Assembly (NCBI GenBank): GCA_021295965.1
Contig: JAGWBI010000003.1
Location: forward strand, 4,719 to 68,718
DNA length: 64,000 bases
DNA from: Dehalococcoidia bacterium
Lineage (GTDB): Bacteria > Chloroflexota > Dehalococcoidia > Lucifugimonadales > UBA3495
Reading direction: 5' to 3'
Both the position numbers and the translations under genes were made by a program. How positions within the stretch are numbered: the first letter of the stretch is position 1; every line of letters begins with the position of its first letter. Below are positions 1-64,000 of the stretch, one piece after another. The notes under the pieces were generated by a model that saw only the letters and a program-made list of their open reading frames with translations, was not told the origin of the DNA and searched no databases.

Positions 1-653
1 CGAATCCAGATTGACTTCATCCCAACCCGGTTCGCCCCAACCACGTCGTTGGACACATGGTCGCCGACGTGGATCGTCCCGTGCGGTGTCGAACCCAGCG
101 AATTCATAGTCATCATAAAAATTTCGTCAGACGGTTTCGCCAGCAAAACCTCATCGGAAAAAGTCAGCGCGTCAAAGAAGCCCAGCAGGTCGTGCCTCCG
201 CAGGAATTCTCGAAAGGTGTAACCCGGGGTCATGCCGGTGTTTGAAATCAACCCGATCCGAAGTCCCAAGTTGTGAACCGACTCCAGGGTGTCGCGGGTG
301 GCTTCGTGGAAACGGGGCGGGTAGTCGAAAAAGGATTCGGCGTAGATCCGCTCGATTTCAGCGATGGTGGGCTCCGGCAGACGCGCCACCAGTCCATCCT
401 CAATGAGGTTGATGAAAATCTCCACCTGGGTACGAAAACTCACGTCCTTGTTGGTGTTGCGCACCTCGCGACAGGCTCGATAGCAGCCTCGGTACGCCTC
501 TCGAATGTGGTCGGGGTCGAAATCCGCGCCCTGCCCGCCCAGCAAATCGCGAGCGCCGTCCAGTCGCACCTGCGCGCGTTTCAGCCCAAGTTCCCGGTTG
601 TCCAGGATGAGCGTTTGCCAGAGATCGAAAGTGACGGCGGTGATGTCAGCCAC
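1..653 (-). CDS. HAD-family hydrolase, 3' end cut by window
   Basis: Reading the minus strand from a GTG at 653 gives an open frame that runs off the left edge (about 217 codons visible). HAD motifs appear in order: motif I FDLWQT near residue 10, motif II LISNTG near 134, the motif III lysine in LLAKPSDEIF, and motif IV VGDHVSND near 200. The helical cap lies between motifs I and II, as in haloacid-dehalogenase-type phosphatases. The second motif I Asp is replaced by Trp, which is common in this subgroup. The substrate cannot be deduced. It starts about 40 bases after the amidase stop on the same strand, so it is probably the last visible gene of that operon. The GTG start is the least certain part. 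Confidence 0.8.
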   Translation of the reverse strand, partial: MADITAVTFDLWQTLILDNRELGLKRAQVRLDGARDLLGGQGADFDPDHIREAYRGCYRACREVRNTNKDVSFRTQVEIFINLIEDGLVARLPEPTIAEIERIYAESFFDYPPRFHEATRDTLESVHNLGLRIGLISNTGMTPGYTFREFLRRHDLLGFFDALTFSDEVLLAKPSDEIFMMTMNSLGSTPHGTIHVGDHVSNDVVGANRVGMKSIWI

Positions 654-691
654 GAAAATATCCGTTTCGGTTGGGGTGCGTCTGCCGAAGC

Positions 692-2104
692 CTAGAGCGG
701 TGGTCGTCTGGTGTGCCAATCGTTAGCCTGCTGATACGCGTAAGCCGCCCTCAGCACCGTATGTTCGTCAAAGTTGCGACCGGCCAGGTGCAGACCCACG
801 GGCAAACCATCGGAGGCAAACCCGCACGGCACCGATATGGCCGGCGACCCGGTGATGTTGTACACCCGGGTGTACTTGGTCAGCGACGGCACCGCCGGCA
901 GCGACTGGCCCGCGATGTCGATGCGGCGTTCCAGCAACACCGGCGCCGTAACCGGCTCCACCGGGCCGGCCAACAGGTCAACGCCCTCCAGAAGCCCGGC
1001 CACCTGTCCGCAGAAGACCTGTCGGGCCTGTTGCGCCCGGAGGTACTCGGCAGCCGAAATGAACAGCCCTTCCTCAAGGCGCTCTCGCACCTGTGGGTAT
1101 AGCTTGTCGCCGTCGCTCAGCAGCAGATCTCGGTGGGCAGCAGTAGCTTCAGCGCTGAGAATCGCGTTGCTGATGGGCTGTGCATACTCGTACAGGGGCA
1201 GAGAAACGTCCACGATCTCTGCGCCCAGTTCACTAAGTACGCCGATGGCGCGCTGGGTCAGTTCGGCCACTTCCGGGTCGATCTCCGTCTCGAAGTATTC
1301 CCGCACTACCCCGATGCGCAGCCCGCGCACGTCACCGGTAAGGGCGGTGGTGTAGTCGGGCGCCGGAACGTCAACCGTCGCGTGGTCTCTGGCATCGGCG
1401 CCGGCGATGGCGTTCATCGCCAACGCCGCGTCCTCCACCGTCCGTGCCATCGGCCCCGGATGGTCCAGGCACCACGAAAGCGGCGTCAACCCCGCCCGGC
1501 TCACCCGCCCGTAGGTCGGTTTCAGGCCAACAATCCCGCACAGGGCGGCCGGTATTCTCACGCTGCCGCCGGTGTCGCTTCCCATGGTGATGGTGCACTG
1601 ACCGGCCGCAGCCGCTGAACCGCTGCCCCCACTGGACCCGCCGGTGATCCGCTCGGGGTTCCAGGGGTTGTGCATGTGTCCGTAGTCGGCGTTCTCGCCC
1701 GTCGGGCCGAAGGCCAGCGGGTGCATATTGAGCTTGCCCAGCAGTATGGCTCCGGCCTGGTTGAAACGGGTCGCCACCGTACAATCTTCGGTCGGGGTAT
1801 AGGTGTCATAGAGCCGCGTACCCGAGGTTGTGCGCACGCCGGCGGTGTTGAACAGGTCCTTCAGGCCCACCGGTACGCCGTGCAGCGGGCCGCGATAGTT
1901 GCCCCGGCCGATCTCCTCTTCGGCGCGCCGGGCCGCGGCCCGCGCCGAATCCGCCAAAACGGTGATGAACGAGTTGAGCACCGGTTCGGTGGATTCAATC
2001 CGCGCCAGACAAGAGTCGATCACTTCAACCGGAGAAACTTGCCGGTCGCGTATCAACCCCGACAGCTCCCAGGCTGACATGTAGTGGAGTTCGGATCCCG
2101 CCAT
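692..2104 (-). CDS. Amidase signature family protein (GatA/AtzE-like)
   Basis: A 470-residue amidase signature enzyme that hydrolyses amide bonds through a Ser-cisSer-Lys triad. The catalytic Lys sits in VGLKDLFNTAG, the glycine/serine loop in GGSSGGSGSA, and the nucleophilic Ser in GSDTGGSVRIPAALCG; all three are intact. I start at ATG 2104 because AAGAGGTAAC lies just upstream; an in-frame ATG at 2188 would overlap the preceding gene and lacks this site. A 67-residue GatC/AtzG-like gene precedes it by 25 bases, which resembles the AtzG-AtzE arrangement. No gatB is nearby, so a stand-alone catabolic amidase is more likely than tRNA amidotransferase. The substrate is unknown. Confidence 0.9.
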   Translation of the reverse strand: MAGSELHYMSAWELSGLIRDRQVSPVEVIDSCLARIESTEPVLNSFITVLADSARAAARRAEEEIGRGNYRGPLHGVPVGLKDLFNTAGVRTTSGTRLYDTYTPTEDCTVATRFNQAGAILLGKLNMHPLAFGPTGENADYGHMHNPWNPERITGGSSGGSGSAAAAGQCTITMGSDTGGSVRIPAALCGIVGLKPTYGRVSRAGLTPLSWCLDHPGPMARTVEDAALAMNAIAGADARDHATVDVPAPDYTTALTGDVRGLRIGVVREYFETEIDPEVAELTQRAIGVLSELGAEIVDVSLPLYEYAQPISNAILSAEATAAHRDLLLSDGDKLYPQVRERLEEGLFISAAEYLRAQQARQVFCGQVAGLLEGVDLLAGPVEPVTAPVLLERRIDIAGQSLPAVPSLTKYTRVYNITGSPAISVPCGFASDGLPVGLHLAGRNFDEHTVLRAAYAYQQANDWHTRRPPL

Positions 2105-2129
2105 TGTTACCTCTTGGGAATGGTGGTTG

Positions 2130-2333
2130 CTACCGGCGAACCGGCACAAATGCCGATGGCGATTCCGCGCCGGAAACATCGATCTCATAGAGGCGGGACA
2201 ACCCTTCCCGCATGAGAGTTACGCGACGGCGCAGGTCCTCCATGGCTTCCGTGTCGGAAGTATCCAGGCCGGCCGCTCCGGCCACTCTCAAAAACCCCGT
2301 TTCAGAAAGCGGGGTTTCACTATCTGTGGGCAT
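2130..2333 (-). CDS. Small GatC/AtzG-like amidase partner
   Basis: A 67-residue protein encoded directly upstream of the amidase on the same strand. I start at ATG 2333, preceded by GCGAGGAAC; an ATG 36 bases further upstream is in frame but has no ribosome site. The protein has an amphipathic helix (EAMEDLRRRVTLMREGLSRL) and ends in a proline-containing tail, the general shape of GatC and of the AtzG subunit that stabilises AtzE-type amidases. The assignment rests on size, position and this pattern, not on a diagnostic catalytic residue; GatC-like proteins have none. It may equally be an unrelated small protein. Confidence 0.6.
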   Translation of the reverse strand: MPTDSETPLSETGFLRVAGAAGLDTSDTEAMEDLRRRVTLMREGLSRLYEIDVSGAESPSAFVPVRR

Positions 2334-2426
2334 AGTTCCTCGCTCGCTCGGTGGGAACGGATTAATCACCCTCCCAGCGCGACGGCTGCATTATGGCGTA
2401 ACCTGCCACCATTGGCAAATGACGCC

Positions 2427-2578
2427 GCTGACGCGGCAGGGCAATCGCATTTGGACAGGAAGGCATCCGTCATTCCCGCGAAAGCGGGAATCCAGTGGCC
2501 AAAATAGTAGATGGACTCCTGCTTCCGCAGGAGTGACGGGTGGGCCGGTTTGAAATGCGATTGCCCTGGCTGACGCGG
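2427..2578. mobile_element. MITE-like element with terminal inverted repeats and target duplication
   Basis: Perfect 16-bp inverted repeats, CAGGGCAATCGCATTT at 2437-2452 and its complement at 2553-2568, bound a non-coding 132-bp unit. The unit is flanked by an exact 10-bp direct repeat GCTGACGCGG at 2427-2436 and 2569-2578, which looks like a target-site duplication. Inside are two hairpins, 2472-2491 (GAAA loop) and 2515-2534. There is no transposase, so it would move only in trans. The CAGGG terminus and 10-bp duplication recall ISAs1-type elements, but this is a weak suggestion. The whole unit could also fold as one long cruciform. Confidence 0.75.
2472..2491. repeat. GAAA-loop palindrome, family A, copy 1
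   Basis: An 8-bp perfect stem, ATTCCCGC / GCGGGAAT, closes a GAAA loop, followed by CCAG. The same hairpin with compensated stem changes recurs at 49941, 55474 and 56213. This copy sits inside the MITE-like unit, and a second hairpin (ACTCCTGC-TTCC-GCAGGAGT, 2515-2534) lies 23 bases away in the reverse layout, as in paired REP elements. Confidence 0.8.
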
Positions 2579-2630
2579 CTATACTTAACCGGGCGCAAGA
2601 CGCCAACACGTCACCTCCTGTCTTTTCATC

Positions 2631-3404
2631 ATGATCTCCTACTGCACCGAATGCGGATCATCGCTGCCACCCCAATCAACGGCGTGCGCTTTTTGCAGCC
2701 CTGAACCTGGTTCGCTGACTGCAGGGCATGGCCTGTCAAATCCGGCCGGTTGGGGGGTGAGACCGGTTGCCCTGGGCGTAATCGCCTTGATTCCGACCGC
2801 GCTTTTGGTAGCCGCTCTCGCCGTGTTGATTCCCCTGCCGTTGGCAACGGTCGTCTCGGCGGCTTGGTTGGGTTGCGTTCAGATTTTGTTGGTGTGGCTG
2901 CTCGCGATGCGGGCCTGGCCGCCGTCATTGCCCGTGCTGGGCCTGAAACGCCCCGACGGTTCTCTCGTCAAAGCAGCCCTCCTGGCGTTGGCCGCGATTA
3001 TATGCAGCCTGGGGTTCGCGCAACTGTACACCATGGCCGTTACTGCCCTGGGATGGGAAATCCTGTCTCCGCCGGAATTGCCGTCGGAGTTGCTGCTGCC
3101 CGGAGGTGCCGCGATCCTGAGCGTTCTGGCCCTGGCGGTTTTGACCCCTCTTGCCGAGGAGATTTTCTTCCGCGGGTTCGTTCAGCGCGGGTTGGTCAAC
3201 CGATGGGGACCGCTTCCCGGAATGATTGTATCCGCCGCCGTGTTTTCAGGACTGCACTTCTCGCCGGCAGTGCTTCTGCCAGTTTTTGTCACCGGTCTGC
3301 TTTTGGGGGCGCTCTATTGGCGCACCGGGTCGCTGTGGCCGTGTATCGCAGTCCACGCTGCCCAGAATTTCGTGGCAGTCCTCACCATTATGCTGGAACT
3401 GTAG
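2631..3404 (+). CDS. CPBP-family intramembrane metalloprotease with N-terminal zinc ribbon
   Basis: A 257-residue membrane protein. Residues 5-22 hold a zinc-ribbon pattern (CTECGSSL...CAFC), followed from about residue 40 by seven or so hydrophobic segments. The CPBP (CAAX protease/bacteriocin-processing) motifs are present: EEIFFRG near residue 180, SGLHF near 208 and a late His-containing segment (AVHAAQNF) near 248. These supply the Glu and His residues of the intramembrane metalloprotease. The zinc ribbon is an accessory domain often seen on such proteins. Its substrate is unknown. It starts 50 bases beyond the MITE-like unit and ends 67 bases before trpA. Confidence 0.85.
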   Translation: MISYCTECGSSLPPQSTACAFCSPEPGSLTAGHGLSNPAGWGVRPVALGVIALIPTALLVAALAVLIPLPLATVVSAAWLGCVQILLVWLLAMRAWPPSLPVLGLKRPDGSLVKAALLALAAIICSLGFAQLYTMAVTALGWEILSPPELPSELLLPGGAAILSVLALAVLTPLAEEIFFRGFVQRGLVNRWGPLPGMIVSAAVFSGLHFSPAVLLPVFVTGLLLGALYWRTGSLWPCIAVHAAQNFVAVLTIMLEL

Positions 3405-3471
3405 AAAATTGCCGAGCCGACCTAGTGGTAAGATAATTCATCCGACAACGCAACCAACATCGGGGTTTTAC

Positions 3472-4284
3472 ATGGCGACCCAACCTGCTACCACCACCGA
3501 CCGCATCGCCGCCAAGTTCGCGTCCATCAAGTCTGAGGGCCGGCCCGGCCTGGTAGTTTTCGTAACCGTGGGTCACCCATACCGGGAAGCCGCCCTGGAG
3601 GTCGTGCCCCGGCTGGTGGCCGCCGGCGCCGACGCCATCGAGCTGGGCGTCCCCTTCAGCGATCCCATCGGGGAGGGGCCGGTTATCCAGCAATCTAGTT
3701 ATTTGGCGTTGCAGAACGGGGTAACCCTGCGCGATTGCCTCGATACAGCGGCCAACCTCCGCCCAGAAATCGGCGACACTCCGTTGATTTTGATGGGATA
3801 CTACAACACCTTCCTGACCTATGGTTTGGAGCGTTTCGCCGCCGATTGCGCCGCCGCTACCGTTGACGGCCTCATCATCGTTGATCTTCCCAGCTCGGAG
3901 GCCCATGCCCTGGTCGCCCAACTCGCCCCCTATGGCGTCCACCTGGTACCTTTGTTGGCCCCGACCAGCACGGATGAGAGCATCGCGAACTCTGTGAACA
4001 TCGGCGGAGGGTTCGTTTATTGCACCAGCGTGACCGGCATCACCGGGGCGCGCTCCGAGGTATCCGAACGCGGCCTGGATCTAGTGGACCGAGTGCGCCA
4101 GCATACCGATCTGCCCTTGGCAATCGGCTTCGGCATTTCCCGCCGGGAGCACGTTCTCGAGGTGGGCAAGCGCGCCGATGCCGCCGTGGTCGGAAGCGCC
4201 CTCGTCCGCGCCCTGGGCGACGGCTCCGATGACGGCGCGGCAGAACGCGGCGCCCAGGTGGTGGCCGAACTGGCGGGTCGGTGA
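3472..4284 (+). CDS. trpA: Tryptophan synthase alpha chain
   Basis: A 270-residue TIM-barrel protein that cleaves indole-3-glycerol phosphate to indole and glyceraldehyde 3-phosphate. The start at ATG 3472 gives the usual family length; upstream in-frame codons extend into the CPBP gene. The signature region ELGVPFSDPIGEGPVIQ is clear, with catalytic Glu49 (E. coli numbering) kept; the position of Asp60 is Glu here. Later barrel motifs include LMGYYNTFLTYG, VDLPSSEA and the phosphate-binding GFGISRREHV and AVVGSALV. No trpB or other trp gene is in the window, so the partner is elsewhere. It lies just upstream of the attenuator-controlled DAHP synthase, so two aromatic pathway genes are neighbours. 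Confidence 0.95.
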   Translation: MATQPATTTDRIAAKFASIKSEGRPGLVVFVTVGHPYREAALEVVPRLVAAGADAIELGVPFSDPIGEGPVIQQSSYLALQNGVTLRDCLDTAANLRPEIGDTPLILMGYYNTFLTYGLERFAADCAAATVDGLIIVDLPSSEAHALVAQLAPYGVHLVPLLAPTSTDESIANSVNIGGGFVYCTSVTGITGARSEVSERGLDLVDRVRQHTDLPLAIGFGISRREHVLEVGKRADAAVVGSALVRALGDGSDDGAAERGAQVVAELAGR

Positions 4285-4349
4285 AAGTCGCGCTGAAGGC
4301 GCGGGCGCTGACGGGTCCAACGCAACGGAGAATATCAGCGTGGAATCCG

Positions 4350-4378
4350 TTGACAATGCCCGCCGGTGGGTTTACGAT
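4350..4378 (+). promoter_or_regulatory. Sigma-70-type promoter of the DAHP synthase leader
   Basis: TTGACA at 4350-4355, a 17-base spacer and TACGAT at 4373-4378 form a near-consensus promoter in the gap after trpA. The predicted transcription start (4384-4388) falls on or just before the ATG of the leader peptide at 4388, so the transcript would be leaderless or almost so. Confidence 0.75.
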
Positions 4379-4387
4379 TTCTGTGCA

Positions 4388-4492
4388 ATGAGTACAGCCT
4401 GCCGCCAAATCGCATACGGTTATTACCGCCCCTTCTGGTTTTACGCTTACCGCCGCCCGGTAGGCGAGCATCCGGCGTGGGAAACCCGTTAA
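4388..4492 (+). CDS. Aromatic amino acid leader peptide (attenuator)
   Basis: A 34-codon reading frame between the promoter and an intrinsic terminator ahead of the DAHP synthase gene. Residues 10-21 read YGYYRPFWFYAY: eight of twelve are Tyr, Phe or Trp, with a further Trp at residue 31. This is the classic signature of a leader peptide whose translation senses charged aromatic tRNAs, as with pheL and trpL in enterobacteria. There is no Shine-Dalgarno sequence; the -10 box ends nine bases before the ATG, suggesting leaderless translation. A segment just past the aromatic codons (4468-4476) can pair with 4524-4532 in the terminator top and loop (8 of 9 pairs), giving a candidate antiterminator that a stalled ribosome would leave free and a terminating ribosome would cover. 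Confidence 0.8.
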   Translation: MSTACRQIAYGYYRPFWFYAYRRPVGEHPAWETR

Positions 4493-4514
4493 ACTTGGTT
4501 ACAACCACTTTGGC

Positions 4515-4552
4515 AGGACTTCAGCCGGACGCAGGCTGAAGTCCTTTTCGTT
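4515..4552 (+). terminator. Attenuator terminator upstream of DAHP synthase
   Basis: A perfect 12-bp stem (AGGACTTCAGCC at 4515-4526 with its complement at 4534-4545) encloses a 7-base loop and runs into TTTTCGTT. It lies 22 bases after the leader peptide stop and 63 bases before the DAHP synthase start, so it can only serve to stop transcription before that gene. Confidence 0.85.
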
Positions 4553-4614
4553 GGAATACAGCCTCAACTCACCGGCGCCAGCGGCGAACCCTTCAACAAC
4601 GGAGGATGAAAAAG

Positions 4615-5664
4615 ATGGCAATCTCACCGGCAAAAGATGTGAACGTAACGAGCAACAACGCCCTGATCCGACCGTCGGAACTGGAGGAGAGTATCCCCCT
4701 CAGCTCCACGGCTGAAGCCACCGTCCTCGAAGGGCGGCGACAGCTGGAAGCCGTCCTCAACGGTGAGGATGAGCGCTTTGCGGTCATCGTGGGCCCCTGC
4801 TCCATACACGATCAGTCCGCCGCTCTGGACTACGCCGAGCGGCTCAAGCCCCTTGCCGACCGGCTCAGCGACCGGATCATGGTCGTCATGCGGGTTTATT
4901 TCGAGAAGCCCCGCACTACTGTCGGCTGGAAGGGCCTCATTTACGACCCCAATCTGAACGACACCTACCAGATTGAAGACGGCCTGCATCGCGCCCGCAA
5001 ACTCCTGATGGATCTCTCCGAAGCCGGCCTGTATTCCGCCACCGAGTTCCTGGACCCCATCGTACCGCAGTACGTGGCGGATCTGGTTACCTGGGCTGCC
5101 ATCGGAGCCCGCACTACGGAGAGCCAGATCCACCGCCAGATGGCGTCCGGCCTGTCCATGCCCGTTGGCTTTAAGAACGGCACCGACGGGGATCCCCAGA
5201 CCGCGGTGGATGCCCTCGTCGCGGCCGGCACCCCGCAGGCCTTCCTCGGCATTGACCATGACGGCCAGGCTTCCATCGTCGAAACTCGCGGCAACCGCAA
5301 CTGCCACTTGGTGATGCGCGGCGGGCGGAGCGGCACCAACTTCGACTCCCGCTCCATCTCTGCCGCCGCCGAAGCCCTGCGCAAGGCTGACGCTCCGGCT
5401 CCAATCGTGGTCGATTGCAGCCACGGCAACTCCAACAAAGACCACACTCGCCAACACATCGCCTTCCGCGACGTCCTGGGGCAGCGCCTGGAGGGGAACC
5501 CGGACCTGATCGGTGTGATGCTGGAGAGCAATATCAACGCCGGCGCGCAGAAGCTCGGGCCGAATCCCGCTGAACTGGAGTATGGAGTCTCCATCACCGA
5601 CTCCTGCATCAGTTGGGAGGAAACGGTGGAGCTTCTGGATTGGGCCTACGACCGGTTGGGCTAA
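4615..5664 (+). CDS. 3-deoxy-7-phosphoheptulonate (DAHP) synthase, class I
   Basis: First enzyme of the shikimate pathway: condenses phosphoenolpyruvate and erythrose 4-phosphate. The 349-residue protein matches class I AroF/G/H enzymes: GPCSIHD near residue 60, KPRTTVGWKGLIYDP near 103, GFKNGTDGD near 185, the metal ligand His in VDCSHGNSNKDH near 268, and a late ESNINAG segment. GGAGG at 4601-4605 is nine bases from ATG 4615 but touches the alternative ATG at 4606, so I choose 4615. AroF, AroG and AroH cannot be told apart by eye. Expression is probably controlled by the aromatic leader peptide and terminator just upstream. Confidence 0.95.
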   Translation: MAISPAKDVNVTSNNALIRPSELEESIPLSSTAEATVLEGRRQLEAVLNGEDERFAVIVGPCSIHDQSAALDYAERLKPLADRLSDRIMVVMRVYFEKPRTTVGWKGLIYDPNLNDTYQIEDGLHRARKLLMDLSEAGLYSATEFLDPIVPQYVADLVTWAAIGARTTESQIHRQMASGLSMPVGFKNGTDGDPQTAVDALVAAGTPQAFLGIDHDGQASIVETRGNRNCHLVMRGGRSGTNFDSRSISAAAEALRKADAPAPIVVDCSHGNSNKDHTRQHIAFRDVLGQRLEGNPDLIGVMLESNINAGAQKLGPNPAELEYGVSITDSCISWEETVELLDWAYDRLG

Positions 5665-5717
5665 GGGCGGCCGCTACGCTTACTGACCGCCGCAAGTTCG
5701 CAAGCGTTCCCACCAAC

Positions 5718-5755
5718 GGTCGGGGCGGGTTAGAAACCCGTCCCGACCTATTTTT
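5718..5755 (+). terminator. Intrinsic terminator after DAHP synthase
   Basis: A 14-bp stem with one G-T pair (GGTCGGGGCGGGTT at 5718-5731 with AACCCGTCCCGACC at 5735-5748) is followed by TATTTTT. The GGGGCGGGTT core resembles the family B palindromes at 37427 and 50547, so a dispersed repeat may have been recruited as a terminator. Confidence 0.8.
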
Positions 5756-5759
5756 GCCG

Positions 5760-5768
5760 TGCTATAAT
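5760..5768 (+). promoter_or_regulatory. Extended -10 promoter for acetyltransferase gene
   Basis: TGCTATAAT at 5760-5768, a TG-N-TATAAT extended -10 box, directly follows the DAHP synthase terminator and lies 79 bases before the acetyltransferase start. The identical nonamer precedes nuoA. Confidence 0.6.
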
Positions 5769-5847
5769 CGACGAAGACGTGTGACATAAACTAGCGCAAC
5801 CGGGCGTCCCCACATCAACCGCCGTTGCAGTTTGAGGAGGCCGGAAT

Positions 5848-6432
5848 ATGTTCCCCCAAGTTAGCCTGACTAACGAGGTTTCCCGAGACGACGTTTCGCG
5901 AGTGCGCGATTGGCTTCGCGATCCCGAGGTCAGTTCCCTGTGGTACGGCACCGACGATGCCGACGGTCACGCCCTCCACATCGGATACTCTCCCGAGGCC
6001 ATCCAGAACGCCGACGATACCGAGTGGCAACAGGTGTTCAGCCAGGACGAGCGGCGAATATACTCGATTTACTCCACCGACGAAGCCCATATCGGCGAGG
6101 GCCAATTGCTCGTCGAGTGGCCCCTGGAAGAAGCTCAACTCTTCATTCTCATCGGCCGCAAGGACCTCTGGCACCATCACTACGGTACGGCGGCCCTGGT
6201 TTCCCTGCTGGATGAGGCTTTCGACAATCTGGAACTGCACCGGATTTGGGTGGACGTCCCGGAGTACAACGAACACGCCCTGCAGATGTTCCGCCACCTG
6301 GGGTTTGTGTTGGAGGGTCATCTGCGCCGGACCCACCGCAAGGACGGCAACTGGTACGACTCCTTTGCCATGGGCCTGCTGGTCGATGAATACCACCGCC
6401 GCCGCAGTCGGGTGCTGGCACAATACGCCTGA
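5848..6432 (+). CDS. GNAT-family N-acetyltransferase (RimJ/RimL type)
   Basis: A 194-residue GNAT protein, expected to move an acetyl group from acetyl-CoA to an amine. The C-terminal half has the fold's markers: a strand with FILIGRKDLWHHHYGTAAL corresponding to the acetyl-CoA pyrophosphate loop, then NLELHRIWVDVPEYNEHALQ and MFRHLGFVLEGHLR, the typical RimJ/RimL ending. GAGGAGG lies 8 bases upstream of the ATG. The substrate cannot be told. It begins a plus-strand run with the CMP-kinase-like gene and the rhomboid gene. Confidence 0.85.
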   Translation: MFPQVSLTNEVSRDDVSRVRDWLRDPEVSSLWYGTDDADGHALHIGYSPEAIQNADDTEWQQVFSQDERRIYSIYSTDEAHIGEGQLLVEWPLEEAQLFILIGRKDLWHHHYGTAALVSLLDEAFDNLELHRIWVDVPEYNEHALQMFRHLGFVLEGHLRRTHRKDGNWYDSFAMGLLVDEYHRRRSRVLAQYA

Positions 6433-6461
6433 AAAACGGCTCACGGGATGGAGGGGCGCTA

Positions 6462-7172
6462 ATGCCAGTCATCACCATCAACGGCGTCATCGGCAGCGGG
6501 ACGCTGGAAATCGGCCACCTCGTCGCCCAGAACATGGGCCTCAACTACGTTGACCGCTACATCTTTTCCGAAGCGGCTCGGCTGGTCGGTTCGCCGGTGA
6601 GCCAACTCATCGAAAAAGAGCAGCGCGTGGTGCCCTTCCGCGAGAGGGTCGCCCGCTTCATGCAAACCGTGCTGGAACGTTCCGCAGTGGCCGGCGCCGG
6701 CGCCGAACCGTACTTCGGCCGCGGCATCGAAATGCTCCCTGCCGAGGCCTATACTGAATTGGTCTCCGACGCAGCCTCGGCCTCCACCGTACACGACCGC
6801 GCTTTCATTGAAGCCACCACTTCGGTAATCAAAGAACTGGCCGGCGGTGGCGACGTAGTGATTATCGGGCGCGGCAGCAACATGATCCTCGCCGATACGC
6901 CCGGCGTCGTCCACGTGGGGCTCCTCGCTCCCCTGGACGTTCGCGTGGACACCATGGCGAAGCGGGAGTTGTTCACCCCCGACGAAGCCAGATCCTACGC
7001 CGAGGAATTGGAAAACGCCCGTGTGACCTTCTATCGCAAGTTTTTCCGGGTCAACGCCAACGACCCCACCAAGTACCACCTGATGCTGAACATCGGGCGG
7101 ATCTCCCAGAGCACCGCTGCTGAGATTATCGCCCACGCCGCCGAAGACATCACCACAGCGCCCACCAAGTAG
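6462..7172 (+). CDS. Cytidylate kinase-like family protein
   Basis: A 236-residue protein resembling the cytidylate-kinase-like family. The N-terminal strand and P-loop read ITINGVIGSGTLEIG: the loop shape is kept, but the lysine of the usual GSGK is Thr. The following segments LVAQNMGLNYVDRYIF and VVIIGRGSNMIL are typical of the family, as is the C-terminal half with YRKFF and YHLMLNIGRIS. If the Lys is truly absent, nucleotide phosphoryl transfer may be weak or lost. It ends two bases before the rhomboid gene's TTG start, implying coupled translation. Confidence 0.75.
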   Translation: MPVITINGVIGSGTLEIGHLVAQNMGLNYVDRYIFSEAARLVGSPVSQLIEKEQRVVPFRERVARFMQTVLERSAVAGAGAEPYFGRGIEMLPAEAYTELVSDAASASTVHDRAFIEATTSVIKELAGGGDVVIIGRGSNMILADTPGVVHVGLLAPLDVRVDTMAKRELFTPDEARSYAEELENARVTFYRKFFRVNANDPTKYHLMLNIGRISQSTAAEIIAHAAEDITTAPTK

Positions 7173-7174
7173 CC

Positions 7175-7984
7175 TTGCTCCCCATTTCCGACGGCGGCCG
7201 GCCTCGGGGAACCTTCCCTTACGTCAATGCCGTTCTCATCGGCCTGAACACCCTCGTCTTTCTCTACGAGATTGGCGTCGGGGGCTTCGGTTTTCTGTTC
7301 GGCGGCAGCAACCTCGGCATTTTCGTCTTCTTCTTAAAGTTCGGCTTCATTCCGGCTGAACTCACCTCGGGTCAGGGGTTTGAGATTCTACCCTTGGGCC
7401 AGGGTGTGAACGTCGCGTCGCCCATCCCAACTTGGGCGACGATGCTGACGTGCATGTTCATCCACGGCGGATTGATGCACTTCATCGGCAATATGCTGTT
7501 CCTGTGGGTGTTCGGCGACAACATTGAAGACACCTTCGGACACCTCAAGTACCTGGCGTTCTACCTGGTCTCCGGCGTTCTCGCTACATTGGCCCACTAT
7601 GCCATCGACCCTTCTTCTCAGACTCCCCTCGTTGGAGCCAGCGGCGCAATATCAGGCGTCATGGGCGCCTACCTTCTGCTCTACCCGGGCAACCGCATCC
7701 GAACGCTCATCATCTATTTCTTAATAACCGTAATCGAGCTGCGGGCGGTGTGGCTCCTCCTGATTTGGATCGCTTTGCAAACCGTCCAGGGCCTCCTGTC
7801 CATCGGCGTCAGCGATCAGGTCAGCACCGCGTTTTTCGCTCACATCGGCGGCTTTGTTATAGGGGTAGTCGTGGGCACGGTGGTGAGGATGATTATCGGG
7901 GATCCCTCCGGCTACGGCGGCGGAAGGCGCGGCGACGGTTATCACCGGCAACCGCAGTACTGGCGGGGTCGCAGAATCGATTGA
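7175..7984 (+). CDS. Rhomboid-family intramembrane serine protease
   Basis: A 269-residue membrane protein with about six hydrophobic segments. The rhomboid core is intact: HFIGNMLFLWVFGDNIED, the catalytic serine in GASGAISGVMGAYL near residue 150, and the catalytic histidine in AHIGGFVIGVVVG near residue 228. The TTG at 7175, two bases after the previous stop, fits the conserved N-terminus (ISDGGRPRGTFPYVNAVL); no ATG lies closer. The C-terminus is a short, basic Gly/Arg-rich tail. It probably cleaves membrane-anchored substrates, identity unknown. Confidence 0.9.
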   Translation: MLPISDGGRPRGTFPYVNAVLIGLNTLVFLYEIGVGGFGFLFGGSNLGIFVFFLKFGFIPAELTSGQGFEILPLGQGVNVASPIPTWATMLTCMFIHGGLMHFIGNMLFLWVFGDNIEDTFGHLKYLAFYLVSGVLATLAHYAIDPSSQTPLVGASGAISGVMGAYLLLYPGNRIRTLIIYFLITVIELRAVWLLLIWIALQTVQGLLSIGVSDQVSTAFFAHIGGFVIGVVVGTVVRMIIGDPSGYGGGRRGDGYHRQPQYWRGRRID

Positions 7985-8045
7985 CGCCGCCAGCCTGAAC
8001 GGCGTGACGGCGCCTCTTTCTGGGTCCGTGCGGGTGGTTTGCCCG

Positions 8046-8933
8046 TTACGCCTCCGGGAAGGGTATCAATCCCAGTATCTCCCGAGCCTGCTGCGGCGTA
8101 GCCGGCTCCCTTCCGTGCAGCCGGGCCATGGTGACCGCCCACTCGATGTACTGGGCGTTGGACGTGGGCTGCGGGTTGTTGGGCAGGAAGGGACTGTCTT
8201 CCATCCCGACGCGAATGTGCGCCCCCGTGGCAATGGCGATGGCGCACAGCGGGAAAGTCTGTCCCATGCTGCTGTGAGCCAGCCAGGTGGCTTCGGGATA
8301 ATGCTCGCGGATGGTGTCGGCGATGAGCATATAGTTGCGCGGCGAACCGACCATGTTCAGCCGACCATCGCCCCAATGGGCGCCGGGCTCTACCAGGAAG
8401 TATCGAGAATCCCTGATATAGCCTTCCCGCATCAGCGTGATGGCGGCGTTGACGTTTCCCACGTCATGCACCGCAGGCTCGGGGAATGTCCCGCGCTGGT
8501 AGCAGGCGTCCAGCGTGGCCACGATGTCCTCAAACGAGTTGGGACTGGTCACCGTGCGCCGTTGCCCGGTATCCGCGTCCAGCACCCACCGGGTTCCGGA
8601 GCCCAGGTTCAGCGACACCATCTCCACCGGCTGCGGGGTTTCCAACAGGTATCGCGTCACCGCGTCCACCGGAACGTGGGCCTGCCGCGCCGTGGTGTGG
8701 TTCAGCGCCAAATCGCACTGCGCCCGGATCATGGCGTCGGTCTGGGCATACCACGCCGGGTCGTAGCTGATGCCGCCATCCGGCGTCCGGGCGTGGATAT
8801 GCACAATGGACGCGCCCGCTTCGTAACACCGCACCGCCTCCTGCGCCACTTCCTCCGGCGTCCACGGGACGTTGGGGTTGTCCTCGCGCCCCCGGCTCCC
8901 GTTCAAGCATCCCTTGATGATGATAGTGTCCAT
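8046..8933 (-). CDS. BKACE (beta-keto acid cleavage, DUF849) family enzyme
   Basis: A 295-residue protein of the 3-keto-5-aminohexanoate-cleavage family. These Zn enzymes condense a beta-keto acid with acetyl-CoA and split it into acetoacetate and a CoA ester. The N-terminal IIIKGCLNGSRGR, the Zn-ligand motif SIVHIHARTPDGG near residue 45, the RYFLVEPGAHWGDG region and the late HIRVGMEDSPF segment fit the family. I start at ATG 8933, eight bases after GAGGA; an ATG two codons earlier touches that site. It is isolated, between convergent and divergent plus-strand genes. Substrate specificity varies widely in this family and is not predictable here. Confidence 0.88.
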   Translation of the reverse strand: MDTIIIKGCLNGSRGREDNPNVPWTPEEVAQEAVRCYEAGASIVHIHARTPDGGISYDPAWYAQTDAMIRAQCDLALNHTTARQAHVPVDAVTRYLLETPQPVEMVSLNLGSGTRWVLDADTGQRRTVTSPNSFEDIVATLDACYQRGTFPEPAVHDVGNVNAAITLMREGYIRDSRYFLVEPGAHWGDGRLNMVGSPRNYMLIADTIREHYPEATWLAHSSMGQTFPLCAIAIATGAHIRVGMEDSPFLPNNPQPTSNAQYIEWAVTMARLHGREPATPQQAREILGLIPFPEA

Positions 8934-9084
8934 AGTCATTCCTCTGCCTTGGCGCTGCGTCTGTTCCGGGGATTATATGTCGGGCAGTGCGGTTTGTGCC
9001 ATTGGCGGGTCGCCGGGTATGCTGTAGCCGGCAGTGCGCCGCACGATTCAGCGAACCTGTGATGCTGCCGTATCGGAGGGTACA

Positions 9085-9399
9085 ATGGCACTGACACAAA
9101 ACAACCCGCCCCGGCGACTCTCTGGCGGAAAGCTGAAAATGTATGTCAAGGGTCACCGCGTGACCTGGGGCCAAGCCTTGACTAAAGGCAAAGCTCTGTA
9201 CGAGAAAATCCGCAGCGAACTGGAAGCCAACCACGCAGGGCAGTACGTGTACATCGACGTTTACAGCGGCGACCACGAAGTAGCGCCCGACCGCAAAACC
9301 GCAGAACGCCGTATGTTCGAGCGACACCCCGACGCCGTTCTGTGGGGCCGAACCATTGGGCATGAGGGAAATGACAAGGCGGCTAATTGCTATGACTAG
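9085..9399 (+). CDS. Hypothetical protein upstream of retropepsin-like protease
   Basis: A 104-residue soluble protein I do not recognise. ATG 9085 is preceded by CGGAGGG. The sequence is basic at the N-terminus (PPRRLSGGKLKMYVKG) and then mixed alpha/beta, with VYIDVYSGDHEVAPDRKTAERR in the middle and a conserved-looking RHPDAVLWGRTIG near the end. The last codons overlap the start of the next gene, an aspartic-protease-like protein, so the two are probably made together and may interact. Confidence 0.7.
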   Translation: MALTQNNPPRRLSGGKLKMYVKGHRVTWGQALTKGKALYEKIRSELEANHAGQYVYIDVYSGDHEVAPDRKTAERRMFERHPDAVLWGRTIGHEGNDKAANCYD

Positions 9400-9820
9400 C
9401 GGTTGGATTACTGACGACAGGCAGCCTCAGATCGATCTCGTCCTGATTGATGGAAACGACATTATTGATGGAAACGACATTCAGCGTACGGTAACGTTCC
9501 TGGTCGATACTGGGTACGATGGTCATCTGGTTATACCGCCCAACACCGTCCGCGACTTGGCCCTTACACCCACCGGGGAGACGCACGACGTCACTGTTGC
9601 TGGCGGTGAACGCCAGGACTGGCCGACCTACCGCGCCAACGTCTATTGGAACGACCGGTTGCGCGATGTAGAAGTTCTGGAGTCGGACACCCCACCCCTG
9701 CTCGGCATGGCGATGCTGGACGACCCCTCAGCCGGCTATGCCGACCGCCTTACCATCGACGCTGCTGACCGCAACGTGCTCATCGAGCATAACCCGCCGC
9801 CATCGCTCACCGAGGATTAA
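9392..9820 (+). CDS. Retropepsin-like (clan AA) aspartic protease
   Basis: A 142-residue protein with the single active-site motif FLVDTGYDGHLVIP near residue 45, and LLGMAML near 105 in the position of the second retropepsin motif. Such one-domain proteins act as homodimers, each chain giving one catalytic Asp. I use ATG 9392, which overlaps the stop of the upstream gene by eight bases; starts at 9371 or TTG 9356 are also possible. Residues around 20-31 contain an exact six-residue duplication (IDGNDI twice), from an 18-bp tandem repeat, just before the active-site strand. Confidence 0.75.
   Translation: MTSGWITDDRQPQIDLVLIDGNDIIDGNDIQRTVTFLVDTGYDGHLVIPPNTVRDLALTPTGETHDVTVAGGERQDWPTYRANVYWNDRLRDVEVLESDTPPLLGMAMLDDPSAGYADRLTIDAADRNVLIEHNPPPSLTED
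9446..9481 (+). repeat. 18-bp tandem duplication inside protease gene
   Basis: ATTGATGGAAACGACATT occurs twice without interruption (9446-9463, 9464-9481). It keeps the frame and adds six residues. Exact identity points to a recent slippage event. Confidence 0.9.
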
Positions 9821-9861
9821 CGCTTGGCGCTAGGCCGCGCATCCCAACGGTTCGCCCGCTA

Positions 9862-9870
9862 TGCTATCAT
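9862..9870 (+). promoter_or_regulatory. Extended -10 promoter for molybdo-hydroxylase gene
   Basis: TGCTATCAT at 9862-9870 has the TG-N-TATNAT form of an extended -10 box and lies 74 bases before the start of the large molybdenum subunit gene. No convincing -35 is seen. Confidence 0.5.
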
Positions 9871-9944
9871 ACCGCTGACTCCGGGCCGCCGCGTTATCGG
9901 CCCGCGTTCAACCAGCACTCATATAACTTCCGGAGGAAGAACCA

Positions 9945-12269
9945 ATGCCGGACTACACCCCCAATATGGTCCTTACCAGCGACAAGGAATACAAAGTTGT
10001 CGGCACTCGCCCGGTGCGTCACGACGGCGCGGACAAAGTGACCGGCATCGCCCGCTATAGCGCCGATCTGAACCTGCCGGGGATGCTGTATGGGAAGGTG
10101 CTCCGCAGCCCTCACGCCCACGCGCGCATCAGGTCCATCGACACGAGCAAGGCCGAGGCCATGCCCGGCGTGCGCGCCGTCATCACCGGCGCCGACATCG
10201 TGGAGCCAACCGGCCGGGCCTCCGACCTCGCCGAAGGCGCGATGATCAACTTCAAGTTCCTGAGCAACAACATCATGGCCCAAGACAAGGCCCTCTACAA
10301 GGGCCATGCCCTGGCCGCCGTGGCCGCCATCAACCCCCATGTGGCGGAGGAAGCCCTGGCCCTCATCGACGTGGACTACGAGGTTCTCCCACCGGTGATG
10401 CGCGCCCAAGACGCGATGTCCGAGGGTGCGACACTGGTGCATGATCGCCTGGCGGCATTGAATAGCGCCGCTACTCGGGCCGGCGGCATCCTGGACGACG
10501 ACGACGGCTCCACCGGCACGAATATTGCCAACCGTTTTGAATTCCGCATGGGTGATCTGGACGCCGGGTTCAGGGAAGCCGATATCGTTGTGGAGCGCAG
10601 TGTCTCCACTTCCGCCGTCCACCAGGGCTACATTGAACCCCACAGCGGCACGGCCATGTGGCACCAGGACGGCAGCCTGACCATTTGGTCCAGCAGCCAG
10701 GGCCACTTCACAGTGCGCGAACATACGGCGCGACTGGTCGGCGTACCCGTCTCCAAGGTCAAGGCCATTCCCATGGAAATCGGCGGTGGTTTTGGCGCGA
10801 AACTCGCCGTTTATATGGAACCTTTGGCCGCCCTGCTGGCCAAAAAGGCCCACGCTCCCGTCAAGGTTGCAATGAACCGCACCGAGGTATTTGAGGCCAC
10901 CGGGCCCACGTCGGGAACGGAAATAGCCTGTAAAATCGGCGCTACCAACGACGGAAAGATTACCGCCGCTGAAGTCCACCTCATCTTCGAGGCCGGAGCC
11001 TTCCCCGGCTCGCCGGTGGCCGGCGCCGCCAACTGCGTGCTGGCGGCCTACGACATCGCCAACACCTACATCGAAGGCTACGACATCGTGGTCAACCGGC
11101 CCAAGACGGCGGCCTATCGCGCCCCCGGTTCGCCCGCCGCCGCCTACTGCGTGGAGGTCGCGCTGGACGAACTGGCCGAAAAGCTTGGTATCGACCCCAT
11201 CGACCTTCGCGTGATCAACAGCGCAAAGGAAGGCACGCGCCGGCCCACCGGTCCGCTAACCCCCAAGGTGGGCTATGTCGAGACCCTGGAAGCAACCAAG
11301 TCTCATCCCCATTACGCGGCTCCCAAAAACGGGAAGCGCGTCGGACGCGGCGTTGCCTCCGGCTTCTGGGGCAACAACACCGGCCCGGCCGCAGCCGTCG
11401 CCCTGGTCAACCCGGACGGTACGGTGACTTTGACGGAAGGCTCCCCCGACATTGGCGGAACCCGCGCCTCGGTGTCCCAGCAGTTCGCCGAGGTCCTGGG
11501 CATCGCCGCTGAGGACGTCCACCCGCAGATTGGCGACACCGACAGCATCGGTTTCACCTCCAACACCGGCGGCAGCAGCGTCACGTTCAAGACCGGTTTC
11601 GCGGCATACACCGCCGCACAGGACGTGAAGCAGCAGATGATCGCCCGAGCCGCCCGCATCTGGGAAGTGGAGCCGGAGGATGTGCTCTACGAAGACGGCG
11701 CGCTCAAGCACCGTTCCGACGACCAACTCCAGATGACCTTCCAGCAACTGGCGGCTCGGCAGGTTCCCACCGGCGGCCCCATAGTCGGGCGCGGCGGCGT
11801 GAACCCCGGCGGCGCCGGCCCGTGCATTGGAGTCCACATCGTTGACGTGGAAGTTGACGAGGATACCGGCAAGGTGGATGTCGTGCGCTACACGGCCATC
11901 CAGGACGCCGGCAAGGCCATCCACCCCTCCTACGTGGAGGGACAGATCCAGGGCGGCGCGGTCCAAGGCATCGGCTGGGCCCTTAACGAGGAATACTACA
12001 TCAGCGATCAGGGCCATATGCTAAATTCCAGCTTCCTCGATTACCGCATGCCCACGAGTCTGGACCTGCCCATGATCGACACCTGCATCGTCGAGGTGGA
12101 CAACCCCAACCATCCTTACGGTGTGCGTGGCGTCGGCGAAGTGCCCATCGTCCCTCCCATGGCCGCCATCGCCAACGCCATCTACGACGCCATAGGCGTG
12201 CGTTTGACCGTTCTGCCCATGAACCCGGGTAACGTCCTGGAAGCGCTGTGGGAGAAGAACGGGAATTAG
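9945..12269 (+). CDS. Xanthine dehydrogenase-family molybdopterin-binding subunit
   Basis: A 774-residue molybdo-hydroxylase large subunit. Residues 15-130 form the a/b-hammerhead domain (RPVRHDGADKVTGIARYSAD, GKVLRSPHAHARI). The cofactor-binding part includes EIGGGFGAKLAVYMEP near 281, TAAYRAPGSPAAAYCVE near 390, and the catalytic glutamate in VRGVGEVPIVPPMAAIANA near 735. CGGAGGAAG precedes ATG 9945. These enzymes hydroxylate aldehydes, purines or aromatic heterocycles using water. The FAD and 2Fe-2S subunits are not adjacent, so either they lie elsewhere or another electron acceptor is used. A MoaD-like gene follows, and moaA/moaC for the cofactor are 2-3 kb away. Confidence 0.93.
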   Translation: MPDYTPNMVLTSDKEYKVVGTRPVRHDGADKVTGIARYSADLNLPGMLYGKVLRSPHAHARIRSIDTSKAEAMPGVRAVITGADIVEPTGRASDLAEGAMINFKFLSNNIMAQDKALYKGHALAAVAAINPHVAEEALALIDVDYEVLPPVMRAQDAMSEGATLVHDRLAALNSAATRAGGILDDDDGSTGTNIANRFEFRMGDLDAGFREADIVVERSVSTSAVHQGYIEPHSGTAMWHQDGSLTIWSSSQGHFTVREHTARLVGVPVSKVKAIPMEIGGGFGAKLAVYMEPLAALLAKKAHAPVKVAMNRTEVFEATGPTSGTEIACKIGATNDGKITAAEVHLIFEAGAFPGSPVAGAANCVLAAYDIANTYIEGYDIVVNRPKTAAYRAPGSPAAAYCVEVALDELAEKLGIDPIDLRVINSAKEGTRRPTGPLTPKVGYVETLEATKSHPHYAAPKNGKRVGRGVASGFWGNNTGPAAAVALVNPDGTVTLTEGSPDIGGTRASVSQQFAEVLGIAAEDVHPQIGDTDSIGFTSNTGGSSVTFKTGFAAYTAAQDVKQQMIARAARIWEVEPEDVLYEDGALKHRSDDQLQMTFQQLAARQVPTGGPIVGRGGVNPGGAGPCIGVHIVDVEVDEDTGKVDVVRYTAIQDAGKAIHPSYVEGQIQGGAVQGIGWALNEEYYISDQGHMLNSSFLDYRMPTSLDLPMIDTCIVEVDNPNHPYGVRGVGEVPIVPPMAAIANAIYDAIGVRLTVLPMNPGNVLEALWEKNGN

Positions 12270-12278
12270 TTGCCACTC

Positions 12279-12304
12279 AGGGGCGAATAATTATTCGCCC
12301 CTGC
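12279..12304. repeat. Perfect 26-bp palindrome, family B
   Basis: CAGGGGCGAATAA and its exact complement form a 26-bp palindrome between the molybdo-hydroxylase and MoaD-like genes. A near-identical copy lies at 34298 after sdhB, and the GGGGCG half recurs at 37427, 38465 and 50547. Confidence 0.85.
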
Positions 12305-12325
12305 CACAATTGACTGGGGGCTGAA

Positions 12326-12595
12326 ATGGCAGACGTTTGGATACCCCCGCAAATGCAGCGCATCACCGGGGCTCCGGATCGGGTGCAGGTTGACGGCGCC
12401 ACCGTGCGCCAGGTGATCAACAACCTGGAACGGATTCATCCGGGCATGAAAGAACTGCTTTACGACGAAGAGATGGACGACATCACGCCGGGTCTGGCGG
12501 TGATCGTGGATGGCGACGTGAGCCAGTTGGGTCTGATGGAACGGGTGAGCGAGGATACCGAAATGCACTTCCTCCCCGCCATCGGAGGCGGATAG
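12326..12595 (+). CDS. MoaD/ThiS-like ubiquitin-fold sulfur carrier
   Basis: An 89-residue beta-grasp protein ending in AIGGG, so a Gly-Gly tail suitable for thiocarboxylation is present at or one residue before the C-terminus. Motifs such as ATVRQVINNLERIHPGM, PGLAVIVDGD and DTEMHFLPAIGGG are typical of MoaD/ThiS. These proteins donate sulfur to molybdopterin, thiamin or other products. Proximity to a molybdoenzyme and to moaA/moaC supports a role in molybdopterin synthesis. The extra trailing Gly and distance from any MoaE leave the exact pathway open. Confidence 0.82.
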   Translation: MADVWIPPQMQRITGAPDRVQVDGATVRQVINNLERIHPGMKELLYDEEMDDITPGLAVIVDGDVSQLGLMERVSEDTEMHFLPAIGGG

Positions 12596-12687
12596 CAAAT
12601 TTTGCGAGGAGGAGCGAACTGAATTGCCCCGAGCGCTGCGCTCCGTCCCTTGAAAATCCGGCCCGCCTCTGGCAAGATTAGCCTACT

Positions 12688-13602
12688 ATGATGATTGGCG
12701 CATTTGAACTGCAGGAACCCTTGCCCGAGTTGAGGGACCCCCATGTGTTTGCCATGATCCGCCCCTGGGTGGACGTGGGCAGCGTGGGTACCCTGACCCT
12801 CAATCGGTTGGAACGATATCTTGGCTCAAGAGAATTGGGCCGGCTCCACCGGCCCGGCGAGTTCTTCGATTTCACCCGCTACCGGCCCAGCATGCGCCTG
12901 GTGGAGAATGAACGTCGGGTTCGTATCCCCAACAGCATCATCCGGTACGCCACCACCGAAAACGGTCCGGACTACCTCTTCTTCCACCTGCGCGAACCCC
13001 ACTCCAACAGCGAAACCTACACGGAATCCATCCTGCAGGTGGTCGAATCCTTTAACGTCAAGCGGTACTGCCGCCTGGGGGCAATGTACGACGCCGTACC
13101 GCACACTCGCCCTCTGCTGGTCACCGGTTCTTTGGGGGCCGTGCCTCAGCTCCGGCCCGTCCCCAACCTGAAGCTCCGGGGCAGCACCTACCAGGGGCCG
13201 ACCACGATAATGAACCTGGTGTCCGACGGCATCGAGCGGATGGAGATTGAAGCCATCAACTTCATGGTTCACCTGCCCCAGTACGTCCAGTTGGACGAGG
13301 ACTACAACGGCACGGCCAGGATGATCGAAGTGCTCTCATCGGTGTACTCGGAGATTCCCGCGGACCTGGCGCCGACGCGCCGCGGCCAACGGCAATACCG
13401 GGAGTTGAACGCAGCGGTCGAACGCAATTCCGACCTGCAAGGCTTGATCCGCCAGATGGAAGATTACTACGACACCAACGAAGCCGAGGCGCCGGTTTCC
13501 GGAGAGAGCAGCGAGGAATCCGCGGATGCCGTCGCCTTGTCACCCGAGATTGAACAGTTCCTCAGCGAGTTGGGCGAGGAATTCGGCCAACGCGAGGAAT
13601 AG
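12688..13602 (+). CDS. PAC2 (proteasome assembly chaperone 2-like) family protein
   Basis: A 304-residue protein of the PAC2 family, known from archaea, actinobacteria and Chloroflexota. Telling stretches are DYLFFHLREPHSNSETYTES, YCRLGAMYDAVPHTRP, TGSLGAVP and GPTTIMNLVSDGIERM, followed by INFMVHLPQYVQLDEDYNGT. The last 60 residues are acidic and probably flexible. The biochemical role of bacterial PAC2 proteins is unsettled; ligase- or chaperone-like functions have been proposed. A possible TTGAAA at 12650 and CAAGAT at 12673 would place the transcript start at or very near ATG 12688. Confidence 0.8.
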   Translation: MMIGAFELQEPLPELRDPHVFAMIRPWVDVGSVGTLTLNRLERYLGSRELGRLHRPGEFFDFTRYRPSMRLVENERRVRIPNSIIRYATTENGPDYLFFHLREPHSNSETYTESILQVVESFNVKRYCRLGAMYDAVPHTRPLLVTGSLGAVPQLRPVPNLKLRGSTYQGPTTIMNLVSDGIERMEIEAINFMVHLPQYVQLDEDYNGTARMIEVLSSVYSEIPADLAPTRRGQRQYRELNAAVERNSDLQGLIRQMEDYYDTNEAEAPVSGESSEESADAVALSPEIEQFLSELGEEFGQREE

Positions 13603-13625
13603 AACCCGCCCCCTGCGAAAGCGGA

Positions 13626-13657
13626 AAAGGCCGGGTCATACGACCCGGCCTTTCTTT
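13626..13657 (+). terminator. Intrinsic terminator after PAC2 gene
   Basis: A 12-bp perfect stem (AAAGGCCGGGTC at 13626-13637, complement 13642-13653) with a 4-base loop is followed by CTTTAG. Upstream A residues allow it to act in the reverse direction too, for the facing tRNA gene. Confidence 0.8.
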
Positions 13658-13675
13658 AGCGCTCAAACGCGATTA

Positions 13676-13750
13676 TGGTGGCGACGGATGGATTCGAACC
13701 AACGACCTAGCGCTTATGAAGCGCCCGCTCTGCCACTGAGCTACGTCGCC
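13676..13750 (-). tRNA. tRNA-Met (CAU)
   Basis: On the minus strand a full cloverleaf reads from GGCGACG at 13750: 7-bp acceptor with CGTCGCC, D arm GCTC/GAGC, anticodon stem GGCGC/GCGCT around loop TTCATAA, T loop TTCGAAT, then A and an encoded CCA (13678-13676). The anticodon is CAU. The anticodon stem lacks the three G-C pairs of initiators, so it is an elongator Met tRNA, or possibly the Ile tRNA with lysidine-modified CAU. Confidence 0.93.
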
Positions 13751-13833
13751 CACCGCGCAGCCACGGCCAGACGCCGACGCTACCGCGCTCAAGAATATGG
13801 TAAGGGGCGTACCATCGGGTTGTCAATTGGATA

Positions 13834-14202
13834 ATGGCTACTTCCGACGCTCAAGATTCCCAGACCGTGCTGGCGGATGCCGCCGTTCAAATGGAGTCTT
13901 TGGTCGTCCGCTTGTGCCGCCAATTGGACCCGTTCCCGAGGTTCCTTGGCATGGCCACCATCCAGGCGATAGAGCTTGACCCCACCCCGACGCCCAACCC
14001 CAACCTGGGATGCGTCGTCCTGACGCCGGACGGCGGCATCGCCGAATTGGACGTTACCGCAATACCGGGGATCGTGGGTGTCCTGGAAGTTGACCAGGTG
14101 GAGCAGTTCACGCCCCTTGACCTGAACACCAGCGAATACCTAGTTTACCTCACCGAAGCTATCCGAGTCCTGGCGTCCGAACTGGCTGGTCGCGGCGGTT
14201 AG
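13834..14202 (+). CDS. Hypothetical protein
   Basis: A 122-residue protein I do not recognise. It is rich in hydrophobic and acidic residues with no membrane segment. The centre reads [20 protein letters not shown], followed by [19 protein letters not shown] and [20 protein letters not shown]. It looks like a compact alpha/beta domain. Its stop codon overlaps the moaC stop by four bases in a convergent arrangement. No functional context is evident. Confidence 0.65.
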
Positions 14203-14708
14203 CCGTCTGTAAGATCAACGTCGCCGGACTGCCCGCCGGTCTTGCGCAGCAGCCGAATCCCGTCAATGCGCACTCCGCGATCCACCGCCTTGCACATATC
14301 GTAAACCGTCAACGCGGCCACCGACACGGCGGTTAACGCTTCCATCTCCACACCGGTCTTGCCCGACGTAGTCGCCGTGGCCGTGACCGAGACCCGGCTC
14401 TCCGGTTCATCCAGCGTGAGCTCCACGTCCACCTTGTTCAAAGGGAGCGGATGGCACAATGGGATCAGTTCCGCCGTCCGTTTCGCGCCCATAATCCCGG
14501 CCAGTTGGGCGATGGTTAGAACGTCCCCTTTCTTCATCAATCCGTCGCGGATGAGGGCCAGGGTTTCGGGTTGCATCACCACGTAACCGCCGGCCTGCGC
14601 GAACCGGTCGGTAATCGGTTTCCAGCCCACGTCAACCATGCGGGCGCTGCCGTCCTCGGCCAGGTGGGTCAGACGGTCGGCGGGCTTGTTCGCGTTTTCG
14701 GTGGTCAT
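14199..14708 (-). CDS. moaC: Cyclic pyranopterin monophosphate synthase MoaC
   Basis: A 169-residue MoaC, which completes conversion of the MoaA product to cyclic pyranopterin monophosphate in molybdenum cofactor synthesis. Conserved blocks are [30 protein letters not shown] with the catalytic-region His, [19 protein letters not shown] and the closing [14 protein letters not shown]. It follows moaA by 12 bases on the same strand, so the two are one operon. Length is normal for the family. Confidence 0.96.
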
Positions 14709-14720
14709 ATGGGCCTCCCG

Positions 14721-15737
14721 CTAACCGCCAATGTGGTACATCTCGACTTTCGGGCGTGCGTTGTCTCGCGTTGCCGTGTTCGCGGTCCGTTCCTCGGAAT
14801 AACGGTCCCGCCGCACCTTCCACATACCTGCGATGATGCCGGCCAATTCCTCGTCATCAGCCCCGTCCCTCATTGGCCCGCGCAGGTCAACGCCATCCGT
14901 GGCGAACAAGCAGGTGTAGATTTTTCCGTCCGTGGAGAGCCTCGCCCGGGTGCAGTTGGCGCAGAACGGCTGCGTGACTGATGCGATAACACCGATCTCC
15001 CCTTCGCCGTCCCGGTACCGCCAGCGATTTGCCACCTCGCCGACGTAATTGGGTTCTGCGGGTTCCATCGGCAACTCCGCGTCGATCATGCCGACGATTT
15101 CGGCGGCGGACACCACCTGATCCAGTTTCCAACCGTTGCGATTACCCACGTCCATGTATTCGATGAATCGGACGATATGCCCGCTGCCTTTGAAATGACG
15201 GGCCAAGTCCACGATGGTGTGGTCGTTGACGCCTTTCTGAACTACGGCGTTGATTTTGACGGGCGACAAACCGGCAGCAGCAGCCCGGTTGATGCCGTCC
15301 AGCACCCGACGTGTGCCGAAACCCCGCCCGTTCATCTGCTTGAACACCGCATCGTCCAGCGAATCCAGGCTGACGGTGATGCGGTGCAGGCCAGCTTCCG
15401 CCAGTTGGCTCGCCTGCTGCGCCAGCAGATAGCCGTTGGTGGTCAGGGTAATGTCGTCAGCGCCGGGAATCTCCGAGAGTTGGCTGATCAGTTTGGGAAG
15501 GTCCACCCGCAGCAACGGCTCCCCGCCGGTGATACGGAGTTTGTTCACTCCGGCGGTGACGAATAATCCGGCCAGACGCGCGATTTCCTCGAACGTCAGT
15601 ATCTCGTCCTTGGGCAAGAACTCATACGCCTCTCCGAATATTTCGGCCGGCATGCAGTATGGACACCGGAAATTGCAACGGTCGGTGACCGAGATCCGGA
15701 GATCCCGCAACGGGCGGCCAAACAGGTCGGTGATCAT
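14721..15737 (-). CDS. moaA: GTP 3',8-cyclase MoaA
   Basis: A 338-residue radical-SAM enzyme that cyclises GTP in the first step of molybdenum cofactor synthesis. The radical-SAM cluster motif CNFRCPYC is at residues 20-27, the [11 protein letters not shown] loop near 68, and the second iron-sulfur cluster ligands [11 protein letters not shown] and YTCLFA lie in the C-terminal third. The protein ends in Gly-Gly, as required for activity in known MoaA. It leads a moaA-moaC pair. The cofactor could serve the nearby xanthine-dehydrogenase-type enzyme. Confidence 0.96.
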
Positions 15738-15760
15738 AAAGGCGATTTACGGACGGTTGG

Positions 15761-16369
15761 TCAGGCGGTGAGTTTCTTCAGGGCAAGCAATGCTTTACGG
15801 GCCGCGTCGGCGCGGTGGCTGATGCGGTTCTTGTCTTCCAGCGGCAGTTGTGCAATCGTCTTGCCGTAGGAGGGCAGATAGAAAACCGGATCATAACCGA
15901 ACCCGTGCTCGCCATTTGGTTCGTATTGTACCATCCCTGCGATCGAGCCAACGAAAGTGGACAGCACCTGGCCGCCGGGCCCCGCGATGGCGGTGAAACA
16001 ACGGAACCGGGCAAGGCGTCGCTCCCAGGGGACTCCTTCAAGGTTATTCAAAAGCAGTTCCACCCGGTCTCCATCCGACGCGTATGCGTCTCCGCCGTAG
16101 CGGGCTGAGTACACCCCCGGAGCGCCGCCCAGCGCGTGAACCTCAAGCCCCGAATCGTCGGACACTGTCAGGCAACCGGACAGGCGGGCATACTCGCTGG
16201 CCTTGAGATGCGCGTTGGCCAGGAACGTGTCGCCGGTCTCCTCCACCTCTGCCGCCACACCGGCGTCGTCCAGCGAAATCAGGGACCCGGGCCAGCCGGC
16301 CAGCAGTTCCCGGTATTCACGCATCTTGCCGGGGTTTCGCGTCGCCACCAGGAGTACCGGAGTGGACAT
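15761..16369 (-). CDS. rdgB: XTP/dITP diphosphatase (RdgB/HAM1)
   Basis: A 202-residue nucleotide-sanitising pyrophosphatase that removes deaminated purine nucleotides. Family marks are VATRNPGKMREYRELL at the N-terminus, SDDSGLEVHALGGAPGVYSA near 72, GFGYDPVFYLP near 157 and the closing NRISHRADA. I start at ATG 16369, giving the standard N-terminus; an upstream in-frame ATG would extend into the CoA transferase gene. The start lies two bases after that gene's stop, suggesting an operon. Confidence 0.95.
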   Translation of the reverse strand: MSTPVLLVATRNPGKMREYRELLAGWPGSLISLDDAGVAAEVEETGDTFLANAHLKASEYARLSGCLTVSDDSGLEVHALGGAPGVYSARYGGDAYASDGDRVELLLNNLEGVPWERRLARFRCFTAIAGPGGQVLSTFVGSIAGMVQYEPNGEHGFGYDPVFYLPSYGKTIAQLPLEDKNRISHRADAARKALLALKKLTA

Positions 16370-16371
16370 AA

Positions 16372-17604
16372 CTAAATCACGCCCTGCGCTGCGAGGGTTT
16401 CCAGGTCGCTGTCGTTCAGGCCGAGCCAACCGCCGTAGATTGCGGCGTTGTGCTGGCCCACCGTGGGGCCCATGTGCCGCAGCTCGCCCGGCGTGTCGCT
16501 GAATTTTGGCACCAGCCCCAGCATCCTGGTGTGTCCCAACTCGGGGTCGTCCATCTCGACGATGTCTTCGCGAGATTGGTAGTGCGCGTCGGAGACAATA
16601 TCGGCGCTGTTATAAACCGGCCCTACCACGCCGCCGGCGGGTATGAGCTCGTCCAGCACCGCGTCGGCGTTGCGGCCGCCGAGCCACTCTTGCAAGATTT
16701 CGTTCAGAGCGTCTTTGTGCTGCAGACGGGCGGCGTTGTTGGTGAAACGCGGATCATCCAGCAAGTCTCCGAGGCCCATGGCCTGCGCCAGTCCTTCCCA
16801 GGTGTTCTGCGACGTGGCGGAGAGTCCCAACCAACGCTCATCCCCGGTGCGAAACAGGCTGCGCGGCGCGGCGTCGGGGAAATCGTTGCCCACCCGTTCC
16901 CTGATTTCTCCCAAGCGGTCGTAGATCGTGAGGTGGGGAATGCAGAGCCGAAACAGCGGCTCGAAGAGGCTGAGGTCAACCACCTGCCCTGCTCCGGGAT
17001 GACCGTCTCGCCGGTCAGCGTCTCGCCGGTAAATCGCCATCATCCCGGCCATTGCCCCGAACACCCCGGCGATCTCGTCGGCCAGCGGCACCGGGGGCAG
17101 ATTGGGCGGCGTGTCGGGGAACCCCGTCATGCCGATGTACCCGCTCATGCACTCAGCGATGGTGCCGAAGCCGGGCCGGTCTTTGTAAGGCCCGGTCTGC
17201 CCGAACCCTGAAAAACGCAGAATCACCAAGCCAGGGTTAACCTCCGCGCTATGCAGGTCTGTAGGCCCCAATCCCCAGCGTTCCAGCGTGCCGGGCCGGA
17301 AACCCTCAATCAGCACATCCGCCTGCCTCGCCAGATCCTTGAGCAATCGCTGTCCTCCGGCGTCGGCCATGTTCAGCGTGATGGACTGCTTGTTGCGGGA
17401 ATGGACCTTCCACCACAGTGAAACGCCGTTGTAGAACGGCCCCCAGTTGCGCAGCGGATCACCGGCGCCGGGCCGCTCCACCTTGACAACTTCGGCTCCG
17501 AAATCGGCCATCAATGACGACGCAGTGCCGCCGGCCACGATGATAGAAAGATCCAGTACGCGCAAGCCGGTCAGCGGGCCGGAGGAGTTGTTAGTAGAGT
17601 TCAC
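16372..17604 (-). CDS. CaiB/BaiF-family CoA transferase (family III)
   Basis: A 410-residue family III CoA transferase, moving CoA between carboxylic acids through an aspartyl-CoA intermediate. The N-terminus LTGLRVLDLSIIVAGGTASSLMADFGAEVVKVE and the following RNWGPF and RNKQSITLNM are characteristic, as are the DVLIEGFRPGTLERWGLG and GYIGMTGFPD segments. The candidate catalytic Asp cannot be fixed by eye. The acyl substrate is unknown. It is followed closely by rdgB and preceded by a hydrolase gene. Confidence 0.92.
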   Translation of the reverse strand: MNSTNNSSGPLTGLRVLDLSIIVAGGTASSLMADFGAEVVKVERPGAGDPLRNWGPFYNGVSLWWKVHSRNKQSITLNMADAGGQRLLKDLARQADVLIEGFRPGTLERWGLGPTDLHSAEVNPGLVILRFSGFGQTGPYKDRPGFGTIAECMSGYIGMTGFPDTPPNLPPVPLADEIAGVFGAMAGMMAIYRRDADRRDGHPGAGQVVDLSLFEPLFRLCIPHLTIYDRLGEIRERVGNDFPDAAPRSLFRTGDERWLGLSATSQNTWEGLAQAMGLGDLLDDPRFTNNAARLQHKDALNEILQEWLGGRNADAVLDELIPAGGVVGPVYNSADIVSDAHYQSREDIVEMDDPELGHTRMLGLVPKFSDTPGELRHMGPTVGQHNAAIYGGWLGLNDSDLETLAAQGVI

Positions 17605-17652
17605 AATATCAGTCCACCCATCGGTGTTTTTTGCAACGGCACAGGCGCGATA

Positions 17653-18540
17653 TTACGTCTCCGCTCCACCGGCGTCAAACCAGGACAGCGCGGCCTCAAG
17701 CACCGCCTCCGGGTATTCCATGGGCAGGAAGTGGCTGCCTTTCCCCATCGCTTTCACCCGCGAACCGGCCACCAACTCCTGAAATTGCCTGACGCCGGCA
17801 TCGTCCGGCCTTTGGCATCCGGGATAATCGGCCAGCAGCAGCAACCATTGGCCCGTCAATCCGCGCAGATAGTTTTCAACCGGAAGATCGTCGCGCATTC
17901 CGTAAAACGTCGCTTCCGTTTCCGGGTGGCATTTCAATTCCGCGCGACCATCAGGCAGCATGTTGGTGCCGCCGGTGATGAATTCTTGGAATGGCTCGTC
18001 CGCCCAATCTTTGAAGGCGGCTCGGGTTCGATAGGCTTCGAACATCGCTTCGCGGGATTCCCAGACCGGGCGCTTCATGCGGGTGCGCTCGGCGCGCCGA
18101 TTGAGGTCCTGGGAATCCGTGGTGGGCGCGTCGTTGCTGACCCGGGTTTCCACCAAAACCACTGGGCCAAATACATCCGGCAAAATATTGGCGGCGATGA
18201 TGGTCGCCAACCCGCCCGAGGAATGGCCCACCACTCGCGGCCGGTCCAACTCCATAGTCTCGATGATGGCCGCCAGATCCTCACCGGCATACTCAAAGCG
18301 GTATCCCTTGTCCGATTTTTCGGTGTCTCCGTGACCACGTTGGTCGAAAGCCAACACTCGGTAACGCTGGGCCAGGCGCCGCGCCACGGGTTTCCAGGGC
18401 CAGGCACACAGGCCGGTGGCGTGAAGCATCAGCAGCGGCGGGTTGCGCGGATCGCCCCACTCCAGGCAGTGGTGGCGGATGCCGTTGGCGTGAAAAAATC
18501 GGCTGGACCAATCGTCCGGACAGTCGTTGGTGGAGGGCAT
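17653..18540 (-). CDS. Alpha/beta-fold hydrolase
   Basis: A 295-residue hydrolase. The oxyanion-side LLMLHATGLCAWPWKP, the AFDQRGHGDTEKSDKG loop, the nucleophile elbow GHSSGG near residue 107 and the late KGSHFLPMEYPEAV with the catalytic His are all present. It probably hydrolyses an ester or similar bond in a small metabolite; the substrate is not predictable. It lies upstream of the CoA transferase with a 48-base gap and diverges from the nuo promoter. Confidence 0.88.
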   Translation of the reverse strand: MPSTNDCPDDWSSRFFHANGIRHHCLEWGDPRNPPLLMLHATGLCAWPWKPVARRLAQRYRVLAFDQRGHGDTEKSDKGYRFEYAGEDLAAIIETMELDRPRVVGHSSGGLATIIAANILPDVFGPVVLVETRVSNDAPTTDSQDLNRRAERTRMKRPVWESREAMFEAYRTRAAFKDWADEPFQEFITGGTNMLPDGRAELKCHPETEATFYGMRDDLPVENYLRGLTGQWLLLLADYPGCQRPDDAGVRQFQELVAGSRVKAMGKGSHFLPMEYPEAVLEAALSWFDAGGAET

Positions 18541-18577
18541 AATGGGGCCTTCGTTTGTGTTTGCGGAATGGACAATA

Positions 18578-18586
18578 TGCTATAAT
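18578..18586 (+). promoter_or_regulatory. Extended -10 promoter of the nuo operon
   Basis: TGCTATAAT at 18578-18586 lies 55 bases before nuoA, in the divergent gap with the hydrolase gene. The nonamer is identical to that before the acetyltransferase gene at 5760. The best -35 candidate is poor, as expected for an extended -10 promoter. Confidence 0.65.
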
Positions 18587-18641
18587 GCCGCCGCCAATTT
18601 AGCCAGACGTTCTTCCCATTTCCGGTGGGTCTGCTGCTATC

Positions 18642-19028
18642 ATGCTTGACGACTATTTCGGCCAGTACGGCCTAATCGCTATCTTCCTGGCGCTGTCCAT
18701 CGTGGTGCCATGCAGCATGTTGCTGGCATCCTTCGGATTGTCGAAGTTCGGTATCCGTCCGGCGCGGCCCGACCCGGTGAAGCACGACACCTACGAGTGC
18801 GGCGTGCAGACTATCGGCGGCACCTGGAACCGCTTCCAGTTCCGCTACTACATGTTCGCCATCCTGTTCGTCATATTCGACGTGGAGGTGGTGTTTCTGT
18901 ACCCGTGGGCAACCAAGTTCCTTACCCTGGAACTGTTCGCACTGATTGAAATGGCGGTGTTCGTCGGAATTCTGCTTCTGGCCTGGGGATACGCCTGGCG
19001 GAAGCGGGACCTGGAATGGCAAGGATAG
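18642..19028 (+). CDS. nuoA: NADH-quinone oxidoreductase subunit A
   Basis: A 128-residue complex I membrane subunit with three transmembrane helices. The loop after helix 1 carries [16 protein letters not shown] and [26 protein letters not shown], the hallmark of NuoA. It begins the nuoABCDHIJKLMN cluster and slightly precedes nuoB. Length is normal. Confidence 0.96.
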
Positions 19029-19033
19029 GCGCA

Positions 19034-19666
19034 ATGGTTGAATCGACCCACTTCACCCTGCCAACCGTTGGCGGGCCCCTGCACAATCGCACCTGGGACA
19101 TTGACCGGTCCGAAGGTCAAACGGTCAACGACCTCATCGCGGCGTCCCAGTCCCCCATTGAGGTTCCGGCCATCGAAGTGCCCGACGACCTGAAGCGGAA
19201 CCTGATGGTCACGTCCGTGGACGCGCTGGTTAACTGGAGCCGCAAGTCGGCGCTGTGGCCGGTGTCATTCGGTCTGGCCTGCTGCGCATTTGAAATGATG
19301 GCTACTGCCATGGGCCGGTTTGATATATCCCGCTTCGGGATGGAGGTGTTCCGAGCCTCGCCCCGCCAGGCTGACCTGATGATCGTCGCCGGCACCGTAA
19401 CCTGGAAAATGGCGCCGCCCATCAAGCGCATCTACGAGCAGATGGCCGAACCGCGCTGGGTGATTTCCATGGGCGTTTGCGCCACCAGCGGCGGCCCGTA
19501 CTTCGGTTCCTACAGCGTGGTTCCTGGAGTGGACCACATTATCCCAGTCGATGTTTACGTGCCGGGTTGCCCGCCCCGGCCCGACGCCCTGCTCTATGGC
19601 ATCATGGAGCTCCACGAGAAAATCAAGCGGTACCGCAACCTGGGCACGGAGAGCTTCAAGCCGTGA
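19034..19666 (+). CDS. nuoB: NADH-quinone oxidoreductase subunit B
   Basis: A 210-residue subunit that binds cluster N2, the last iron-sulfur centre before quinone. The four ligands are visible: adjacent cysteines in [12 protein letters not shown], one in [13 protein letters not shown] and one in [14 protein letters not shown]. The N-terminus is about 60 residues before the conserved core, longer than in many NuoB. ATG 19034 has AAGGA upstream; an ATG at 19016 overlapping nuoA is an alternative. Confidence 0.96.
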
Positions 19667-20106
19667 CGCTCGCAGCCTTGTCCGGCGAAACGTTGGCGCA
19701 GTGCATACAACAATCTGCGCCCGGTGCAGTGGTACGTTGGGATGACGTGGCGGTCTGGGTGGAACCTTCCGCGTTGGCGTCAGTAGGCGCTGCGTTACGA
19801 GACGACCCCGATCTGGACTTCCGGTTTCTCAACGCCGTCAGCGCCATCGACTTCGTTGAGCATTTCGAACTCGTCTATCATCTGACCTCTTTTGCGAAAC
19901 TGCACACCGGCGTTGTCCGCAGTCGGATCTATGGCCGGGAGGAACCCGTCGCCGCTTCCGTGGTGGGCGTCTGGAAAGGCGCTGACTTCCAGGAGCGGGA
20001 GATCTGGGATTTGATGGGAGTGCGCTTCAGCGGCCACCCCAATATGAAACGCATCATGCTGTGGGAGGGTTTCGACGGCCATCCCTTACGCAAGGACTTC
20101 CTGTAA
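19663..20106 (+). CDS. nuoC: NADH-quinone oxidoreductase subunit C
   Basis: A 147-residue peripheral-arm subunit. It starts with a GTG whose last bases overlap the nuoB stop (GTGA at 19663-19666). The signature [20 protein letters not shown] followed by [20 protein letters not shown] and [14 protein letters not shown] is typical of the 30-kDa subunit. It is separate from NuoD, unlike the NuoCD fusion of E. coli. Confidence 0.94.
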
Positions 20107-20144
20107 GCCCGGCGCTCAGGCGGGATTCTCCGAGCATTCAAGCC

Positions 20145-21251
20145 ATGACCATCCGCACCGAACCGATGACGGTTAACGTGGGGCCCCAGCACCCCAGCAC
20201 CCACGGCGTGTTTCGGGTGCGTATCACCTTCGACGGAGAGAACATCGTGGAAGTGGAGCCGGTGCTGGGTTACCTGCACCGGGGCACCGAAAAACTGGCC
20301 GAGGAGCGCAACTACGTCCAGGTGGTGACCCTCACCGACCGCCTGGATTACACCTCCTCCATGATTAACAACCAGGCCTACTGCCTCGCCGTCGAGCAAC
20401 TCCTGGGCATTGAACCCCCGCGGCGGGGGAAATACTTGCGTACCCTGACCGCCGAGCTCCAGCGCATCGCCAGCCACCTGATCGCGGTGGGATTCTTCGT
20501 TCAGGAATTGGGAGCTTTCGGCACTCCGCTGATGTACACCTTCCGCAGCCGTGAGCGTATCCTCGACCTGTTCGAAATGCTGTGCGGCGCCCGCGTCACG
20601 GTGAGCTACATGCGCCCCGGCGGAGTTTTCGCCGATGTCCCCCCGGACTTCTGGCCCGCCCTGCAGCAGTTCCTTGAGGATTTCGAGCCGGAGCTGGAGG
20701 AGCTGGAAAATCTGCTGCTCAACAACGAAATCCTCATGGCCCGCACTCGGGGGGTGAGTCCCCTCCCGGCAGACGTTGCTATCAACTGCTCCGTCAGCGG
20801 CCCGGTGCTGCGGGCCAGCGGGATCAACTGGGATTGGCGCAAGATGGCGCCATACGACGCCTACGACGAGGTTGAGTTCGACGTCCCCATCGGGCGCAAC
20901 GGCGACAACTACGACCGCTTCTGGGTGCGGATGCAGGAAGTCCACCAGAGTCTGCGGATCGTCCGCCAATGCGTAGCCCAGATCGAACCCGGGCCGGTGC
21001 GTCTCGAGTTGCCCATGGTCCTCCGCGCCGAACCCGGCGCCGAGGCTTACGGCCGGGTCGAAGCCTCTAAGGGCGAACTCGGTTTCTTCCTCGTAAGCGA
21101 TGGAGGAGTATCGCCATACCGGTGTAAAATCCGCTCGCCTTCCCTGATCAATTTAACCATTACGGAACATCTCCTGCTCGGTTGGAAATTGGCCGACATG
21201 ATCGTTTCGCTGGGCAGCGTTGACATCAACATGGGTGAGGTTGACCGGTAA
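20145..21251 (+). CDS. nuoD: NADH-quinone oxidoreductase subunit D
   Basis: A 368-residue 49-kDa-type subunit forming the quinone site with NuoB. Conserved parts are NVGPQHPSTHGVFRV at the N-terminus with the quinone-site His, GYLHRGTEKLAEERNYVQ, and a late SKGELGFFLVSDG. I start at ATG 20145, giving the usual N-terminus. A stop/start overlap TAATG links it to nuoH. Confidence 0.96.
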   Translation: MTIRTEPMTVNVGPQHPSTHGVFRVRITFDGENIVEVEPVLGYLHRGTEKLAEERNYVQVVTLTDRLDYTSSMINNQAYCLAVEQLLGIEPPRRGKYLRTLTAELQRIASHLIAVGFFVQELGAFGTPLMYTFRSRERILDLFEMLCGARVTVSYMRPGGVFADVPPDFWPALQQFLEDFEPELEELENLLLNNEILMARTRGVSPLPADVAINCSVSGPVLRASGINWDWRKMAPYDAYDEVEFDVPIGRNGDNYDRFWVRMQEVHQSLRIVRQCVAQIEPGPVRLELPMVLRAEPGAEAYGRVEASKGELGFFLVSDGGVSPYRCKIRSPSLINLTITEHLLLGWKLADMIVSLGSVDINMGEVDR

Positions 21252-22498
21252 TGCGTTGCGTCACCAACCCTGACTGGATGCTGAACCCGGATGGCGCGCT
21301 GGGCGGCAACCCGCTGTTCAACCTCCTTTACAGCGCGCTGGCCCACATCCTGCCGTGCTGGGTGAGCTTCCTCGTCGCTGGCCTCGTCATCATGCTCATA
21401 CTGATCAACGCGGTGCTGCTGGGCGCAGCGATAGTCAGCTGGGGCGAACGGCGACTGCTGGGACGGTTCCAGAACCGCATCGGCCCCAACCGCTGGGGAC
21501 CCTTCGGAGCATTGCAGCCCATCGCCGACTTGGCCAAGCTGATTACCAAGGAAGACATCATCCCCTACGGCGCCGACCGGCTGGCCTTCACTGCCGTCCC
21601 GGTCATCATGGTGGCCGCGGCCCTATTGGCAACCGCGGTGCTGCCGTTCGCCAAGGACGTGGCCCTGGTAGATCTGAACGTCGGCGTTCTCTTCGTCCTC
21701 GCCGTCAGTTCGCTGACCTCAATCGCCGTCTTCACCGCAGGGTGGGCATCCAACAACCGCTACGCTTTGTTCGGGGCCGGGCGCGCGGTGGCCGTTTTGC
21801 TCAGCTACGAGATCCCTGTGGTTTTGTCGTTGCTGGGTGTGGTGTTGGTGGCCGGCTCCATGTCTCTGGGCGACATCGTGACAGCGCAGGCGGTACCCTT
21901 CTTCCTGGTTCAGCCGCTGGCCTTCTTCGTCTTCGTCGCGGGAATGTCCGCCGAATTGAACCGTACCCCCTTCGACGTGGCGGAAGCCGAGTCGGAAATC
22001 ATTGCCGGCTACCACACCGAATACAGCGGCATCAAGTTCGCGCTGATTCAGGCGGCCGAGTTCGGTGGCGTGTTGGTGGTATCCGGCCTGATCGCCACGC
22101 TCTTCCTCGCCGGTTGGGCCGGACCGGTGGCGGACTGGTTGGGATGGTTGTGGTTCCTCATCAAGACCTTTATCGGCATCTTCCTCTTTGTGTGGATCCG
22201 GTCCACCTACCCGCGCCTGCGACTGGATCAGATCATGGCGGTCTGTTGGAAGTTCCTCATGCCGCTGAGCATGATCAACCTGGCGGCGGTGGTGTTGGAG
22301 GTATTTTTCCTGAGAGACGCCAACGGGGTCCTGACCACCGCCGATCTATGGATAATGGCCGGCATCAACATCGTGCTGGCCGCCGTCTCCATCGCGTTTT
22401 TCGGACGATTGATACGAGAGAAAGTCCGCACCGGCCTGCCGGTCACCCCAGCATCCCAGCCGTTGGTGCGCGGCGTGCCTACCATAGAAGTGAACTGA
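21251..22498 (+). CDS. nuoH: NADH-quinone oxidoreductase subunit H
   Basis: A 415-residue membrane subunit joining the quinone cavity to the proton channels. About eight or nine hydrophobic helices are visible. Family motifs are SWGERRLLGRFQNRIGPNRW, DLAKLITKEDIIP and ELNRTPFDVAEAESEIIAGY with the conserved acidic loop. It is longer than the usual 320-350 residues because of a hydrophobic C-terminal extension after about residue 350. Its ATG overlaps the nuoD stop. Confidence 0.95.
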   Translation: MRCVTNPDWMLNPDGALGGNPLFNLLYSALAHILPCWVSFLVAGLVIMLILINAVLLGAAIVSWGERRLLGRFQNRIGPNRWGPFGALQPIADLAKLITKEDIIPYGADRLAFTAVPVIMVAAALLATAVLPFAKDVALVDLNVGVLFVLAVSSLTSIAVFTAGWASNNRYALFGAGRAVAVLLSYEIPVVLSLLGVVLVAGSMSLGDIVTAQAVPFFLVQPLAFFVFVAGMSAELNRTPFDVAEAESEIIAGYHTEYSGIKFALIQAAEFGGVLVVSGLIATLFLAGWAGPVADWLGWLWFLIKTFIGIFLFVWIRSTYPRLRLDQIMAVCWKFLMPLSMINLAAVVLEVFFLRDANGVLTTADLWIMAGINIVLAAVSIAFFGRLIREKVRTGLPVTPASQPLVRGVPTIEVN

Positions 22499-22517
22499 CG
22501 CCCAGGGGAGGATCGAC

Positions 22518-23096
22518 GTGTACGGACTGGAAATGGCAAAAGGCTTGCTGGTTACGCTGTCCAACCTGGTGCGTAAGCCCTTCACCACCTCATACCCGGA
22601 AGAACGCATCCGCCAGCATCCCAGGTTCCGCGGTGAAGAATTCACGTGGTATGAGGAACGTTGCACCGGCTGCGCTTCCTGCGCCAAGTACTGCCCATTG
22701 GGGATCATCAAAATCGTCACCAGTCCCAGCGAAACGGCGCCGCTCCAGGGAGACAAGTACCGGCTGGAAGTCTTTGACATCGAACTCCAGCGTTGCATGT
22801 TCTGCGGCCTGTGCGTGGAAGCCTGCCCTTACGACGCCCTGTTCATGGGCAGTGGCTTCGAGGAAGGCCAATACCGGCGGACCGACCTGGTAATTACCAT
22901 CGACCGCCTCCGGCAGGCCGAGAAAAACCCCAGCACCTGGTTCCGCCCGCAGCTTGAGGGCATGGATTACCGTCCCGGCGCCAGTCGTCCTTTGGGATGG
23001 CGTGAAGTAGGCCGCGAAAATTGGCGGTGGCACCAGCACGAAAAGGCCGGAATGCGCCTGGAAGGCAACGGTCAGAATGGCGAGGGCGAAGCCTAG
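22518..23096 (+). CDS. nuoI: NADH-quinone oxidoreductase subunit I
   Basis: A 192-residue subunit carrying two [4Fe-4S] clusters (N6a/N6b). The two motifs are CTGCASCAKYCP near residue 50 and CMFCGLCVEACP near residue 95. A GTG start at 22518 follows GGGGAGGATCG. The C-terminal 60 residues beyond the clusters are charged and variable. Spacing to nuoJ is zero: nuoJ's ATG follows its stop directly. Confidence 0.96.
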   Translation: MYGLEMAKGLLVTLSNLVRKPFTTSYPEERIRQHPRFRGEEFTWYEERCTGCASCAKYCPLGIIKIVTSPSETAPLQGDKYRLEVFDIELQRCMFCGLCVEACPYDALFMGSGFEEGQYRRTDLVITIDRLRQAEKNPSTWFRPQLEGMDYRPGASRPLGWREVGRENWRWHQHEKAGMRLEGNGQNGEGEA

Positions 23097-23681
23097 ATGT
23101 GGTTCGAGCAGCTGGTCTTCTGGATCCTTTCGGTGACCGCCATTGCCGGCGCCCTGGGAGTCGTGCTGGTTCGCGACCTGTTCCGCTCGGCCCTCCTGCT
23201 GGCGATGGTGTTCGTTGCCGTCGGCGGTCTGTTCGTGTTGATGAACGCCGAATTCCTGGCCGTAGTGCAAATCTTGATCTACGTCGGCGCAATCGCCGTG
23301 CTGTTCATTTTCGCGGTGATGTTGACCCGGGACGTGCAGCAGGGCAACGCGCCGAACCGCCTGCAGATCCCGGCGGCTCTGGTATCCGCGCTGCTGCTGG
23401 CGGCCATGATCGCCACCGCAGTCACCACCGACTGGACCACGTTGGCCGGAGCAGGACTGGAAAGCAAAGGCCAGATCGCGCAGACCCAGGCGGTTGGAAT
23501 TCCTGATGCAACGGAGTTGGCCGGCGCCGGTTTGACCGCCGCTGAGGTGGAGAACGTCAGCAGCGGCGGGTTGGCCGACCTCCTGATTGGCGATTTTGTC
23601 CTGCCTTTTGAGGCAGTGTCCCTGCTTTTGCTGGCTGCCGCCATCGGCGGGCTGGCCCTGGCGCGCGGGCGAGGGAGCTAG
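23097..23681 (+). CDS. nuoJ: NADH-quinone oxidoreductase subunit J
   Basis: A 194-residue membrane subunit with five predicted helices. The conserved region LRD-to-helix 3 reads FLAVVQILIYVGAIAVLFIF, the broken helix typical of NuoJ. A stretch of about 50 polar residues lies between helices 4 and 5. The start directly abuts the nuoI stop, implying translational coupling. Confidence 0.95.
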   Translation: MWFEQLVFWILSVTAIAGALGVVLVRDLFRSALLLAMVFVAVGGLFVLMNAEFLAVVQILIYVGAIAVLFIFAVMLTRDVQQGNAPNRLQIPAALVSALLLAAMIATAVTTDWTTLAGAGLESKGQIAQTQAVGIPDATELAGAGLTAAEVENVSSGGLADLLIGDFVLPFEAVSLLLLAAAIGGLALARGRGS

Positions 23682-23684
23682 ACG

Positions 23685-24014
23685 TTGTCGCTCGAATCGA
23701 TGCTCATCGTGGCGTCTGTCATCTTCTGCATCGGGCTCTACGGTGCGTTGGCGCGGCGCAATTTCATCGCCGTCCTGATGTCCATCGAGTTGATGTTCAA
23801 CGGCGTCAACCTGACCATGGTGGCCATGGGACGGTGGCTGGCGCCCTACGCCGTGCAGGAACAGCTTTCGGCCGTGCTTACCGGGCAGGTGTTCGCCGTC
23901 TTCATCATCACGGTAGCCGCCGCTGAGATCGCACTGGGCCTCGGCATCGTTTTTGCCATATTCCGCTCCAACGAAAGCGTTGATCTTACCGACGCTGCCA
24001 CGCTGCGACACTGA
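23685..24014 (+). CDS. nuoK: NADH-quinone oxidoreductase subunit K
   Basis: A 109-residue, three-helix antiporter-like subunit. The conserved sequence FCIGLYGALARRNFIAVLMS is followed by IELMFNGVNLTMVA with the functional Glu, and a second Glu sits in VAAAEIALGLGI. The TTG at 23685 gives the usual length; ATG 23700 is an alternative. Confidence 0.94.
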   Translation: MSLESMLIVASVIFCIGLYGALARRNFIAVLMSIELMFNGVNLTMVAMGRWLAPYAVQEQLSAVLTGQVFAVFIITVAAAEIALGLGIVFAIFRSNESVDLTDAATLRH

Positions 24015-24064
24015 TCCATCACAGTCCTTTAGAATTCATAGCACCATTCATCCGAACGAACGCC

Positions 24065-24259
24065 ATGTGGGTAGAATTCAAACGCGCTCCCAACCTGATG
24101 GCCGCCGAAATCTGGAAGGAGATCCTGGAGGCCGAGGGCCTGCCCAGTCGCATCCTCCCGGAGGGCGACATACGCGATTGGAGCGAGCGCGTTCCGTTCC
24201 GGATCTACGTCCCCAAGGGCCGGGAACACGTGGCGGAAGAGATAGTACGGAAGCTATGA
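24065..24259 (+). CDS. Small DUF2007-like protein inside the nuo operon
   Basis: A 64-residue soluble protein between nuoK and nuoL. The pattern KRAPNLMAAEIWKEILEAEG then LPSRIL and FRIYVPKGREHVAEEIV resembles DUF2007 (putative signal-transducing) proteins, which have a ferredoxin-like fold. It is not a known complex I subunit. The 13-base gap to nuoL and 50-base gap from nuoK indicate co-transcription. Function unknown; an assembly or regulatory role is a guess from position only. Confidence 0.7.
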   Translation: MWVEFKRAPNLMAAEIWKEILEAEGLPSRILPEGDIRDWSERVPFRIYVPKGREHVAEEIVRKL

Positions 24260-24272
24260 GGATGGCCACGGC

Positions 24273-26312
24273 ATGATCACTGAACAGTTGGTGTGGGCCA
24301 TCTTCCTGCTGCCGGTGGCTTCGTTCCTGCTCATCGGACTTGTCATAAGACCGATGGGCGCGAGTTTTGCCAAAGTTGCCGGATACCTCACCATCGCTGC
24401 CCTGGGTGTCGGGTTCATCCTGTCCGTTTGGCTTTTGCGCTCGTCGGCCCACCACCACATGGTGTACGAATTTGCTCCGCACCTGTGGCTCGAACTCGGC
24501 GGCGCCACCATCGAAATGGGCCTGCTGCTGGATCCGCTGACCAACGTCATGCTCGTGGTGGTCACCGGCGTCAGCCTCATGGTGCAGATCTATTCCATGG
24601 GTTACATGGATGGCGACGAGAGTTTCGCGCGCTATTACGCCTATATGTCGCTGTTCAGCGCGTCCATGATCGGCTTGGTGCTGGCGGTCAACATCGTTCA
24701 GATGTACGTGTTCTGGGAGCTGGTCGGATTGTCGTCATATCTCCTGATCGGGTTCTGGCACAACCGGCCATCGGCGGCGGCGGCGGCGAAAAAAGCGTTC
24801 GTAATCACGCGTATCGGCGACGTGGGGTTCCTGCTGGCAATCATCTACCTGTTCTTCCAGGCCGACGAATTCGCCGCCCACGGACTCAATGCCCTGCATA
24901 TCCCGCACATCTGGGAGGCGGCGGCTCCGATTGCGGCTGGCGGCGCCGGCATAGTGGCCGGTGGAGCATTGCTGTGGCTGTGCCTTGGTCTGTTCGCCGG
25001 AGCCGTGGGCAAGAGCGGCCAGTTCCCCCTGCACACCTGGCTCCCGGACGCCATGGAGGGTCCGACCCCGGTCAGCGCGCTCATCCACGCCGCTACCATG
25101 GTCGCCGCCGGCGTTTTCCTGGTGGGACGGTTCTTCCCCGTCTTCGCCGAGTCCCAGGCGGCGATGATGGTGGTCGCCCTCATCGGCGCGTTCACCGCCG
25201 TTTTCGCTGCCACCATGGGCCTCGCCGCCAACGACATCAAGCGCGTCATGGCCTACTCCACGGTGAGCCAGCTGGGCTACATGATGGCAGCCCTGGGCGT
25301 GGGCGCATACAACGCGGCCCTGTTCCACCTGTTCACCCATGCTTTCTTCAAGGCGCTTTTATTCCTCGGGGCGGGCAGCGTCAACCACGCCGCCGGCACC
25401 TTCAACATGATGTACATGGGAGGCCTCCGGAAGGCGATGCCCTGGACCTACTGGCTCATGGTCATCGGATCCTTGAGCCTGGTCGGCATCTTCCCGCTGG
25501 CCGGTTTCTGGAGCAAGGACGAAATCCTGCTGGAATCCTGGCTCGCCGGAGGCCCGGTTCCGGCATCTATCAGCCTGTTGGTGTTCATCCTGCTGCTGGT
25601 GGGTGTCCTGCTCACCGCCTTCTACACTTTCCGCATGGTGCATCTCACGTTCCACGGAGAGTTCCGCGGCGGCGGTGAACAGGAACTCCACGACACTGAA
25701 GCCGCCGGTGAGCCGGCCCCAACCGGCGTTACCCACCACGTGCATCTTGGCGAATCCCCCCTCGTCATGGTGGTTCCCATGGGCATCCTCGGTTTCAGTG
25801 CCGTCGTAGCCGGCTGGATCGCCAACCCCATCGGCCTTTCCAGCATATTCGGCTTGATACCGTCCCATTGGCTCACCGAATACTTCGCGTCCGGGCTGCA
25901 CGACGGGCACCATGCACCGCCGTTCAACATCGGGATCGCCGTCATATCCAACGTCGTCGCCTTTGCCGGCATTGGCCTGGCAGTCCTGGCGTATGCGTGG
26001 CCGCGCCCCTTCGTGTTCAGGGATCCTTTAACCGGTGCGGGCCCGCTCCATACTTTGCTCGCCCAGCGTTACTTTATGGACCACCTCTACGAGGGCGTCG
26101 TCGTGGGGCGGCTGTTCTACCGTATCGTCGCCGGCATCACCGACTGGGTGGACCGCAACATCGTCGATGGGATCGTCGGATTGACCGGATGGGTCTCCCG
26201 CAACGTCGGTAGCCTGATCGCGCTGGCCCAAAACGGTCAGGTGCAGACCTATCCTCTCGTCGCCGCCGTCGGCGGGTTGGTCATCATCATCCTGTACCTG
26301 GCGCTGGGATAG
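24273..26312 (+). CDS. nuoL: NADH-quinone oxidoreductase subunit L
   Basis: A 679-residue antiporter-like subunit, the distal proton pump of complex I, with about sixteen transmembrane helices. Functional motifs are YVFWELVGLSSYLLIGFW with the essential Glu, the Lys-containing region GAVGKSGQFPLHTWLPDAME and the broken-helix SALIHAATMVAAGVF. The long C-terminal amphipathic lateral helix region is present. Length matches NuoL rather than NuoM/N. Confidence 0.96.
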   Translation: MITEQLVWAIFLLPVASFLLIGLVIRPMGASFAKVAGYLTIAALGVGFILSVWLLRSSAHHHMVYEFAPHLWLELGGATIEMGLLLDPLTNVMLVVVTGVSLMVQIYSMGYMDGDESFARYYAYMSLFSASMIGLVLAVNIVQMYVFWELVGLSSYLLIGFWHNRPSAAAAAKKAFVITRIGDVGFLLAIIYLFFQADEFAAHGLNALHIPHIWEAAAPIAAGGAGIVAGGALLWLCLGLFAGAVGKSGQFPLHTWLPDAMEGPTPVSALIHAATMVAAGVFLVGRFFPVFAESQAAMMVVALIGAFTAVFAATMGLAANDIKRVMAYSTVSQLGYMMAALGVGAYNAALFHLFTHAFFKALLFLGAGSVNHAAGTFNMMYMGGLRKAMPWTYWLMVIGSLSLVGIFPLAGFWSKDEILLESWLAGGPVPASISLLVFILLLVGVLLTAFYTFRMVHLTFHGEFRGGGEQELHDTEAAGEPAPTGVTHHVHLGESPLVMVVPMGILGFSAVVAGWIANPIGLSSIFGLIPSHWLTEYFASGLHDGHHAPPFNIGIAVISNVVAFAGIGLAVLAYAWPRPFVFRDPLTGAGPLHTLLAQRYFMDHLYEGVVVGRLFYRIVAGITDWVDRNIVDGIVGLTGWVSRNVGSLIALAQNGQVQTYPLVAAVGGLVIIILYLALG

Positions 26313-26318
26313 CAAACA

Positions 26319-27857
26319 ATGGCTGACGGATTCACAGGACTGCTCACCGTCACCGTCTTCCTGCCGGCCGTCGCCGCTTTACTGTTGGCGGTGGGGACGG
26401 TTCGTGGTGACCGCAACATACGCTGGTTCGCGGCGGTGGTGGCCGCTGCCGACCTTGTCCTCTCCGTGATCGTGTTCGTCTTGTTCCGGCCCGGCGGCGA
26501 CCAATTCCAGTTGGTTGACCGCTTCGACTGGATTAGCACCGACACAGTGCACGCCAGTTATCTCCTGGGCGTGGACGGCATCAGCGCGCCGTTGGTCATG
26601 CTGACGGGCCTGCTGGGCCTGTGCGCCGTGTTCGTGTCCTTCCACATCTCCCACCGCGTCCGCGAGTATTTCATCTGGCTGTTCGTGCTGCAAACCGCGG
26701 TGCTGGGCGTGTTCACCGCCCTGGACTTCCTGCTGTTCTTCCTCTTCTGGGAAATCGAGTTGGTGCCCATGTACCTGCTCATCTCCACCTGGGGCACCGG
26801 CCGGCGGGAATACTCGGCGATGAAGTTCCTGATCTTCACCATCCTCGGCTCGGCGTTCATGCTGGTCGCAATCTTGGGTGTGTTCGTCAGCTCCGGCGTG
26901 GACAGTTTCAACATGACCCGCCTTCTTGAAGTCGGCGGGGCATTGGATGCTACGCGGGCCGCCCTGCCCATGGGCGTGCTGTTCTGGCTGTTCTTCATCG
27001 CCTTCGCCGTCAAGCTCCCCACGTGGCCGGTGCATACCTGGCTTCCCGACGCTCACACCGACGCGCCGACGGCCGGCAGCGTCATGCTGGCCGGCGTCAT
27101 GCTAAAGATGGGAGGCTACGGCCTGCTTCGCGTCAACGCTGCAATGTTCCCGGAGCAGTTGCAGACCTATGCACTGCCGGTGGTTGTCCTGGGAGTCATC
27201 AGCGTGCTCTACGGCGCCGTGGTCACCCTGCGCCAAACCGACCTCAAACGCCTCATCGCCTACTCCAGCGTCAGCCACATGGGGTTGGTGTTGCTGGGCC
27301 TGGGTTCCGTGGCCGCCGTGGGCGGCGCGCTCAGCGACGCGGGTTTGACCGGCGCGGCCATGCAGTTGTTCACCCACGGCACCATCACCGGGCTGTTATT
27401 CGTCGCTGTGGGCATTCTCTACGAAAAGACCCACACCCGTCACATACCCGATCTGGGAGGTCTCGCCAACCGGATGCCGCTGGTGGCAACGGCTTTCCTG
27501 GTGGCCGGCGCGGCCTCTCTTGGCTTGCCGACTCTCAGCGGCTTCGTATCCGAGTTGTTGGTATTCTTTGGCGGCTTCCGTGCCTTCCCGGCGCTGACCA
27601 TTCTGGCCGTCCTGGGCATCATACTGGCCGCCGGATACATCCTGTGGATGCTGCAACGCACCCTGTTCGGTCCGCGCCCGTCGCGGTGGGATGATCTCTC
27701 CGATGCCTCGCCTGTTGAACTGGTGCCGGTGGCCCTGTTGGTGGTGAGCATTGTTGTGGTGGGCGTGTACCCCGCCTGGTTGACCGATGTCTTCCGCGAC
27801 GGCCTTGCGCCCATCGTGAGCAGCTATAATGCCGGCATCGCCGGTGTGGGACGCTAG
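26319..27857 (+). CDS. nuoM: NADH-quinone oxidoreductase subunit M
   Basis: A 512-residue antiporter-like subunit with about fourteen helices. FFLFWEIELVPMYLLIS carries the key Glu; the discontinuous helix follows HTWLPDAHTDAPTAGSVML with a Lys in LKMGGYG. A later IAYSSVSHMGLVLLGLG is diagnostic. It follows nuoL by six bases. A TATAAT inside its 3' end (27826-27831) could be an internal promoter for nuoN but is more likely coding chance. Confidence 0.96.
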   Translation: MADGFTGLLTVTVFLPAVAALLLAVGTVRGDRNIRWFAAVVAAADLVLSVIVFVLFRPGGDQFQLVDRFDWISTDTVHASYLLGVDGISAPLVMLTGLLGLCAVFVSFHISHRVREYFIWLFVLQTAVLGVFTALDFLLFFLFWEIELVPMYLLISTWGTGRREYSAMKFLIFTILGSAFMLVAILGVFVSSGVDSFNMTRLLEVGGALDATRAALPMGVLFWLFFIAFAVKLPTWPVHTWLPDAHTDAPTAGSVMLAGVMLKMGGYGLLRVNAAMFPEQLQTYALPVVVLGVISVLYGAVVTLRQTDLKRLIAYSSVSHMGLVLLGLGSVAAVGGALSDAGLTGAAMQLFTHGTITGLLFVAVGILYEKTHTRHIPDLGGLANRMPLVATAFLVAGAASLGLPTLSGFVSELLVFFGGFRAFPALTILAVLGIILAAGYILWMLQRTLFGPRPSRWDDLSDASPVELVPVALLVVSIVVVGVYPAWLTDVFRDGLAPIVSSYNAGIAGVGR

Positions 27858-27875
27858 AGCAGAGAACGCTTCACC

Positions 27876-29387
27876 ATGACCGCTTACGACCTGTTCCTGG
27901 TTTCGCCTCTCCTGGCCCTGGCTGCGTTGGCCATGCTGGTCATCGTGGTGGATTTGCTGACCCGGCGCACCGGGTTGCTGGTCGGGGTGTCATTCGTGGG
28001 ACTGGCGGCTCCGGCCGCGTTGAGCGTCTGGCAGATGGTGTCCCTTTCCAGCAGCGGTCAGAGCGAGTTGATGGCCGAGGGGTCGGTGGTTCTCTACACC
28101 CTCTCCATCGACCGTTTTGCGCTGTTCTTCAACTTCCTGATCCTGGCCGCCGTCGGCCTGGTGGTGTTGGTTTCCAACGACTATGTGCGCCGCATGGAAC
28201 GGCTGCAGGGCGAATACTTTGGGTTGATGCTCCTGTCGGCAACGGGAATGATGCTGCTGGTGGCAGCGGACGAACTGATCACCATGTACATCGCCCTGGA
28301 ATTGACCACGCTCCCGTTGGCGGCGCTGGCGGCCTTCCTGCCCAACGGCCGGTCCAGCGAAGCGGGCATGAAGTTTCTCATCATCGGCGCCATCAGCAGC
28401 GCGCTGATGCTCTACGGCATGGCCCTCATCTACGGATTCACCGGCAGCACTCGCTTGGAAGAGATCGCGGTGGCGCTGGCCGGCAGTTCCTCGTCGGGCA
28501 TTATCCCCTTTGGCAGCATGGCCGTGCTGTTGGCGGTGGTACTGCTGTTGGCCGGGTTCGGCTTCAAGATGTCCGCCGCGCCGTTTCAGATGTGGGTGCC
28601 AGACGTGTACGAAGGCGCCCCGACGCCCATGGTCGCCTTCCTGTCCGTGGCCAGCAAAGCGGCGGCTTTTGCGCTGGTTCTTCGTGTGTTCTACATCGGC
28701 TTCGATGCCCTGGGTGGCGACTGGTGGGTGTTGCTTGCCGGACTGGCGGCGCTCTCCATGACCATCGGCAACCTGGTGGCCATCGCCCAACGCAACATCA
28801 AGCGTCTTTTCGGCTACAGCACCATCGCCCACGCCGGTTATATCCTCGTCGGCGTGGCGGCTATCGTAACCGTAGGGAACGAGGAAACATTCGGTCCCAG
28901 CAGCGTGTTGTTCTACCTCGCCGCTTATACCGCCGCCAACCTGACCGCCTTTTTCGCCATCGTCTCCATAGGAAACCGAATCAACAGCGACGAGATCGAA
29001 GATTACGCCGGTATGTTGCGCCGTGCGCCTTTCCTCGCCATCGCGCTGGCGCTGGCGCTCATCGCCCTCATTGGCGTCCCGCCCACCAGCATATTCATCG
29101 CCAAGATCTACATCTTCGCTGCCGCTATCAACACCGGCGAGTCACTGATGACCTGGCTGGTGATCATCGGCGTGGTCAACAGCGTGGTTTCCGCGTACTA
29201 CTATCTGCGGGTCATCAAGGTCATGTTCCTCCAGCCCGCCATCAACACGGAGCGGCTCGGCGCGTCGTGGCCGGTCAACGTTGCCCTGGGCGTCGCGGCG
29301 TTGTGTATGTTGTGGTTGGGCGTCGCTCCGGGGGCCATTCTGGACGCAGCCGAGCGTGCGGTGGTCGTCCTCACGGCCGGCGGCTGA
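27876..29387 (+). CDS. nuoN: NADH-quinone oxidoreductase subunit N
   Basis: A 503-residue antiporter-like subunit with about fourteen helices. Motifs include MYIALELTTLPLAALAAF with the Glu, SAAPFQMWVPDVYEGAPTPM, and RLFGYSTIAHAGYILVG. It closes the complex I cluster. No nuoE, nuoF or nuoG follows; the next gene is NAD kinase. Confidence 0.96.
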   Translation: MTAYDLFLVSPLLALAALAMLVIVVDLLTRRTGLLVGVSFVGLAAPAALSVWQMVSLSSSGQSELMAEGSVVLYTLSIDRFALFFNFLILAAVGLVVLVSNDYVRRMERLQGEYFGLMLLSATGMMLLVAADELITMYIALELTTLPLAALAAFLPNGRSSEAGMKFLIIGAISSALMLYGMALIYGFTGSTRLEEIAVALAGSSSSGIIPFGSMAVLLAVVLLLAGFGFKMSAAPFQMWVPDVYEGAPTPMVAFLSVASKAAAFALVLRVFYIGFDALGGDWWVLLAGLAALSMTIGNLVAIAQRNIKRLFGYSTIAHAGYILVGVAAIVTVGNEETFGPSSVLFYLAAYTAANLTAFFAIVSIGNRINSDEIEDYAGMLRRAPFLAIALALALIALIGVPPTSIFIAKIYIFAAAINTGESLMTWLVIIGVVNSVVSAYYYLRVIKVMFLQPAINTERLGASWPVNVALGVAALCMLWLGVAPGAILDAAERAVVVLTAGG

Positions 29388-29409
29388 GGACTGCCACAGC
29401 GAACCTGCC

Positions 29410-30261
29410 ATGAAGACCGTCGGCATCGCCTACAACGACCTTATCCCCGAGGCGCTGGACCTGGCCCACGCCATCGTCGGCGAGCTAAACCTGGGCCCGG
29501 ACACCTGGATCCTGCGCGCCGAAGATGCTGACGATCTGAGCCAACGAGCGCGGAATACCGACCTCGTAATCACCATCGGCGGCGACGGTACGATCCTCCG
29601 GGTGAACCGGGCGATCGCGCCCCAGGGGATTCCGCTGGTAGGCATCAACATGGGCCGCCTGGGTTTCATGACCGAGTTGACCGTGCCCGGTGTAATGGAG
29701 CAGTTACCCCGCTATCTGAACGATGGGATGCGGGTCTCCGAACACAGCATGCTCATGGCCACAGTGCACCGCCGCGACAGCGATGCCGATACCGCGCCGG
29801 AAGGACCGTACCATGCCCTGAACGATGTCGTCCTCTCGCGCAGCCGTGTTTCCCGCGTGATTACCGTTCGCGCTTCCATCGACGGCGCCGACGTATCCAC
29901 TTTCCGCGCCGACGGCGTGATCCTCGCCACCGCCACCGGCAGCACGGGTTACAGCTTCGCGGCCGGCGGCCCGATCCTCGACCCGCTATCCGACGATGTG
30001 GTCCTGACTCCGCTGGCGTCCCACGTCGGCCTGACCACCACCCTGGTGCTGCGCCCCACCAGCAGCGTGGACTTTCATCTGGAAGGCTCTCAGGAAGCCA
30101 TCATCAGCGTGGACGGTTTTGAGAACCACCCCATCGAACCGGGTGATTGGGTCCGAATAACCCGCAGCCCCTACCGCGCCCGTTTCCTACGCGCCAACGA
30201 ACACAACTACTTCTGGGCCACCCTCACCCGTCGCCTCGGCTTGAGCCTACAGGGCCGCTAA
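29410..30261 (+). CDS. nadK: NAD kinase
   Basis: A 283-residue enzyme that phosphorylates NAD to NADP. Motifs: TIGGDGTILRVNRAI with the catalytic GGDG Asp near residue 61, GINMGRLGFMTEL, LNDVVLSR, and TATGSTGYSFAAGGPIL near 175-190, then SVDGFE. ATG 29410 is 22 bases after the nuoN stop; longer upstream frames overlap nuoN and are rejected. It may be co-transcribed with the nuo genes, linking NADP supply to respiratory NAD turnover. Confidence 0.95.
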   Translation: MKTVGIAYNDLIPEALDLAHAIVGELNLGPDTWILRAEDADDLSQRARNTDLVITIGGDGTILRVNRAIAPQGIPLVGINMGRLGFMTELTVPGVMEQLPRYLNDGMRVSEHSMLMATVHRRDSDADTAPEGPYHALNDVVLSRSRVSRVITVRASIDGADVSTFRADGVILATATGSTGYSFAAGGPILDPLSDDVVLTPLASHVGLTTTLVLRPTSSVDFHLEGSQEAIISVDGFENHPIEPGDWVRITRSPYRARFLRANEHNYFWATLTRRLGLSLQGR

Positions 30262-30367
30262 CTTTTATACCGTCACGCCCGTATCACCTCCGTCATTCCG
30301 ACACCACATCGTCATTCCGGAGTAAAACGGAATCCGGGAGCTCTACTTCACTGGACTTGTCGCAGAC

Positions 30368-30916
30368 ATGACTTCCTTCCCCGACAACGAACCCACCATC
30401 TCCACCCGGTCAATATTCCAGGGCCGCATCATAGATGTGCGTGTGGACACCGTTCGCCTGCAAAACGGACGGGAGAGCACCCGCGAGATCGTGGAACACG
30501 CTCCGTCCATCTGCGTCGTGCCGGTGGACGCCGACGGCAACGTGCTCATGGTGCGCCAGTATCGTAAACCGGCGGATGACTTCCTCCTGGAAGTGCCGGC
30601 CGGCGGTATCGAGTCCGGCGAAACGCCGGAGGCGGCGGCCCATCGCGAGTTGCAGGAAGAAATCGGACACGCATCGGCAAACCTGGCGCCACTGACCGCA
30701 TTCTGGTTGGCTCCCGGTTGGTGCACGGAGTATATGTACGCCTTCCTCGCCACCGAGCTGACGCCGGCGACACTGGAATCTGACGACGACGAGTTTATCG
30801 ACGTAATACGCATACCCCTGGAAAGCGCCCCCGAAGAAATCGCCCGCGGCGCAATACAGGACGCCAAGAGCGTTGCTTCCCTGCTGCTCGCTATGCGGGT
30901 TTTGGGAAAGGGTTAG
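30368..30916 (+). CDS. Nudix hydrolase (ADP-ribose pyrophosphatase-like), copy 1
   Basis: A 182-residue Nudix protein. The Nudix box GGIESGETPEAAAHRELQEE continues into IGH and is complete. The N-terminal RSIFQGRIIDVRVDTVRLQN and the preceding-strand VRQYRKPADDFLLEVPAGG are the pattern of ADP-ribose/NDP-sugar pyrophosphatases. A very similar paralogue of identical length follows 11 bases downstream. In this family the product is AMP plus a sugar phosphate; the true substrate is not determinable. Confidence 0.92.
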   Translation: MTSFPDNEPTISTRSIFQGRIIDVRVDTVRLQNGRESTREIVEHAPSICVVPVDADGNVLMVRQYRKPADDFLLEVPAGGIESGETPEAAAHRELQEEIGHASANLAPLTAFWLAPGWCTEYMYAFLATELTPATLESDDDEFIDVIRIPLESAPEEIARGAIQDAKSVASLLLAMRVLGKG

Positions 30917-30927
30917 CGGCAGCGGAT

Positions 30928-31476
30928 ATGCCCGGCTTCCCCACGAATGAACCCACGGTTGCGACCAGGACCGTGTATAACGGCGAATTTATCGATATTC
31001 GGGTGGATACCGTCCGGTTGCCCAACGGGAGAGAAACCGATCGCGAAATCGTCAACCATCCGTCATCGGTATGTGTGGTGCCGGTTGACGCGGACCGGAA
31101 CGTAATTCTGGTTCGACAGTTCCGGAAACCGGCTGGCCAATTTTTGCTGGAAGCGCCAGCCGGAAAAATGCAGCCCGGCGAAGTCCCGGAAGCGGCCGCG
31201 ATAAGGGAGTTGCAAGAAGAAATCGGCCACTTTCCCGGGCGGCTGCAATCTCTGGGCGTGTTCTTCATGAATCCCGGCTTGTCTCCCCAGTGCATGCATG
31301 CCTATTTGACCACCGATCTCAAACCGTCCGAGCTGGACGCTGACGACGACGAATTTATCGAACTGCGAAGGGTACCGTGGACCGACATCCCGACGTTGAT
31401 CGCCGCCGGCGCGATACAGGATGCCAAGAGTATCGCTGCGCTGTTGCTTGCGATGCGCGTTTTGGGCGATAATTAG
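30928..31476 (+). CDS. Nudix hydrolase, tandem paralogue copy 2
   Basis: A 182-residue paralogue of the preceding gene, same length and same layout from NEPT at residue 7 to the shared ending AIQDAKSIAALLLAMRVLG. The Nudix box GKMQPGEVPEAAAIRELQEE is intact. Residues after the box differ (FPGRLQSLGVFFMNPG against SANLAPLTAFWLAPG), so substrate preference may have shifted since the duplication. The 11-base spacing suggests one transcript. Confidence 0.92.
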   Translation: MPGFPTNEPTVATRTVYNGEFIDIRVDTVRLPNGRETDREIVNHPSSVCVVPVDADRNVILVRQFRKPAGQFLLEAPAGKMQPGEVPEAAAIRELQEEIGHFPGRLQSLGVFFMNPGLSPQCMHAYLTTDLKPSELDADDDEFIELRRVPWTDIPTLIAAGAIQDAKSIAALLLAMRVLGDN

Positions 31477-31551
31477 CCGCCGCTATTGGGCGCGCCGCTT
31501 ATGCGCCGCAATCAGCCGGGCGTTGTTCAGTCCGGCCGGAGGAAGACACAA

Positions 31552-33240
31552 ATGCCAGAGGATTTGCAACACGACGTGCTGGTGGTGGGCGCTGGATTAG
31601 CCGGAATGCGCGCCGCCATCGCGGCCCGAGCCGGCGGGGCCAACACCGCCATCATCAGCAAGGTCCACCCCGTGCGCAGCCATTCCAACGCGGCCCAGGG
31701 CGGCATCAACGCCGCGCTGCTGGACCGGGGCGACGACTGGGAGGACCACGCCTACGATACCATCAAGGGCAGCGACTTCCTGGGCGACCAGGACGCCATC
31801 GAGGTGATGTGTCGCCAGGCTGGCGCCTCCCTCATCGATATGGAACACATGGGGGTCACCTTCAACCGGGACGACGACGGACGGTTGGGAACCCGTGCTT
31901 TCGGCGGTCAGCGGCGGGCGCGCACCTTCTTCGTCGGCGACTTCACCGGACAGGCTCTGCTTCATGTGATGTTCGAGCAGCTCATCAAGTCTGGTGTGCA
32001 CCGTTATGAGGAGTGGTTCGTTACCTCCCTGATCATGGAGGACGGACAGGCCGCCGGCGTCATGGCCCTGGAAATCCGCACGGGCGAGCTCCATGTCATC
32101 CGAGCCAAGACGGTCATTTTCTGCACCGGCGGCTGCGGACGGCTCTTCGAGCCCAGCACCAACGCCCTCATCGTCACCGGCGACGGCATGGGCCTGGTGT
32201 ACAACGCCGGCGGCCAGCTGATGGACATGGAGATGGTCCAGTACCATCCCACGACCCTGGCTGGAAGCGGCGTGCTGATCTCCGAAGCAGCCCGCGGCGA
32301 AGGCGCGTACCTGCGCGACAAAGATGGCAACCGCTTCATGGAGAAATACGCTCCCAACATGATGGAGTTGGCCTCCCGCGACGTGGTCTCCCGTGCTGGG
32401 CAGACCGAGATCAACGCCGGCAACGGCATTGACGGCTGCGTCCTGCTGGACTGCACCCATCTGGGCGAAGCCCTGATCATGGAGAAACTTAGCCAGATCA
32501 GGGAAATCGGCATCGACCTGGCCGGCACCGACATGATCAGGGCGCCAATCCCCATCCGCCCCGGTATGCATTACATAATGGGTGGTATCAAGACCAACAT
32601 CGACGGCCTGACCAACGTTGGCGGCGTTTATGCCGCCGGCGAGTGCGCCAACGTCAGCGTCCACGGCGGCAACCGACTGGGCGCCAACTCCCTGCTGGAC
32701 ACCATTGTCTTCGGCGAACGCGCCGGCAACCACGCATCCGAGGCGACCCGTAGCATGGACTACCTAGAGTTCGATGTTGCCGCTACCCTCGCCCGGGAGC
32801 GTCGCCGGATCCAGGAGATGATGGACCGGCCTGAAAACGGCGACCGCTGGTCTGCCATCCGCCGCGAGATGGGCGAATCAATGAACCGCAACGTGGCCGT
32901 TTTCCGCAACGAGGAGGGCATCGAGGAGACCATCAGCGACCTCCACGAGCTGCGCCGCCGCTACGAAAACGTTCCCGTCCACAACAAGGGCAAGACCTTC
33001 AACACCGACCTGGTATTCGCCCTGGAGCTGGGCTATATGCTCGACTGCGCCGACACCATCGCCATGGGCGCTCTCGAGCGCAGGGAAAGCCGCGGCGCCC
33101 AGTTCCGCACCGATTACCCCGACCGCAACGACGAAGAATGGCTCCATCACATCGTCTTGACCAAGGGCGATGGCGGACCGGCAATTTCGGAGTTGCCCGT
33201 GACTATCACCCAATGGACGCCAGAGGAGAGGAAGTACTAA
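31552..33240 (+). CDS. sdhA: Succinate dehydrogenase/fumarate reductase flavoprotein subunit
   Basis: A 562-residue flavoprotein oxidising succinate to fumarate. The FAD-binding start is [16 protein letters not shown]; the covalent-flavin His region reads [15 protein letters not shown]. Substrate-site segments include [23 protein letters not shown] and the [10 protein letters not shown] region, with the late [27 protein letters not shown] sits upstream of ATG 31552; an earlier ATG at 31486 is rejected. It is followed three bases later by sdhB. Confidence 0.95.
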
Positions 33241-33243
33241 GCT

Positions 33244-34254
33244 ATGGACGTCACCATCAGGGTAAAGCGACAGGACCCGGAAGCTGCCACCGGCGAGGGC
33301 AGGATGCCCTACTGGCAGGAGTATCCGGTCACCATTGCGGACAATGCTACCGTCCTCGACGCGCTGATCCAGATACGAGAGGACGACGACGGAACGCTAT
33401 CCCTGCGTTGCTCATGCCGTAGTTCCATTTGCGGCTCCTGTGCCATGCGCATCAACGGGCACGCCGGTTTGGCGTGCAAAACCATCGCCAGCACGGTGGT
33501 GCAGGACGGCGTCATAACGGTGGAGCCCGCCGGCGTGATGCCCGTCGTCAAAGACCTGGTCGTCAACTTCGATATGTTCTGGGAAAAAATCGAAGCGGTT
33601 GATCCCTTCCTCAAGCACATGGGTCGGGAACCGGAGGGCGAATACATCGTTTCCAACGACGCCATGCTCCATCTCTCCGGCGTCACCGCCTGCATCATGT
33701 GTGGCGCATGTGTCTCAGACTGCACCGTCCTAGAAGTGGATCCCACGTTTCTCGGCCCCGCCGCGTTGGCCAAGGCGTACCGTTTCACCGCCGACCCCCG
33801 CGACGGCGACGCCGAGGGCGTCTCCATGGAACGGCTGTGGGGACTCAGCGAACCCACCGGTATCTGGGACTGCACCCGCTGCAACGAATGCGTCCAGGTC
33901 TGCCCCAAAGGCGTGGCGCCCATGGATCGCATCATGGCAATGCGCGAACAGGCCATTCAGCAGGGCTACGATAACAACAATGGCGCGCGCCACACCGACG
34001 CTTTCACCGAGTCGGTGGGCCACAGCGGCCGCCTCGACGAGCTGCGCCTGCCAATCAAGTCCGTCGGCGGTTTTACCAATATGCCGGCCTTGATGAGCTA
34101 TATGCCCGTAGCCTTCCGCGCCATGCGGCGCGGCAAAATGCCGCCCATTGCCCACAAGAACGTAGAGAACGTGGAAGCCGTGCGGCGTCTGTTCCAGCAA
34201 ATGGAACCTGCACCCCCGGCCCCCCAGGTCAGCAATAACTCTGCCTTCGGCTAA
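33244..34254 (+). CDS. sdhB: Succinate dehydrogenase iron-sulfur subunit
   Basis: A 336-residue iron-sulfur subunit. The 2Fe-2S ligands are in RCSCRSSICGSCAMRING, the later clusters in CIMCGACVSDCT and CTRCNECVQVCPKG. It passes electrons from SdhA toward quinone. The C-terminus extends about 90 residues beyond the last cluster, ending in a Pro/Asn-rich tail; this is longer than the classical 240-residue SdhB and is seen in archaeal-type E enzymes. It directly follows sdhA. Confidence 0.94.
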   Translation: MDVTIRVKRQDPEAATGEGRMPYWQEYPVTIADNATVLDALIQIREDDDGTLSLRCSCRSSICGSCAMRINGHAGLACKTIASTVVQDGVITVEPAGVMPVVKDLVVNFDMFWEKIEAVDPFLKHMGREPEGEYIVSNDAMLHLSGVTACIMCGACVSDCTVLEVDPTFLGPAALAKAYRFTADPRDGDAEGVSMERLWGLSEPTGIWDCTRCNECVQVCPKGVAPMDRIMAMREQAIQQGYDNNNGARHTDAFTESVGHSGRLDELRLPIKSVGGFTNMPALMSYMPVAFRAMRRGKMPPIAHKNVENVEAVRRLFQQMEPAPPAPQVSNNSAFG

Positions 34255-34297
34255 TCGGGTGCAACGTGCCCGCCGCGTGACACCATGGCGTCAAATG

Positions 34298-34323
34298 TAG
34301 GGGCGAATGATTATTCGCCCCTA
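34298..34323. repeat. Near-perfect palindrome, family B
   Basis: TAGGGGCGAATGA pairs with TTATTCGCCCCTA, one mismatch in 13. It is almost the same as 12279-12304 and lies between sdhB and the CCG-protein gene. Confidence 0.85.
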
Positions 34324-34355
34324 GCCTTGCCAGCAGGAACCAACAGGAGGAACCA

Positions 34356-35237
34356 GTGAAGTACGCTTTCTTTCCGGGCTGCGTGTCCCAGGGTGGCGCG
34401 CCCGAACTCTACCCCGCCGCTAGTATGGTCTGTCAGCGGTTGGGCATCGAACTGGAGGAAATACCTGGCTGGACCTGCACCGGCGCCGGCGTAATCCAGG
34501 AAAAAAACCAGCTTTTCGGAGACACGCTCAACGCCCGCAACTTCGCCAAGGCGGAACGGATGGGCCTGCCCATTCTGACTATTTGCAGCACCTGCCAGGG
34601 TGTGATGTCCCAGGCCAACCACCGTATGCGGGACCCCGAATATCTCGCAGAAATCAACTCCTACCTGGCCGAGGAAGGCTTGGAGTACAGCGGGAACGCG
34701 GAACCCAAGCACCTGCTTTGGATCCTGATCGAAGACTACGGCCTGGACCGGCTTGGCGGCTACGTCACTCGCCAACTCACCGACGTAAAGATCGCTCCGT
34801 TCTACGGTTGCTACATCGTGCGCCCCACGGAGGCTTTGGACATTGCCGACCACCCGGAGCGCCAGCAATCCCTGGAGATGCTGATTGAAACTCTGGGCGC
34901 GACGCTCGTTGATTTTGAAGGCAAAACCCGCTGCTGCGGTTTCCCTATCCTCACCATCAATGAACGCAACTCCATGGCCATGGTCGGCAAGCACACGTCC
35001 GAGGTGAAGGATCTGGGCGCCGATGCGATGGTGACTCCTTGCCCCCTGTGCCACCTGAACCTCGACGGGTTCCAGCCTAAGGCGGCGTCGCAGGCCCGCC
35101 GCTCCATTGACCTGCCCATCCTGCATATGCCCCAGCTGATTGGGCTGGCCATGGGTATGACACCGGCCGAGTTGGGTATGCGTAAGCACATCGTCAGCAC
35201 CGGGCCGCTGGAAGTGAAAGCCGGAGCACGACGGTAG
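34356..35237 (+). CDS. CCG-domain protein, SdhE/HdrB-like subunit
   Basis: A 293-residue cysteine-rich protein. The N-terminal [29 protein letters not shown], then [18 protein letters not shown] and [11 protein letters not shown] give the cysteine-rich CCG arrangement of heterodisulfide reductase HdrB and of SdhE in type E succinate dehydrogenases. A GTG at 34356 follows AGGAGGAACC. Position next to sdhAB with no hydrophobic sdhC/sdhD supports the membrane-associating SdhE role. A role with a ferredoxin or thiol partner cannot be excluded. Confidence 0.85.
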
Positions 35238-35267
35238 GTAGCACGACGGCGACACCACAATGCAATT

Positions 35268-35287
35268 GGGCGGGTTCATTCCCGCCC
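35268..35287. repeat. GGGCGGG hairpin, family B-like
   Basis: GGGCGGG and CCCGCCC enclose TTCATT after the SdhE-like gene. It lies 21 bases before the end of the convergent HEPN gene and might act as a bidirectional stop, though a U-tract is lacking. Confidence 0.55.
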
Positions 35288-35307
35288 TACCGCGTTCTGA
35301 GCGAAGG

Positions 35308-35700
35308 CTAGGGAGTGTTGTTAGGCGATTGATAGTTATTCACCGCGTCGGCAACGCGGTTGACGAACCGCCGCACTTTGCCCTCGGCCTCTCTGATTCC
35401 CGCTTCGCTCATGGAACCGCGGTACATATTGCGATGCAGGTTGTCAGCGTTATAGAAATCGCTGATTGTGTCAGGGTACCCGATGGCTCCATGAATTTTG
35501 CGGGCGGCATCAAATATCTCTTCATGCCGGTCATTGTCCCATTCTCGCTGTACCGCAATAGCTTTCACGATATGCGCCGCCGCGCACCACAACATCTCCG
35601 ACCTGGCTAGCTTATCCTGTTCAATTGTTAGAGTGTCCGCAAGTTGCAGAAACCGGAAAGCAGCCCGGGTATGATCATACTGATTCATCGAGCCGGTCAC
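35308..35700 (-). CDS. HEPN/PaREP1-like protein, second of a tandem pair
   Basis: A 130-residue helical protein. The segment SEMLWCAAAHIVKAIAVQ resembles the first HEPN/PaREP1 helix pair, followed by REWDNDRHEE and NLHRNMYRG. Its ATG overlaps the upstream paralogue's TGA by four bases (ATGA), indicating coupling. The layout LW-A...W...R...H is shared with the upstream gene, so the two are paralogues. An Arg and a His occur with six residues between them, but whether they form a HEPN nuclease site is uncertain. Confidence 0.65.
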   Translation of the reverse strand: MTGSMNQYDHTRAAFRFLQLADTLTIEQDKLARSEMLWCAAAHIVKAIAVQREWDNDRHEEIFDAARKIHGAIGYPDTISDFYNADNLHRNMYRGSMSEAGIREAEGKVRRFVNRVADAVNNYQSPNNTP

Positions 35701-36059
35701 CCGGCAAACGACAGTAATTCGTTGACAAGGCGATGCACAACCTCAATTCCGCCCTTCAGTACGTAGTCCTCCATGAAATTGTAACCCGCATTTTGCCGAT
35801 AGTATGCGGCGACCAAATACCCGGATACTATGTCTGGGTCCTCAAATTTACCGGTATCGGCTTGCAGGCGGTGAAGCAGGTCGAAGTGATCATCCTCGGT
35901 TCGGCAGGGCCATCCCCAACTCTCCGATACGATTGACAGCGCGCATTCCGTAGCCTCCCACAACTTCAGAGAGCCGAGTGTGTGATCTCCGGCGTCAAAC
36001 GCCCGGTCGGAAGCTTCAAGCAAAACCTGGACAATTTGGGTACGGTCTTTCGTTGCCAT
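35697..36059 (-). CDS. HEPN/PaREP1-like protein, first of a tandem pair
   Basis: A 120-residue helical protein. SLKLWEATECALSIVSES is followed by WGWPCRTEDDHFDLLHRL; an Arg-x4-His spacing is visible here. YYRQNAGYNFMEDYVLKGG and VVHRLVNELLSF close it. AAGGAAG lies upstream of ATG 36059. The gene starts 12 bases after the aminotransferase stop, so the three form an operon. PaREP1/HEPN proteins are often toxin or accessory RNA-binding modules; no nucleotidyltransferase partner is next to this pair. Confidence 0.65.
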   Translation of the reverse strand: MATKDRTQIVQVLLEASDRAFDAGDHTLGSLKLWEATECALSIVSESWGWPCRTEDDHFDLLHRLQADTGKFEDPDIVSGYLVAAYYRQNAGYNFMEDYVLKGGIEVVHRLVNELLSFAG

Positions 36060-36071
36060 GTGCGTACTTCC

Positions 36072-37367
36072 TTAACCCCGCAATGTCGGCGCAACTTCCC
36101 GTATCGCTTCGATCGTGCGGTCGATGTCCTCATCCGTATGGACGACGGACGGATAAAACTTCTGCGGCCAGGATTTGAGCACCCCGCGTTCCAGCAGCCC
36201 GGCGTTCAGCTTGCCCAGGGGTTCGGTATCTGCCGCCAGCCCGTCCCGATAATTCCGCACCGGATCTTCGGCGAAGAAGATGTCAAATATCCCGTCTTCG
36301 CCCACACTCTGCACGGTGAAACCCTGCTCTTCGCACGCGCCGGCCAGAGCGCGGCGGATGCTGCCTCCAACGTGGCGCAATCGGTCGTACGTACCCTCTT
36401 GCCGTAGCACTTCCAGGGTCGCCAACCCGGCAGCGCAAGCCACGGGATTCCCGTTCAAGGTGCCGATCTGATCAACATAACTGTCTGATGCTACCGCGCC
36501 CCGGTCGTACACTGACATAACCTCGGCGCTGCCCATCAACGCGGCCAATGGATAACCGCCGCCCATAATCTTGCCGACCGTGCACAGGTCAGGAGTCACG
36601 CCGTAGTATTCCTGCGCCCCGCCGTAAGCCAGCCGGAATCCGGTGACGATCTCGTCGAATATCAGGAGGATGCCGGCGTCTGCGGTGATCTTGCGCAGGC
36701 CCTCCAGGAAACCGGGTTCGGGGGCAATGGTTCGCTGCAATGGTTCCGTTATGATCGCCGCGATTTCATCCTTGTGCGCGGCCACGATTGCGGCGGTGGT
36801 GTCCAGGTCGTTGAACTGGGATATCAGCATGAGGTCGCTCAAAGAGTCTGGAATGCCGGCGGTGTTGGCCTCCGCCTGTGGGAACTCAACAGCGGCGGAG
36901 GCGAAGACCGACATCATGGCGTAGTCGTGCGTCCCGTGGTAGCCACCTTCAAACTTGAGGATTTTTTCTTTGCCAGTGTACGCGCGGGCGGCCCGCATCG
37001 CCTGAAAAGTCGCGTCCGTCCCGCTGGTTGTGAACCGCACCTTTTCGGCGCACGGCACCGCGTTGACCAAGTCCTCGGCCAGCAGCACGGCCTGGTCATT
37101 GTTTGCGAAAAACGTGGAGCCGCGACTGACCGCAGACAGAACTGCATCGGTAACCGCTGGATGAGCGTGGCCCAAAATCATTGGCCCCGAACCCATCAGC
37201 CAGTCAACGTACTCGTTACCTGATACGTCCCAGATGCGCCCTCCCCTGCCTTCTTTCACCAGAAAATCCAGCTGGTCAGGGTATTTGGTGTTGCCGTTAC
37301 TGCTCCCGGGCAGGAATTGGGCCGCTTTTTGCAGTAGCTCCCGTTCCAGTGGCGTGCGCTGGGTCAT
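36072..37367 (-). CDS. Class III aminotransferase, glutamate-1-semialdehyde aminomutase-like
   Basis: A 431-residue PLP enzyme. HemL-like segments are SSNGNTKYPDQLDF, LMGSGPMILGHAHPAV, the substrate-helix TTSGTDATFQAMRAARAYTG, FEGGYHGTHDY, IFDEIVTGFRLAYGG with the PLP Asp, and the Schiff-base Lys in CTVGKIMGGGYPLAAL. It could make 5-aminolevulinate, but paralogues of this type in heterotrophs act on other amino ketones, and no other haem gene is near. A TATAAT lies about 33 bases before the start. It leads an operon with two HEPN-like genes. Confidence 0.85.
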   Translation of the reverse strand: MTQRTPLERELLQKAAQFLPGSSNGNTKYPDQLDFLVKEGRGGRIWDVSGNEYVDWLMGSGPMILGHAHPAVTDAVLSAVSRGSTFFANNDQAVLLAEDLVNAVPCAEKVRFTTSGTDATFQAMRAARAYTGKEKILKFEGGYHGTHDYAMMSVFASAAVEFPQAEANTAGIPDSLSDLMLISQFNDLDTTAAIVAAHKDEIAAIITEPLQRTIAPEPGFLEGLRKITADAGILLIFDEIVTGFRLAYGGAQEYYGVTPDLCTVGKIMGGGYPLAALMGSAEVMSVYDRGAVASDSYVDQIGTLNGNPVACAAGLATLEVLRQEGTYDRLRHVGGSIRRALAGACEEQGFTVQSVGEDGIFDIFFAEDPVRNYRDGLAADTEPLGKLNAGLLERGVLKSWPQKFYPSVVHTDEDIDRTIEAIREVAPTLRG

Positions 37368-37399
37368 GCTGCCTCCCGTCGATGATTGGGTGTGTATTC

Positions 37400-37405
37400 A
37401 TTATA
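37400..37405 (-). promoter_or_regulatory. -10 box of aminotransferase-HEPN operon
   Basis: A perfect TATAAT (minus strand, 37405-37400) lies 32 bases upstream of the aminotransferase ATG, with GGGAGG as ribosome site in between. No clear -35 is present; a family B palindrome starts 21 bases upstream. Confidence 0.5.
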
Positions 37406-37426
37406 CAGAGTGGCCCCAAAAAAGTA

Positions 37427-37449
37427 GGGGCGGGTTTCAAACCCGCCCC
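37427..37449. repeat. Family B palindrome GGGGCGGGTTT
   Basis: GGGGCGGGTTT-C-AAACCCGCCCC, a perfect 11-bp inverted repeat with a single-base centre, preceded by GTA. The same 23-mer occurs at 50547-50569. Confidence 0.9.
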
Positions 37450-37486
37450 GAGCCAGTCCTGATTGTCGCTCCGGATTCCGAAGCGG

Positions 37487-38431
37487 TTATTGCGCCTCAG
37501 CCTTGGCGTTGGCCATCACATCCACCAGTTCCTGAACCGACGCGGCGGAGGATTGCAACGCGGCCTGTTCCTCGTCAGTCAGGCTGATTTCGACAACCCT
37601 CTCCATACCTCCGGCGCCGATTTTCACGGGTACGCCTACGCACAGACCGTTGATACCATATTCGCCTTCCAGGTAAGCGCACCCGGGCAGGATGCGCTTG
37701 CGGTCCAGCAGGATCGATTCCACCATCTGCGTGATCGCAGCCGACGGCGCGTAGAACGCTGAACCTTGTTTCAAGAGTGCGACGATCTCACCGCCGCCGT
37801 CCCGCGTGCGCTGCACGATGGAGTCGATGCGGTCTTGCGAAAGCAGTTCCGTGACGGGAATGCAACCAACCGTGGTGTACCGAACCAGCGGCACCATGTC
37901 GTCGCCATGGCCGCCCAGCACCAAGGCCTGAACATCATCCACCGACACGTCAAGCTCCTGGGCGATGAACGTCCGGTAACGTGCGGTGTCCAACACGCCG
38001 GCCATGCCGAAAACCCGATTCCGGGGGAACCCGGCCGTGTGGTAAACGTTCTGCACCATCGCGTCCAGCGGGTTGGTGACCGCCAGGATGATGCAATCCG
38101 GTGAATACCTGACGATCTCCTCGGTTACTGAGGAGGTGATCCTCATGTTGGTCAGCAAAAGGTCGTCCCGGCTCATTCCCGGACGCCGGGCGATGCCGGC
38201 GGTAATCACCACCACGTCCGAACCGGCGGTCTCCTCGTATCCGTTGGAGCCGGTTATCAGCGCGTCGGAACCTATTACCGGGCCGGATTCCAGCATATCC
38301 AGCCCCTTGCCCTGGGGCAGGTCCTCAACCACGTCAACCAGCACCACGTCGGCATAGCCAAGCTGGTGGATGCGTTGGGCGGTGGTGGCGCCCACGTTGC
38401 CGGCGCCGACTACGGTTACTTTGCTTCGCAT
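37487..38431 (-). CDS. mdh: Malate dehydrogenase (LDH-like type)
   Basis: A 314-residue NAD-dependent malate dehydrogenase. [20 protein letters not shown] binds [21 protein letters not shown] carries the Arg that recognises a dicarboxylic acid (malate rather than lactate), VTNPLDAM and the catalytic-His region [13 protein letters not shown] are intact. It supplies the oxaloacetate-forming TCA step and is separated from the isocitrate dehydrogenase gene by 115 bases. Confidence 0.95.
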
Positions 38432-38451
38432 GGGGGAAAGCCTCCGATTGG

Positions 38452-38461
38452 ATTATAAGCA
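38452..38461 (-). promoter_or_regulatory. -10 box for mdh
   Basis: On the minus strand TGCTTATAAT (38461-38452) lies 20 bases before the mdh ATG, with GGAGG between. It is close to the extended -10 form seen elsewhere in the window, with one extra spacer base. Confidence 0.5.
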
Positions 38462-38464
38462 TTG

Positions 38465-38501
38465 GTAGGGGCGACCCGCCGGAGGCGGACATCGCCCCTA
38501 C
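38465..38501. repeat. Family B-like compound palindrome
   Basis: GTAGGGGCGA (38465-38474) and its complement (38492-38501) enclose a smaller CCGCC/GGCGG hairpin, upstream of mdh. Confidence 0.7.
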
Positions 38502-38546
38502 GTTTCCGGCGGTTGCGTTCAGCCGGAAGGTGCGCCTCTTGCGCTG

Positions 38547-40775
<2,229 letters not shown>

Positions 40776-41028
40776 GATCTTCTCCTTAGCAAGCAGTTTC
40801 CACGGGCCGCTACGGTTTGCCAAGGATTGTTCGGCTACAGGCCCGGACAAGAAAGTTGGATGCAGAGCGTCCACGTAAGGGTAAAACCCTAGCAATGATA
40901 CACCCGAATGCCGGTCAAGGGAATCCCTCTTGATTTCCCCAAGGTTCCCCAGGTGATACCATTGGCGGTACATCGCGCGGCGCACGCCATCGCAAGTGGA
41001 AAACGGCCAATCACGGAGACCAACGGAC

Positions 41029-41715
41029 ATGGCAGAGGAACTGAGCAGGATCACCAGGCCCGCCACCGCAAATTATCAGGGCAAACGCAAACTATTGCTC
41101 GCTCCCCTGGTCCATTTGGCCGCGCCGCCCGATGCCATCCCATCCGAGGGCGCGGCAATAGTCGCCCGCTATTGGGAGCAGGTGGATGTCCAGGTGCGCG
41201 CCGTCCAGAATGCGCTGGGAACCATCACCCACGTTTACCACGAAAACCTGCCGGAGGGTGGCGACGACGGCTTGGGCTATCTCGCGGTGACCAATCACGA
41301 TACCCACCAGTTGGTCACCCGACTGGTGGACGCTGGCGCGACTTTGGAAGCCACCGAGTCCATGGAGATCATGGCCGAAGCCCTCGACCTCCAAAGATGT
41401 CTGATGCAGCCATTGATGAGCGTGCAAGTGGCGACCCGACTCCAGGAGTGGTTGGCCGATGCCAACCGCCGCCGCTACGACTTCATCTCAAACGCTATCG
41501 ATGCTTCCCTGGGCGAAGACGAAGCGGGACTGCTCCTGATCAACGAGCGGCATCAGGCCCAATTCTCCAGCCAAATCGAGGTGATATACGTCGCGCCGCC
41601 GGCTTTGGACGAGTTTCGCCGTTGGGTGCAGAACTGGTCCGAGCAATTGCAACGCCAAATGGCCGAGCCGGTTAGTGCCACTTCGGACGCTGAAGAACCC
41701 GACAGCCCGCTCTGA
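41029..41715 (+). CDS. Hypothetical protein, possible release-factor-like domain
   Basis: A 228-residue soluble protein. ATG 41029 has CGGAG upstream. The first half includes [15 protein letters not shown] and [20 protein letters not shown]; the C-terminal half [20 protein letters not shown] and [20 protein letters not shown] looks like an alpha/beta domain. This C-terminal pattern faintly recalls the bacterial eRF1-like (baeRF) family, but I cannot confirm it. It diverges from isocitrate dehydrogenase over a 250-base gap in which I see no other feature. Confidence 0.6.
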
Positions 41716-41725
41716 TCTCGCCCAC

Positions 41726-41753
41726 GAAAAACCCCGGAGACTTAGCGCCGGGG
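41726..41753 (-). terminator. Intrinsic terminator for tRNA-Sec
   Basis: CCCCGG and CCGGGG close a 10-base loop; on the minus strand the stem is followed by TTTTTCG. It lies 51 bases past the tRNA-Sec gene and can also end the facing plus-strand gene. Confidence 0.7.
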
Positions 41754-41804
41754 CAGTTTCGTAGCGCAATGCGCTTACCGGATGATCTGAACTGAATCAG
41801 AGCC

Positions 41805-41901
41805 TGGCGGGAGTGCGAGGGAGTCGAACCCACCTACCCCGCTCGTCACAAGGCATAACGGATTTGAAGTCCGCAGGGGCCACCGGGCCCCATCCACCCC
41901 C
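41805..41901 (-). tRNA. selC: tRNA-Sec (UCA), selenocysteine
   Basis: On the minus strand a roughly 97-base tRNA with a long variable arm ends in CTCCCGCCA (discriminator G, encoded CCA). The anticodon loop segment GGACTTCAAATCC gives anticodon UCA, identical to that of E. coli selC; the GGTTCGACTCC T arm is also shared. The D arm carries the extended stem seen in Sec tRNAs (GGGGCC..GGCCCC). The acceptor pairs with one G-T and a mismatch at the eighth position, so the exact 5' end may be 41901 or 41903. It implies the cell inserts selenocysteine at UGA. Confidence 0.88.
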
Positions 41902-41914
41902 GCGTGTGGCGTCG

Positions 41915-42244
41915 TTAACTCTCCAGTACCGCGTCAATCTTCCGCTTCAGCGCCGGCTTGGGCTGCGCTCCGACCACCTGATCTACCGGCTGACCGTTCT
42001 TGAAGAAGATCAGCGCCGGGATGCTCCGGATGCCGTAGCGCGCCGCGATGTCCGGGTCGCTGTCCACATCCAGCTTGGCTACGTTGAGCTTTCCCTCGTA
42101 CTCCAGCGCCAGGTCATGCACCGCCGGCGCGATCATCTTGCAGGGCCCGCACCATTCCGCCCAGAAGTCCACCATCACCGGCAGATCTGAGTCCACTACG
42201 CTGCTTTGCCAATTCTCTCCGTTCACGTCCATAGGTTCGGGCAT
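41915..42244 (-). CDS. trxA: Thioredoxin
   Basis: A 109-residue thioredoxin with the redox motif WAEWCGPCKMIAP near residues 29-41 and the cis-Pro segment IRSIPALIFFKNGQP near 75. GGAGGAATTG precedes ATG 42244; an upstream in-frame ATG is rejected. Both redox Cys are ordinary Cys codons, so despite lying next to tRNA-Sec this is not a selenoprotein. It ends only 14 bases before the tRNA-Sec gene begins on the same strand. Confidence 0.95.
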   Translation of the reverse strand: MPEPMDVNGENWQSSVVDSDLPVMVDFWAEWCGPCKMIAPAVHDLALEYEGKLNVAKLDVDSDPDIAARYGIRSIPALIFFKNGQPVDQVVGAQPKPALKRKIDAVLES

Positions 42245-42439
42245 TTCAATTCCTCCAGGTGAGACCGCTCGTGCGGCGACGCTGCACAGCGCTGTACGCG
42301 CTGCATTTTGGTGGGATGTCATCAATATTATACCCGGCCCCATGCCGGGTCAACCGACGCTGGGCGTCCAGCCGTGCCGTGCTACGTTCCCGTCGCCCAA
42401 CCGATTCGGGCATCACCATTCGGTGGTACTATATTCACC

Positions 42440-44314
42440 ATGACGCAGACCCAAACCACCCCGGCGGCGCCGAAATTGCAGCGCGGCGACATCGTGGAGC
42501 TGGACCTTCATTCGTGGGGCCGCCTGGGCGAAGCCATGGCCGCTTACGATGGTGACGACGTGTTCGTGTTCGGCGGGATACCGGGCGAACGGGTACAGGC
42601 TGAAATAATCGCGATCCGACGAAAATACGTCGCAGCACAGGTCACCCGGGTCATCACGCCGTCTCCTCAACGCGTCGAACCTCCCTGCGAATACTTCGGC
42701 CAATGCACCGGATGCCAGTGGCAGCATCTGCGCTACGATGCCCAGTTGGAGGCCAAACGCGATATCGTAATCGACGCTATGGAGCGCGTTGGCGGCTTCA
42801 TAGACCCTCCCGTCCAACCCACGTTGGCATCTCCCCTTCCTTTCCATTATCGCAACCACGCCCGTTTCAACATCTGGCGCGAAAGCGGAACCCTGGGATT
42901 CACCCACCGCGAGCGACGCCGGTTCGTGCGCATCGATCGTTGTCTGCTGATGCACGAGGGGATCAACAACCTGCTGGCTGAACTCCAGGACCGCTGTGGC
43001 GAAACCTCCCAACTCGCCATTCGCTCGTCGCCGGAGACCGGAGACTACCTGGTGCAACCCGCTTTGAAAAACCCGGATGTGGCCATCCTCACTGGACAAA
43101 AACACTACCGGGAAATGTTGGCTGGAACGGAATTTCGCGTGGCGTCGCCGTCGTTTTTCCAGGTGAACGTCCGTCAGGCAGCCAAACTTGCCGAACTGGT
43201 GAAGGAGGGGTTGTGCCTCAACGGTGCCGAGACTGTACTCGACGCTTACGCTGGTGTGGGGTCGTTTTCGGTGTTGCTCGCTTCCTCTGCCGGGCGCGTG
43301 ATTGCCGTCGAGGAATCCGTCGCCGCCGTCGCCGACGCCCAGTGCAACGCTGCTGATTTCCCCAACGTGGAGTTGGTCGTTGGCAAGGTGGAGGAAATCT
43401 TGCCGGCCCTGGACGCCAAACCCGATTCCGTCATATTGGACCCGTCCCGTTCCGGTTGCCAACCCGCAGTACTGGAGGCTCTCTTGGCGTTGGCGCCGGA
43501 CCGCATCGCCTACGTGTCCTGCAATCCCGAAACCTTGGCCCGCGACTTGCGAACACTGTGCCGCCGGTATCGTGTGGAGTCCCTTCAACCCGTGGATATG
43601 TTTCCACAAACCCACCACGTCGAATGTGTGGCGACACTCGCCCTGAAACCTGCGGACGCTGAGATTGTGCTGGCGTCGGCATCGCCCCGCCGCCGGGAAC
43701 TCCTGAATGGGATGGGTATCGATTTCCGCATCGCCCCGTCCAACATCCCCGAAGACCCTGAACCGGAAGAGACGCCGGATCAAATGGTGCGTCGCCTGTC
43801 CAGGGAGAAAGCGCTTGCCGTCGCTCGTTCGGAAAACGCCCTTTCCGGTTACTTCATCGCCGCCGACAGCACCGTGGTCCTCGATGGCCAGTCCATCGCC
43901 AAGCCCGCCGACGCTGCTGACGCTAGGGCCATGCTCATCCGCCTTCGTGGCACCGCGCACCAGGTGATCACCGGGCTCACCATCTACGATGCCGCCACCG
44001 GCCGCTGCATCACCGACGCCACGGCGGCAGACGTCCTGATGCGCGATTTCTCCGACGCCGAGATGGAGCAGTCCATCGCCAGCGGCACTCCCATGGACAA
44101 AGCCGGCGCCTACGCCATCCAGGACAATGAGTTTCGTCCGGCGTCTCTGCAACACGGTTGCTATTCCAACGTCATGGGTCTCCCCGCGTGCAGAGTGGCG
44201 GAAATCCTGACCGACCTGGGTTGTCCGTTGCCGGACCGCAACGCTATGACGGTACCCGCCGGCTGTACCATCGCCTGTTCCTTGAACCAGAGTTCTCCCA
44301 GTGAATGTTCGTAG
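42440..44314 (+). CDS. RlmD/TrmA-type RNA m5U methyltransferase fused to Maf nucleotide pyrophosphatase
   Basis: A 624-residue two-part protein. Residues 10-60 are a TRAM-like domain; CEYFGQCTGCQWQHL holds an iron-sulfur cluster; VLDAYAGVGSFSVLL binds SAM; LDPSRSGCQPAVLEALL and the nucleophile YVSCNPETLARDL complete an rRNA uracil-5 methyltransferase, ending near residue 400 at THHVECVATLALK. From about 407, VLASASPRRRELLNGMGIDF, IAADSTVVLDGQSIAKP and KAGAYAIQ are the Maf family, which hydrolyses non-canonical nucleotides. There is no stop between the parts. A TGGTACTAT box ends seven bases before ATG 42440, suggesting a leaderless transcript. A tatA gene follows. Confidence 0.92.
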   Translation: MTQTQTTPAAPKLQRGDIVELDLHSWGRLGEAMAAYDGDDVFVFGGIPGERVQAEIIAIRRKYVAAQVTRVITPSPQRVEPPCEYFGQCTGCQWQHLRYDAQLEAKRDIVIDAMERVGGFIDPPVQPTLASPLPFHYRNHARFNIWRESGTLGFTHRERRRFVRIDRCLLMHEGINNLLAELQDRCGETSQLAIRSSPETGDYLVQPALKNPDVAILTGQKHYREMLAGTEFRVASPSFFQVNVRQAAKLAELVKEGLCLNGAETVLDAYAGVGSFSVLLASSAGRVIAVEESVAAVADAQCNAADFPNVELVVGKVEEILPALDAKPDSVILDPSRSGCQPAVLEALLALAPDRIAYVSCNPETLARDLRTLCRRYRVESLQPVDMFPQTHHVECVATLALKPADAEIVLASASPRRRELLNGMGIDFRIAPSNIPEDPEPEETPDQMVRRLSREKALAVARSENALSGYFIAADSTVVLDGQSIAKPADAADARAMLIRLRGTAHQVITGLTIYDAATGRCITDATAADVLMRDFSDAEMEQSIASGTPMDKAGAYAIQDNEFRPASLQHGCYSNVMGLPACRVAEILTDLGCPLPDRNAMTVPAGCTIACSLNQSSPSECS

Positions 44315-44323
44315 AGTTGCCCC

Positions 44324-44653
44324 GTGAATTTCTTCGGCATCGGCACTCTGGAGCTACTGGTGATCTTTCTGGTCGCCTTCGTCGCGCTGGGTCCAGGCAA
44401 GACCGTCGAGGTTGCCCGCACCATCGGCCGTATGGCCCGCGAAGCCCGGCGGACTTTCACGGACATCATGGATGCAGCCAATCCCATCGACCCGACACCA
44501 GGCCGCGCTGACACGGAATCAGCTCCCCGCAACACGGTCCCGCCGGATGTTCCTATCTCGAGCCCGCCCCACCTGGCGGAGCAAACTCGGCCGCCTTCGG
44601 ATGCCTCCGACGCTTCGACATTCCCAACGCGCGATCCCCCCGACGCCAGATGA
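44324..44653 (+). CDS. Twin-arginine translocase TatA/TatB-like protein
   Basis: A 109-residue protein with one N-terminal hydrophobic helix (GTLELLVIFLVAFVALGPGK) followed by an amphipathic helix (VEVARTIGRMAREARRTF) and a long Pro/Ser/Asp-rich tail, the TatA/TatB plan. The length and tail lean to TatB. GTG 44324 follows AGTTGCCCC. Its end overlaps the tatC start by four bases. Confidence 0.85.
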   Translation: MNFFGIGTLELLVIFLVAFVALGPGKTVEVARTIGRMAREARRTFTDIMDAANPIDPTPGRADTESAPRNTVPPDVPISSPPHLAEQTRPPSDASDASTFPTRDPPDAR

Positions 44654-45408
44654 ACCAGCCGATGCCACTTCGCGAACACTTCCGGGAGCTTCGCTCCCGC
44701 GTGTTCATTTGCCTAATTGCCCTGCTCATCGGCACGGCGGTCGCATTCTATTTCTACGAGGAGATCTACGCCATTCTCCTGCGCCCGGCCCAGGACGCCG
44801 CCGGGGGCAATTTCAAACCGGTACGGACCGAAATCACCGAGTTTTTGAGCATCACCGTAAAAATGTCGCTGCTCGGCGGTTTTGTACTCGCGCTCCCGGT
44901 AATCCTTTACAACGCCATCCGCTTCGTCGCGCCGGGATTGACACCCCGGGAGCGAAAAATCCTCTTTTCCTTCCTGCCCGCCGCGTTGGCGGCCTTCGTG
45001 GGCGGGATGGCCTTCGGCTATTTCGTGATGATACCGCCGGCCCTTGGCTTCCTGATCGGGTTCGGCAGCGAGGTCGCCGACCCATTCATCCGCATCAGCA
45101 ACATAGTTAACATAATGGTCCGGTTGCTGTTTTGGCTCGGGTTGTCCTTCGAGACACCATTGGTTATGTATGTGCTGGCGGCATTGGGAATCGTATCCGC
45201 CCAACGGTTTGCGCGATTCCGGCGTTTCTGGTTGGTTGCCGCCTTTATCATTGCCGCAGCCATTACCCCCACCATTGATCCGTTGAACCAGGCCATTGTG
45301 GCTGGCCCGTTGATCGTGCTTTACGAGGTGGGCATTCTCCTGGCTCGTCTAGCCGGCCGGCGGAGTAGGGCCCAGGCGCAGTTGAACGCAGAGCCAGCCA
45401 GTGAGTAG
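44650..45408 (+). CDS. tatC: Sec-independent protein translocase TatC
   Basis: A 252-residue polytopic protein with six predicted helices, the receptor for twin-arginine signal peptides. Conserved parts: PLREHFRELRSRVFICL at the N-terminus, the EFLSITVKMSLLGGFVLA helix, FVAPGLTPRERK with the essential loop Pro/Glu region, and the late AITPTIDPLNQAIVAGP. It is translationally coupled to the upstream tatA/B gene. Confidence 0.95.
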   Translation: MNQPMPLREHFRELRSRVFICLIALLIGTAVAFYFYEEIYAILLRPAQDAAGGNFKPVRTEITEFLSITVKMSLLGGFVLALPVILYNAIRFVAPGLTPRERKILFSFLPAALAAFVGGMAFGYFVMIPPALGFLIGFGSEVADPFIRISNIVNIMVRLLFWLGLSFETPLVMYVLAALGIVSAQRFARFRRFWLVAAFIIAAAITPTIDPLNQAIVAGPLIVLYEVGILLARLAGRRSRAQAQLNAEPASE

Positions 45409-45420
45409 ATCGCACAACGC

Positions 45421-45445
45421 AAAAGGCGCGCCCATCCAGCGCGCC
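45421..45445 (-). terminator. Intrinsic terminator for the second tatA gene
   Basis: GGCGCGC and GCGCGCC (45425-45431 / 45439-45445) form a 7-bp stem; on the minus strand it runs into TTTTG. It lies between the convergent tatC and minus-strand tatA genes. Confidence 0.65.
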
Positions 45446-45471
45446 CTGACCAAGCGGTTAGCCCACAACGT

Positions 45472-45663
45472 TTACGATCTTTGCTCCTCAGATCCGGCTT
45501 CTCTCGCGGGCTTTTCGTCCTCCCCGGTCACCGACGTCCTGAACGACCGGATGCCCTTACCCAGCGCCGACCCGATCCCTGGCAATCGTGTCGCCCCGAA
45601 AATAAGCAACACCACCAGCAAGATAATCAGAATTTCGGTCAGGCCGAAACCAGCAATTCGCAT
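45472..45663 (-). CDS. tatA: Second TatA/TatE-like protein
   Basis: A 63-residue protein: hydrophobic helix LTEILIILLVVLLIFGATRL, the hinge LPGIGSALGKGIRSF and a short acidic tail. This is a canonical TatA, convergent with tatC. With the longer TatA/B-like protein upstream of tatC, the cell has both Tat helper types in one locus. Confidence 0.9.
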   Translation of the reverse strand: MRIAGFGLTEILIILLVVLLIFGATRLPGIGSALGKGIRSFRTSVTGEDEKPAREAGSEEQRS

Positions 45664-45692
45664 TACCGCAACAACTCCAAATTGATGTCAAC

Positions 45693-45701
45693 ATTTTAGC
45701 A
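45693..45701 (-). promoter_or_regulatory. Extended -10 promoter for minus-strand tatA
   Basis: TGCTAAAAT on the minus strand (45701-45693), 29 bases before the tatA ATG. The same nonamer precedes the cysteine desulfurase gene at 54204. Confidence 0.55.
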
Positions 45702-45842
45702 GACACCGGCTGAATTCACTACCATGCCGTTGTGCCACGCATGAGCCCCCACTGGATTCCCTCTTGTTCCTGAATTACCCTACCGATATCATCCCGTCCC
45801 CAAAGCCAAATCGGGCCTGAGTCCTCGTTCGGGGGTGTCAAA

Positions 45843-46823
45843 TTGCGCCTCGGTCTATGTGTTCTCGGTTGCGGTTCCTTCGCCGGAGTATTCGCGCGGG
45901 CCGTCAGTAGGTCTGTTGACGAAATCGATCTGTTCTTCGCCAGCCGCGATCTGGCCCGGGCCCGGGAATACGCCGGCCGGTTTAACGGGGTGGACGCTTT
46001 CGGCGACTACGATTCAGCCGCTTCCGACCCCAGGGTCGATGCGATATACGTTTGCACGCCTCACCACCTACACCGTGAGCATGTCGCTCTTGCGGCTGGC
46101 AACGGCAAACACGTCTTGGTGGAAAAACCCATCGCCGGAACCATGGCCGACGCCCAAGCTATGGTCGAACAGGCCTCGTCAGCCGGCGTCAATCTCATGG
46201 TTGCGGAAAACTATCGCTTTCTGCCGCCGGTGCAGGTAGCCAAAAATTTGGCGGATCAGGGTCGATTGGGGCAAATCAGGTTGGTTCAATTCCAGGAGCA
46301 ATACCCGTTCCGACCTCTGGGTTGGCGCAACCAGCGGGAACTCAACGGCGGCGGCGTACTGATCGATGGTGGGATACACAAATTCAGCGCGCTGGCTTAT
46401 CTCTCGGGGCGCCCCAGTCAGGTTTTCGCCCAAAAGGTGCTTCCGGGGCAGCCGCGATTGGATGCTGAGGACGGCGTGGTGGTGGTGACGAGGACTGATG
46501 ACGGGATCGTGGGCCTCATCAACCACTCTTGGTCGGTGGCGCCGCCAACACCCCATTCGTGGTTCGCCGTATCGGGTACAGCGGGTTATCTCTACTCAGA
46601 GCCCGGTCAGCCTTGGCTGAGACTCCTTGTCGGAGATAATGAAACTATCCTGGACTTGGAGGCGGACTCCAACGGATTGGCGCCCATGGTCCGTGAGTTC
46701 CACCGCAGCATCGCCGAAAACCGGGAACCCACGATGACCGGACGCGAAGGGATCGCCGACCTGGCCCTGGTGCTGAAGGCTCATGAGTCAATGGACACCG
46801 GATTGCCGGCAATGCTCCCTTGA
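45843..46823 (+). CDS. Gfo/Idh/MocA-family oxidoreductase
   Basis: A 326-residue dinucleotide-dependent oxidoreductase. The NAD-binding LGLCVLGCGSFAGVFARAV is at the N-terminus; AIYVCTPHHLHREHVALAA and the substrate-side KHVLVEKPIAGTMADAQ carry the catalytic Lys of EKP. LNGGGVLIDGGIHKFSALAYL has the conserved Asp and His. The start is a TTG at 45843, chosen because the Rossmann strand begins immediately and no ATG or GTG is in frame upstream. Sugar or inositol substrates are typical; the identity here is open. Confidence 0.88.
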   Translation: MRLGLCVLGCGSFAGVFARAVSRSVDEIDLFFASRDLARAREYAGRFNGVDAFGDYDSAASDPRVDAIYVCTPHHLHREHVALAAGNGKHVLVEKPIAGTMADAQAMVEQASSAGVNLMVAENYRFLPPVQVAKNLADQGRLGQIRLVQFQEQYPFRPLGWRNQRELNGGGVLIDGGIHKFSALAYLSGRPSQVFAQKVLPGQPRLDAEDGVVVVTRTDDGIVGLINHSWSVAPPTPHSWFAVSGTAGYLYSEPGQPWLRLLVGDNETILDLEADSNGLAPMVREFHRSIAENREPTMTGREGIADLALVLKAHESMDTGLPAMLP

Positions 46824-46904
46824 TCCAGCGAAACCGGAACCCACCTAAACGTCCCAGAAAAACCGTCTCTCGCAGTCATCAGCTGCGGCGACAGCACAAG
46901 GAGA

Positions 46905-46980
46905 TGGAGCCGATGAAGGGACTCGAACCCTTGACCTGCGGTTTACGAAACCGCTGCTCTTCCGGCTGAGCTACATCGGC
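46905..46980 (-). tRNA. tRNA-Thr (CGU)
   Basis: Minus-strand cloverleaf: acceptor GCCGATG/CATCGGC, D arm GCTC..GAGC, anticodon stem GCGGT/ACCGC around loop TTCGTAA (anticodon CGU), T loop TTCGAGT, discriminator T and encoded CCA (46907-46905). All stems pair. The surrounding 330-base gap holds nothing else I can support. Confidence 0.94.
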
Positions 46981-47155
46981 GTATCCTCATTTTACCTTCA
47001 ACCCCAATTGATGCCAACTGCACATCATCGCGCATTGGCAACAGCCCCGCACTGGTGATAGGTCAATCGCCGTTTCGATAAGCTCATGGCCGCCCCCGCA
47101 TCCGTGGGCGGTTCTTTGTTCGCTGACTGGCGTCCATCCCTGGGGGTATGGGCCA

Positions 47156-47658
47156 ATGAATGAGGCTATCGTATTCGGGGTTCTCATCGCCGCCCTGGCG
47201 CTGTTCGTATGGGGCAAGTGGCGCTACGACATCGTGGCCGTGCTGGCGCTGCTGGTCTTGACCATCGTAGGTATAGTCCCAACCGGAGAGGCGTACCAGG
47301 GTGTCGGCCACCCGGCGGTTATCACTGTCGCCGCCGTGTTGATTTTGTGCCGCGCGCTTTACGACTCCGGTGTGGTGGACGTCATAGCCGCCTGGTACGC
47401 CCGAATACCCGAATACCTCACCGCCCGCATCGCTGCTCTGTCAGGGATAACCGCTGGCCGAACGGGATCTCCGCATCGGACTACGCCGGCGCCTCGTTCG
47501 CGTTTGTGACGCCCATCGGACACCAATCCAATACTATCGTCATGGGCCCAGGTGGTTACCATTTCGCCGACTACGTCAAAATGGGCTTCCACCTGGGGAT
47601 CGTGATAGTCGCGGTTTCCATTCCCGCTATAACTTGGGTCTGGCCCATGGGCATCTGA
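47156..47658 (+). pseudogene. Internally deleted SLC13-type transporter remnant
   Basis: The first 100 codons (NEAIVFGVLIAALALFVWGK onward) are the N-terminus of a DASS/SLC13 permease: three hydrophobic segments, then GIVPTGEAYQGVGHPAVITV, a diagnostic motif. The frame then becomes nonsense and stops at 47509. In another frame the family's C-terminus is plain: ASDYAGASFAFVTPIGHQSN, MGPGGYHFADYVKMG, then a final hydrophobic helix, stopping at 47658. The join lies near 47440-47480, so about 400 middle codons are gone and the frame is shifted. It cannot make a working transporter. Confidence 0.85.
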
Positions 47659-47830
47659 GGTGTCGCCATCGCATAACCGGACCGTTTAGGCGATCCAGCA
47701 CGGAGAACTTCCGATGTGCCGTTGTTTTCCTGTTGGCGCCCAGGTCGCCGTCGGCGCTTGGAGACCCGCCGGCGCCCCGCTATTGACCCCACTCGGAGTT
47801 GCGTGATAGCGTGAACTTAAACACTCCATT

Positions 47831-47850
47831 TTCAGGGGAAATCTCCTGAA
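47831..47850. promoter_or_regulatory. Operator-like palindrome before acyl-CoA ligase
   Basis: TTCAGGGGAAATCTCCTGAA pairs along nine positions (one G-T), a 20-base dyad located 21 bases before the ligase ATG. The size and position fit a transcription-factor site; no regulator gene is adjacent. Confidence 0.4.
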
Positions 47851-47871
47851 GCCGTACATTTGGGGTTACCA

Positions 47872-49503
47872 ATGAGCAGTATTCTCGCCCTGGATCCCCT
47901 GCCCCACCGCCAGTCCTGGGAAAAATCCCTTGGCGAATTCCTCAGCATGGTCGTCAAGGCTAATCCGGACAAGGTATTCGTCGAGATTGCCGGCCGGCAG
48001 ATCACGTACGCCGAGTTCTACCGGCGTTGCCGCTCTGCGGCATCCATGTTTCAGAGTTTGGGTATCGGACGCGGCGACCGCGTGTGCATGTTCCTGCCCA
48101 ACGTGCCCGAGGTGCTCTATACCTGGTTCGGCCTTGCTCTTATCGGCGGCATCACAGTGACCATCAACACCGCCTACCGCCGCGATGAGATGGCCTTCAT
48201 CCTGAACAATGCCGAGGCCAGCGCCCTGGTCGCACACGAGAGTTTGATCGACGTGGCAACCCAGGCCGCTGACATCGCTCCCTGCGTCCGTCATCGTCTG
48301 GTCGTCGGCGACAATCCTGCCGCCGATGGTTGGCGGGACTATGGCTCGATGCTGGCCGGTTCTCCAGAGCTGGACGCGCTCCCCGAAGTAGCTCCCACCG
48401 ACATTTCGATGCTCCAGTACACCTCCGGCACAACCGGCAATCCCAAAGGTGTTCAGGTCACCCACCAGATGTACGTGTCCGCCGGGCAGGGCTTCGCGCT
48501 GTGGACTCAGGCCACTCCCGAGGACCGTTTCTTCACCTGCCTGCCTTATTTCCACGCCAACGCCCAGTACTACAGCACCATGGGCACTTTGGCGGCCGGC
48601 GCTACCCTGGTGGTGCAGGATCGCTTCAGCGCATCCCGGTTCTGGCAGCAGGTTCGCGACGCCCGCGCCACCGTCGTCAACTTTATTGGCATGATGATGC
48701 CCGTGTTGGCCAAAAACGACCCACAACCCGACGACGCCGACAACACCGTGCGCTTGTTTTACGGCTCTCCAGCGTTCTCACCGGACTTCCTGGCCGATTT
48801 TGAACAGCGTTTCGGAACGGACATCATCGTCGGCTTTGGCATGACCGAAACCTGTTACGGCACCATTGAAACCATCCGCGGCGAACGCCGTCCCAACTCG
48901 TCCGGCCAACCGCGCCGGCATCCTGACCCCGCCTTTGAGAACACCGTCCGCATCGTGGATGACGAAGGCAGCCCCGTACCCAACGGTCAACCCGGGGAAA
49001 TCACCATCAAAAATCCTGCCACCATGGCCGGCTATTGGCGCAATGAGGCCGAAACCAACGCCTCCCTGCGCGACGGTTGGCTCTTCACCGGCGACCTTGG
49101 CTGGCTGGATGACGACGATTACCTCTACTTCGTGGACCGCAAGAAGGACGTCATCCGGCGTCGGGGAGAGAACATCTCCTCCCAGGAAGTGGAGGACGTG
49201 ATCAAAGCCCACGAAAGCGTTTTGGATTGCGCCATTATCGCCGTCCCGTCTGAACTTGGGGAGGATGAAGTCAAAGCCTACATCACCCCCAGGCCCGGAG
49301 CGTCGCCACAACCGGAGGATGTGATCTACTGGTGCGCCGATCGTTTGGCCTACTTCAAAGTACCCCGCTATATCGAAATCCGAGACGAACTGCCCCGTAC
49401 CCCCAGCCTCCGCGTCCGCAAAGACGTCTTGCGCCAGGAGCGGGAGGACCTGATCTCCGGCTGTTTCGACCGCGAGGCCGCCGGTATCCAGATCAGGAGA
49501 TAA
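47872..49503 (+). CDS. AMP-dependent acyl-CoA synthetase/ligase
   Basis: A 543-residue adenylate-forming enzyme. The P-loop-like motif YTSGTTGNPKGVQVTH is near residue 182, YGSPAFS and GFGMTETCYG follow in the substrate region, and the hinge/A8 region reads GWLFTGDLGWLDDDDYLYF then DRKKDVIRRRGENISSQEVE. The Lys expected in the A10 motif lies in LRVRKDVLRQ. It activates a carboxylic acid to acyl-CoA, CaiC/FadD-like; substrate unknown. I prefer ATG 47872 over an in-frame TTG at 47860. Confidence 0.92.
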   Translation: MSSILALDPLPHRQSWEKSLGEFLSMVVKANPDKVFVEIAGRQITYAEFYRRCRSAASMFQSLGIGRGDRVCMFLPNVPEVLYTWFGLALIGGITVTINTAYRRDEMAFILNNAEASALVAHESLIDVATQAADIAPCVRHRLVVGDNPAADGWRDYGSMLAGSPELDALPEVAPTDISMLQYTSGTTGNPKGVQVTHQMYVSAGQGFALWTQATPEDRFFTCLPYFHANAQYYSTMGTLAAGATLVVQDRFSASRFWQQVRDARATVVNFIGMMMPVLAKNDPQPDDADNTVRLFYGSPAFSPDFLADFEQRFGTDIIVGFGMTETCYGTIETIRGERRPNSSGQPRRHPDPAFENTVRIVDDEGSPVPNGQPGEITIKNPATMAGYWRNEAETNASLRDGWLFTGDLGWLDDDDYLYFVDRKKDVIRRRGENISSQEVEDVIKAHESVLDCAIIAVPSELGEDEVKAYITPRPGASPQPEDVIYWCADRLAYFKVPRYIEIRDELPRTPSLRVRKDVLRQEREDLISGCFDREAAGIQIRR

Positions 49504-49531
49504 TGAGCGTTGCCCATCAGGAGTATTCCCC

Positions 49532-49876
49532 ATGATCAAAATTGAAGCCATCTTCCGTCCCGAACGGCTTGAAAACATCAAAACCGCCCTCAGCGACGTT
49601 GGCATCGTCGGCCTGACCGTCACGCAAGTAAGCGGACGGGGCGCGCAGGGCGGCGTCGAAGTAACCGCCGCCCGCGGCCTCGGCACCTACCGCATGGATA
49701 TGCTCCCCAAGGTCAAACTGGAGGTTGTCGTCAACGACCCCGACGCCGACAAAGCCGTGGATGTCATCCGCACCAACGCCATCACCGGCGCCCCCGGCGA
49801 CGGCAAAATCTTCATCTCCCCCGTAGCCGACGCCATCCGCATCCGCACCGGCGAACACGGCCCGGACGCCGTTTAG
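49532..49876 (+). CDS. P-II family nitrogen regulator-like protein
   Basis: A 114-residue P-II protein with the family frame MIKIEAIFRPERL, VGIVGLTVTQVSGRG, LPKVKLEVVV, GDGKIFISPVADAIRIRTGE. These trimers sense 2-oxoglutarate, ATP and ADP and regulate enzymes or transporters. The T-loop differs: the E. coli uridylylation site Tyr51 region (HTELYRG) is VEVTAARGLG here, so Tyr51 is absent and the loop appears two residues longer. No ammonium transporter or glutamine synthetase is near. Confidence 0.88.
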   Translation: MIKIEAIFRPERLENIKTALSDVGIVGLTVTQVSGRGAQGGVEVTAARGLGTYRMDMLPKVKLEVVVNDPDADKAVDVIRTNAITGAPGDGKIFISPVADAIRIRTGEHGPDAV

Positions 49877-49940
49877 ACCGGGCCGCTTCCATCCACGGTC
49901 ATTCACGCCTCCCAGCCACAACTCCCCCCGCCCAACCCGC

Positions 49941-49960
49941 ATTCCCGCGAAAGCGGGAAC
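49941..49960. repeat. GAAA-loop palindrome, family A, copy 2
   Basis: TTCCCGC-GAAA-GCGGGAA followed by CCCAG, between the P-II and EVE genes. Confidence 0.8.
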
Positions 49961-49968
49961 CCAGCAAC

Positions 49969-49999
49969 TTGCCGGATAGCCAATCCTCCCGTCTATAAT
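49969..49999 (+). promoter_or_regulatory. Promoter for EVE-domain gene
   Basis: TTGCCG (49969-49974) and a perfect TATAAT (49994-49999), 19 bases apart, 35 bases before the EVE gene. The spacer is longer than ideal. Confidence 0.5.
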
Positions 50000-50034
50000 T
50001 TGGGGCGCCAAACACCGCAAACGGAGTTGACCCC

Positions 50035-50517
50035 ATGCCCGAACCACGCTACTGGCTGTTCAAATCCGAACCCTCCTCCTACTCTTACGACGATTTGGAG
50101 TCGGAGGACGACCGGACCGCCGAATGGGATGGCGTCCGGAACTACCAGGCCCGCAACTTCATGCGCGACGATATGCGCGTCGGCGACTATGTCCTCTTCT
50201 ACCACAGCAACGCCAAGCCCCCTGGCGTGATCGGAACCGCCCGCATCGTGCGCGAAGCCTATCCCGACGACACCGCCTGGAAGCCTGACTCCCGCTACTA
50301 TGATCCTAAATCAGACCCCGCCAACCCCACCTGGCTCATGGTGGAGATCAAAGCCGAGCATCGCCTCCCCCGCTTCATCAGCCTCAATGAGCTCAAGGCT
50401 AACCCGGCCCTGGCCGACATGCAGGTCATCAAGCGCGGCCAGCGGCTTTCGATCCAACCGGTAACCCCCGATCAGTGGGATGAAGTCCTGGCGATGGCGG
50501 AACGGCCAGCAGATTAA
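50035..50517 (+). CDS. EVE domain-containing protein
   Basis: A 160-residue EVE (PUA-like) protein. RYWLFKSEPSSYSYDDL at the start, WDGVRNYQARNFMRDDMRVG and VLFYHSNAKPPGVIGTARIV are the family core, with a later DPKSDPANPTWLMVEIKA. EVE domains bind modified bases in DNA or RNA, related to the YTH fold. No restriction or modification gene is near, so its role is general or RNA-related at a guess. Confidence 0.92.
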   Translation: MPEPRYWLFKSEPSSYSYDDLESEDDRTAEWDGVRNYQARNFMRDDMRVGDYVLFYHSNAKPPGVIGTARIVREAYPDDTAWKPDSRYYDPKSDPANPTWLMVEIKAEHRLPRFISLNELKANPALADMQVIKRGQRLSIQPVTPDQWDEVLAMAERPAD

Positions 50518-50546
50518 TCCTAAATTCGGCCCATCGGCAACGCGTA

Positions 50547-50569
50547 GGGGCGGGTTTCAAACCCGCCCC
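50547..50569. repeat. Family B palindrome, identical to 37427
   Basis: GGGGCGGGTTT-C-AAACCCGCCCC between the convergent EVE and TPP-enzyme genes, 30 and 37 bases from their stops. It could serve as a bidirectional transcription stop, though T-tracts are weak. Confidence 0.9.
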
Positions 50570-50606
50570 GCCTGATTTCGATAGCAACTCGTGGCGTAGT
50601 TACGCG

Positions 50607-52283
50607 TCATAACGCCCCGCTGATCGTGATGTCCAGCAGCGCCGGCTTCCCGCTGTCAAACGCTCGCTGGATGGCCGGCCCGATATCCGCCGGATCGTCC
50701 ACCCGCTCCCCATGCACTCCCATGGCCTGCGCCATCATCGCCAGGTCCAGCCGGTTGGCGAAGTCCATGCCCACGTAGTCGCTGTCCCGTTCCCGGTCGT
50801 CCAGCATATCCCGCAGGTACACCTCCATGTTGACCTTCAGGATGCGGTAGGCCTGGTTGTTGCAGATGGCGTACACGACAGGGATGTTGTAGCGGCTGGC
50901 CGTCCACAGCGCCTGTACCGTGTACATGGAGGCTCCGTCGCCCACCACCGCCAGCACCGGCCGGTCGGGATGGGCCAGCTTCACCCCCAGAGCCCCGGGC
51001 ATCGCCCAACCCAGCGCCCCGCCCCGTATGCCGTAGATGTCTCCCGGCCTCTCGAAGTCGAAGGCGCGGTTCAGCGCCGGCCGCGAGGTGACGGCTTCGT
51101 CCGCGATGATCGTGTTCGGCGGAACGGCGGCGGCCAGCTCGTGCATCATTCGCTCCACCGGCATCGGCAGGTTGTCCCAGGTCGGTTTGATCCGCTCCTG
51201 GTAGCGCTCCGCGTCCCGCTGTCGGGCCGCCGCCAGCGTGGCTGCCCGCGTCGCCGCCGCTTCCCGCTGGCCTCCCGTCATGTTGGACTCCAGCGACTCG
51301 GCTAGGTCGGCCATTCCGGCGCCCGGGTCAGCCATGATGCCCACTTCCGTCGGGTAGGACTTCTCAATCTCCCAGTAGTTGCTGTCCATGTGGATCAGCT
51401 TCGTACCCGGTTGCAGGAACGGCACATCTACGTAGAGGAACGACGCGAACACATCCGTTCCCACCGCCATCACCACGTCGGCATTGGCGAACTGTCGCGC
51501 CGTGGCCGGGCTGTTCAGGTTCAGCATCCCACCCCAAAGTGGATGGGCAGTCGGGAAGTTCACTTCCGAATACGACGTTGCCACCACTCGGGCGCCGGTC
51601 TGTTCCGCCACCCGCACGACCTGCTCCACCGCGCCCGCCTGCGCCACCCGGTCGCCAACCACGATGACCGGATTCTCGGCCCCGGCTAATAATTCCGTGG
51701 CCCGTTCCACCGCCGCCGCGTCGGGCCGGATGCGGAAGAATCCTTCCGACGACCCCACGGCCTCGAAATCAACCTCTTCGTCCAGCGTATCCCAGGGGAA
51801 CGACACGAACACCGGCCCCGTCGGCGGCGTCTTGGCTTCCTTGAACGCCCGCCGTATCGCCACCGGAATGTCCGAAGCGTGGCGCACTTCGACGCTCCAC
51901 TTGGTGTACTGCTCCGTCATCTCCACCAGGTCGCCCGACAGCACCGGTTCGTTGATCAGCATCCGCGTGTCCGAATTCCCCGCCGTCAGCACTAGAGGCG
52001 TCCCGCCCCGGAAGGCGTTGTAGAGCCCGCTGATGCCGTTGGCCAGCCCGCCGGCGATGTGGATGTTGGCGAACGCCGGCTTGCCCGTGGCCCGCGCGTA
52101 TCCGTCGGCCATGCCCACCGCCGTCCCTTCCTGCAAGGCTTGGATGTATTGCAGCTGCGGATAATCCTGCAGACCATCTAGGAAAGGCGTTTCGCTGGTA
52201 CCGGGGTTACCGAAGATGTATTCGACCCCCTCGGCCACCAGCATTTCGGCCAGAGCGTGTTTGCCAAGCATCCGCGTCATCAT
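50607..52283 (-). CDS. Thiamine pyrophosphate-dependent enzyme (benzoylformate decarboxylase-like)
   Basis: A 558-residue TPP enzyme. The N-terminal Pyr domain has IFGNPGTSETPFLDGL and the catalytic-Glu region LQEGTAVGMADGYARATGK; the central domain follows; the PP domain has AVVGDGASMYTVQALWTASR and CNNQAYRILK with the Mg/TPP-binding GDG...N pattern. Benzoylformate decarboxylase and acetolactate synthase are the nearest named groups; the actual 2-oxo acid is unknown. AGGAG precedes two ATG codons; 52283 is the first. Confidence 0.88.
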   Translation of the reverse strand: MMTRMLGKHALAEMLVAEGVEYIFGNPGTSETPFLDGLQDYPQLQYIQALQEGTAVGMADGYARATGKPAFANIHIAGGLANGISGLYNAFRGGTPLVLTAGNSDTRMLINEPVLSGDLVEMTEQYTKWSVEVRHASDIPVAIRRAFKEAKTPPTGPVFVSFPWDTLDEEVDFEAVGSSEGFFRIRPDAAAVERATELLAGAENPVIVVGDRVAQAGAVEQVVRVAEQTGARVVATSYSEVNFPTAHPLWGGMLNLNSPATARQFANADVVMAVGTDVFASFLYVDVPFLQPGTKLIHMDSNYWEIEKSYPTEVGIMADPGAGMADLAESLESNMTGGQREAAATRAATLAAARQRDAERYQERIKPTWDNLPMPVERMMHELAAAVPPNTIIADEAVTSRPALNRAFDFERPGDIYGIRGGALGWAMPGALGVKLAHPDRPVLAVVGDGASMYTVQALWTASRYNIPVVYAICNNQAYRILKVNMEVYLRDMLDDRERDSDYVGMDFANRLDLAMMAQAMGVHGERVDDPADIGPAIQRAFDSGKPALLDITISGAL

Positions 52284-52312
52284 CAATCTCCTGTCATTCG
52301 CGGGTATTCGTT

Positions 52313-52342
52313 CGTAGGGGCGCCCCTGGTGGGCGCCCGCAC
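52313..52342. repeat. Family B-like G-rich palindrome
   Basis: CGTAGGGGCGCCCC and GGGCGCCCGCACG share the GTAGGGGCG lead of family B with imperfect dyad symmetry, between the VOC-fusion and TPP-enzyme genes. Confidence 0.5.
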
Positions 52343-52359
52343 GATGGTGAACGGCATTC

Positions 52360-52998
52360 CTACTGGTAAATCATCCACTCCAGCAGGTTGTTGTCCGGGT
52401 CCCGGGCGTACAGGCTCACCGCCGGCAGGGCCCCCCGCAGCCGGGCGCCCTTGCGCGGCCCTGGTCCCCGAATGACCTCCACTCCGGCGTCCGCCAGCAT
52501 CTGCTGACACTCTTCCACGGTGCCGTCCCAGACAAAGCAGATGTCGGTGCAACCGGGTACCGCCGTAGGTCCCCGGTAATCGGCTAAGTATCCCTCCGGG
52601 TGCACGTTGATTTTCGATTCGCCGACTTGGATGGAGAAAATGTTAGCTGTCCCGGCTCGCCATTCCTCTTCGTCGTTGATGGCGAAGCCCAGCTTCTTGT
52701 AAAACGCCATCAACCGCTCGGCGTCGGAAGTAGGCATGGCGATGTGGTCAATTCCAGCGGTGTGCATACCCTTGCTCCTCCAGTATTCTCTGTATTCCCT
52801 GGCCAGCCGTTCCCGCCATTCTTTCGGGATATACGGCGGCTTGTCAATGCCGTCCGGGTAGATTTCATGGGTTGGCTTGGCGTCAGCCCAGAACTCTTCA
52901 TCCAGTTCCGGGTTATCCGGATCGGCGGCGATGCCGGCCTGGACGGCGGCCTCTTCTTCATCCGTCAGAGGAACATCCCCCGGTTTAAGCTTCGGCAT
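52360..52998 (-). CDS. BrnA-like antitoxin segment fused to a VOC/glyoxalase domain
   Basis: A 212-residue protein in two parts. Residues 1-50 (MPKLKPGDVPLTDEEEAAVQ, then AGIAADPDNPELDEEFWADA) match the N-terminal portion typical of BrnA antitoxins encoded after brnT. Residues 78-212 start with MHTAGIDHIAMPTSDAERLM and form a VOC domain with metal-ligand candidates in IDHIA, KINVHPEG and LLEWMIY. The start overlaps the brnT stop by 14 bases, as in brnTA operons. The usual BrnA C-terminal DNA-binding part is absent. A GGAGGA eight bases before an internal ATG (52767) would also allow a free 135-residue VOC protein. Confidence 0.8.
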   Translation of the reverse strand: MPKLKPGDVPLTDEEEAAVQAGIAADPDNPELDEEFWADAKPTHEIYPDGIDKPPYIPKEWRERLAREYREYWRSKGMHTAGIDHIAMPTSDAERLMAFYKKLGFAINDEEEWRAGTANIFSIQVGESKINVHPEGYLADYRGPTAVPGCTDICFVWDGTVEECQQMLADAGVEVIRGPGPRKGARLRGALPAVSLYARDPDNNLLEWMIYQ

Positions 52999-53248
52999 AC
53001 TCCCTCCTTTCTCTGTTGCTAGCTATTCGCAAGCTGATGATGCGCCTACGGTTGCCACGTTCAGTATAGATGACGGTGTGCAGCCGGGTTCCGATGTAAC
53101 CAGTGGCTACCCAGCGCAATTCGCCGTGCGTGGTATTCGATCGTTGGGCGGCGGTGTCCCAATCAAAATCATATATCGCTGTGAAGTCGATATCGTGCTT
53201 ATCTGCATTCTCTCGCAGCTTCCCCTCATCCCATTCGTAGTTATTCAT
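52985..53248 (-). CDS. BrnT-family toxin
   Basis: An 87-residue RelE-fold ribonuclease toxin. YEWDEGKLRENADKHDIDF, then FDWDTAAQRSNTTHGELRWV, YIGTRLHTVIYTERGNRRRI and SLRIASNRERREYAEA track the BrnT family from end to end. ATG 53248 lies seven bases after the hydrolase stop and an upstream in-frame start would overlap that gene. The antitoxin start is inside its last codons. The toxin looks intact, which makes the unusual antitoxin downstream notable. Confidence 0.92.
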   Translation of the reverse strand: MNNYEWDEGKLRENADKHDIDFTAIYDFDWDTAAQRSNTTHGELRWVATGYIGTRLHTVIYTERGNRRRIISLRIASNRERREYAEA

Positions 53249-53255
53249 GGGGGAT

Positions 53256-54101
53256 TTAGTCGGCTGCTTGCGATTGCACTGCTGATTGCCGGGCCAGGAA
53301 ATCCAGGACAATCAGTTGCGTCTCCCCGGCGGCCTCGTTGGTCATGAGCCCATGCTCCGCCCCCGCGATGATATGCAGTTCCGCGTTATTGATTGCGGCC
53401 GCCAGGCTGCGCCCGCATTCCACCGGAATACGGCTGTCGGCGTCGCCATGCACCACCAGCGTCGGCATTTTCAGCTCGGCCAGCCGCGACTCCAGCGAAT
53501 CGCCGATGTCAACGTAAGCCTGGTGCGTCGCCTCGATGCCATCGATCCGCCCCAGGTTCTCCGCTGCGATCCTGGAGAAACGCTCCGGGTCATCCGATGC
53601 CATCTGGGGGAAGCGCTCTGCGATAGCCTGCTCCACTGCCGCCTGTCGCCCCACCGCCGCGACCCGCTCCTTCAGCCGCCGCAGTTCCTGCCTCCGCACC
53701 TCCCGCTGCGCCTCCTCCGAATACGACATGGTGTTGACGAGCAACAGCGATTCCGTAGCCTCAGGATAATCCAGCGCGAACTGTGTCGCGATAGGCCCGC
53801 CGGCCGATGACCCCAAGACGTGTGCCTTGCCAATCCCCAGATGCGCCAACAGATCATGCAAATCTTTCGCGCAGTTGGGAATGTCGTATCCACTGGCTGG
53901 AGCGTCCGATCCGCCGCAGGCCCGACGGTCGTAGAATACGCACCGATACATATCGGACAACGCGGCCGCCTGCCGGTTGATGGTATCCGCGCTGCCGTCT
54001 CCACCCCCGAGTCCGCCGTGAATCAGCGCCAGAACCGGAGCGCCTTCCGCCCCAAACACAGCGTAATGCATCCGGTACCCGTTAATCTGTGCGAATGGCA
54101 T
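53256..54101 (-). CDS. Alpha/beta-fold hydrolase
   Basis: A 281-residue hydrolase. LALIHGGLGGGDGSADT forms the oxyanion loop, FYDRRACGGSDAPASGYD the next conserved loop, VLGSSAGGPIATQFAL the nucleophile elbow (Ser near residue 103), and AGAEHGLMTNEA the catalytic His. The 281-residue length is typical. ATG 54101 has AGGAT upstream; an in-frame ATG further upstream is dispensable. It precedes the brnT gene by seven bases, so toxin expression may depend on this gene's transcript. Confidence 0.88.
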   Translation of the reverse strand: MPFAQINGYRMHYAVFGAEGAPVLALIHGGLGGGDGSADTINRQAAALSDMYRCVFYDRRACGGSDAPASGYDIPNCAKDLHDLLAHLGIGKAHVLGSSAGGPIATQFALDYPEATESLLLVNTMSYSEEAQREVRRQELRRLKERVAAVGRQAAVEQAIAERFPQMASDDPERFSRIAAENLGRIDGIEATHQAYVDIGDSLESRLAELKMPTLVVHGDADSRIPVECGRSLAAAINNAELHIIAGAEHGLMTNEAAGETQLIVLDFLARQSAVQSQAAD

Positions 54102-54203
54102 AACCGAAAATCCTGTCCAATCTAAAATCAACGACAATATATCCCGACGCCCGTGCACTGGCAAGAAACCCTTGGCCAACGGCTCTGGCGCTCATACCCC
54201 GTG

Positions 54204-54212
54204 TGCTAAAAT
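54204..54212 (+). promoter_or_regulatory. Extended -10 promoter for cysteine desulfurase
   Basis: TGCTAAAAT at 54204-54212, 23 bases before the desulfurase ATG; identical to the tatA box at 45693. No -35 is evident. Confidence 0.55.
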
Positions 54213-54235
54213 TATCACAAAGGGCGGACCTACCC

Positions 54236-55432
54236 ATGACTACCCAGAACCACATCTACTTTGACCACGCCGGCACCACGCCCATGGACGAGCGCGTCCT
54301 GCAGGCGATGCTGCCCTACTTCACCCAGTTGTACGGCAACGCTTCCAGCGTCCACACCGTCGGTCAGGAAGCCCGTTACGCCCTGGACGCGGCCCGTGAG
54401 CGCGTCGCCCGCGTCCTCAACTGCCGTAACCGCGAGGTGGTTTTCACCAGCGGCGGGACCGAGTCCGACAACTCGGCCATTCGCGGCGCGGCATATGCCC
54501 TGGAAGAAACGGGGCGGCACGTCATCACCGCCGCCGCTGAGCACCACGCCGTTCTTCATGCCTGCCAGATGCTCGAGAACCGTGGTTGGGAGGTCACCTA
54601 TCTCCCGGTCGATGACTACGGTATGGTCCAGCCCGACCGGGTGTACAACGCCATCACCGACCGCACCACCGTGGTATCGGTGATGTACGCCAACAACGAG
54701 ATCGGCACCATCAATCCCATCCCTGAAATCTCTGCCGCCGTCCGGCAAAAGGCACAGGATCTCGACCGAACCATCGTGATGCACACCGACGCGGTACAGG
54801 CCGCCGGTTTTCTTGACCTCGACGTTCGTCGCTTGGGCGTCGATATGATGAGCCTGTCCGGGCATAAATTCTACGGACCCAAAGGCGTCGGCGTGTTGTT
54901 CATCCGGCGTGGTGTCCCCTTCCTGCCTCTCATCACCGGCGGCGGCCAGGAGCGGGAGCGGCGTTCCGGCACGGAGAACGTCGCCGGCATCATGGGGTTG
55001 TCCGTAGCCCTGGAACTGGCCGACGCGGAGCGCCACGCGGTGAGCGATCACTGCCGCGCCCTTCGCGACCGCATCATCGAGGAGATCACCCGGCTGATAC
55101 CCGACAGCATCCTGAACGGCCACCCTGATGACCGCCTGCCCAACAACGTCAACTTCTCTTTTGACGGCGTTGAAGGCGAATCCATCCTGCTGGGTTTGGA
55201 TCTACAGGGCATCGCCGCCAGCAGCGGCAGCGCTTGCAGCAGCGGCTCCCTGGAACCCTCCCATGTTTTGCTGGCGCTGGGCCAGACGGCGGATACGGCC
55301 CGCGGATCCCTCCGTATCACTCTGGGCAAACACAACACCGCCGCGGAGGTTGACCGCCTCATCGACGTGTTGACCGCCCTGATTGGAGACCTCCGGCAAC
55401 TCCCGACGCTTACGGGTACGGGCGATGATTAG
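54236..55432 (+). CDS. Cysteine desulfurase (NifS/IscS family)
   Basis: A 398-residue PLP enzyme giving sulfur from cysteine to Fe-S clusters, tRNA or cofactors. The N-terminal [20 protein letters not shown], the [16 protein letters not shown] phosphate loop, [12 protein letters not shown] with the PLP-stacking His, [16 protein letters not shown], the Schiff-base Lys in [14 protein letters not shown] near 205, and the active Cys in [16 protein letters not shown] near 333 are all present. It could also support selenium or molybdenum-cofactor sulfur supply. A lipoprotein gene overlaps its end. Confidence 0.95.
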
Positions 55433-56141
55433 CGGCCTGCCCCCGCGCCGTCATTCGCGCTCGCTCAACCGTCATCCCGGCGAAAGCCGGGATCCAGACG
55501 GTTCTATTGTCCGTTACCGGGCGGCGCTTGCGATTCTGGCAATAATCCTGTTCGCCATCGCTCCGGCCTGCTCGTCTCAGTCGCCCAACATCGGGAAATA
55601 CTACAAAGGGCGGATCCTGCACATCAGCGTTGCCGCCATGGAACGCACCGATGAACTGCGCTGGACCACCTCCACGCGCTACCCGGCCCAGGGCGTAATT
55701 GACGAACCGCTGTACCGGCTGGAACCCGAATCCAGTGAGAACGAGCTGATCCTGCTGCGGGTCAAGGTCGAGAACCACACTGCCACCAGCGCAATCGTCA
55801 ACGTTGATCACGAGTCCGCCCAGCTCCGTGATTTTCTGCAAGGCCGATACTTTCCCATCGACGTGAGCGCCCGCGCCCAGGAAGCGGAGGTTCCGGAAAA
55901 TCCATCCGACCGATGCACCGTGCCGGTCAACCCGGAATACCCGACGGATTGCGTAAGATTCCTTTGGAATGCCACCTATGAAGAGGTCCAATCGGACGGC
56001 GAAATCAAGCTGATCCGGCGCGCTCAGGAACTGCCCAAAGGCACGGGCCTCGACGGGTGGTTGGTCTTTGAAGTTCCCAAAGATACTCAATTCCGGTCTT
56101 TCCGCTGGGGCGCCGGCGACACCGTGACCATCGACTTCTAG
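55425..56141 (+). CDS. Predicted lipoprotein with repeat-derived N-terminus
   Basis: A 238-residue protein of unknown function whose ATG 55425 overlaps the desulfurase stop. The first 30 residues ([17 protein letters not shown]) are encoded by a family A palindrome. After them a signal-like hydrophobic helix ([14 protein letters not shown]) ends in a lipobox PAC near residue 47, so the mature chain probably starts with a lipid-anchored Cys. The rest is hydrophilic with an immunoglobulin-like beta pattern ([15 protein letters not shown]). If translation starts after the repeat, a non-ATG codon would be needed. Confidence 0.7.
55474..55493. repeat. GAAA-loop palindrome, family A, copy 3 (inside a gene)
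   Basis: ATCCCGGC-GAAA-GCCGGGAT followed by CCAG, lying within the coding sequence of the lipoprotein N-terminus. Confidence 0.8.
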
Positions 56142-56212
56142 CCGATTCCGGATCCGGAACCCCTACCCGTCATCGAGTACCCCTGCTCGTAATCTGGAAC
56201 CCCCTACTCGTC

Positions 56213-56232
56213 ATTCCGGCGAAAGCCGGAAT
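56213..56232. repeat. GAAA-loop palindrome, family A, copy 4
   Basis: ATTCCGGC-GAAA-GCCGGAAT followed by CCAG, between the lipoprotein and CTP-transferase-like genes. The preceding 60 bases carry two degenerate TCAT-type starts of the same repeat. Confidence 0.8.
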
Positions 56233-56250
56233 CCAGTTGTTCCTGGCGTT

Positions 56251-56871
56251 ATGCCGGCCTCGCTAAAGAACGCATCCCCTGGCCCGGCGCCCATACCGGT
56301 AGGCCGGCGCATCTTTCACCTCATAGCCGCGTCGGCCACCACGTTGCTTGCTCTGGTCATGCCCGAACACGCCTATATGCTGCTCGTCGGCAGCGGCGCG
56401 TTGCTTGGTCTGGTGTTGGATTGCGCCCGCCCAAGGATCGGTGGCCTCAATCGCCTGTTCCTGGGGATCTTCCAGCCCATCCTGAAGCAGTCCGAAACCA
56501 CTGAGATCACCGGGGCGACCTGGTTTTTGGTCGCCGCGTTCTTCACGTTCTATTTCTTCGGCCCGCAGGTCGCCATACCCGTCCTGATGTTCGTCGCCGT
56601 CGGCGACCCGGCGGCCGCCCTGGTTGGAGCCCGTTTCCCCGGTCCGCGCCTTTGGAACAAATCGCCGGCCGGCGCCGTGGCCTTCGTAGCCGTTTCCCTT
56701 GCGGCATGGGCAATCCTGTCCGCCCTGGGGTTCGGCTCCTGGACCTGGCCGGTGGTGATCGCAGCGGTAGTTGCCGCAACCGTGGAGTTGGCGCCTCTGC
56801 CCGCGGACGACAACCTGACCGTCCCCTTGATCGCCGGCGCGGTGATGACCCTGGCCAACGCCCTGTCGTAG
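56251..56871 (+). CDS. CTP-transferase-like (dolichol kinase/CdsA superfamily) membrane protein
   Basis: A 206-residue protein with six or so hydrophobic helices. VAVGDPAAALVGARFPG near residue 115 and the closing ATVELAPLPADDNLTVPLIA match the phosphatidate cytidylyltransferase/dolichol (phytol) kinase superfamily, in which CTP is used to make a lipid or prenol phosphate. Its length is that of the small SEC59/VTE5-like members rather than full CdsA. The lipid substrate is unknown. Confidence 0.82.
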   Translation: MPASLKNASPGPAPIPVGRRIFHLIAASATTLLALVMPEHAYMLLVGSGALLGLVLDCARPRIGGLNRLFLGIFQPILKQSETTEITGATWFLVAAFFTFYFFGPQVAIPVLMFVAVGDPAAALVGARFPGPRLWNKSPAGAVAFVAVSLAAWAILSALGFGSWTWPVVIAAVVAATVELAPLPADDNLTVPLIAGAVMTLANALS

Positions 56872-56928
56872 CCGTCCGCCTTTGGCGGATGGTCGGCCCG
56901 ACGTCGCGGTTGCCCGGTCGCCTGTGCC

Positions 56929-58281
56929 CTAAACCGCCGCCCCGTCGTATTCCAGGACTTCAGCGCGTTGTCGCTGGAAACTCAAGTAGGCCGCGCGCGA
57001 CATCGCCGGTCGGAACGACGACGTCACCTGCTTGGCTTTGGCTGCGTTGTCCGCCAGGAGGTCAATCACCGACATCGCCATGATCTTGGCCGGATTGACC
57101 ACCGCCTGCTGGTAGTCGGTGATCACGTATTCCGAGCTGTGTCCGGCTCCCTCGGCCCCTCCGGTATAGGGATGGATCGCCGGCAGGATATGGCTCAAAT
57201 CGCCCATGTCCGTGGAACCGCCTCGGTTTCGGGACGACGGCATCATCAACACTTTCTGCTCGTCAAGCAAGCCGGTGGCGTTTTCCCGGAAGACCTCCAG
57301 CAGGTTCTGATCGTGGCGCATTGGCAGGTAACCGGGAATGTTGGTAATGGACACCGCCGCTCCCACCGCCATCGCTCCTGCCCGGAAACAACGGTCAACT
57401 ATGTTGGAGTTACGCACCACCGCGTCCGGGTTTCCTGAACGCACCCGCCACTCCAGGCGCACGTCCGCCGGTACCGCGTTGACCGCTTCACCCCCCTTGG
57501 TCATGATACCGTGGATGCGTACCGTATCCTGTTCTCGGTACAACTCCCGATTGGCATTGATCGCTTGTAGCGCGAAATTGGCGGCGTTCAGCGCGTTGAT
57601 CCCCAGATGTGGCGCGGAGCCGGCGTGGGCGCCGCGGCCAATGAAACGGACGTACTTCACCACGTGACCGTTGCTGGTCCCTCCCATGGCGAAGGAGTGC
57701 GCCCCCATGTCGCTGGCCGTGTGGCACATCATCGCAATGTCCACATCGTCAAACTCGCCCAGTTGTATCAGTTCCTGCTTGCCGCCCATGAACTCAATCT
57801 TCCCCGACTCGCGGAGGTCCAGGCGTCGCGCCACCTCGATGAATTCCTCGGCTGGCACCGCGAACGGCACGATCTCGCCGCTCAGTTCAGACAGAACCTC
57901 CGGTTGGGAAAGCCCCAATACCGCGCCCAGCATCATTCCGATCTGGCAGTGATGGCCGCAGGCATGGGCCGCGCTGGTATCGCTGGCGGCGTGTGGATGC
58001 CCGTTCACGATCAGGCTGTCCAGTTCGCCGATTATCGCCACCCGGGGCCCGGCGCCGGCTCCGCCCTTCACCTCTCCCTTCAACCCGGTCAGGGCCAATC
58101 CTGCCCGAAACTTGATGCCCAACCTGGCAAATTGCTCCGCCACCACCCGCGCCGTCCGGTACTCGCTGTACCCCGGTTCCGGATGCTCCAGTATGTCCCG
58201 GGACACCGCGATCAAATCGTCGCTACGCCGGTCAATGGCAGCGCAAGCCGCCTGCTTCAGTTCTTCACGAGTCGCCATCAT
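56929..58281 (-). CDS. M20 family amidohydrolase (AbgB-like), copy 1
   Basis: A 450-residue metallo-amidohydrolase. DTSAAHACGHHCQIGMMLGA supplies metal ligands, PFAVPAEEFIEVA the catalytic Glu pair, AMMCHTASD a later ligand region and RGAHAGSAPHLGINALNAAN the dimerisation/lid domain, with RNRGGSTDMGDLS and HPYTGGAEGAGHS near the end. It resembles p-aminobenzoyl-glutamate or N-acyl amino acid hydrolases. A close paralogue follows upstream on the same strand, 49 bases away. Confidence 0.9.
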   Translation of the reverse strand: MMATREELKQAACAAIDRRSDDLIAVSRDILEHPEPGYSEYRTARVVAEQFARLGIKFRAGLALTGLKGEVKGGAGAGPRVAIIGELDSLIVNGHPHAASDTSAAHACGHHCQIGMMLGAVLGLSQPEVLSELSGEIVPFAVPAEEFIEVARRLDLRESGKIEFMGGKQELIQLGEFDDVDIAMMCHTASDMGAHSFAMGGTSNGHVVKYVRFIGRGAHAGSAPHLGINALNAANFALQAINANRELYREQDTVRIHGIMTKGGEAVNAVPADVRLEWRVRSGNPDAVVRNSNIVDRCFRAGAMAVGAAVSITNIPGYLPMRHDQNLLEVFRENATGLLDEQKVLMMPSSRNRGGSTDMGDLSHILPAIHPYTGGAEGAGHSSEYVITDYQQAVVNPAKIMAMSVIDLLADNAAKAKQVTSSFRPAMSRAAYLSFQRQRAEVLEYDGAAV

Positions 58282-58330
58282 CCCTACTCAACAATCCAGA
58301 AACGACGCAATACTTCGCCACCCGCGGCGA

Positions 58331-59662
58331 TCATGCATCGGTGTACGAGTCTTCAGCAGCCAACGTCCGCATGAAATTCACGTACTCCCGCGACGTCATA
58401 TCGGGACGGTGGTTCGCCACCACCCGGTTGGCTTCTGCCGCCCCGTCACCCATCAGGTCGATCACCGTAGCCACCATGGCTTTCGCTCCGGTGATCACCG
58501 CCATTTGGTAATCCTGAACCACGTAATCCGCGCCGTGACCGATGCCCGTAGCGCCGCCCACGTAGGGATGCACCACCGGCATGATCGCGCTGACGTCGCC
58601 CATGTCCGTGCTGCCCGTCCGGTGTTCTGTCCTTCCAATGTTGTCGGCGCCCACCAGTTTTTCCGCATTGGCGCGGAAAATCGCCTGCATCCGGTCGTTC
58701 TGGAGCATGGGCAGGTAGCCCGGGATCGTCTGAATGTTCACCGTCGCGCCCACGGCCATCCCCCCGGCCCGCAAAGCACGATCCACCTTCCGGTTCGCGT
58801 CCATGATGGCGTCCAGCGTTTTCCCCCGCACGAAGGTCTCCATCCGTACGTCCGCCGGCACGGCGCTCACCGCCTCGCCGCCTTTGGTGATGATCGGATG
58901 CACTCGCACCGTGTCGGTGTCGAGGAAGGTTTCCCGGTTGAAATGGATCGCCGACATCGCCAGCGTAGCCGCGTTGAGCGCGTTGATGCCCAGGTGCGGC
59001 GACCCGCCGGCGTGGGCTCCCTTGCCCACGAACTGTATCCTCTTGGCCAGCGTGCCGTTGTTCGTTCCGGTCAAGCAGAGCTGCTTCTCGTGGGGAGTGC
59101 TGGTGGTGTGCATCATCATCGCCAGATGCACGTCGTCAAATTCCCCCAGCCTGATGAACTCGGGCTTCCCGCCCAGGAACTCGATCTTCCCGTCCCTGCG
59201 CAGTTGGTCCCGGTACTCAATCTCGATGTATTCCTCGGCCGGAACCGCCATTGATACCACCCGGCCGCTCAGGTGCGGCAGCACGTCGCCCCGTTGCAGC
59301 GCCATGGTCGCCCCCAGCATCATGGCGATCTGGCAGTGATGCCCGCAGGCGTGCGCGGCTCCCGTGCTACCGTCGGCGTGAGGATGCTCGTTGACGATCA
59401 GGCTGTCCAATTCGCCCATAATCGCCATTGTCGGCCCTTCGCTGCCGCCGATGATTTCTCCCCTCATGCCGGTCATGCCCAACCCAGACCGAAAAGGCAC
59501 ACCCATCTCTGCGAACTTTTCGCCCACTACCGCTGCGGTCTTGAATTCGCGGAAACCCGGCTCCGGGTTCGCCAAAATATGCTTGGCTATCCCGATAAGC
59601 TCCTCAGCCCGATCTTCGATCTCGGCAAAAGCCCGGTCCTTCAATTCCTCTCTGGTTGGCAT
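58331..59662 (-). CDS. M20 family amidohydrolase (AbgB-like), copy 2
   Basis: A 443-residue paralogue of the neighbouring M20 enzyme. The metal motif GAAHACGHHCQIAMML, PAEEYIEIEYRDQL, the lid region KGAHAGGSPHLGINALNAAT and TGSTDMGDVSAIMPVVHPY match point for point. I start at ATG 59662, with GGAGG eleven bases upstream; an in-frame extension to 60298 would run antisense through glycerate kinase and is rejected. Both copies keep all metal-binding motifs, so both look active. Confidence 0.9.
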   Translation of the reverse strand: MPTREELKDRAFAEIEDRAEELIGIAKHILANPEPGFREFKTAAVVGEKFAEMGVPFRSGLGMTGMRGEIIGGSEGPTMAIMGELDSLIVNEHPHADGSTGAAHACGHHCQIAMMLGATMALQRGDVLPHLSGRVVSMAVPAEEYIEIEYRDQLRRDGKIEFLGGKPEFIRLGEFDDVHLAMMMHTTSTPHEKQLCLTGTNNGTLAKRIQFVGKGAHAGGSPHLGINALNAATLAMSAIHFNRETFLDTDTVRVHPIITKGGEAVSAVPADVRMETFVRGKTLDAIMDANRKVDRALRAGGMAVGATVNIQTIPGYLPMLQNDRMQAIFRANAEKLVGADNIGRTEHRTGSTDMGDVSAIMPVVHPYVGGATGIGHGADYVVQDYQMAVITGAKAMVATVIDLMGDGAAEANRVVANHRPDMTSREYVNFMRTLAAEDSYTDA

Positions 59663-59740
59663 TCCGCAACATCCTCCGGCGCGAACTACGCGGCAAATCC
59701 GACGTGCCGCCCGCGCATGGTAACATAACCTACCCGACGT

Positions 59741-59746
59741 TATAAT
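59741..59746 (+). promoter_or_regulatory. -10 box of glycerate kinase, leaderless transcript likely
   Basis: A perfect TATAAT ends six bases before ATG 59753, so the transcript start would fall at or within a base or two of the A of ATG. TGGTAA at 59718 is a weak -35 at 17 bases. Confidence 0.6.
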
Positions 59747-59752
59747 CCCTCT

Positions 59753-60898
59753 ATGCCCTTGCGTATAGTCATCGCTCCCCAGGCGTTCAAACACAGCATC
59801 GGCGCCCGCGCTGCCGCCACTGCCATCGAGCGCGGGATCCGGATCGCCATCCCCGACGCTGAAACCACCCTGATACCGGTGGCAGACGGCGGTGATGGCA
59901 CCCTCGCTGCCCTTATCGATACCACCGGCGGACAGTTTCATCAGGCCACCGTCACCGGCCCACTCGTGGACCCGGTCGCTGCCCAATGGGGCGTAATGGG
60001 CGACGGTCAAACCGCCGTTATAGAGATGGCGCTGGCCTCCGGCCTCGCCCTGATACCCGACGACCGCCGCGACCCCCGCCGCGCCACCACCTACGGCACC
60101 GGCCAGCTGATGCACGCCGCTCTGGATGCCGGCTACAGCCGCATCATCGTCGGCCTGGGCGGCAGCGCCACTAACGACGGTGGCACAGGCATGGCCGCGG
60201 CCCTGGGCGTCCGCTTCCTGGACGCCTCCGGCAAGGATCTGCCGCCCGGCGGAGCCGCCCTCGCCGACCTGTCCCGCATCGACGCATCGGCGCTGCATCC
60301 CGCTCTCGCCGACGCCACCATCATCGGCGCTACCGACGTGACCAACCCCCTCTGCGGCGACACCGGCGCGTCTGCCATCTTCGGCCCGCAGAAGGGCGCC
60401 ACCCCCGACATGGTGGCCGAACTGGACAGTTGCTTGTCCAACCTCGCCGCCGTCGTCAAGTCTGATTTGGGGTTAGACGTGCTCGACACCCCCGGCTCAG
60501 GCGCAGCCGGCGGCCTCGGGGCCGGCCTCATCGCCTTCGCCGGCGCTGAACTCCGGTCCGGCATCGATATGGTCTGCGACGTTCTGGACTTCGACCGCTA
60601 TGTCGCCGCCGCTGACCTGGTGATCACCGGAGAAGGCCGCGCCGACCGTTCCACCGCCTTCGACAAAACCCCGGTGGGCGTTGCCCGTCGTGCTCGGTCC
60701 TTTGGCGTGCCCACCATCCTGTTGGCCGGCAGCCTGGGACCCGGCTACGACCTGCTCTACGACCACGGCATCGACGCCATAGTGTCCATCGCGGAAGAGC
60801 CTACGGACCTCTCCGCGAGCCTGGAACGGGGCGCGGAGTTGCTGGAACGCGCCGCCGAGCGCGCCATCCGCCTCTATAGCCTGGGCCGCCCTGCCTGA
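59753..60898 (+). CDS. Glycerate 2-kinase (GarK/GlxK type)
   Basis: A 381-residue glycerate kinase forming 2-phosphoglycerate. Family blocks are VIAPQAFKHSIGARAAATAI, PVADGGDGTLAALI, VTGPLVDPVAAQWGV, IVGLGGSATNDGGTGMAAAL, and GEGRADRSTAFDKTPVGVA near 300 with a probable active-site Lys/Asp region. No ribosome site is seen; the start agrees with a leaderless mRNA. The next gene starts inside its stop (ATGA-type TGATG overlap). It would channel glycerate into glycolysis. Confidence 0.92.
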   Translation: MPLRIVIAPQAFKHSIGARAAATAIERGIRIAIPDAETTLIPVADGGDGTLAALIDTTGGQFHQATVTGPLVDPVAAQWGVMGDGQTAVIEMALASGLALIPDDRRDPRRATTYGTGQLMHAALDAGYSRIIVGLGGSATNDGGTGMAAALGVRFLDASGKDLPPGGAALADLSRIDASALHPALADATIIGATDVTNPLCGDTGASAIFGPQKGATPDMVAELDSCLSNLAAVVKSDLGLDVLDTPGSGAAGGLGAGLIAFAGAELRSGIDMVCDVLDFDRYVAAADLVITGEGRADRSTAFDKTPVGVARRARSFGVPTILLAGSLGPGYDLLYDHGIDAIVSIAEEPTDLSASLERGAELLERAAERAIRLYSLGRPA

Positions 60899-61341
60899 TG
60901 CCCTTCACTCTCGACACTTCCCACTGGCTCCCCCGCCAACCGGAGGAAATCTTCCACTTCTACGCCGACGCATTTAACCTGGAACGGTTGACGCCTCCCT
61001 GGCTGCGTTTTCATGTGGTCACTGATCCGCCCGTCACCATGCAGGCCGGCGTCGAGATAGAGTACCGCTTGCGGTTGAAAGGAATCCCCCTGTCCTGGCG
61101 CAGCCGCATCACGGTATGGGAACCGCCCCACCGTTTCGTCGATGAGCAGCTGAAAGGCCCCTACCGCCGCTGGGTTCACGAACACACATTCGTACCCAGC
61201 GAAGGCGGCACGCTGGTCCGGGATCAGGTGGACTACGACATGCTCGGCGGCTGGTGGGCCGACCGCCTCATCGTGCGCCGGGACCTACGGCGCATCTTTG
61301 CCTACCGCCAGGAACGCCTCGCCGAAATATTCAGCGGTTGA
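60898..61341 (+). CDS. SRPBCC-family protein
   Basis: A 147-residue START/Bet v1-like protein. FTLDTSHWLPRQPEEIFHFY at the start, LTPPWLRFHV, GIPLSWRSRITVWEPPHRFV and WVHEHTFVPSEGGTLVRDQV follow the small ligand-binding SRPBCC pattern. Its ATG overlaps the glycerate kinase stop. The ligand is unknown; these proteins bind lipids or act as cyclases. No enzyme-specific residue can be named. Confidence 0.85.
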   Translation: MPFTLDTSHWLPRQPEEIFHFYADAFNLERLTPPWLRFHVVTDPPVTMQAGVEIEYRLRLKGIPLSWRSRITVWEPPHRFVDEQLKGPYRRWVHEHTFVPSEGGTLVRDQVDYDMLGGWWADRLIVRRDLRRIFAYRQERLAEIFSG

Positions 61342-61375
61342 CCGTTGTCATTGCGAGCGCAGCGCGGCAATCCCG

Positions 61376-61777
61376 TCAGGGTATCCGCTGTCCCACGAAC
61401 TGCACTACGATCCCGGCCAGCTCAATCGCCCGCTCCGCATCAACGTCGTCGAACGCTTCGGACGGTATCCCGCTGGGCAGGTAACCCGGATAGCGCGTGA
61501 TGTCGTAGTACTTGTCCAATTGCCGGGCGTCCGCCTTGATCGTGTCGAAGAACATCTCGAAAATCTTGGCGTCCTCGCACAGGTCGATCAGCGAGTTGCC
61601 CCACACGTCCTCCGCCCCCCGCTTGTACAGGTACGCTTTCACCGCTTTCTCGGCGGCCTGCTGGCACAGAAAGCACGCCACGTTGTAGCGCCCGCCCTGG
61701 CGGTTGTATCCGGCATCCTCAAGGTCTTGCTCCGCCTGGCGAAACCAGCGAGCGCCTTCCGCGGCGAAATCAGGCAT
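61376..61777 (-). CDS. HEPN domain protein, partner of nucleotidyltransferase
   Basis: A 133-residue HEPN protein. [20 protein letters not shown] and [20 protein letters not shown] are the classic HEPN helices, followed by [20 protein letters not shown]. No Arg-x4-6-His nuclease motif is visible, so ribonuclease activity is doubtful. Its start lies in the stop of the upstream nucleotidyltransferase gene (8-base overlap), the layout of MNT-HEPN pairs. Confidence 0.85.
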
Positions 61778-62111
61778 CAAAAACCACCCTTCCTCGTTTG
61801 CAGGCCTGGTACAGCGCGGGCAGTGTATCCTGCAGTTCCTCGAACTCCGCCGGAGTATAAACCTGCGCCCTCATTCCCACTTGCGAGCCGATGTGATAGG
61901 AGAAGAAATCCGCCCGGCGTCCAAAGGGCCGGTCGGTGTCGTGTACGAACACGAAATCAATGGTGCTGGCCGGTGAGTAGTCCTCACTCACCATGTCTCC
62001 GATGAGGATGGCCTTTTCGATGCCAAGAGTCGGGAACACGTCCACCATTTCTGCCAACTGCTGCTCCATCATCTGCTTCCTGAACTGAATGAACCCTATT
62101 CGCATCGGCAT
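61770..62111 (-). CDS. MNT-like nucleotidyltransferase, degraded active site
   Basis: A 113-residue protein in front of a HEPN gene. [20 protein letters not shown] then [10 protein letters not shown] aligns with the nucleotidyltransferase core, whose usual pattern is GSxxxG then SDxD. The serine after Gly is Asp, and the first of the two catalytic Asp is Thr (STID), with only one left. In MntA-HepT systems AMPylation of HEPN by the MNT protein gives immunity; this copy may only bind. It starts four bases past the lutC stop, with lutC/lutB upstream. Confidence 0.75.
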
Positions 62112-62115
62112 GATC

Positions 62116-62898
62116 CTACTCCCTGTCCAGCAGTACCAGGTGGACTTCTCGTGGTCCGTGTACGCCCACCACGATGGTCTGCTCGATGTCCGCCGTCCGG
62201 CTTGGCCCGCTGATGAAATTCAGATAGCTTCCCATATCACCGCCGTCGCGGTGGTAGTCCAACCGCCGCAACGCGAAGAGATCGTCCAGCGTGCCTATCA
62301 CCTCCGACGGCCTCACGATAGCCACGTGAACCGGCGGCACCACCGACACCAGCCGGCTCAGCCCCCGTTTCGGGATCACAATCACGGATCCGGTTTCGGC
62401 AATGGCGTAATCCGCTCCGGTGATCCCCATGCCACACTCCGCCAGCCGGCGCCGCAGCTCCGGACGGCTGGCGTCGTCTGCGTACACCGCCGGCCAGACT
62501 AACGCCCCGGCTCCCGCCAGCGCGGCGTCCACCGGAACCGCGTCGAACACCGGCTGCTCCGACCGCGCCACCGACGTTACGCCCATGCGCCGGACCAGCG
62601 ACACGACATAATCCAAGGCATCCTCCCCTCCGTCACACCTCGCCACGTTCCAGCCTCGCAGCGCGGCGGTGTCCGCCATCTTGTCCAGCAAGACCGGCAT
62701 TTCCCCGGCAACCCGCTCTCGAACCGCAGCCGCTGTTGATTCCAGCTCCGAGACCCCATCATGCAACGCAGCGTAAGGTTCCGCCGGCGGGCCTTCCCCT
62801 CGCCCCAACGCCTCCCGGACCGACGCAAGAAATTGCGCCGATGGGATACCCATGGATCCACCGCTTGAGCCAGGTTTGTGCGTGTCTGGGATACTCAT
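62116..62898 (-). CDS. lutC: LutC/YkgG family LUD-domain protein
   Basis: A 260-residue LUD protein. Its core blocks are ECGMGITGADYAIAETGSVI, the VVPPVHVAIV strand and the ending LNFISGPSRTADIEQTIVVG then VHGPREVHLVLLD. In Bacillus LutABC oxidises lactate; LutC has no clear catalytic residues. ATG 62898 is three bases after the lutB stop; a later ATG at 62853 is also possible. A lutA-like CCG gene is not adjacent, though an HdrB/SdhE-like protein lies at 34356. Confidence 0.9.
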   Translation of the reverse strand: MSIPDTHKPGSSGGSMGIPSAQFLASVREALGRGEGPPAEPYAALHDGVSELESTAAAVRERVAGEMPVLLDKMADTAALRGWNVARCDGGEDALDYVVSLVRRMGVTSVARSEQPVFDAVPVDAALAGAGALVWPAVYADDASRPELRRRLAECGMGITGADYAIAETGSVIVIPKRGLSRLVSVVPPVHVAIVRPSEVIGTLDDLFALRRLDYHRDGGDMGSYLNFISGPSRTADIEQTIVVGVHGPREVHLVLLDRE

Positions 62899-62901
62899 AA
62901 A

Positions 62902-64000
62902 CTACGCGCGAGTATCGCCCCCGGGCTCGTCGGCCAGCTCATCGCGCCAGATGTCTCGGAACGAGCGGGACGGCGGAACCGGCAGGTCCCGCGCTTCAGT
63001 CCAGCGCGACAGAAACGGCAACTTGGTGCGCCCCACCACGCCGCCTCTCGCAATGGGTTTCAGCAACGCTCGACCCACCTTGCGTCCCAGGTTCAATAGA
63101 AGCGGGCTTGACATAACCGACGCGAATCCACGCGCGGCCAGCGCGTCGGTATCGGACGCAGTGCGCTCATAGGAATCCGTGCCCTCTGCCAAATTGCGCC
63201 TTAAATGCAGCAGCATTCTCGGTATGTTTATCTGCACCGGGCAGGCGTCACGGCACGCTCCGCAGAGCGTTGATGCGTTGGGGAGGTCTTTGGCCTGCGC
63301 CACGCCCACCAATCCCGGCGTGACGATTGAGCCAATTGGGCCGGGATACACCCAACCGTAGGCGTGCCCGCCCACACGCTGGTAAATGGGGCATACGTTC
63401 AGACATGCGCCACAACGTATGCAGTACAGCGACTCCCGGAGAGCCGGATCCCGCAACAACCGGCTTCGGCCGTTATCCACGATGACCAGGTGAAACTCTT
63501 CCGGCCCGTCCTCGTCCTCAGCCCGGCGCGGCCCGGTCACCATGCTGACGTATGACGAAATACGTTGCCCAGTGGCAGAACGCGGCAACAGCCGCAGGAA
63601 CACCGCCAGGTCGTCCAGCGACGGTATCACCTTTTCCATTCCGGCCAACCCGACGTGGATCCGTGGCGCCGAGGTGCACAGCCGTCCGTTGCCCTCGTTG
63701 GTGATGATGACCAGGCTACCGGTTTCGGCCACCAGGAAGTTGGCCCCGCTCACTCCCATGTCGGCGTCCAGGAACTTCTGCCGCAGCACCACCCGCGCCA
63801 CCCGCGCCATCTCCTCTATGTCGTCGGAGTAGGGCACGCCCAGCTTATCCGCGAACAAACGGGCTACCTGGCCCCGCGTCTTGTGCAGGGCCGGAGCCAC
63901 CAGGTGGGACGGCGTCTCCTCAGCCAACTGGATGATGTATTCGCCCAGGTCGGTCTCAAAGACCTCAATCCCATCCGCTTCCAGGACGTGATTCAATCCC
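62902..64000 (-). CDS. lutB: LutB/YkgF-type LUD and ferredoxin protein, 5' end cut by window
   Basis: At least 364 residues, open to the right edge; complete LutB is near 470, so about 100 N-terminal residues lie outside. The visible part starts in the LUD domain (MGVSGANFLVAETGSLVII, SYVSMVTGPRRAEDED), then the two 4Fe-4S motifs CIRCGACLNVCPIY and CGACRDACPVQI, and ends in a basic tail. It carries electrons from 2-hydroxy acid oxidation. lutC follows three bases later. Confidence 0.92.
   Translation of the reverse strand, partial: GLNHVLEADGIEVFETDLGEYIIQLAEETPSHLVAPALHKTRGQVARLFADKLGVPYSDDIEEMARVARVVLRQKFLDADMGVSGANFLVAETGSLVIITNEGNGRLCTSAPRIHVGLAGMEKVIPSLDDLAVFLRLLPRSATGQRISSYVSMVTGPRRAEDEDGPEEFHLVIVDNGRSRLLRDPALRESLYCIRCGACLNVCPIYQRVGGHAYGWVYPGPIGSIVTPGLVGVAQAKDLPNASTLCGACRDACPVQINIPRMLLHLRRNLAEGTDSYERTASDTDALAARGFASVMSSPLLLNLGRKVGRALLKPIARGGVVGRTKLPFLSRWTEARDLPVPPSRSFRDIWRDELADEPGGDTRA

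Follow-up and report, generated by a model that had tools for sequence, protein, structure and literature searches.

The gene for DAHP synthase in this Dehalococcoidia bacterium is preceded by what is very probably a classical ribosome-mediated attenuator, which would sense charged tRNA-Tyr and tRNA-Phe and control the only DAHP synthase found. Its support comes from conservation within the genus, recurrence in further families, co-variation of the antiterminator and ribosome-masking folds, and on these grounds the attenuation that the first-pass annotation had proposed for this gene is upheld. The window, that is, the whole stretch of DNA analysed, is 64,000 nucleotides long, and the features of the locus are the following (window positions):

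about 3472-4284, + strand: trpA, directly 5' of the leader region and in the same direction
4350-4378, + strand: sigma-70-type promoter TTGACA-N17-TACGAT with 10/12 consensus matches (-35 box TTGACA at 4350-4355, -10 box TACGAT at 4373-4378, spacer of 17 nt)
4388-4492, + strand: leader-peptide ORF of 34 codons, peptide MSTACRQIAYGYYRPFWFYAYRRPVGEHPAWETR
4418-4453, + strand: conserved core, codons 11-22, GYYRPFWFYAYR, with the putative regulatory Tyr/Phe codons
4444-4466, + strand: conserved 1:2-like hairpin, CGC-T-TACCG / CGGTA-G-GCG in this species
4468-4486, + strand: region 2, the antiterminator strand (CCGGC plus a downstream GAA.CC segment)
4490, + strand: stop codon of the leader, immediately preceded by region 2
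4515-4532, + strand: region 3, made up of the terminator's 5' arm and its loop, with which region 2 can pair alternatively
4515-4549, + strand: intrinsic terminator (regions 3:4) with a short T-tract
4601-4605, + strand: Shine-Dalgarno GGAGG of the DAHP synthase gene, kept in relatives
4615-5664, + strand: aroF/G/H-type (type I-alpha) DAHP synthase gene, alternative start 4606
5718-5748, + strand: second terminator, 3' of the DAHP synthase gene

Promoter, 34-codon leader and 12-bp terminator had been described in the first pass as lying in this order before the gene, and all three were located so. The downstream gene is an aroFGH-type DAHP synthase (TIGR00034, E 4e-140) and the sole one detected in the assembly (PF00793 one match, PF01474 zero), a statement that has to be read together with an estimated assembly completeness of 87%. 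ATG 4615 is its more likely start rather than ATG 4606, because GGAGG abuts the latter and the relatives begin with MAIS or MATS. Given the terminator at 5718-5748, the DAHP synthase transcript looks monocistronic. Elsewhere in the window, at 41805-41901 on the - strand, both ARAGORN and Rfam found a selenocysteine tRNA gene and therefore the genome probably makes selenoproteins.

The sequence-level hallmarks of leader-peptide attenuators are all present, namely an ORF rich in end-product codons, an intrinsic terminator and an alternative antiterminator. In the proposed mechanism, transcription would begin at the leader AUG or within a few bases of it and ribosomes would load at the 5' end without a Shine-Dalgarno sequence. 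With Tyr- or Phe-tRNA in short supply, the ribosome would stall in codons 12-21 and leave region 2 (4468-4486) free, which could pair with 4515-4532 once this is transcribed, so that the polymerase would enter the gene. When both tRNAs are plentiful, the ribosome would reach the stop at 4490 and cover region 2, the terminator would fold and transcription would end.

Regarding the leader peptide, eight Tyr/Phe/Trp among 12 residues were found in YGYYRPFWFYAY, just as noticed in the first pass, and the best 10-residue stretch holds seven aromatics. Among 1150 control segments, each 440 nt long and drawn from either strand of the window, none had six or more aromatics in 10 residues, and short ORFs with five in ten appeared in only 3. 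The promoter, leader, core and terminator are kept in 12 of the 12 same-genus genomes with an orthologue, the window included, in the same order and with similar spacing; gTTGACAA is invariant and the 17-nt spacing is kept in all of them. In the 12-genome alignment codons 11-22 read GYYRPF[YW][FL]YAYR (also given as GYYRPF[YW]FYAYR) and are conserved at the amino-acid level with synonymous changes: Gly11 is encoded by GGT, GGG and GGC, Pro15 by CCC, CCG and CCA, Phe16 by TTC and TTT, and Tyr13 by TAC and TAT, with Cys in two members. Most of codons 2-10 and 23-28 are variable. This synonymous pattern may bear indirectly on the translation of the leader. A thirteenth member of the genus (G008) has only a divergent copy of the gene, 51% identical, and there no comparable aromatic leader with terminator was seen.

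The non-aromatic residues Gly11, Arg14, Pro15, Ala20 and Arg22 are also invariant in the genus core, Gly11 and Pro15 despite the use of three synonymous codons for either of them, which is what would be expected if a specific nascent peptide arrested the ribosome, as TnaC or SecM do, and not only the slow translation of Tyr and Phe codons. Nevertheless, codons 20-22 double as the 5' arm of the hairpin 4444-4466, which can account for their invariance, and other families keep the aromatic richness only (for example FGYYYYFTG and YTYYYF), so we consider such an arrest very unlikely. That the nascent GYYRPFYFYAYR itself arrests the ribosome within the genus, so that tRNA charging would be read jointly with a leaderless arrest peptide, is likewise improbable in our judgement, if a little less so. 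As for the hairpin, it covers the 3' end of the aromatic codon run and might possibly act as a pause hairpin for RNA polymerase.

Starting from 147 relatives, we examined the region 5' of the gene at 88 DAHP synthase loci of the order. To count as positive, a locus had to show at least five aromatics within ten residues together with a terminator ahead of the gene; L129 was included because of its visible hairpin and T-run. At least 46 of the 88 loci have an aromatic leader with terminator, and they belong to 10 families and 23 genera, with typical cores such as FGYYRYFTGLSAAGEGLV, SYGYYYYFTG and YFTYYYYF. Thus the aromatic run, for which the first-pass annotation had suggested an alignment of related genomes, is conserved throughout the 12 genus genomes and recurs in further families. 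In about half of the order's loci no leader passes the filter. Three loci counted as negative (L115, L147 and L153) do carry aromatic runs, though shorter ones, and may be positives that the filter missed. In Chloroflexota beyond the class of the window, L188 and L190, both of one family, have a GYFWFSYF or GFFYFWFSYF leader and a terminator before DAHP synthase, and these are the two clear aromatic leaders among the loci read from other members of the phylum. In Desulfobacterota, L062 and L075 carry the aromatic leaders YHFYYYYYYRGSPGVR and SYYSYWTGPPGVR with strong terminators and antiterminators before DAHP synthase genes.

This distribution also bears on whether the stem-loop is merely the 3' terminator of trpA and the aromatic ORF a product of chance. 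As trpA lies directly 5' and in the same direction, some terminator is expected there. However, a promoter stands between trpA and the leader, the aromatic core is conserved at the amino-acid level, and 27 of the 46 positive loci keep leader and terminator without an adjoining trpA. The conservation data thus contradict the trpA-terminator explanation, which we reject as extremely improbable.

The leader RNA is conserved within the genus at the nucleotide level too (87% mean column identity), as would be the case if a protein regulator or a riboswitch bound it and the ORF were dispensable. Against this, the families share the aromatic ORF, the close promoter spacing and the pairing of regions 2 and 3, and no relevant Rfam family was matched: searches with the leader and with 14 relatives gave nothing relevant, whether at the gathering threshold or at permissive ones, the Rfam Trp, His, Leu and Thr leader models stayed below the family threshold at the aro leader, and the T-box covariance model gave no match there. 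We therefore regard this explanation as highly improbable, and ribosome-mediated attenuation remains the preferred one.

The terminator stem (4515-4526/4534-4545) has 12 bp and -22.7 kcal/mol (z -4.7), and none of 200 shuffles was as stable. It is the 12-bp terminator with T-tract reported before, although the tract is short, TTTT and then C, where most relatives have five T. As for the alternative pairing of 4468-4476 with 4524-4532, it does exist with 8 of 9 pairs, the mismatch being A.C at 4470/4530, but it is not limited to the top of the terminator stem as originally described, since a second helix forms on the lower arm. When the RNA 4460-4533, the part that lies free while the ribosome is stalled and the terminator's 3' arm is still to be transcribed, is folded alone, it forms the helix 4468-4476/4524-4532, extended down the terminator arm by 4478-4481 with 4520-4523 and then 4485-4486 with 4517-4518, with -24.7 kcal/mol in total.

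Within the genus, CCGGC....GAAG.CC pairs with GG.CTTC.GCCGG in 98.5% of the cells, against 10-46% when the strands are slid. Region 3 is GGACTTCAGCCGG in 11 of the 12 members and differs by one base in the twelfth (AGACTTCAGCCGG), and the window itself loses one antiterminator pair by having GAAACCC where GAAGCCC is expected. The pairing is almost invariant and no covariation was found among these 12 genomes. Across families, the native duplexes of regions 2 and 3 sum to -744.7 kcal/mol and the permuted ones to -556.6 +/- 19.1 (sd), and 0 of 10000 permutations reached the native sum, which, as the kinship of some sequences touches both the native and the permuted sums, has to be read as strong and not as an exact probability. 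Hence the covariation of the alternative stems, also suggested as a check in the first pass, is given by the families while the near-invariant genus is uninformative, and the sequences offer strong indications that regions 2 and 3 co-vary across families. Compared with dinucleotide shuffles of region 2, the duplex reached p <= 0.05 at 33 of 50 loci. In this species alone it is no better than the shuffles (p 0.41, and 0.15 in the ribosome-masking test), so the support for the antiterminator comes from the relatives.

In the ribosome-masking folds the edge of the modelled ribosome was set 12 nt beyond the first base of the A-site codon. With the ribosome stalled at the final aromatic codon, 73% of the 5' arm of the terminator was paired upstream on average (73% also in this species), while with the ribosome at the stop codon the arm was 19% paired to upstream RNA (35% in this species); without a ribosome the average was 56%. 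Shuffling region 2 with the ribosome stalled made the pairing drop to 45%. In the model, therefore, the stalled ribosome is predicted to give read-through and the finished one termination, the direction being that of classical attenuation and the same as anticipated in the first-pass annotation.

Which amino acids would be sensed is the point where our results depart from that annotation, according to which all three end products are sensed. Codon 17 is Trp in this species only and Tyr in the other 11 members of the genus. Taking one leader per genus for the 23 genera of the order, Tyr:Phe:Trp is 89:67:13; Tyr and Phe occur in the leaders of all 23 genera, and Trp occurs in 10 and is absent from 13. 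Judging from this private Trp17 and these counts, the conserved residues predicted to be sensed are Tyr and Phe, Trp is not among them, and the sensing of all three is unsupported. Furthermore, in the same genome a T-box leader lies ahead of trpE (L211:1147-1356, trpE at C30:5915; RF00230, 63.6 bits, E 1.1e-13, with the gathering score of 93 not reached), and in our own reading of the alignment its specifier position is UGG, for Trp. Before pheA no leader was seen and a gene for a TrkA-like protein precedes it. The trpE T-box and the pheA gene without leader suggest that DAHP synthase responds to Tyr/Phe and that the sensing of Trp takes place at trpE. The trpE match falls under the Rfam gathering score, and divergent Chloroflexota T-boxes may accordingly be under-annotated.

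The first-pass annotation missed a further feature. The start codon of the leader, at 4388, is 9 nt past the -10 box and has no Shine-Dalgarno sequence, and among the 45 leaders that have a good promoter, 38 likewise begin 6-10 nt past this box. With transcription starting about 7 nt past the -10 box, this spacing suggests that the leader mRNA is probably leaderless, with its AUG at or a few bases from the 5' end. Among the remaining seven, an in-frame ATG exists farther upstream in five (L010, L027, L117, L118 and L168), at a similar distance for most of them, and the true exceptions are L122 and L129 (26 nt). Shine-Dalgarno-like strings are rare: four leaders have at least four matching bases, and in three of these (L002, L003 and L005) the AGGA belongs to the -10 box TAGGAT. 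The spacing looks to be kept across many families.

The same arrangement was looked for elsewhere in the genome. A promoter directly followed by an ATG was found 13 times, against 0 in the reversed control, and a looser promoter pattern gave 54 matches against 17 in the control; among about 20 further loci inspected there was no further convincing leader. At one of the 13 sites (L179, C54:23800) a promoter and a Cys-rich leader MQSNCKTNCVCSCSCPPKSGAG are followed by the terminator CCCACCG..CGGTGGGTTTTTG and by a gene for nitrite/sulfite reductase; this is probably a leaderless cysteine attenuator. Another of the 13 (L177, C41:119642, - strand) has a short leaderless-looking ORF MLSIQLPRDLCACPST before a MoeB/MoeZ-like adenylyltransferase gene, and perhaps this ORF is also Cys-responsive.

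Among known systems, the enterobacterial trpL and pheL leaders are alike in their regulatory codons, alternative antiterminator and terminator, and intrinsic terminator with T-tract; they have Shine-Dalgarno starts, unlike the leader described here. By gene and amino acid the closest case is aroR-aroF of C. glutamicum (Neshat et al. 2014, as described in PMC11802643 and PMC4046766). There too an aromatic leader, with Phe-Tyr-Phe, precedes the DAHP synthase gene, and ribosome stalling at the aromatic codons raises transcription (PMC11802643, PMC4046766) and Phe limitation alone mattered, Tyr availability did not (PMC11802643). However, it belongs to another phylum and its aromatic run is much shorter than the 7-8 Tyr/Phe codons here. 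Leaderless trpL, leuL and ilvL leader peptides are described in Streptomyces lividans (PMC8079986), and leaderless Cys leaders in mycobacteria (Canestrari et al. 2020, cited in PMC13236596). These actinobacterial leaders likewise have a leader ORF on a leaderless transcript before an amino acid gene, but for other amino acids and in another phylum, and the leaderless start in our case is deduced from spacing.

The mechanism is thus a known one, and its leaderless twist has precedents elsewhere. A 2010 survey knew leader peptides from Proteobacteria and Actinobacteria only, to which it added Firmicutes (PMC2965389). No earlier description of leader-peptide attenuation in Chloroflexota appeared in the literature searched, to which subscription papers mostly did not belong, in agreement with the first-pass remark that no case was known, and an earlier prediction is possible. 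As far as searched, therefore, Chloroflexota is a new phylum for leader-peptide attenuation, which is extended here beyond the Proteobacteria, Actinobacteria and some Firmicutes where it has mainly been described (PMC2965389). At least one further candidate was flagged in the same genome, the Cys-rich leader before the sulfite/nitrite reductase gene. For these bacteria, the results suggest a division of labour in which the flux through the whole aromatic pathway would be set by Tyr/Phe charging and trpE by its T-box.
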